In this document: positions 1-20,513 of the stretch, in pieces
How the letters are laid out: every line of letters begins with the position of its first letter
Position numbering within the stretch: the stretch's first letter is position 1
IMG/VR virus record: IMGVR_UViG_3300025120_000729
Span: 1-20,513 of that record
Source of the DNA: a virus
Strand: one strand, 5' to 3'
Length of the DNA stretch: 20,513 nucleotides
Translations under genes and position numbers: made by a program
The notes under the pieces: generated by a model
Seen by the model: only the letters and a program-made list of their open reading frames with translations
What the model was told of the DNA's origin: nothing
Databases searched by the model: none

Positions 1-262
1 TAACGGCTCGCCAAGGTAGGCCATAAGACTCAATGTGGCTGTCCATAAACTTAGGGATTAACTCACCGACAAACTCTTCTAGCAGCGGTGAGCCTGAGTC
101 TAACCGTATTGATGAACTGATGTTACCTGCAAGTTCAGGCTTCATGTCTTCTGGCTCTTCTCTTGCCTCGTTAATCACAGTCCATATGTTTTCCACAACG
201 TCTTCAGGTAGTTGTCCTTCAACAACCCCTATGTTCGGAAAGTTTCTTGGTAGTAAGTCCAT
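1..262 (-). CDS. Partial conserved phage protein, 5' end only, cut by the window edge
   Basis: An open frame starts at an ATG (262-260) and runs without a stop to base 1, giving 87 residues. It begins MDLLPRNFPNIGVVEGQLPE and later contains LAGNISSSIRL. The start lies just after the tail-fibre stop (267-265), and AAGG about six bases upstream is a plausible SD, so it looks like the next gene of the same operon. The N-terminal pattern (NFPxIGVVEGQL, then AGNISSS) resembles, from memory, phage proteins often annotated as 2OG-Fe(II) oxygenases next to tail genes. The iron-binding HxD...H residues would lie beyond the window, so the function cannot be confirmed here. The gene itself is well supported; the oxygenase idea is tentative. 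Confidence 0.75.
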   Translation of the reverse strand, partial: MDLLPRNFPNIGVVEGQLPEDVVENIWTVINEAREEPEDMKPELAGNISSSIRLDSGSPLLEEFVGELIPKFMDSHIESYGLPWRAV

Positions 263-264
263 GC

Positions 265-2706
265 TTAACCTTCTAGTGTTGCTATGCGAGCCAATGCTGC
301 GTCTAATGCTGTTGATAATTCTTGTACTGCTTTAACTAAAGGATACACAAACATACTTTCAGAAACTAATTGTGTTCCATCTCCTTCATCAGAAGACCAA
401 CCAGTAAAAGTGCTTACCCCTGCTGTATCAAGGGCTGATTTAACTTCTTGTGCAATAATACCGTGATGTGTGCCTGTAGCTTTCTCAAATCTTGCATCTG
501 ATTTTAATTCTTCTGGCACATCTGCTTGTCTTTTCCACGTAAAAGTAACAGGTCTTAAATCTTTAATAAAAGACAAACCTAAAGTATCATTTTGTATGTT
601 TTCTTTTAGTCTTTCATCAGAACTATGCGCCCAAGTAGCATTACTGGTAAATGTGTTAGATATAAAGTTACCACCACTACCTATTCTTACTGAGTTATCT
701 GTTGGGTTTTCAACACCAAAACCAAGAACTAATCTTGATTGGGCATTTTGATGGTCAGTATCAGAATCAGCACCAATTATAACATTATAGTCTCCTGCTT
801 CAATTACTGTACCAGCTTCTTTACCCATTAAAGTGTTGTGTTCGCCTGAAGAGACATTTGTACCTGCACTTAATCCAACAACAGTATTACTAGCTCCTGT
901 AATAGCTTTACCTGCTCTACATCCTACAGCTACGTTACTACTACCGCAGTTAGCTGACAGTGCTTCAAAGCCTACAGCTACGTTATTTGTTCCATCATCA
1001 GTACCATCACCTGCAAGACCACCCACGAATGTGTTTTGTACGCCTGTGGTTACTGAGTATCCTGCGTTAAAACCTACTCCTACGTTGTAGTTATCTGTAG
1101 CTGTTGTGAAGTTTTGTGTGTATAAAGACCTTCTTCCGATAGCAACTGACCGACTACCTAAAGTATCAGTATGTAAAGCATCTTGACCTACTGCTGTGTT
1201 ATAATCAGCATCTGTTAGTTCATCACCAGCTAACGCACCAATAAGGGTGTTCTGTTCGCCTGTTGTGACTTGCTCCCCTGCCTGAAAACCAACAGCAACA
1301 TTATGTGCATCTGCCCCTGCGTTTTGAGTTGCTAATGCTTGAACCCCAATAGCTGTGTTTTTACCATGTTCATCTTCACTAGCAAGTGCAGCATATCCAA
1401 TACCAACATTATTTGCACCAGTAGTGACCGCAACACCTGCGGAACTTCCAAGAAACGAGTTTTGATCCCCAGTAGTAATAGCAGTACCAGCCTCATCGCC
1501 CACAGCTACGTTGTAGTTGCCACCAGACTGTATTGAGTTACCTGCGTTTACACCTGCACGAAAGTTAGATGTACCTGCTGTTGATGAAATTAAATCACCA
1601 CTGTAAGTTATTGAACTATTAAACGTAGCCGCCCCCGCCGCAGACATATCAAGGGTAAGGGCAGTTATTGCTGAACCACCATCGTTACCTTTAAACCGAA
1701 TATCAGCATCTGATACTGCACTATAAAACGAAGGGCCACTACTCACACTACCAATTTCTAGTATTGATGTACCGTCATCCTTAAATCTCCAATTTGCTGC
1801 ATTAGAATCTAGGATAATATCGCCCTCGGCATCAATAGTTATATCTGATGGAATAGTCATAAGTAATGTTTGGAGAGAACCTGCTTGAATATACGCCTGT
1901 GCCTGACTTGAACCAAACTCTAATCCATAGCCAGTGCTTTGATGAAACTCTGCAATTTTACCAGAAGCGTCTGATCTTCTTACATCTAAAGTTGCTGTTG
2001 GTGCGGTAGAGCCATTGCCGATACCAAGCTGTGCTGCACCACCAAGAATTAAATCATCACCACTTTGATCCCAAAGCATAAATGCTGAAGCAGTGTCACC
2101 AAAGAATTTAACATCGTAACCAGTGCCATCGACACCAACGGTTACCGTGTTATCAATTTGCACAGCACCGTCGATGTCCACAACATCTAGATTTGCTGTG
2201 CCATCTACGTCTATGTCTCCACCAATGGTCACATCATCCGTAACCGTCAGATCGTCATCAACCAATAAATCAACCACGTTTAATGTGGCAAAAGCATCAA
2301 CAATCGCGGCACCCGAACCCGCTCCGTTAGAATATACAGCTTTTGTCTGACCCGCTGGAATTGTAACATTTGCGCCAGAACCTTGAGAAATAATAATGTT
2401 TTGCGAACCGCTAGTGCCGTTTTCAATAAACCAAAGCTTGCTAACCGTGTTTGGACCCAAGGTAATAGTACAGGCACTGTCTAGCGCACCCGTGTATTTT
2501 AAAAACAACGCACGACCCGGATCAGTAGCACCGTCCGCAATAGTCGTAGCATGAGTGTCCGCGTTTGTCGTAATTCCCTCTGTGCCAAAAGCAAAAGCTT
2601 CCGCAATTAATTCTAAGTTGGTGTTAGTCGTATCGCCCCAAGAGCCCGACTGTTCGCCAGACCCTATTTCTTCAAGTCGAAGATCGTTTGTATATACACT
2701 TGCCAT
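265..2706 (-). CDS. Tail fibre/spike with S74 intramolecular chaperone
   Basis: An 813-residue receptor-binding-type fibre. Residues 1-140 probably form the virion-attachment and shaft start (EIGSGEQSGSWGDTTNTNLELI). Residues 145-390 are a beta-rich shaft with D/V/T-rich short repeats. Residues 397-648 hold repeats of the type NVAVGxxAG, NTFVGGLAG and NVGIGYAAL, like the left-handed beta-roll of trimeric adhesin heads. Residues 695-813 match the peptidase S74 intramolecular chaperone of endosialidases and T5/phi29-type fibres: it starts SSDERLKENI and contains LRPVTFTW, HHGIIAQE and YPLVKAVQEL, ending in a coiled coil. In that family a Ser-Lys dyad (here S696 and K701 of SDERLK) cleaves the chaperone off after trimerisation. 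The ATG has AGGA at about seven bases. The gene follows the repeat protein by 9 bases. Very likely the host-binding fibre; the receptor is unknown. Confidence 0.92.
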   Translation of the reverse strand: MASVYTNDLRLEEIGSGEQSGSWGDTTNTNLELIAEAFAFGTEGITTNADTHATTIADGATDPGRALFLKYTGALDSACTITLGPNTVSKLWFIENGTSGSQNIIISQGSGANVTIPAGQTKAVYSNGAGSGAAIVDAFATLNVVDLLVDDDLTVTDDVTIGGDIDVDGTANLDVVDIDGAVQIDNTVTVGVDGTGYDVKFFGDTASAFMLWDQSGDDLILGGAAQLGIGNGSTAPTATLDVRRSDASGKIAEFHQSTGYGLEFGSSQAQAYIQAGSLQTLLMTIPSDITIDAEGDIILDSNAANWRFKDDGTSILEIGSVSSGPSFYSAVSDADIRFKGNDGGSAITALTLDMSAAGAATFNSSITYSGDLISSTAGTSNFRAGVNAGNSIQSGGNYNVAVGDEAGTAITTGDQNSFLGSSAGVAVTTGANNVGIGYAALASEDEHGKNTAIGVQALATQNAGADAHNVAVGFQAGEQVTTGEQNTLIGALAGDELTDADYNTAVGQDALHTDTLGSRSVAIGRRSLYTQNFTTATDNYNVGVGFNAGYSVTTGVQNTFVGGLAGDGTDDGTNNVAVGFEALSANCGSSNVAVGCRAGKAITGASNTVVGLSAGTNVSSGEHNTLMGKEAGTVIEAGDYNVIIGADSDTDHQNAQSRLVLGFGVENPTDNSVRIGSGGNFISNTFTSNATWAHSSDERLKENIQNDTLGLSFIKDLRPVTFTWKRQADVPEELKSDARFEKATGTHHGIIAQEVKSALDTAGVSTFTGWSSDEGDGTQLVSESMFVYPLVKAVQELSTALDAALARIATLEG
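765..1530 (-). repeat. Degenerate NxxVGxxAG repeats inside the tail fibre
   Basis: This part of the fibre gene encodes residues about 393-648: imperfect repeats of about 14-28 residues built on NTx[VI]G and xAG/xAL steps. The DNA copies are diverged, so this is a protein-level repeat rather than a recent tandem duplication. Adhesin-head beta-rolls are known for this pattern. Confidence 0.8.
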
Positions 2707-2715
2707 GTTATTATC

Positions 2716-3594
2716 CTATGCTGCAACGCCATGCTCAATTTCAACCCAATTGGGCGTTTGAGACGCCGTGATGTTTGTAAAGTTAGAAGTTTGAGAAACC
2801 GTAATGTTTGTAAAGTTGGAAGTCTGAGAAACCCCAATGTTTGTAAAGTTGGAAGTCTGAGAAACCCCGATGTTTGTAAAGTTGGAAATCTGAGACGGCT
2901 CAATATTTCCCCAAATTCCTCTTAAAAACCCCATTTCGCTTGTCATGCTAAAGCCCGTAACTTCTACAACGGCTTTACCAACAACAGTCGTTGTGCCTAT
3001 TGCAGAGGTCATTTGGGATTCAGTGTTCGTTGTAAAAAAACTGCCTAATGCTGACGTGCCAGAAACGCCCGTAACAGATACGTTGGCATCGCCCGTAACA
3101 GTTGTCGCGCCTATTGCAGAGGTCATTTGAGACGCAGTATTCGTTGTAAAAAAACTGCCTAATGCTGACGTGCCAGAAACGCCCGTAACAGATACGTTGG
3201 CAAGTCCAACCACCGTGACTGACCCAACTGATCCGGTGCCCGCAACACCTGTAACAGATACGTTGGCATCGCCCGTAACAGATACGGTGTCGTTGTTAAC
3301 AGCCGCAGTCCCCGCAACGCCCGTAACAGACACATTAGCATCGCCCGTAACAGTCGTTGCGCCTATCGTCGAGGTTATTTGAGGCGCAGTGTTCGTTGTA
3401 AAAAAGCTGCCTAACGAAGACGTGCCCGAAAGACCCGTAACAGACACATTAGCATCGCCCGATGTTGCTACAGTAGTGCTGTTAACAACCGCCGTCGCAG
3501 TAACAGGATAGGCAACATTGGTGTTCCAAGTGCCCGTATTCCACCCTTGTATGGAGCTATTCCACCCCTGAAAGGCTGCGACCGAATCGGCCAT
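2716..3594 (-). CDS. Repeat-rich putative tail/virion protein
   Basis: A 292-residue protein made almost wholly of repeats. The N-terminus carries a Trp pattern (FQGWNSSIQGWNTGTWN), which in marine phages precedes VTG-type repeats (from memory). Residues 47-215 hold at least five copies of GDANVSVTGVSGT or variants. Two consecutive 38-residue units (from residues 136 and 174) are nearly identical, including GSFFTTNT and QMTSAIG. Residues 234-283 hold an 11-residue repeat, SQTSNFTNIGV, in four copies plus a partial one. Low charge and high Thr/Ser/Val suggest a beta-solenoid. The start ATG shares a base with the upstream stop (TAATG), so translation is probably coupled. It sits just before the tail fibre. 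A minor tail or fibre-associated role is inferred from position and composition; no enzyme motif is visible. Confidence 0.75.
   Translation of the reverse strand: MADSVAAFQGWNSSIQGWNTGTWNTNVAYPVTATAVVNSTTVATSGDANVSVTGLSGTSSLGSFFTTNTAPQITSTIGATTVTGDANVSVTGVAGTAAVNNDTVSVTGDANVSVTGVAGTGSVGSVTVVGLANVSVTGVSGTSALGSFFTTNTASQMTSAIGATTVTGDANVSVTGVSGTSALGSFFTTNTESQMTSAIGTTTVVGKAVVEVTGFSMTSEMGFLRGIWGNIEPSQISNFTNIGVSQTSNFTNIGVSQTSNFTNITVSQTSNFTNITASQTPNWVEIEHGVAA
2746..2895 (-). repeat. 33-bp tandem repeat encoding SQTSNFTNI(G/T)V
   Basis: Four full copies and one partial copy of a 33-bp unit, nearly identical in DNA, encode residues 234-283 of the repeat protein. The unit length is a multiple of three, so gain or loss of a copy would keep the reading frame. 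Confidence 0.9.
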
Positions 3595-4028
3595 TAGGCT
3601 ATCCGGATAATCGCGTTAGAAGCATCCGCTGTCGGAAACACAATCGTAAAGTCCCCCGAACTTGCCGCCTTGTCCGCGCCAAAATCTAATACACACACGG
3701 TCGGATCACCCGAAGCCGCGTCGTTAAAAATCAACGCACCTCGAACCGACGAAATGGTTACAGTGCTAAACACTTCATCCGCAAAGTCCGTAAACGCGGT
3801 AGTGCTGCTTGAGGTGGGCGTTACGCTGGTTAAAGCTTGACCCTTGGCCGAGTAATTCGTGCCGCTTATCTCGTTGCTAGACGTATACGCCGTTGTAGCC
3901 GCTGTAAAACTAGCGCTGTTCGTATATAACGCTACATTAAATACATTGCTTGCCGCCGTAAAGTTATGCACTCCCTTCATTAGTTCGACTTTGAACGAAG
4001 TACACAGAAAGTTGCCACTAAAAGCCAT
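3594..4028 (-). CDS. Conserved small phage virion-type protein
   Basis: A 144-residue protein, Thr/Ala/Ser-rich and beta-rich by appearance. It starts MAFSGNFLCTSFKVELMKG and has ALYTNSASF, a GTNYSAKGQAL segment, RGALIFNDA and a C-terminus DFTIVFPTADASNAIIRIA. No signal peptide or membrane segment. The overall pattern is one I recall from tail-region proteins of uncultured marine phages, with unknown function. The ATG follows the upstream stop with no gap, and its own stop overlaps the next ATG by one base, so it sits inside a coupled string of tail genes. A minor structural role is inferred from context. Confidence 0.7.
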   Translation of the reverse strand: MAFSGNFLCTSFKVELMKGVHNFTAASNVFNVALYTNSASFTAATTAYTSSNEISGTNYSAKGQALTSVTPTSSSTTAFTDFADEVFSTVTISSVRGALIFNDAASGDPTVCVLDFGADKAASSGDFTIVFPTADASNAIIRIA

Positions 4029-4328
4029 TTACATTTTCCTTATATATTCGGCCAACTTTGGCTGACCCGCATCCTTTACTGCATTATATACCGTAGTTCT
4101 ATCACTCTGAATAGCCTGTCTCATGTAGATGGCTATGATCTTCTCCATCTCACTCCGGTATGCACGGGCCTGATCCCGTATAGCAGGGTGCGCGTTGTCA
4201 GAAACACCTATTATTTTGTTTACGCAACGCTGCGCAGTTTCTTCCGGCGTAAACCCACGGTTGTCCGTAGTTTCAACACCGACTTTAAAATCGTTGGACA
4301 TAGAAACGCCAAAAGACATGTTACTCAT
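4029..4328 (-). CDS. Conserved hypothetical protein of the tail region
   Basis: A 99-residue, charged and probably mainly helical protein. It contains FGVSMSNDFKVGVETTDNRG, FTPEETAQRCVNKIIGVSDNAHP and an Arg/Lys-rich helix ending LAEYIRKM. No membrane segment or catalytic motif is visible. Its ATG overlaps the stop of the adaptor gene (ATGA), implying translational coupling; a second in-frame ATG lies nine bases downstream (residue 4). It may be a small assembly factor or virion component, but nothing in the sequence decides. Confidence 0.65.
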   Translation of the reverse strand: MSNMSFGVSMSNDFKVGVETTDNRGFTPEETAQRCVNKIIGVSDNAHPAIRDQARAYRSEMEKIIAIYMRQAIQSDRTTVYNAVKDAGQPKLAEYIRKM

Positions 4329-5182
4329 TGTTTCGGCCTCACAACAGGACCCGTTCGATATTCGTCGGTAACTTCTTTGGATTCACCCAAAGATTTAAGC
4401 CCAACCATCGCTTCGGAAAAACGCTTTTCATACAGCGCTTCCATATCCTGTTCCCCTTTCATAAAAATGTACGCTTCCATTAATGCGCCATATAACATTG
4501 CAATTTCAGCGTTTTTCCCAAACCACGTCACAGTAGTGTCCGCACCAATCGCTGTAATTTCTGCCGTAGCACCCGTAACATCTCCGGTGATTGTTTCACC
4601 TACTACAAAATCACCACTGGGTATTACAACTAACAACGACGTAGAACTATTCACCGAGCTTACGCCCCCAGATTCACCGCTAGTGCTTCCCGTAACCGTA
4701 TCTGACGTTGTAAACGTGCCCGAAGAAGCTGTGGTTGTTAAGGTAAACGTGCTTTGAGTTATGCTTGTAGGACGATAAAAATAATGCAACTCAACATCAA
4801 AGCTGCTACTGGGTGTAGGTGCTATAATGAAGTTTTGTTGATCGTATTGCGCGTAATAACGGGGGTTTCCGGTCGTAGTGGCTCTTGGCGTAAAAGTTTG
4901 CACAAAATCCGCATCTTTAAAATCTAAAAAAACATGGTCGTTGTCCGAGGTTATATAAGACAACGAAAAAGGTGCTAAAAAATCATCAGGCACATTTAAA
5001 TATTTGTTGCTACCCGTTAAACCCCCACTAGCGTTTTTTTGAAACAAATTTAATTGAACGTTTTTTAAAATGCGTTCTTCCGTGTTTCTTATAAAAATGG
5101 GCAAGTTTTTAACAAACGTCGTTTCATCATTGTCCGTATAGTCTTTTATCGCTTGCTTTAACGTAGTGTAAGTGTAGCTCAT
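4325..5182 (-). CDS. Head-tail adaptor, phage SU10 adaptor type, with inserted beta-rich domain
   Basis: A 285-residue protein. The opening YTYTTLKQAIKDYTDNDETTFVKNL, then FIRNTEERI, YLNVPDDFLAPFSL, FTPRATTTGNPRYYAQYD and ELHYFYRPTSI match my memory of the SU10-like adaptor family of marine podoviruses, which joins the portal to the short tail. The C-terminal helical part (MLYGALMEAYIFMKGEQ and YEKRFSEAM, ending EYRTGPVVRPK) fits the same family. Between them, residues about 144-216 form an extra Thr/Ser/Gly-rich stretch with two similar halves (TFTTSDTVTGSTSGESG and DFVVGETITGDVTGATAE) that I believe most relatives lack. Start and stop overlap neighbours as ATGA on both sides. The adaptor call is fairly secure; the insert's role is unknown. 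Confidence 0.75.
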   Translation of the reverse strand: MSYTYTTLKQAIKDYTDNDETTFVKNLPIFIRNTEERILKNVQLNLFQKNASGGLTGSNKYLNVPDDFLAPFSLSYITSDNDHVFLDFKDADFVQTFTPRATTTGNPRYYAQYDQQNFIIAPTPSSSFDVELHYFYRPTSITQSTFTLTTTASSGTFTTSDTVTGSTSGESGGVSSVNSSTSLLVVIPSGDFVVGETITGDVTGATAEITAIGADTTVTWFGKNAEIAMLYGALMEAYIFMKGEQDMEALYEKRFSEAMVGLKSLGESKEVTDEYRTGPVVRPKQ

Positions 5183-5505
5183 GTTGTTACCGTAACCTCT
5201 CCTACAGAAGCTTGCGCCTTTAAGTTGTTTTCGGTAAGCCCGTAAAAATCCCCGCGATAACCCACTGGATTAAAACCCCATTGAATAGCGTCTATCTCCG
5301 CAGCGTTTTGTGGCGGACGAGCGTCTTTTAAAGCTTGAGGATCAGTAACTGACCTAAACGGGCCTAACTGAGGTTGCTTGGTTTCAAACTCGTCTTTGCC
5401 CACCAACAACCCGTTCCACTCTTTGCGCATGTCTTTGTACCGATACCGAAAACCCGACCGGTCAGATATTGCAAACGCATTTTTCCCTGATGCAAATTTA
5501 CCCAT
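5179..5505 (-). CDS. Conserved hypothetical protein between the two adaptor genes
   Basis: A 108-residue protein opening MGKFASGKNAFAISDRSGFR, followed by YRYKDMRKEWNGLLV and EFETKQPQLGP, with C-terminal NPVGYRGDFYGLTENNLK. No membrane segment. The N-terminal FASGKxAxAISDRSGFRFxYxxMxxEWNG pattern is one I recall in marine podoviruses between head-tail connector genes, with no assigned function. It is coupled at both ends (TAATG upstream, ATGA downstream). A head-completion or connector accessory role is inferred from position only. Confidence 0.7.
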   Translation of the reverse strand: MGKFASGKNAFAISDRSGFRYRYKDMRKEWNGLLVGKDEFETKQPQLGPFRSVTDPQALKDARPPQNAAEIDAIQWGFNPVGYRGDFYGLTENNLKAQASVGEVTVTT

Positions 5506-6173
5506 TATCCCGTCCTGTAGTAGTCGTATTGTGGCGCAATATTAAACGAAGCGCGGTCCCTGTCTTCAGTCATGGCGCGTTCAAACTCTTCCTCATACAT
5601 AGCTTTTAAAAGTTGAACACGCTGTGGGGCCCGCTTTACAGAAATGTAATAAGCTAAACCCGCCGCTAGGCAGGGGTAAAACCGAAAAGGAACATCCATC
5701 GTGTTCACGTATGTATCCGCGTCATCCATACGAGTAAGAGCATTGTAATACACAACATCTGTGCTGTTTTCAGGAGTCGGCCAAATTTTAAGGTTTGGCG
5801 TTACCTGCCTGTCAAGAAAAAATTGATTAGGACGGCCCGTGGTAGACTTGTTGGGAATGTTTAAAAACTCCGCACGACTCATTCTAGACAGAGCGTAATC
5901 CGTGTTGTCCCGACGAACCACTACGGAAAGTATGTCAATAACATCCGCACCCAAAGCGTACTGCCCCGTGTCGGCAACCATCGAAACGGTACGTTGCAAA
6001 ATAGTCCACTGGTTTAACCCACGGTTAGCCCAATCAGCCAACATGAGATTTAACGAACGTTTTGCCGTTTTTAAATCATAGCCCGTTCGAACCTCTAATC
6101 CACAACGCTCAAAGGCTTCTTCAATGTATTCGTCTACATCAAGTTCAAAATCTGCACTGTTAGAAACGGCCAT
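5505..6173 (-). CDS. Head-tail connector/adaptor-like protein (gp4/gp11-like)
   Basis: A 222-residue protein containing YIEEAFERCGLEVRTGYDL, then SLNLMLADWANRGLNQWT, TGQYALGADVIDILSVVVRR, a GRPNQFFLDRQVTPNLKIWP segment and a helical C-terminus (PCLAAGLAYYIS, YEEEFERAMTEDRDRAS). This arrangement, an N-terminal helical bundle, central beta part and C-terminal helices, is the pattern of podoviral adaptors (P22 gp4 and T7 gp11 types). From memory it is very common in marine podoviruses. It would dock under the portal. Its stop overlaps the next ATG (TAATG), and one base separates it from the upstream gene. Confidence 0.72.
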   Translation of the reverse strand: MAVSNSADFELDVDEYIEEAFERCGLEVRTGYDLKTAKRSLNLMLADWANRGLNQWTILQRTVSMVADTGQYALGADVIDILSVVVRRDNTDYALSRMSRAEFLNIPNKSTTGRPNQFFLDRQVTPNLKIWPTPENSTDVVYYNALTRMDDADTYVNTMDVPFRFYPCLAAGLAYYISVKRAPQRVQLLKAMYEEEFERAMTEDRDRASFNIAPQYDYYRTG

Positions 6174-6174
6174 G

Positions 6175-6849
6175 TTAATCCCCGTTATAAATATTGTCGA
6201 ATATTTGGGTTACATCTAACGTGTAGTCTAAATCAGATTTAGAATAATGTACATGCTGAGAAGGCTTGAAGTCAGGGGCCCCCTCCCCCGTCTCAAACCA
6301 AGCCGGATGTGTTACCCGAACACGGTTGTTGGGCAACGCAATTATGCTTCCCGTCCACTTATCCGCATCTAACAAGTACATTACATGCGCCTGCTTATGC
6401 TGAGCAGGATCGTCCGCAACGTCTGTGCCCGTGTAATCCACCGTAAACATGTATTTTGCGGGATAAAAAAGGCCGTCAACTTTTGCCATCCAAGGGCACG
6501 GCGAGGCCCGGTCTAACGTATACACCGCATGAGTGTGTGAAGGGCAGTCCCAAGGTTGGGCGGCATGTACCGGCATTGGTTCAGGCCACTCTTCCAAGGG
6601 TTCGTCAGCAACAAGGGCTGTAATGGGCATACGGGCCCACATAGCGCCGCCATGAATGTTACCTTCTGGTTCGTCGTCTGATTCACAACCCGTAAAGATT
6701 AATTGAAAACTTAAACAACGGTTAGGAATTGTAGTAACCGCAATCGCCATCGCATGTAAAAATTCGCCGTGATAACGGTCATGGTTGACTGTATATTCAC
6801 GACGAACCCAACACTTGAAATGCGGTATGTTGCTTTGTAAAAAAGGCAT
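6175..6849 (-). CDS. Conserved phage protein of unknown function
   Basis: A 224-residue protein. Recognisable pieces are PHFKCWVRREYTVNHDRYHG and GEFLHAMAIAV near the N-terminus, GGAMWARMPI, PWDCPSHTHAVYTLDR, and KYMFTVDYTGTDVADDPAQH followed by KQAHVMYLLD. It is rich in His, Trp, Asp and Cys (C13, C45, C55, C101, C118). That could suit metal binding, but no known motif is clear. It lies between the basic proteins and the connector gene and is coupled to the latter by a 1-base gap. I recall homologous proteins in uncultured marine phages without assigned function. A structural or head-completion role is possible from context. Confidence 0.7.
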   Translation of the reverse strand: MPFLQSNIPHFKCWVRREYTVNHDRYHGEFLHAMAIAVTTIPNRCLSFQLIFTGCESDDEPEGNIHGGAMWARMPITALVADEPLEEWPEPMPVHAAQPWDCPSHTHAVYTLDRASPCPWMAKVDGLFYPAKYMFTVDYTGTDVADDPAQHKQAHVMYLLDADKWTGSIIALPNNRVRVTHPAWFETGEGAPDFKPSQHVHYSKSDLDYTLDVTQIFDNIYNGD

Positions 6850-6853
6850 TCAA

Positions 6854-7204
6854 TTACTTTTTCCTAGCCGCGCCACCGCGTTTCATCTTTGCTGCACCGC
6901 CTTTAGCAAAACCCTTTTTCTTCATCATTGCTCCGCCGTTGCGCATCCTCTTCGCGGCACCGCCTTTAGCATAACCCTTTTTCTTCATCTTCGCTGCGCC
7001 ACCTTTAGCATAACCCTTTTTCTTCATCATTGTTTTGCTTCCTTTTATTTCGCCGCCTGCTTTTTTGGCAGTTTTAGCTGAATCTTTAAAATCTTTGGCC
7101 GTGGGAGCCCCTTTAGACCCCGGAGTTCTCATCTTTTCATTAGAACCTGCCGCAATGCGTTTCTTTTTTGCATTAATGTTAGCATACAAGCCGGGTTTAG
7201 CCAT
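6854..7204 (-). CDS. Very basic Lys/Gly/Ala repeat protein
   Basis: A 116-residue protein. Residues 1-50 are basic (MAKPGLYANINAKKKRIAAG, then EKMRTPGSKGAPTAKDFK). Residues 59-116 carry KKKGYAKGGAAKM-type repeats (three KKKG[YF]AKGGAAK copies plus RMRNGGA and KRGGAA variants). There are almost no acidic residues in the second half. The composition resembles histone H1-like or nucleoid-associated tails and suggests nucleic-acid or DNA-filled-head contact, but that is inference. I recall the N-terminal sequence as frequent in marine podoviruses. Neighbours are a small membrane protein upstream and the conserved 224-residue protein downstream. Confidence 0.75.
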   Translation of the reverse strand: MAKPGLYANINAKKKRIAAGSNEKMRTPGSKGAPTAKDFKDSAKTAKKAGGEIKGSKTMMKKKGYAKGGAAKMKKKGYAKGGAAKRMRNGGAMMKKKGFAKGGAAKMKRGGAARKK

Positions 7205-7213
7205 AAGATGTTC

Positions 7214-7399
7214 CTATTTATGAAAAGCGTACAAATCTGCTATTTTAGTGTTATTTGCTTCTACAATTTCTAAAAGAAGCGAGTAGTCCTTGTGTAGTAA
7301 GGCCACCGTAGTTTTTAACTCAACCAAAGTAGTGCCCACCCAGCCTAATACGGCAAAAATCGCTGTTATAGACAAACCTAAAAAAACATCTGATTTCAT
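7214..7399 (-). CDS. Small single-TM protein with coiled-coil tail
   Basis: A 61-residue protein, MKSDVFLGLSITAIFAVLGW..., with one N-terminal membrane helix (residues about 5-25) followed by an amphipathic helix (LLHKDYSLLLEIVEANNTKI). The start at 7399 is chosen because this ATG overlaps the upstream stop (ATGA), although an in-frame ATG lies 12 bases upstream (7411). The layout recalls small holin- or hemolysin-XhlA-like membrane proteins or spanin fragments. It is away from the main lysis block, so the role is open. Confidence 0.65.
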   Translation of the reverse strand: MKSDVFLGLSITAIFAVLGWVGTTLVELKTTVALLHKDYSLLLEIVEANNTKIADLYAFHK

Positions 7400-7674
7400 G
7401 TGCATTTCCATCTTTTACGAGCTTGACGCAACCTACTGTTGGGATTCTTCGCAGCTTTCGGAAACTTCTTCATTTGACCCGCCGAACGGGCACAATACGA
7501 CTTGCGTCGTTTTGCGGCTTTGCTGCCCTTCTTTACCTTGCCCGTAACTGCCCGTTTTAACTTAGACTTAGGGTTGGCTCTTTTGTGCGCTTTAATTCCA
7601 GCCTCAGTCATTCCCGCCCCTTCTTTAGTGGGGCGGTAATTTTTTTTATTTCGTGGAATCGACTGTTCAGCCAT
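7396..7674 (-). CDS. Small basic conserved phage protein
   Basis: A 92-residue, strongly basic protein. It opens MAEQSIPRNKKNYRPTKEGA and contains GMTEAGIKAHKRANPKSKLK, AVTGKVKKGSKAAKRRKSYC, ARSAGQMKKFPKAA and a C-terminus RLRQARKRWKCT. I recall this conserved pattern (TGKVKxGSKAAKRRKSFCARSxGQMK) as a widespread phage domain of unknown function, perhaps DUF6321. The start at 7674 is preferred: the frame is open back to 7770, but that extension lies wholly inside the upstream gene and is not phage-like. It overlaps the upstream stop by 8 bases and ends in an ATGA overlap. DNA binding or packaging-related function is inferred from charge only. Confidence 0.75.
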   Translation of the reverse strand: MAEQSIPRNKKNYRPTKEGAGMTEAGIKAHKRANPKSKLKRAVTGKVKKGSKAAKRRKSYCARSAGQMKKFPKAAKNPNSRLRQARKRWKCT

Positions 7675-8071
7675 ACTTTTTACGCATATACAAAACAATC
7701 GTATAGGTATCTGCGCTGGTATGACCAACCGTGGTAAAGTTAATGTCGCCCGTTTTTCCGCTGCCCGCATTATTAGTCAAGCCGCCGAAAGACATATAGT
7801 CGTGATCGCCGCTTTGGTTTTCGCCAAGCTCAATACAAAACGCGTCCGTAGTCGCGTCCCACAAAATCTTGACTTTCATACCAATGCATTGCCACCATAT
7901 TCGTTCAATAACAACACCCGTACAAGTGTCGCCGTCTACGCTAGTTCCTAACGCAGAAACATCGACTTTTGTAACAGCAGCTTCTCCGCTGCCGTCGGAA
8001 ACGTTGGTAAACTTCATAACGGCTTGCTTGCCACCGTCGATTAGCGTCTGTGACGTTACAGCATCAGCCAT
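7667..8071 (-). CDS. Conserved beta-rich virion-type protein
   Basis: A 134-residue protein opening MADAVTSQTLIDGGKQAVMK. It continues with FTNVSDGSGE, ERIWWQCIGMKVKILWDA, the GENQSGDHDYMSFGG segment and TYTIVLYMRKKYG. No signal or membrane segment; it appears to be a beta sandwich. A good SD (AAGGAG) sits before the ATG. From memory, homologues occur after the capsid genes of marine phages. A decoration, head-fibre or minor tail role is inferred from position. The end overlaps the next gene by 8 bases. Confidence 0.7.
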   Translation of the reverse strand: MADAVTSQTLIDGGKQAVMKFTNVSDGSGEAAVTKVDVSALGTSVDGDTCTGVVIERIWWQCIGMKVKILWDATTDAFCIELGENQSGDHDYMSFGGLTNNAGSGKTGDINFTTVGHTSADTYTIVLYMRKKYG

Positions 8072-8093
8072 GTTATTTACTCCTTATGTTAAA

Positions 8094-8711
8094 TTAAGAA
8101 GCCACATCATAGCCAAGTATTGTAATAACCAAGCGACCTGCGGTGTAATCAGCATTCGTTGCATCACCCGAAACTAAATACAAATACTGGTCAGCAGCAA
8201 TAGTCCCGCCAGCAGTACGCGTTCCAGCCGAAGCGTCACCACCGTTAATGATGAGTGTTTCAGTCAAATCACCAATCGCACCATTTTCAACACCCGTTCC
8301 TTCCGTTGCTGAGTAAAGATCAATGTCTGGATCACCACCCGCAGGGGTTTCAAAACATTCCATCTTTACACCAAAAACAACACCTTGGTTTGCAGTAGTA
8401 ACTCGACCAATATATGCAACGCCATCGTCGGCTTTACCAATAATGTCATTTGCCGCGGTAGATGCTAAACCGGTAAGATCAATCATGATAGTGGTTTTTA
8501 CGATATTTACGTCAGTAGATGTATCGCTTTTAAAACGCTCTACTTGCGTAATGTAAACTTCAGCAGTGCCTTCAATGCCAGCGGCGCTGGCAGCTTCCGT
8601 TCCCATTTTTGAGCCACTGGTAATAGTAATAGCACCAGTAGTCGCATTTTTTGATACAGTTTCAAAACCGTTTTCAGAACGCACTGGTCCTGAGAAAGTT
8701 GAAGTAGCCAT
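8094..8711 (-). CDS. Putative decoration/structural protein
   Basis: A 205-residue, Thr/Ala/Gly-rich protein with MATSTFSGPVRSENGFETVS at the N-terminus. It continues through IEGTAEVYITQVERFKSDTS, IMIDLTGLASTANDI-like strands, AYIGRVTTANQGVVFGVKME, and a C-terminal AADQYLYLVSGD and RLVITILGYD. The opening FSGPVRSENGF is a pattern I recall in predicted structural proteins of marine phages near the capsid gene. No membrane segment or catalytic motif. It is the first gene after the capsid terminator, so it depends on read-through or a promoter in 8712-8784. Confidence 0.7.
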   Translation of the reverse strand: MATSTFSGPVRSENGFETVSKNATTGAITITSGSKMGTEAASAAGIEGTAEVYITQVERFKSDTSTDVNIVKTTIMIDLTGLASTAANDIIGKADDGVAYIGRVTTANQGVVFGVKMECFETPAGGDPDIDLYSATEGTGVENGAIGDLTETLIINGGDASAGTRTAGGTIAADQYLYLVSGDATNADYTAGRLVITILGYDVAS

Positions 8712-8736
8712 TATGATCTCCTGTCTTGGCTATTGT

Positions 8737-8755
8737 CAGTCACATAGGGTGACTG
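8737..8755. promoter_or_regulatory. 7-bp inverted repeat between terminator and next gene
   Basis: Perfect arms CAGTCAC (8737-8743) and GTGACTG (8749-8755) flank a five-base spacer. It lies between the capsid terminator and the SD of the 205-residue protein gene, without a following T-run on either strand. It could be an RNA processing hairpin, a protein-binding dyad or chance. Confidence 0.45.
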
Positions 8756-8784
8756 TCAGGGATAAAACCACAATACCACATCTT

Positions 8785-8817
8785 AAAAAAAAAGAAAGGG
8801 GCAACCAAATGCCCCTT
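8785..8817 (-). terminator. Intrinsic terminator after the major capsid gene
   Basis: Read on the minus strand, a perfect 8-bp stem AAGGGGCA/TGCCCCTT (8817-8810 with 8803-8796) closes a six-base loop and is followed by TTTCTTTTTTTTT. This is a textbook rho-independent terminator, placed 24 bases after the capsid stop codon. T7 has its main late terminator in the same position, just after gene 10. Incomplete termination would leave some read-through into the tail genes. Confidence 0.92.
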
Positions 8818-8840
8818 CCAAACTAACGCTAACGTGATTT

Positions 8841-9752
8841 TTAAGCCGCGCCGGGAGTTCCGAAAACAGACCGCCAATCACTGACGCCAAACGAATAACG
8901 CTCACGAGCCTTAAACCGCATGTTTCCAGTGTCAAAGTCACCTTCCATCGCAGTCTTAATGGCCGAACGGTTAAAGTATTTAAAACCGTTTGGAGCATCC
9001 GTCTTTATAAAATAAGCATCCGTGTCCGTAAGGAAGTGGTTAACCACCGCGCCTTCCGGAATCATGCCCATATTCTTCATGGCGTTGTTGTCGTTATCCG
9101 CAGTGCCCGGACGAAGATTGGAGTTTAAAACCCTCTCCGCAACAAATTGAAGCTCCTTCGGAATAATCAACTTCGTTCCGCGAACCGCAATCTTTAAGCC
9201 ACGCTCATCTGTTAAACCTGCGATATCAATCAACATCTGCTCCAACGAAGTCTCGTTGAGGTCCGCTGCTGTTGACAGAAGGTTGCGCTGGTTTCCAGAC
9301 AACGAAGGGTGCGCCGAAGAACAAAGCGCCGCACCATCACCAATCGCATCCGCGCCGGTAGAAAAAGCGTTGTTCAAAATAGCCGCAGCCTTGATCTGCT
9401 TGGTTTGAGCCATCGAACGAGCCAACGCTTTGGTGTACCGCGAAGCTAGACGATCATACAGATTGTCTTCAATTGCTTCTTCCGTAATAGAAAACGCAAG
9501 CGCAATAGTTTCGTGGGTATACCGTGCCGTGTAAGTCTCCTGTGCGTCATCAAACGAAATGGCCCCACCTTCACCCTTAACAGGTGCTGTGGAAAAACCA
9601 CCGAGCATAACTTCTTCCTCAAAAGCTCTGTCTGAACTCTCTTCTTCAAAGATGTCGCTATGTTCGTTTTCATAACGGTCGTACTCAAGCCCAAACAACG
9701 CGTTCAGTCCCGGTTCTAGCTCTTTTGCTAGTTGTGCGCGAGAAATAGCCAT
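8841..9752 (-). CDS. Major capsid protein, Mu gpT-like (HK97 fold)
   Basis: A 303-residue shell protein. Features of the Mu-gpT-like capsid family are visible: an N-terminal helix (LAKELEPGLNALFGLEYDRY), an acidic segment HSDIFEEESSDRAFEEEV, FSTAPVKGEGGAISFDDAQE, TARYTHETIALAFSITEEAI, CSSAHPSLSGNQRN, LTDERGLKIAVRGTKLIIP, and C-terminal ERYSFGVSDWRSVFGTPGAA. No separate prohead protease gene is visible nearby. The SD AAGGAG overlaps the stop of the preceding gene, so translation is coupled and strong. It is followed directly by a strong terminator, fitting its expected high dosage. The preceding scaffold-type gene supports the call. Confidence 0.88.
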   Translation of the reverse strand: MAISRAQLAKELEPGLNALFGLEYDRYENEHSDIFEEESSDRAFEEEVMLGGFSTAPVKGEGGAISFDDAQETYTARYTHETIALAFSITEEAIEDNLYDRLASRYTKALARSMAQTKQIKAAAILNNAFSTGADAIGDGAALCSSAHPSLSGNQRNLLSTAADLNETSLEQMLIDIAGLTDERGLKIAVRGTKLIIPKELQFVAERVLNSNLRPGTADNDNNAMKNMGMIPEGAVVNHFLTDTDAYFIKTDAPNGFKYFNRSAIKTAMEGDFDTGNMRFKARERYSFGVSDWRSVFGTPGAA

Positions 9753-9764
9753 TTTTTAAGCTCC

Positions 9765-10409
9765 TTATACGCCTGTCGTAGAAACAGTGGCCGCTACAAT
9801 CGAACCCGTAGGCGCGTTGAAGTGGTTGTTTATACGAACAATGAGAGGGATACCAGCCGCGGTAAAATCCGAATTAGCAGCATCGTCTAAGACGCCCATA
9901 ATTCGAAGAGCCAACGTGTTGGTGGTTGCAATAGTGTTTAGGTCAGCCGTTGCTGACGATAACCCAGTAGAAGTCGAACCGCTGTTACCTGTAGCAAACG
10001 CAATGTTTGCAAAAACAGCCGCACGAATTTCTGCTTCAGTGTTTGCTGCCGCAACAACATTAGATGTTGCAATCCGAAACAACTGATTGGGATCGTCATA
10101 CAAAAAAGCTTTGACCGGATAATCACTGTCTGCGCCCGATCCGGGCCAGTAATTAGACCAAACAGGCTTTCCTGTTGTGCTGGAAACGTATTCGCATCCA
10201 CCAAAAACCCCACAAATTGCAACGTTGCCGCCAGCCGCAGCTTGCAGGTCGTCTATGACGCCCGCAGCTAACGGAATAACCGCCATGCCGTTAAAAATAG
10301 GATTAGAGTTGTCAGATGCGATACGATACTCGGTCATGCCAGAAGACGAGACCGAAGAGCCCTGTCTACTTATCGGACGAAGACCATAAGACGTTTCTGT
10401 ATTCGCCAT
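9765..10409 (-). CDS. Putative capsid accessory/decoration protein
   Basis: A 214-residue protein with MANTETSYGLRPISRQGSSV at the N-terminus, a central MAVIPLAAGVIDDLQAAAGG, VFGGCEYVSSTTGKPVWSNY, ADSDYPVKAFLYDDP, and a C-terminal LRIMGVLDDAANSDFTAAGI followed by PLIVRINNHFNAP. No membrane segment or enzyme motif. Such proteins commonly precede the capsid gene in marine podoviruses (from memory) and are usually called structural. The SD context GGAGAAAAATAATGG is identical over 15 bases to that of the 17-codon ORF before terminase. A head decoration or vertex role is inferred. Confidence 0.7.
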   Translation of the reverse strand: MANTETSYGLRPISRQGSSVSSSGMTEYRIASDNSNPIFNGMAVIPLAAGVIDDLQAAAGGNVAICGVFGGCEYVSSTTGKPVWSNYWPGSGADSDYPVKAFLYDDPNQLFRIATSNVVAAANTEAEIRAAVFANIAFATGNSGSTSTGLSSATADLNTIATTNTLALRIMGVLDDAANSDFTAAGIPLIVRINNHFNAPTGSIVAATVSTTGV

Positions 10410-10433
10410 TATTTTTCTCCATTAAAGGAGGAG

Positions 10434-10904
10434 CTAGTTCTTTCTAGGTCCACCAAAGGTTACGCGAGATTGACGATCCGGTTTGTTGATCGTCATGGTT
10501 GAATGTGCGTTCTCTCGCATCATATCCTGATCCACCGCTTCCATCTGGTCTCTATTTCGACTGTCGAAATACTCCGTCCGTTCTGCAATGGTTTCTTCTG
10601 GAATGCGAGCTAACATTAAACCGCCAACCCCAAATACACCTTCATACTTGCCTGATTCAATTACCGGGGATTCAAAGTCTGGGTACTCGTCCTGACGAAC
10701 AAGTTCATAACCTTCGCGCATCTTAGCGCTGATGTTTTTTCGGTCGTCAAAACCACGCGTTTCTGCGCGAATCCAACGATGCTTAAAACCATCCGGTGCA
10801 GGTGGTGCATCTAACATAGACGGGGGAGCCCACGGCTTACGCGCAGCCGTTTTTTCCCGAGTTTTGTTTGCGCGAGGAGTTCGATCAATTTTATCATCAG
10901 ACAT
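10434..10904 (-). CDS. Conserved hypothetical protein in the capsid block
   Basis: A 156-residue hydrophilic protein. The N-terminus is basic and Pro-rich (KTAARKPWAPPSMLDAPPAP). Then come FKHRWIRAETRGFDDRKNIS, EGYELVRQDEYPDF, GKYEGVFGVGGLMLARIPEE and RVTFGG near the end. The KYEGVxGVGGLxLARIPEE box followed by an RxxYFxxxxxDQMxAVD helix is a pattern I recall in many marine podoviruses beside the scaffold gene. The function is unassigned; a head-assembly factor is plausible. The gene begins 4 bases after the scaffold stop, with AAGGA upstream. Confidence 0.7.
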   Translation of the reverse strand: MSDDKIDRTPRANKTREKTAARKPWAPPSMLDAPPAPDGFKHRWIRAETRGFDDRKNISAKMREGYELVRQDEYPDFESPVIESGKYEGVFGVGGLMLARIPEETIAERTEYFDSRNRDQMEAVDQDMMRENAHSTMTINKPDRQSRVTFGGPRKN

Positions 10905-10908
10905 GGTT

Positions 10909-11748
10909 CTAATCCTTCACGTATTTTGCGTATTCACTTAGCGGCACACCCAATTTCTTCGCGATAGCGACTTGGCTAGGGGTGAGTCTAACCTTTTTCC
11001 CACTGCTGCGCCCAGATGTGTTTCTTGAAACTCCAGCAACCGTCTGAGCGGGCCGTCTACTGGAATTGTTCGCGGGCGTTCTAAACTTGTCAGATATGCG
11101 CCGATCTAGTTCGTTATAGTAGTCATTTGACTGTGGGTCAAACCCCTCGTCCTCTACAAGCTTTTTATGAATCCCAAACGCCGCAAATGTCATGGCCTCG
11201 TCTTGACCAAACCACTCATTCTGTTCCGCCCACTCTTCCGCCTTGCGGTCCGGACGACGAACTTCCTGCTGTTGTTGTGGCTGCTGCTGTGGCGGCGGCT
11301 GACGCTGCTGTTGCTGCATTCGCTGCTGTTGCATCTTGGCTTGAGACGCACGATCATTCTCAATAGATAAAGACGTAATCTTCCGATTAGCCTCCACCGC
11401 AGCCTGCGTGTCCCCAAGCTCCATCGCACGACCAAGCTCCTTCTCCGCTTGATCCAATTGAGACGTTACGCGGTTCGTGTACTCATGGACATAACTGTTG
11501 TCCAAGTTAGCCATGCGATTCTTTAATGTTTGCGACTCACTTTGAACCTGCTTGGCATAATTAACCGCCTCACTCTCCCGACGCTCCGCCTCGCGCATCT
11601 TCTTTGTTAAACGATCAATGCGCTTCTGCGTGGCGCTGTCCGCCCGCTCAAACTGGTCCCCAGAACCCTCAACCTCTACCGTCTCTACCTCAACTTCCGT
11701 CGCTTCCGTGGTGTCGAGGTCTAACTCAACCTGCCTGTCATCTGCCAT
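10909..11748 (-). CDS. Capsid scaffolding-like protein
   Basis: A 279-residue, highly charged and helical protein. Residues 1-40 are acidic (VELDLDTTEATEVEVETVEV). Residues 40-135 look like a coiled coil (RIDRLTKKMREAERRESEAV...). Residues 136-161 are a Gln-rich linker (QQQRMQQQQRQPPPQQQ). A globular stretch (EEWAEQNEWFGQDEAMTFAA) follows, then a basic C-terminal helix pair, VRLTPSQVAIAKKLGVPLSE. Scaffolds of tailed phages typically have this acidic/coiled-coil body with a basic C-terminal helix-turn-helix that binds the shell protein. Position two genes before the capsid gene supports the role. The upstream stop is part of its SD (TAGGAG), so it is coupled to the co-chaperonin gene. Confidence 0.78.
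   Translation of the reverse strand: MADDRQVELDLDTTEATEVEVETVEVEGSGDQFERADSATQKRIDRLTKKMREAERRESEAVNYAKQVQSESQTLKNRMANLDNSYVHEYTNRVTSQLDQAEKELGRAMELGDTQAAVEANRKITSLSIENDRASQAKMQQQRMQQQQRQPPPQQQPQQQQEVRRPDRKAEEWAEQNEWFGQDEAMTFAAFGIHKKLVEDEGFDPQSNDYYNELDRRISDKFRTPANNSSRRPAQTVAGVSRNTSGRSSGKKVRLTPSQVAIAKKLGVPLSEYAKYVKD
11266..11343 (-). repeat. Gln-codon-rich low-complexity tract in scaffold gene
   Basis: A CAG/CAA-rich, triplet-like tract encodes residues 136-161 (about 19 Gln with Pro, Arg and Met). It is likely a flexible linker and a site where replication slippage could change length in frame. Confidence 0.7.
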
Positions 11749-11757
11749 TAGTCTCTC

Positions 11758-12198
11758 CTAGAAATGTAAAATGTCTTCGGGATTGGATATTCTAGCCAAA
11801 ACCTCGTCATCGTTTAAAATCCTGACCTCACCACCGTCGATCTTAAAACGTGAACCAGCGTAACGGGCAAACATTACCCAATCACCCTTCGCGCACCACG
11901 GTCCTTTTGGAAATTTGTCAGAATCTATATATGCCAACGCGCCCACTTTAAGGACATAACCCACCTGAGTTGAAACAGACTGTTCCTCTACAATATGGTC
12001 CGGCAAATATATGCCGCTTTCCGTCTTGCCCTTACCCTTGTAAGGAAGAATCAACAGCCGCCAACCCGTGGGGGTAGGCATTTTTTCTAAAAGAGATTGG
12101 CCCAGTTCTTCCGGGTCCAAAACCTTGTTTGTCTTTTCTTTATACGCGTCTTCTAAACTAGCCGCGCCTAAGTCGATTGCTTGTGCTTTAGTCAACAC
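11758..12198 (-). CDS. GroES-like co-chaperonin with N-terminal extension
   Basis: A 146-residue protein. Residues about 40-140 align by eye with GroES: RLLILPYKGKGKTESGIYLP corresponds to the first strand, mobile loop and GGIVL segment; VGYVLKVG to GEVLAVG; and AKGDWVMFARYAGSRFKIDG with VRILNDDEVLARI to the VKVGDIVIF...EEVLIMSESDILAIV part. Residues 1-39 are an extra helical N-terminus (SLEDAYKEKTNKVLDPEELG). T4 gp31 shows that phages can encode a GroES substitute that works with host GroEL to fold capsid protein; the same role is inferred here, since scaffold and capsid genes follow directly. The start is GTG at 12198 or TTG at 12195; GGAG is 4 or 7 bases upstream, favouring TTG. It overlaps the preceding gene. 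Confidence 0.82.
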   Translation of the reverse strand: MLTKAQAIDLGAASLEDAYKEKTNKVLDPEELGQSLLEKMPTPTGWRLLILPYKGKGKTESGIYLPDHIVEEQSVSTQVGYVLKVGALAYIDSDKFPKGPWCAKGDWVMFARYAGSRFKIDGGEVRILNDDEVLARISNPEDILHF

Positions 12199-12385
12199 TA
12201 CGCTCCTGTTTATCTAGCAGGCCCTTGAGTTCCTGTTCCACATGATTTAGGGCTTCCATGTTGCCCATAAGCTCACGATAATGCTCCATTGATCTTACGT
12301 TGCCATACTGCATTAATTCAACAACGCCTTGCCTTCGTTCCTTTATAATGCGGAAAACAGCTTCCGCAATGTATATCTCATTCAT
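12188..12385 (-). CDS. Small helical conserved hypothetical protein
   Basis: A 65-residue protein from ATG 12385 (67 residues if the in-frame GTG at 12391 is used). It reads MNEIYIAEAVFRIIKERRQG, VVELMQYGNVRSMEHYRELM, then EALNHVEQELKGLLDKQERS. It is all-helical, charged and likely a coiled coil. There is no perfect SD; GTGGGA lies directly against the ATG and GGGA about ten bases upstream. It overlaps the co-chaperonin start by about 11 bases. From memory, similar short proteins sit beside co-chaperonin or lysis genes in marine phages. Function unknown. Confidence 0.65.
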   Translation of the reverse strand: MNEIYIAEAVFRIIKERRQGVVELMQYGNVRSMEHYRELMGNMEALNHVEQELKGLLDKQERSVD

Positions 12386-12393
12386 TCCCACAT

Positions 12394-12430
12394 AATCCCA
12401 TTTTATCCGATACTGGGAACTTATGGGATT
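12394..12430. promoter_or_regulatory. 8-bp inverted repeat in endolysin-downstream gap
   Basis: Perfect arms AATCCCAT (12394-12401) and ATGGGATT (12423-12430) flank 21 bases. A second nested pair, TTCCCA (12385-12390) and TGGGAA (12414-12419), overlaps it and would compete. It lies in the 62-base gap between the endolysin stop and the next start, one of the few gaps in this compact operon. There is no T-run on the minus strand, so it is not a standard terminator. An operator or RNA hairpin is possible. Confidence 0.45.
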
Positions 12431-12447
12431 GTTTACTGATCCACAAC

Positions 12448-12900
12448 CTACAACATTAATTCAAAATGAGGCGCGTCAATAAAAGGCCTTCGGGACTGAG
12501 ACCGACGAGTGTCAATGTACGAGTTCATGGCATTCTCCGCCGTTCCGGGAAAACTACCAATGTCGTTAATAGTCCACGCCGCGCCCCAACGCAATTTCAC
12601 ACCGGCCGCAGACGCGCCTTCCTTCATTGCATCAGCAATCTCGTCGTACAAATTAAGCTCCCACCGACCGCCGTTGCAATACGCCATCAAATCCACCGCG
12701 TTGCCGTCAAGATGCTTACTTTTCATAGTTTGTGACGCCCCTTTGGCGACCAGAGCCTTCTGCTCGGCCATTGTCCTCAAGCCGCAAATGACGCTGAAAT
12801 CCTGTTTGGTCACACCTATGGCGTATTTCACGACCGTTACCAGCCTTTCGTCTACCCCGTCTAGGTTTGACAGGCTTCGTTTTCCTAATTTGTATCCCAT
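12448..12900 (-). CDS. Endolysin, peptidase M15 family
   Basis: A 150-residue single-domain enzyme. The zinc motif is visible as SKHLDGNAVDLMAY (residues 61-74; the SxHxxGxAxD signature with H63 and D70 as ligands). The C-terminal DAPHFEL gives the third ligand H145, with D142 in the catalytic position. Family members such as the T5 endolysin cut L-alanyl-D-glutamate or D-Ala-D-Ala type bonds in peptidoglycan. The N-terminal VICGLRTMAEQKALVAKGAS also fits (GxRT...Q). No signal peptide, so release would depend on the holin upstream. The start is 4 bases beyond the stop of a 39-residue gene, with AGGGA about 11 bases upstream. The cleavage specificity cannot be told by eye. Confidence 0.9.
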   Translation of the reverse strand: MGYKLGKRSLSNLDGVDERLVTVVKYAIGVTKQDFSVICGLRTMAEQKALVAKGASQTMKSKHLDGNAVDLMAYCNGGRWELNLYDEIADAMKEGASAAGVKLRWGAAWTINDIGSFPGTAENAMNSYIDTRRSQSRRPFIDAPHFELML

Positions 12901-12903
12901 GAA

Positions 12904-13023
12904 TCATTTCATCCCTTTTATAAGCTTCGCCTGTTCCCGAATAAGCTCCTGCTGTTTCTTTAGATCCAGCCATTGCCGGTCTAACTCCGATAATTTAGGA
13001 AAAGGTACAACTTTATCTGTCAC
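12904..13023 (-). CDS. 39-residue coiled-coil protein, GTG start
   Basis: A small gene hidden between two larger ones. It starts at GTG (13023-13021), with GGAG five bases upstream, and overlaps the stop of the 115-residue gene by 11 bases (GTGACAGATAA). It opens MTDKVVPFPKLSELDRQWLD and ends EQAKLIKGMK, one amphipathic helix with heptad character after a Pro-containing start. It stops 4 bases before the endolysin ATG, filling exactly the gap between its neighbours. The tight packing, SD and protein-like sequence support it as real. The function is unknown; placement in the lysis block hints at a lysis accessory role. Confidence 0.7.
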   Translation of the reverse strand: MTDKVVPFPKLSELDRQWLDLKKQQELIREQAKLIKGMK

Positions 13024-13360
13024 TGTTTCTCCGTAAGGCGGTGGTTTTTGCAATTAAATCATCAGTCTCCTTCCGAGAGGGGGCATTAGAACGATAGACC
13101 GGATCGTCCCGGTTTATTGGATTGTCCCGAGCATTTAAATTAAGTCTTTCTCGTAACTTCCACAATGCTCCCTTTTCCGTTGTTTGACCCTGTTGCATCC
13201 GCTCTAAATCTCTTAAAAGCCTGCGCTTCTTGGCCGCCGCGGCGCGTTCTCCCTCTAAAACTACGCGATTCGCCTCTTCTTCTTGAAGCTGTAAAACGCG
13301 CTCCTTCGTTTTGCGGCGTTGCCTAGCGTTCTTAGCAGCTTTTTGTATTCTTGATCCCAT
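13013..13360 (-). CDS. Basic coiled-coil protein in lysis block
   Basis: A 115-residue charged helical protein (KAAKNARQRRKTKERVLQLQ; EEEANRVVLEGERAAAAKKR; LLRDLERMQQGQTTEKGALW), with a less regular C-terminal third (NARDNPINRDDPVYRSNAPS). No membrane segment or signal peptide, so it is not an obvious spanin. It begins 2 bases after the holin stop and overlaps the following small gene by 11 bases. Function unknown. Confidence 0.7.
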   Translation of the reverse strand: MGSRIQKAAKNARQRRKTKERVLQLQEEEANRVVLEGERAAAAKKRRLLRDLERMQQGQTTEKGALWKLRERLNLNARDNPINRDDPVYRSNAPSRKETDDLIAKTTALRRNSDR

Positions 13361-13362
13361 AC

Positions 13363-13818
13363 CTATTTCCCCGCATATTTAGATATAGCCCGATTTCCAA
13401 ACCAAAATGCTAAAACTGCGCTCATAAGTCCGGCGGTCTCTTGATCCCACATAAGTTCTACAGCTTGAGTCCATTCGCCACCAGATTGCCCTACTTTAAT
13501 CATTATCACAACTTTCGTTGCTACAAACAATCCGAAGAAGGCATAAGTAATAACAGGACGAACACTACCCCGAAGAGCGTTGATAAATCCGCCAGCATCG
13601 ATAGATCGGTCATGTTCATACAACCCCTTCGTTTCTTCAATGTCAGCCTGCTTGTCTAGCTCAACAAGTTTCATTTCAGCACGTTGTTGCGCTAGTTCTG
13701 TTTCTAAACGCATCATCGCCATGCGATGTTTTTGTTGCTGGTTGGCTTTAAAAAAGTTTAGGATTTCAGGTAGAAAAGAACTACCAAACCCAAGTAAACT
13801 GCCTAAAAGTGCTATCAT
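13363..13818 (-). CDS. Holin, three-TM family
   Basis: A 151-residue membrane protein. TM1 is near residues 3-23 (LLGSLLGFGSSFLPEILNFF), then a charged coiled-coil stretch (residues 28-75, with RLETELAQQRAEMKLVELDK), TM2 at about 87-108 (RPVITYAFFGLFVATKVVIM) and TM3 at about 127-141 (TAGLMSAVLAFWFGNRAI). The GSVRP...WFGNRA pattern matches the 3-TM holin family, also known from gene transfer agents. Holins form membrane lesions that let the endolysin reach the wall. A good SD (GAGGATAAGGAA) precedes the ATG. The M15 endolysin lies three genes downstream, which fits. Confidence 0.82.
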   Translation of the reverse strand: MIALLGSLLGFGSSFLPEILNFFKANQQQKHRMAMMRLETELAQQRAEMKLVELDKQADIEETKGLYEHDRSIDAGGFINALRGSVRPVITYAFFGLFVATKVVIMIKVGQSGGEWTQAVELMWDQETAGLMSAVLAFWFGNRAISKYAGK

Positions 13819-13848
13819 TTCCTTATCCTCTAAACTTTTTCTAGTTGT

Positions 13849-14031
13849 TCATTTGTCGGAACTTCTTTCTTTAATAAGTTCACAGTAGTCTTTAAACGCC
13901 CCGATAGCTTCTCTACGGTAGATTTCCGACAATTGGGTCAGTGCATCATCTTTAAAAATTGACACTGGCCGAACAATTTGCTCCCCGTTCCCCGTTAAAT
14001 AGTCAGGGGTTACTTTTCGTGTGAAAGCCAT
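13849..14031 (-). CDS. Small conserved hypothetical protein
   Basis: A 60-residue soluble protein: MAFTRKVTPDYLTGNGEQIV, then RPVSIFKDDALTQLSEIYRR and a helix ending ELIKERSSDK. The start at ATG 14031 is chosen because it overlaps the end of the upstream membrane-protein gene by 22 bases and gives a sensible N-terminus; the frame remains open to 14118 with a Cys/Arg-rich extension that looks like overlap noise. No known motif. Position between a 2-TM protein and the holin suggests a lysis-linked or membrane-linked role, without proof. Confidence 0.65.
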   Translation of the reverse strand: MAFTRKVTPDYLTGNGEQIVRPVSIFKDDALTQLSEIYRREAIGAFKDYCELIKERSSDK

Positions 14032-14210
14032 ACCGCAAAAGCTCCTGTCATTGCGCCTGTTACAACAGAAATTAATCCGGCCTGTTGCGTAGACAATTCG
14101 GGCATCGATAGGGCCCATTCTATACAGCGAATGTACATGACGGTCATAACTAACATCATAAACCGAGGTAGCAGTTTGTAGTGCAAAATCTTTTCAAAAA
14201 CTATAGACAT
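14010..14210 (-). CDS. Small two-TM membrane protein
   Basis: A 66-residue protein (MSIVFEKILHYKLLPRFMML...) with TM helices near residues 15-36 and 44-63, joined by a short SMPELSTQQAG loop. The C-terminus is WLSHEK. The start at 14210 is chosen over 14231 because AAGGGG sits seven bases upstream. A tiny two-helix protein beside a holin could be a second holin, an antiholin or a pinholin-like factor. I recall very similar proteins in marine phages without assigned function. The upstream stop codon lies 10 bases away. Confidence 0.7.
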   Translation of the reverse strand: MSIVFEKILHYKLLPRFMMLVMTVMYIRCIEWALSMPELSTQQAGLISVVTGAMTGAFAVWLSHEK

Positions 14211-14220
14211 GTGTTTCCCC

Positions 14221-14481
14221 TTAAAATCCATCAGACAAACCTTTCAGTATGTCCTTAATTGTAACCTTTTCTTTAGCATTAGGCGAGTATTCACATTGAA
14301 ACTGCTTTGGACACTCTCGAAAAGAAAAAGTTGGGTAATGATACCCTACTCCATTATTAACAGAAGAATAGATGCACGTCTTTACTCCGTCAATTTCTAC
14401 TCTTTTCCACAAGTTGCACTGCACATACTCTGGAAACAAAAGCGAATTAGCAAGAACTAACGGAAGAAGAACTGTCGTCAT
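14221..14481 (-). CDS. Small Cys-containing, exported-looking protein
   Basis: An 86-residue protein. The hydrophobic N-terminus MTTVLLPLVLANSLLF lacks the usual early positive charge but resembles a signal or anchor. The remainder has four Cys (C22, C36, C57, C63) in EYVQCNLWKRVEIDGVKTCI and FRECPKQFQCEY, which may form two disulfides in the periplasm. The C-terminus is acidic-helical (IKDILKGLSDGF). It overlaps the upstream gene as ATGA. From memory, related proteins (EYVNCxY...CPKQFQC) recur in marine podoviruses next to membrane genes. A spanin-like or superinfection role is conceivable but unsupported. Confidence 0.7.
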   Translation of the reverse strand: MTTVLLPLVLANSLLFPEYVQCNLWKRVEIDGVKTCIYSSVNNGVGYHYPTFSFRECPKQFQCEYSPNAKEKVTIKDILKGLSDGF

Positions 14482-14954
14482 AACACAGTCGAAATTAAAT
14501 ACATTCCGCCCCCCAACACACCTATAATTAAGGCGGAAAGCACTAAAATAGCCAGATTATTCTGAATTTGACGCTTGGCTTCGTCTTGTGCATGTTCTTG
14601 CTCAGCCCGTTCCTTGCGAATAGAACGCCGCATCTCAAGCATTTCGTCATACGTGCCCCAACCAAAACGCATGTTTAACATCGCCGCAATCTCCGTCTCA
14701 CGCTCCTTTAAAGTTTTTTTATGAATCAGTATCTGTAAAGCTTCTTCCTCTATAGATTGTGAACCTTGCGTAGCACGTTCAAAGAAGGTGGGGTTTTTGC
14801 GTTGTTGTTCAGCGCGGTTGATGTCACTACATGCACCATACCAACTTCCTAGCTGCTTAGACATACTTTCGAGGTCTTTTGCGTGTCCAATAAGCCTCTT
14901 GATACCGCTATAAGCGGCAGAGGCGGTGGCAAAAGCCGTTATGGGATCAATAAT
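14478..14954 (-). CDS. Conserved phage protein with C-terminal TM; likely ATT start
   Basis: The frame with the first ATG at 14864 gives 128 residues, but it stays open upstream to a TAG at 14969-14967. The added stretch reads IIDPITAFATASAAYSGIKR and LIGHAKDLES, which matches the N-terminus I recall for this common marine-podovirus family (DPITAxxxASAAYxxxK). No ATG, GTG or TTG lies in the extension. ATT at 14954 (or 14951) is the best start, with AGGGGG eight bases upstream at 14968-14963. The body is a charged helix with WYGACSDINRAEQQRKNPTF, RFGWGTYDEMLEMRRSIRKE and a C-terminal membrane helix (NLAILVLSALIIGVLGGGMY). Function unknown; perhaps a membrane-associated virion or lysis factor. 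An undetected indel is the alternative explanation. Confidence 0.75.
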   Translation of the reverse strand: MIDPITAFATASAAYSGIKRLIGHAKDLESMSKQLGSWYGACSDINRAEQQRKNPTFFERATQGSQSIEEEALQILIHKKTLKERETEIAAMLNMRFGWGTYDEMLEMRRSIRKERAEQEHAQDEAKRQIQNNLAILVLSALIIGVLGGGMYLISTVL

Positions 14955-14977
14955 TGCAGTATCCCCCTAAATAAACG

Positions 14978-15874
14978 TTATACCATTTGATACGGAGACG
15001 TTATAGCCGGAGCAGTATAACCACCCGCAGGCGGTGAATAAAAGTTTTCCTGTATCTGAGGTAACGCCATAACACCCTTGGAAAAGTTTTCTCCCGAATA
15101 GTTACTTAACCCGTATCCACCCGTCATTTGGGGGGAAGAAACGGGAAGAGGTTGAAAAGACTGCGGCATTAATTGTTGTGCTTGAAATGCCATCTGGTTT
15201 TTGCGCATCATGTTTTCTGCATCCGGTGCCTGACGGCCCCCAAACAACGAACCAATGCCGCCTATAGCGCCGCCAAACGGACCATTCGGCACAGCTTGCG
15301 GAGAAAACAGTGGTCGATAAACTTCGTCACCCGATAGGTCTTTTGCATCACGTTCAAAAACCGGCCTTGGAGCTAATGGCTGATTACCCAAAGCGCCCGG
15401 AAGAGCCGTGTCTATCGGAGATTGAGGCGAAGTCCTACCTGCCTCGGCATTAAGACGCTTAATCTCAGATTGTACCGCAGCAGCTTGCTCTTGAGGTAAA
15501 CTAACCCGAGCTAATTGACGGGCCAAGTCGTTTGCAGAACGACCATCCGCACGAAGCCCCGCATTGGGACCAGAAGCCACAGGAGGAGGAGTTGGAAATA
15601 TCGGTCTCTGACCGCCCGTAGGAGGGCCGCCCGTGGGAGGAGTTGGAAATACCGGTCTCCGACCGCCCGTGGGAGGGCCGCCCGTGGGAGGAGTTGGAAA
15701 TACCGGTCTCCGACCGCCCGTGGGAGGACCACCCGTAGGAAGACCGCCCAAAAACGGATATCTCTGGTTCAAACCCTCTCCCGGAAGAACCTGTGTCTGA
15801 GGGTTAGTTAACGCCTGCTCCTGTCTACGCCGAAACGTCTCCATTTGTTCGGGCGTTGGTGCCATCATAGACAT
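14978..15874 (-). CDS. Proline/Gln-rich repeat protein
   Basis: A 298-residue low-complexity protein. The N-terminus (PTPEQMETFRRRQEQALTNP) is followed by three 17-residue tandem repeats, TGGPPTGGRRPVFPTPP (residues 47-97). A helical segment (ANDLARQLARVSLPQEQAAA) comes next, then a long Pro/Gln/Gly-rich C-terminal half (PQSFQPLPVSSPQMTGGYGL) with NMMRKNQMAFQAQQLMPQ. No signal or membrane segment. Similar disordered proteins follow the portal gene in several marine phages (from memory). It may be an internal virion or portal-associated protein; nothing proves this. It starts three bases after the upstream stop. Confidence 0.7.
   Translation of the reverse strand: MSMMAPTPEQMETFRRRQEQALTNPQTQVLPGEGLNQRYPFLGGLPTGGPPTGGRRPVFPTPPTGGPPTGGRRPVFPTPPTGGPPTGGQRPIFPTPPPVASGPNAGLRADGRSANDLARQLARVSLPQEQAAAVQSEIKRLNAEAGRTSPQSPIDTALPGALGNQPLAPRPVFERDAKDLSGDEVYRPLFSPQAVPNGPFGGAIGGIGSLFGGRQAPDAENMMRKNQMAFQAQQLMPQSFQPLPVSSPQMTGGYGLSNYSGENFSKGVMALPQIQENFYSPPAGGYTAPAITSPYQMV
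15584..15736 (-). repeat. 51-bp tandem repeat, three copies
   Basis: Three near-identical copies of a 51-bp unit encode TGGPPTGGRRPVFPTPP-type repeats. The first two (as translated) are identical in protein; the third has Q and I substitutions. The multiple-of-three unit would keep the frame if copy number changes. Confidence 0.9.
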
Positions 15875-15877
15875 AAT

Positions 15878-16072
15878 CTAACACTCCCAATAACCGCCGC
15901 CCTGTGTCGCCGCGCCCATGCCACGAGCAACCCCGCGCTTCATCGTAGTAGGTATCTTGACCGGAGCCGTCTTGCCATACGGAATACGGCCCTGCTTATC
16001 AATTATCGCAAACTTTGTGGGTTTGGGCGCAGAACCCGCCGGGGCCCCGTTTACCTTTACTTTAGCCATCAT
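15878..16072 (-). CDS. Small conserved protein after the portal
   Basis: A 64-residue basic protein: MMAKVKVNGAPAGSAPKPTK, then FAIIDKQGRIPYGKTAPVKI, ending RGMGAATQGGGYWEC. The ATG overlaps the portal stop (ATGA); a second ATG follows immediately (16069). The C-terminal RGxGAAxxGGxY pattern is one I recall in short proteins that follow the portal in marine podoviruses. No domain with known function; a head-completion or structural role is a guess from position. Confidence 0.7.
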   Translation of the reverse strand: MMAKVKVNGAPAGSAPKPTKFAIIDKQGRIPYGKTAPVKIPTTMKRGVARGMGAATQGGGYWEC

Positions 16073-18468
16073 TGATTCCTTTGCTTCAATAATTCGCGCT
16101 CCATCGCGCTCTGTATCCGCTTGTCTGTCTGCTGTTCCTGACTCTGCAAACGCTGCTGGAATTGCTGCCCACGCATCTGCATGTTCTGTTGATCCAACTG
16201 CAACTTAGCTTGGTCAATCCCAGCGTCGGACTGATTCTCCTGAGACTTGATCTCTAACTCCTTCTCCTTCAACTGTACCAACGGATCAGGACCTTGACCA
16301 GAAATTTGTCCGGATAACTCCTTCGCCTGCTGCATACCCTGCGCAATCATCTGAGCAACCATCGCCTGATACTGTAGCTCGTCCGCACCCGGCTGCTGTT
16401 GCATCTGCTGCATCGCCTGCTCCTCAGACTGTATCTTGACATGCTCCAAAATGTGCTTCTGTAACATCATGGCAACAGGCGGCATCTGACCAACCATCGG
16501 ACTCGCCCCAAATACTAAATGAGCCATAATGTGTGACTGATGATCCTGACCCTCAAAAGCCTGCAACTGCATCTGATCTAAAGCGTTGATGTTCTCCTGC
16601 GCGGGGTCCAAGGGCCGCGGCTCCTCGTCAGGAACCTCCTTCATTATTCGATCAACGTCCGTAATTCCTAAAGCCTCGTACATGTCACGGTAAACCTCGT
16701 GCATGTTATGTAACTCAGGTGCCTGACCCGCTAACTGCATCTTGGTTTGCGATAACGCAATACGCTGAGCCTGACTGAATACATTCGGATTAGATACAGG
16801 TATTATGTCTATACGATCATCAAAATCACTCGCCATGACAGACGCGTCGTCCCCCGCAACCGAATACGGGTACTCCTGCGGTAAACTCTCCGACATTACC
16901 CTAGCCAGAATCTTAAACTCCTGACGCAGCGCATAATGTAACCGCTTGTGTACAGCAGACATAACACGCGAACCCTGCTCCAACATCGCTATCGTCGTGC
17001 CAACCGCCGCACTCTGATTGCCGTCCCCTACCTTCATGTCAGTAATAGTCGCAAAACGCTGACCAGCCTCTACAACAAACCCTAACAAATTAAATAATGT
17101 CTGATCAGGACCCTTAAACGGTAAAGGCATTAAACTGTCACGTATAGCCCCGCCCGGTGCATCAACGTCCCTAAATTCACCCGGCTGTAACGGATCGTCG
17201 TCGTCCCGTATGCGTAATCCGCGGGCCTTGAATCCCGCAGGCAAATTCGACAACGTACCAGCGTCAATCAACTGACGTAACGCACTCGTCGCCGTCCGCG
17301 ATAAACCGCCAATAGTATGGATCAAGCCTAAGCCGTAGAACCCAAATCCCGGCAAAAACTTAAAATGTGTGAAATACGAAATCTTGCGCTTCGTGTCGTC
17401 ATCCTCAAGAAAATTACGCCGAATAGACAAAACCTTGCCGTTGTCCTGTGAAATAGTCACAATATACGGTATCTTAATGCCCGTAGACTCCCCGTCCTCG
17501 TCTAAATCCTCATAACCCTCCAAGTCTAAATCAACGTGACACTCCAACAAAGTGCAATCATAATCAACCTGAGAAGGCGAAATGCCGTCAATCCGGTTAA
17601 TCTCCGTGTCAACGTCACTTAAATCACCCTGCGCAGGTATAACATCAACGTCTAAATAAATGCCCGCATACTGCTTCTTGCGCAAATCATTCAAATCCAT
17701 CCGAACAACCTGACTAATATTCGGACAAGTGTCCAAATCAGACGTGTCATACGGTACAACCAAATTCTGCGCCGGTACAAACCTACTTACAGCACGGCCT
17801 AACGTCTCATCAAAATACGTCTTCTTAAACGTACTTCCCGCTAACGGAAGATAAAACAACATCTGATCCATGTCAGGCGTGTAATCCTCCATTACATTCG
17901 TAATGTAATAATTCATAAACTGACGAACACGCTTGGCCTGATCCTGCTTGTCACGAGTCTCCTCGCCCATAACATGAGTCTTTACAGGGCCACTCGCAGG
18001 CAATAATTCGTTAAAAGCCTGAGCCTGAAATTGCGTGGCAGCTTCCGCCAATAAAGGATGAGTCACACCACTCGCACCGCGAAACGGCTGCGTCCGCTCC
18101 TCGTAATTAAAACCTAATAAATCCAACCCGTTTGTGTACGCGTCCTCCCAATCCTGCCTGCCAGCCTTGTTAGAATCAAACTCCCCCAATAAATCATTGG
18201 CAATACGACCTAACTCACTGTCAGGAATCTCATCAGCTAAATTCCCGTAAAAATCATCCCCCTCACCGCGCATGTCACTCGGATCAAAATCCACAATAAC
18301 ACCGCCATCTTCCTCCTCAACAATCTCTATCTCAGGCCCGTCGTCACTAACCGCAAATAAAGACATGTCCTGACCAGAATCAGGTAACTCTATCTCTAAT
18401 TCCGCAGCTAAATCAGCCTCGTCTAACTGACTCGGGACGTTCGTATCCATTAATCCGCCAATAGCCAT
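16069..18468 (-). CDS. Portal protein, P22-like
   Basis: A 799-residue portal, in the size class of P22-like portals. The acidic N-terminus (residues 1-80) precedes the core: RQDWEDAYTNGLDLLGFNYE, then FRGASGVTHPLLAEAATQFQ and AFNELLPASGPVKTHVMGEE, DQMLFYLPLAGSTFKKTYFD and RFVPAQNLVVPYDTSDLD. LPGFGFYGLGLIHTIGGLSR and GGAIRDSLMPLPFKG lie in the wing/crown part. Residues about 645-799 are Gln/Met-rich coiled coil, as in the barrel of P22-like portals. The dodecameric ring is the DNA channel and terminase dock. ATG 18468 is preferred over the in-frame TTG at 18483, because GGAG lies six bases before it. It follows the terminase stop by 11 bases. Confidence 0.9.
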   Translation of the reverse strand: MAIGGLMDTNVPSQLDEADLAAELEIELPDSGQDMSLFAVSDDGPEIEIVEEEDGGVIVDFDPSDMRGEGDDFYGNLADEIPDSELGRIANDLLGEFDSNKAGRQDWEDAYTNGLDLLGFNYEERTQPFRGASGVTHPLLAEAATQFQAQAFNELLPASGPVKTHVMGEETRDKQDQAKRVRQFMNYYITNVMEDYTPDMDQMLFYLPLAGSTFKKTYFDETLGRAVSRFVPAQNLVVPYDTSDLDTCPNISQVVRMDLNDLRKKQYAGIYLDVDVIPAQGDLSDVDTEINRIDGISPSQVDYDCTLLECHVDLDLEGYEDLDEDGESTGIKIPYIVTISQDNGKVLSIRRNFLEDDDTKRKISYFTHFKFLPGFGFYGLGLIHTIGGLSRTATSALRQLIDAGTLSNLPAGFKARGLRIRDDDDPLQPGEFRDVDAPGGAIRDSLMPLPFKGPDQTLFNLLGFVVEAGQRFATITDMKVGDGNQSAAVGTTIAMLEQGSRVMSAVHKRLHYALRQEFKILARVMSESLPQEYPYSVAGDDASVMASDFDDRIDIIPVSNPNVFSQAQRIALSQTKMQLAGQAPELHNMHEVYRDMYEALGITDVDRIMKEVPDEEPRPLDPAQENINALDQMQLQAFEGQDHQSHIMAHLVFGASPMVGQMPPVAMMLQKHILEHVKIQSEEQAMQQMQQQPGADELQYQAMVAQMIAQGMQQAKELSGQISGQGPDPLVQLKEKELEIKSQENQSDAGIDQAKLQLDQQNMQMRGQQFQQRLQSQEQQTDKRIQSAMERELLKQRNQ

Positions 18469-18479
18469 TGCAGTCTCCG

Positions 18480-19931
18480 TCAATAATATACTCGCACCTT
18501 AGCAGAAACTTCGTCCTCTTGCCAATCATCTGTTGGCAACTGTACAAAATTGCCCTGACGATACCTCATCAAAGCCTGCGTAGCACTGTCAACTAAATCA
18601 TCATACTCGCCGTAAGGAAATGCCGCCATCTCCTCTATCAACTCGTCCGCCCAAACCTTGTCCGGCGCAAAAACCATGCCAGCCTCAAATAATGGACTAA
18701 CACTGTGTAACCTACTTACCTTGTCATTACCACGACTAGGTGTGAAATTTACAACAGGTATCCCAACCTGACGCATCTCCTGCGTTAAAGGAGTCCCACT
18801 CGCCTTCGCCTCAACTATAACCGTGTCAGGCTCCCAAAACTTGTACTCGTCAAACGCTATGCGCTTTAATTCAGGAAAATCCCAGCGACCCTTCTTGGAA
18901 TCTAACAAAATTAAAGCCGGAGAACCGCCAGCCTCATCAGGATAAAATACACCCCAAGTGGTGATCGCACTGTAATCACTCGTCTCCCGCTTGCTAAATG
19001 CCGTGTCGTAACTCTGAATTACATACTGTAAATCAGGAACCTTCTCCTTGTTCCAACGCTGCCACCACTCGCGAGGAACAATCGCATTCTCCTCACCCGT
19101 CGGATTCTGCTGATACTGAGCATTCCACTTAATAGGAGGTATCGAAGCCTTGACCGCCGTTAAATCAGATAAAGACCAATACTCCGGCCAACAAGGAGTC
19201 CCATCCTCAAATATCGCAGGTAACTCAACAATCTCCCACTGATCCGCTAAAGGGTCCTTCGCCATCGCACGTAATAACTGACCCGTCATGTCCTTCTCAG
19301 ACCAACGAGTCTGAACCAAAACTATAGAACCACCCGGCTGTAATCGCTGACGTGGACCGCCAGTGTACCAATCCCAAGCGTCGCTAAAACCGTTTGCACT
19401 CATCGCAGTCTGCTCCGAATGAGGGTCGTCAATGATAATTAAATCACCACCACGTCCCGCTAAATTCGAACCAACCCCAACAGCATAATACATCCCCCCA
19501 GAACTCGTGTCCCAACGTCCAGACGCCTTCGAATCCGCAGCTAACTTTACGTCTGGAAATACCGCCTTGTACTCGTCCGAATCCAATAAGTTCTTCGTCT
19601 TCCTACCAAAATTTACAGCCAACTCCGTAGTGTGAGTCGCCTGTATGATCTTCATCCGAGGGTCCCGACCCATCATCCACGCAGGAAATAAAAATGACGC
19701 AAACTCACTCTTCGTGTGCCGCGGAGCCATGTTGATGATTAAACGCTTTAAATCACCACTAGCAACACGCTCCAACTTCTCCGCAATAATCCGGTGATGC
19801 CGACCAGAAACAAAATCCGGCCACATGCCCGAAACAAAATTTAAAAAATTATCCCGCTGAGACTCATGCTTCTCTATCTGTGCAAGCCTAAGTTGTAACT
19901 TTAGGGCCTTCTCTTGTACAGCTATGTTCAC
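18480..19931 (-). CDS. terL: Terminase large subunit (packaging ATPase/nuclease)
   Basis: A 483-residue motor protein. The ATPase half has a deviant Walker A, APRHTKSE (residues 69-76), an adenine/arm region, Walker B LIIIDD (164-169) and a coupling motif VQTRWSE (206-212). The RNase H-like nuclease half shows D309 (QSYDTAFSK), E374 (VIVEAKASG) and D444/D445 (YGEYDDLVDS), the expected acidic triad. It cuts concatemeric DNA and pumps it through the portal encoded next. The start is GTG at 19931, overlapping the stop of a 17-codon ORF (GTGA), with GAGGG about nine bases upstream. No small subunit is recognisable in the window. The function call is secure. Confidence 0.95.
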   Translation of the reverse strand: MNIAVQEKALKLQLRLAQIEKHESQRDNFLNFVSGMWPDFVSGRHHRIIAEKLERVASGDLKRLIINMAPRHTKSEFASFLFPAWMMGRDPRMKIIQATHTTELAVNFGRKTKNLLDSDEYKAVFPDVKLAADSKASGRWDTSSGGMYYAVGVGSNLAGRGGDLIIIDDPHSEQTAMSANGFSDAWDWYTGGPRQRLQPGGSIVLVQTRWSEKDMTGQLLRAMAKDPLADQWEIVELPAIFEDGTPCWPEYWSLSDLTAVKASIPPIKWNAQYQQNPTGEENAIVPREWWQRWNKEKVPDLQYVIQSYDTAFSKRETSDYSAITTWGVFYPDEAGGSPALILLDSKKGRWDFPELKRIAFDEYKFWEPDTVIVEAKASGTPLTQEMRQVGIPVVNFTPSRGNDKVSRLHSVSPLFEAGMVFAPDKVWADELIEEMAAFPYGEYDDLVDSATQALMRYRQGNFVQLPTDDWQEDEVSAKVRVYY

Positions 19932-19981
19932 GGATAAGGGACCCTCACAGCTTCTAGTTGCATTTCTATAGAAATTTCCAT
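19928..19981 (-). CDS. 17-codon leader-type ORF coupled to terminase
   Basis: ATG 19981 opens MEISIEMQLEAVRVPYP and stops at TGA 19930-19928, overlapping the terminase GTG (GTGA). A strong SD, AAAGGAG, lies seven bases before the ATG. The 15-base initiation context GGAGAAAAATAATGG is identical to that of the capsid accessory gene starting at 10409. Ribosomes initiating here would be delivered to the weaker GTG of terL. It may be a translational coupler, a leader peptide or the stump of a lost gene. No homologue is known to me. Confidence 0.6.
   Translation of the reverse strand: MEISIEMQLEAVRVPYP
19962..19975. promoter_or_regulatory. 14-bp perfect palindrome ATTTCTATAGAAAT
   Basis: A perfect dyad inside the 17-codon ORF, 31-44 bases upstream of the terminase start and directly after the strong SD region. 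Such a dyad could bind a dimeric repressor or fold in RNA near the initiation region. Evidence is the symmetry only; part of it is forced by coding for ISIE. Confidence 0.4.
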
Positions 19982-20001
19982 TATTTTTCTCCTTTAGGTT
20001 G

Positions 20002-20018
20002 TATTAATTAAATTAATA
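20002..20018. promoter_or_regulatory. 17-base AT-rich dyad TATTAATT-A-AATTAATA
   Basis: Perfect 8-base arms around a single A, just downstream of the candidate promoter and upstream of the strong SD on the minus strand. It sits where a late-operon operator or a 5'-UTR hairpin would be expected. AT-rich dyads also arise easily by chance. Confidence 0.4.
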
Positions 20019-20036
20019 ATTGCATAGTTATAACCC

Positions 20037-20065
20037 ATATCAAAATTATAGTAAATATTTGTCAA
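20037..20065 (-). promoter_or_regulatory. Candidate sigma70-type promoter for the late operon
   Basis: On the minus strand a consensus TTGACA (20065-20060) is followed after 17 bases by TGATAT (20042-20037). A perfect TATAAT (20050-20045) also lies between them but only nine bases from the TTGACA. Transcription would start near 20030 and run into the 17-codon ORF and terL. The perfect -35 and the AT-rich setting, next to the first gene of a long one-strand array, support a promoter; which -10 is used cannot be decided by eye. Confidence 0.6.
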
Positions 20066-20513
20066 AAACATGGCCCAAGCCCCCGCAGGTCGGCACGGGG
20101 CCCGCGGTGCGCTGTCAGCTGATATATCACTGAGAACACCGGTAAATGACCCGATATGCAGGGGCCCCTAGTCGCGTTTAACGGTCCTTGGGCCATTGAT
20201 AATATGGGATATTGTCTAGCCTGGGCGGGTTTTCGTGGTCTCCCTGCGGTTGTCTGGCGCGGATTTCGCGACGGCTGCCGGCAGGATCTGGTCGCCAGCT
20301 GCGGCAGCTGCGGCAGCTGCGGCAGCTGCGGCAGTTAATTGACGCTCGATCGACCGGATCGGTCCAGATCCGCGGCCCTCTCGTCGAGCTCGTCAAAATT
20401 AACTGGGTATCTGGGCACGAGATCCACGAGAATGGACCTCGAACCACGGCCCTCCCGTCCAGCTGGTGGGTTTTGCGGTGGGTGCGGGGGCCACGGCCCG
20501 CCATGTCTAACTA
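20066..20513. other. GC-rich region without a convincing gene
   Basis: These 448 bases are visibly richer in GC than the rest of the window, with a sharp boundary at the AT-rich promoter. They hold a 9-bp tandem repeat (20296-20334), palindromes TGATATATCA (20120-20129) and AGGGGCCCCT (20160-20169), and an imperfect 21-base direct repeat (20373-20393 and 20447-20467, 18 of 21 identical). Open frames exist (one of 108 codons on the minus strand, 20504-20178, starting MAGRGP), but their protein sequence is low-complexity and not convincing. It could be a packaging or control region, a decayed small-terminase gene, acquired DNA or an assembly junction. Confidence 0.55.
20296..20334. repeat. 9-bp tandem repeat (CAGCTGCGG) x4 plus CAG
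   Basis: Four exact copies of CAGCTGCGG followed by CAG. Each unit contains the palindrome CAGCTG (GCAGCTGC across copies). It is read as SCG, poly-Ala or QLR on one strand and CRS, poly-Ala or LPQ on the other. It is a microsatellite-like array in the GC-rich end; a protein-binding iteron array or slippage product are both possible. Confidence 0.9.

Follow-up and report, generated by a model that had tools for sequence, protein, structure and literature searches.

The minus-strand gene discussed here lies in a window that is an entire IMG/VR record, a virus contig of 20,513 bases, and comparison with its relatives confirms that it starts at position 14954, where the codon is ATT. Sequence comparison further indicates that the family to which it belongs, PHROG 32327, has reached non-AUG starts several times. 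The reading favoured here, with moderate confidence, is that of a late, lysis-region membrane protein kept at a low level by a weak ATT start that is discriminated against by the initiation factor IF3. Positions of the features and family members with unusual starts are collected in Table 1.

Table 1. Features of the window and members of the family with unusual start codons
Feature	Position or members	Strand	Basis
158-aa all-helical protein with C-terminal transmembrane helix (PHROG 32327)	14478..14954	-	profile match; AlphaFold model
ATT start codon	14952..14954	-	ATG/GTG/ATT at this position in 58 related loci
Shine-Dalgarno-like AGGGGG, 8 nt before ATT	14963..14968	-	sequence; relatives' alignment
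In-frame TAG closing the frame upstream	14967..14969	-	sequence
First in-frame ATG, internal Met31	14862..14864	-	sequence; ORF list
30 codons missed by a call at ATG 14864	14865..14954	-	(M)-I-D-P-x-[TS]-A-F motif and helix 1 (residues 4-24)
Predicted membrane anchor, a hydrophobic C-terminal helix at about residues 134-157	14484..14555	-	sequence; model helix 101-157
Downstream gene, ATG overlapping the TGA stop (ATGA)	14221..14481	-	sequence; ORF list
Upstream gene, TAA 14980-14978 ending 23 nt before ATT	14978..15874	-	sequence; ORF list
Endolysin of the same region, an M15-type peptidase (PHROG 465), lying downstream	12448..12900	-	profile match
Family members with ATT start	window, L061, L218, L221		
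Family members with ATA start	L226, L227/L231		
Family members with ATC-ATT at the start	L219, L133/L206		SD spacing fits second codon, ATT
Family members with GTC start	L272/L280		

Read directly on the minus strand, the codons are TAG (14969-14967), GGG GAT ACT GCA, ATT (14954-14952), ATT and GAT CCC, and the frame from ATT 14954 to TGA 14480-14478 comprises 158 codons. As a sequence-only reading of this DNA had noted, AGGGGG (14968-14963) precedes ATT 14954 by 8 nt and no ATG, GTG or TTG lies between the TAG at 14969 and the ATG at 14864, which is codon 31 counted from ATT, so that ordinary gene callers would indeed drop 30 residues. Within the 46 nt ahead of the start, the sole ATG, GTG or TTG in any frame is an out-of-frame ATG 32 nt upstream, at the end of the preceding gene. 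Features characteristic of starts of the infC and sigR type are found in this gene, namely a start codon other than ATG, GTG or TTG at the conserved start position, and a well-spaced Shine-Dalgarno (SD) sequence in an open frame devoid of a normal in-frame start. Around the start (14944-14967), the GGGAU of the SD may pair with the GAUCCC just past the start codon, placing ATT in a loop; the fold z-score of this hairpin against shuffles (0.05) is not significant. A scan for sigma-70 promoters and terminators gave matches no more frequent than in shuffled sequences.

The position of the start is established by the relatives. A tblastn search with the 158-residue protein returned 64 related IMG/VR loci and, among phage records, 16 matches that include HMO-2011, Roseobacter CRP phages and Limnohabitans phage DC31. 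Of these loci, 58 extend as far as the start, and in every one of them residue 1 aligns to 14954, with ATG in 52, GTG in five and ATT in one (L061); the annotated start of the isolate genomes lies mostly at the same (M)(I)DP position. Between the window and eight relatives, codons 2-30 differ mainly at the third position, which argues that the segment upstream of ATG 14864 is translated; these 30 residues account for most of the nearly invariant positions, D3, P4, A7, A14 and G25 among them, and also contain helix 1 and the most strongly conserved motif. The conservation of this segment, which the earlier reading had noted for the phage family, is thus real. A start at ATG 14864 (Met31), leaving the upstream segment untranslated, could be invoked on the ground that no normal start codon precedes it in frame, but it is contradicted by the 57 of 58 relatives with ATG or GTG at the 14954 position, the remaining one having ATT, and by 30 upstream residues that are conserved, vary mostly synonymously and form helix 1. 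None of these 58 relatives begins at the position of ATG 14864; homologue starts and the conserved N-terminal segment together exclude a Met31 start for practical purposes.

The earlier reading had also allowed for a hidden indel at 14955-14970. The end of the preceding gene only 23 nt upstream might suggest that an indel, or a programmed frameshift, fuses the two genes. However, the relatives are unfused and carry ATG or GTG at the same position with the same SD spacing; in L008-L016 the arrangement is taggggaattgtgca-ATG and in the window tagggggatactgca-ATT, an equality of spacing that for practical purposes rules out an indel and leaves fusion to the preceding gene highly improbable. A programmed frameshift from the upstream gene was considered separately and found to be without support. 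As a separate observation, a coding stretch at 15500-15830 holds proline/glycine-rich tandem units (PTGGPPTGGRRPVF), and a short-period coding repeat (CRSCRSCRS / SCGSCGSCG) occurs at 20200-20330, near the contig end.

Membership in PHROG 32327 is based on a profile match (E 5.1e-12) over residues 1-154, and the same profile is matched by 110 of 111 aligned relatives. The AlphaFold model of the 158-aa protein has a mean pLDDT of 84, with a helix at residues 4-24 and a long helix at 101-157. Searched with Foldseek against viral models, it matched only uncharacterised phage proteins, at low E-values, and profile searches of the protein against Pfam and PDB gave no convincing match. No prophage relatives of the window protein were found in GTDB genomes; for P0003 there was one match, to a MAG. 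The gene is located between structural genes and the M15-type endolysin, and lysozyme, peptidase or GH19-like genes (GH19 named by eye from sequence) occur nearby in HMO-2011, DC31 and L061. The hypothetical proteins of HMO-2011 and the Roseobacter CRP phages belong to the same family and are likewise often encoded near lysis or structural genes; their genes start with ATG or GTG, whereas the window gene has ATT. The likeliest assignment is that of a membrane-anchored member of a lysis or late module. Owing to the ATGA stop/start overlap, the downstream gene (14221..14481) is probably translationally coupled. Beside the endolysin region, a GTG-started gene at 11758-12198 encodes a GroES-like co-chaperonin (Cpn10, E 8.5e-11).

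With the position settled, it can be asked whether ATT is genuine in this one contig. The window start is one base away from ATG (third base, ATG to ATT), and its closest relatives, L002 and L003 (88% identity), have ATG. The most serious alternative is accordingly that an ordinary ATG at the same position was misread in sequencing or assembly, or was altered by a private mutation, which is plausible though distinctly less probable than a genuine weak start; the gene and its start position would still be right, and the codon would simply not be functionally odd in the window. This explanation draws on the fact that the window is known from a single contig selected for oddness, and on nearest relatives with ATG at the same place and spacing. 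An independent copy of the start region was not found in IMG/VR among the matches listed, where near-identical records may be hidden. Conversely, family members retain ATT or ATA across several metagenomes, and GTG occurs in two of the three sister clusters of the window's clade, so that weak starts exist nearby. Retention of the rare start among close orthologues, another feature of the infC and sigR type, is seen in a distant ATT/ATA clade but not around the window, where the closest orthologues have ATG or GTG. The window therefore stands as an independent, unconfirmed instance of a non-AUG start in the family.

A census of 282 distinct family proteins places it in context. The conserved start is ATG in 245, GTG in seven and TTG in three, and lies one codon later in 15 (13 ATG, 2 GTG). 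Twelve (~4%), one of them a truncated duplicate, have no normal start at or beside the conserved position, a figure enriched for odd starts by one scan that sought ATH starts specifically; once relatedness is counted on a tree, the odd starts amount to about five independent shifts. When a single automatic rule is applied, a normal start is missing altogether from 10 of 280 family members, versus two of 656 proteins in 23 other assignable families from the same loci (Fisher p 1.8e-4), and the two control exceptions, CTT and CAG, are probably misalignments. An apparent ATA start in L466 was rejected and counted as normal, the next codon being GTG. Among distant members, L219 (at 2862) and L133/L179/L206/L224 show ATC-ATT-GAT/GAC-CC behind AGGAGTA or GAGGTA, and SD spacing suggests that the ATT at the second codon is the start; L133 also has a distant upstream ATG. 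In L272 (3706) and L280 (4001), two separate assemblies, a seeming GTC start stands behind AAAGGA, with an out-of-frame ATG inside the spacer.

The most coherent group of odd starts is the ATT/ATA clade. With the first two residues masked, L218 and L221 (ATT) and L226 and L227 (ATA) group in one clade (support 95*, and 95/96* in IQ-TREE); L061 shares 91% identity with L218. The contigs of these members, from different metagenomes, range from 20 to 222 kb. L218, L221, L061, L226, L227 and L231 all carry TAAGGAG 7-8 nt ahead of ATT or ATA, in a leader of the type GTTAGTTAAGGAG, and no ATG, GTG or TTG occurs in the 4-5 open codons upstream of the start. ATT is retained between L218 and L221 with 22 of 38 fourfold sites different; ATT members have diverged from ATA members at 19-27 of 30-34 fourfold sites, yet ATG is absent. 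The sister phages of this clade have TTG (L228-L230, L388) or ATG. Upstream of the leaders of the clade lies a TATAAATA or ATTAAATA box, with an exact TATAAATA upstream of 3001 in L307 (contig of L221) and ATTAAATA in sister phages; these boxes are reminiscent of T4 late promoters. Other genes were surveyed for odd starts over 20-100 kb per phage (37-139 gene segments with homologues each), by a filtered screen, as unfiltered genome-wide screens were swamped by antisense ORFs. Long conserved coding sequence before the first normal start, support from at least four further phages and an ATH codon preceded by an SD were the criteria. No other gene with an ATH-type start was found in the ATT/ATA phages among the matches listed (in part for G004), and in the phage parts surveyed the odd start is specific to the PHROG 32327 gene.

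Discrimination against such starts is the work of IF3 (PMC5472188), and the contigs were therefore searched for this factor. IF3_C scores above cut-off in five of the six ATT/ATA contigs, those of L226, L061, L218, L221 and L231. The remaining contig, that of L227, is a fragment of 47.7 kb, and its copy of the PHROG 32327 gene is identical to the one in L231. IF3 is absent from all 67 of the other contigs or records in which the gene occurs, namely 49 additional family contigs of up to 262 kb, the contig of L230, the window itself, and 16 others with ten phage records included. The window's relatives thus lack IF3 as well. The IF3 in L476 (1617-2183) shows both domains, PF05198 (E 1.2e-21) and PF00707 (E 1.3e-19), the latter covering positions 1-63 of 86 with the last part of the C-domain missing. 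In this contig, which is that of L226, the gene order at 458-2827 is clpX - IF3 - bS21 - clpS, a translation and proteolysis takeover set. The IF3 gene starts at ATG in four phages and, having no ATG, probably at TTG in the fifth. Phage IF3 is already documented in huge phages (PMC7162821, PMC7824862, PMC11242549), and in Sinorhizobium phage AP-J-162 it is likewise described as adjoining clpX. In the parts consulted, work on huge phages that encode IF3 and bS21 (PMC7162821, PMC9723584, PMC11242549) does not link phage IF3 to a non-AUG start in the same phage.

In mechanistic terms, the connection that the sequence-only reading had drawn to rare, IF3-sensitive starts holds; IF3 represses starts other than ATG, GTG and TTG and regulates infC (ATT) and sigR (GTC) (PMC5472188). 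A strong, well-spaced SD would recruit the 30S subunit, the initiator tRNA would pair imperfectly with AUU or AUA and place fMet on AUU, and most complexes would be rejected by IF3, making output low and IF3-dependent. Because an AUU start is discriminated against by IF3, the protein would be made in vivo at such a low, IF3-dependent level. Repeated non-AUG starts, together with AUU/AUA kept in one clade, suggest that the PHROG 32327 protein probably tolerates or favours a weak start, which may be of benefit; the ATG of most family members (245/282) counts against this reading.

In the ATT/ATA phages, a further layer of control could come in trans from a phage IF3. A dedicated circuit, with the level of one gene adjusted by the IF3 that the phage itself encodes (together with its bS21), is a speculative proposal and on balance unlikely. 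It accounts for IF3 being found in 5/6 ATT/ATA contigs and 0/67 of the others, for a full-length IF3 adjoining bS21, clpX and clpS, and for the limitation of the rare start to the PHROG 32327 gene in the parts surveyed. Nevertheless, all this concerns one evolutionary lineage, which leaves few independent events behind the association of IF3 with the rare start; jumbo phages absent from the records matching the gene family commonly encode IF3, this factor may serve general host takeover, and the window's relatives are without it. Slightly more doubtful still is a two-part trans switch in large marine phages that carry IF3 (with bS21), whereby phage-made or host IF3 would set the level of a single lysis-region membrane protein through a start kept as AUU or AUA; if true, it would resemble infC autoregulation, but in trans within a virus, and the window phage would be the case without its own IF3, relying on that of the host.

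Very few genes are known with starts outside ATG, GTG and TTG, and gene callers miss such starts by design. E. coli pcnB starts at AUU and phage T4 gene 26* from an internal AUU. Both share the AUU start with the window gene, T4 providing a phage precedent, but their proteins are unrelated to the window protein and the T4 start is internal. A close parallel is E. coli infC, with an ATT start behind an SD and IF3 as discriminating factor (PMC5472188), as would apply to the window gene; for infC, E. coli has ATT and Streptomyces ATC (PMC5472188). However, infC encodes IF3 itself and is autoregulated, whereas the window gene encodes a phage membrane protein, and the IF3 of the ATT/ATA phages comes from a gene at another place, with ATG or probably TTG as its start. 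Streptomyces sigR (PMC5472188) has a GTC start with a strong SD that is gene-specific, and overlaps rsrA by ATGA; the window gene is similarly non-canonical and overlaps the next gene likewise, and L272/L280 seem to use GTC as sigR does. Yet sigR is a cellular sigma factor whose repression by IF3 was demonstrated experimentally, while the phage gene is known here from sequence.

An IF3-discriminated start is thus already known and is not a new kind of system; what is new is the family-level pattern of non-AUG starts, the conserved AUU/AUA clade and the phage IF3 in the same genomes. The window alone would be a good annotation catch with an error caveat, and its significance is raised by the family pattern and the phage IF3. 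The repeated non-AUG starts are a warning for the annotation of phage N-termini. ATT/ATA starts beside a phage IF3 hint at deliberate translation control, and the family pattern together with this factor offers a concrete, testable reason for phages to carry initiation factors.
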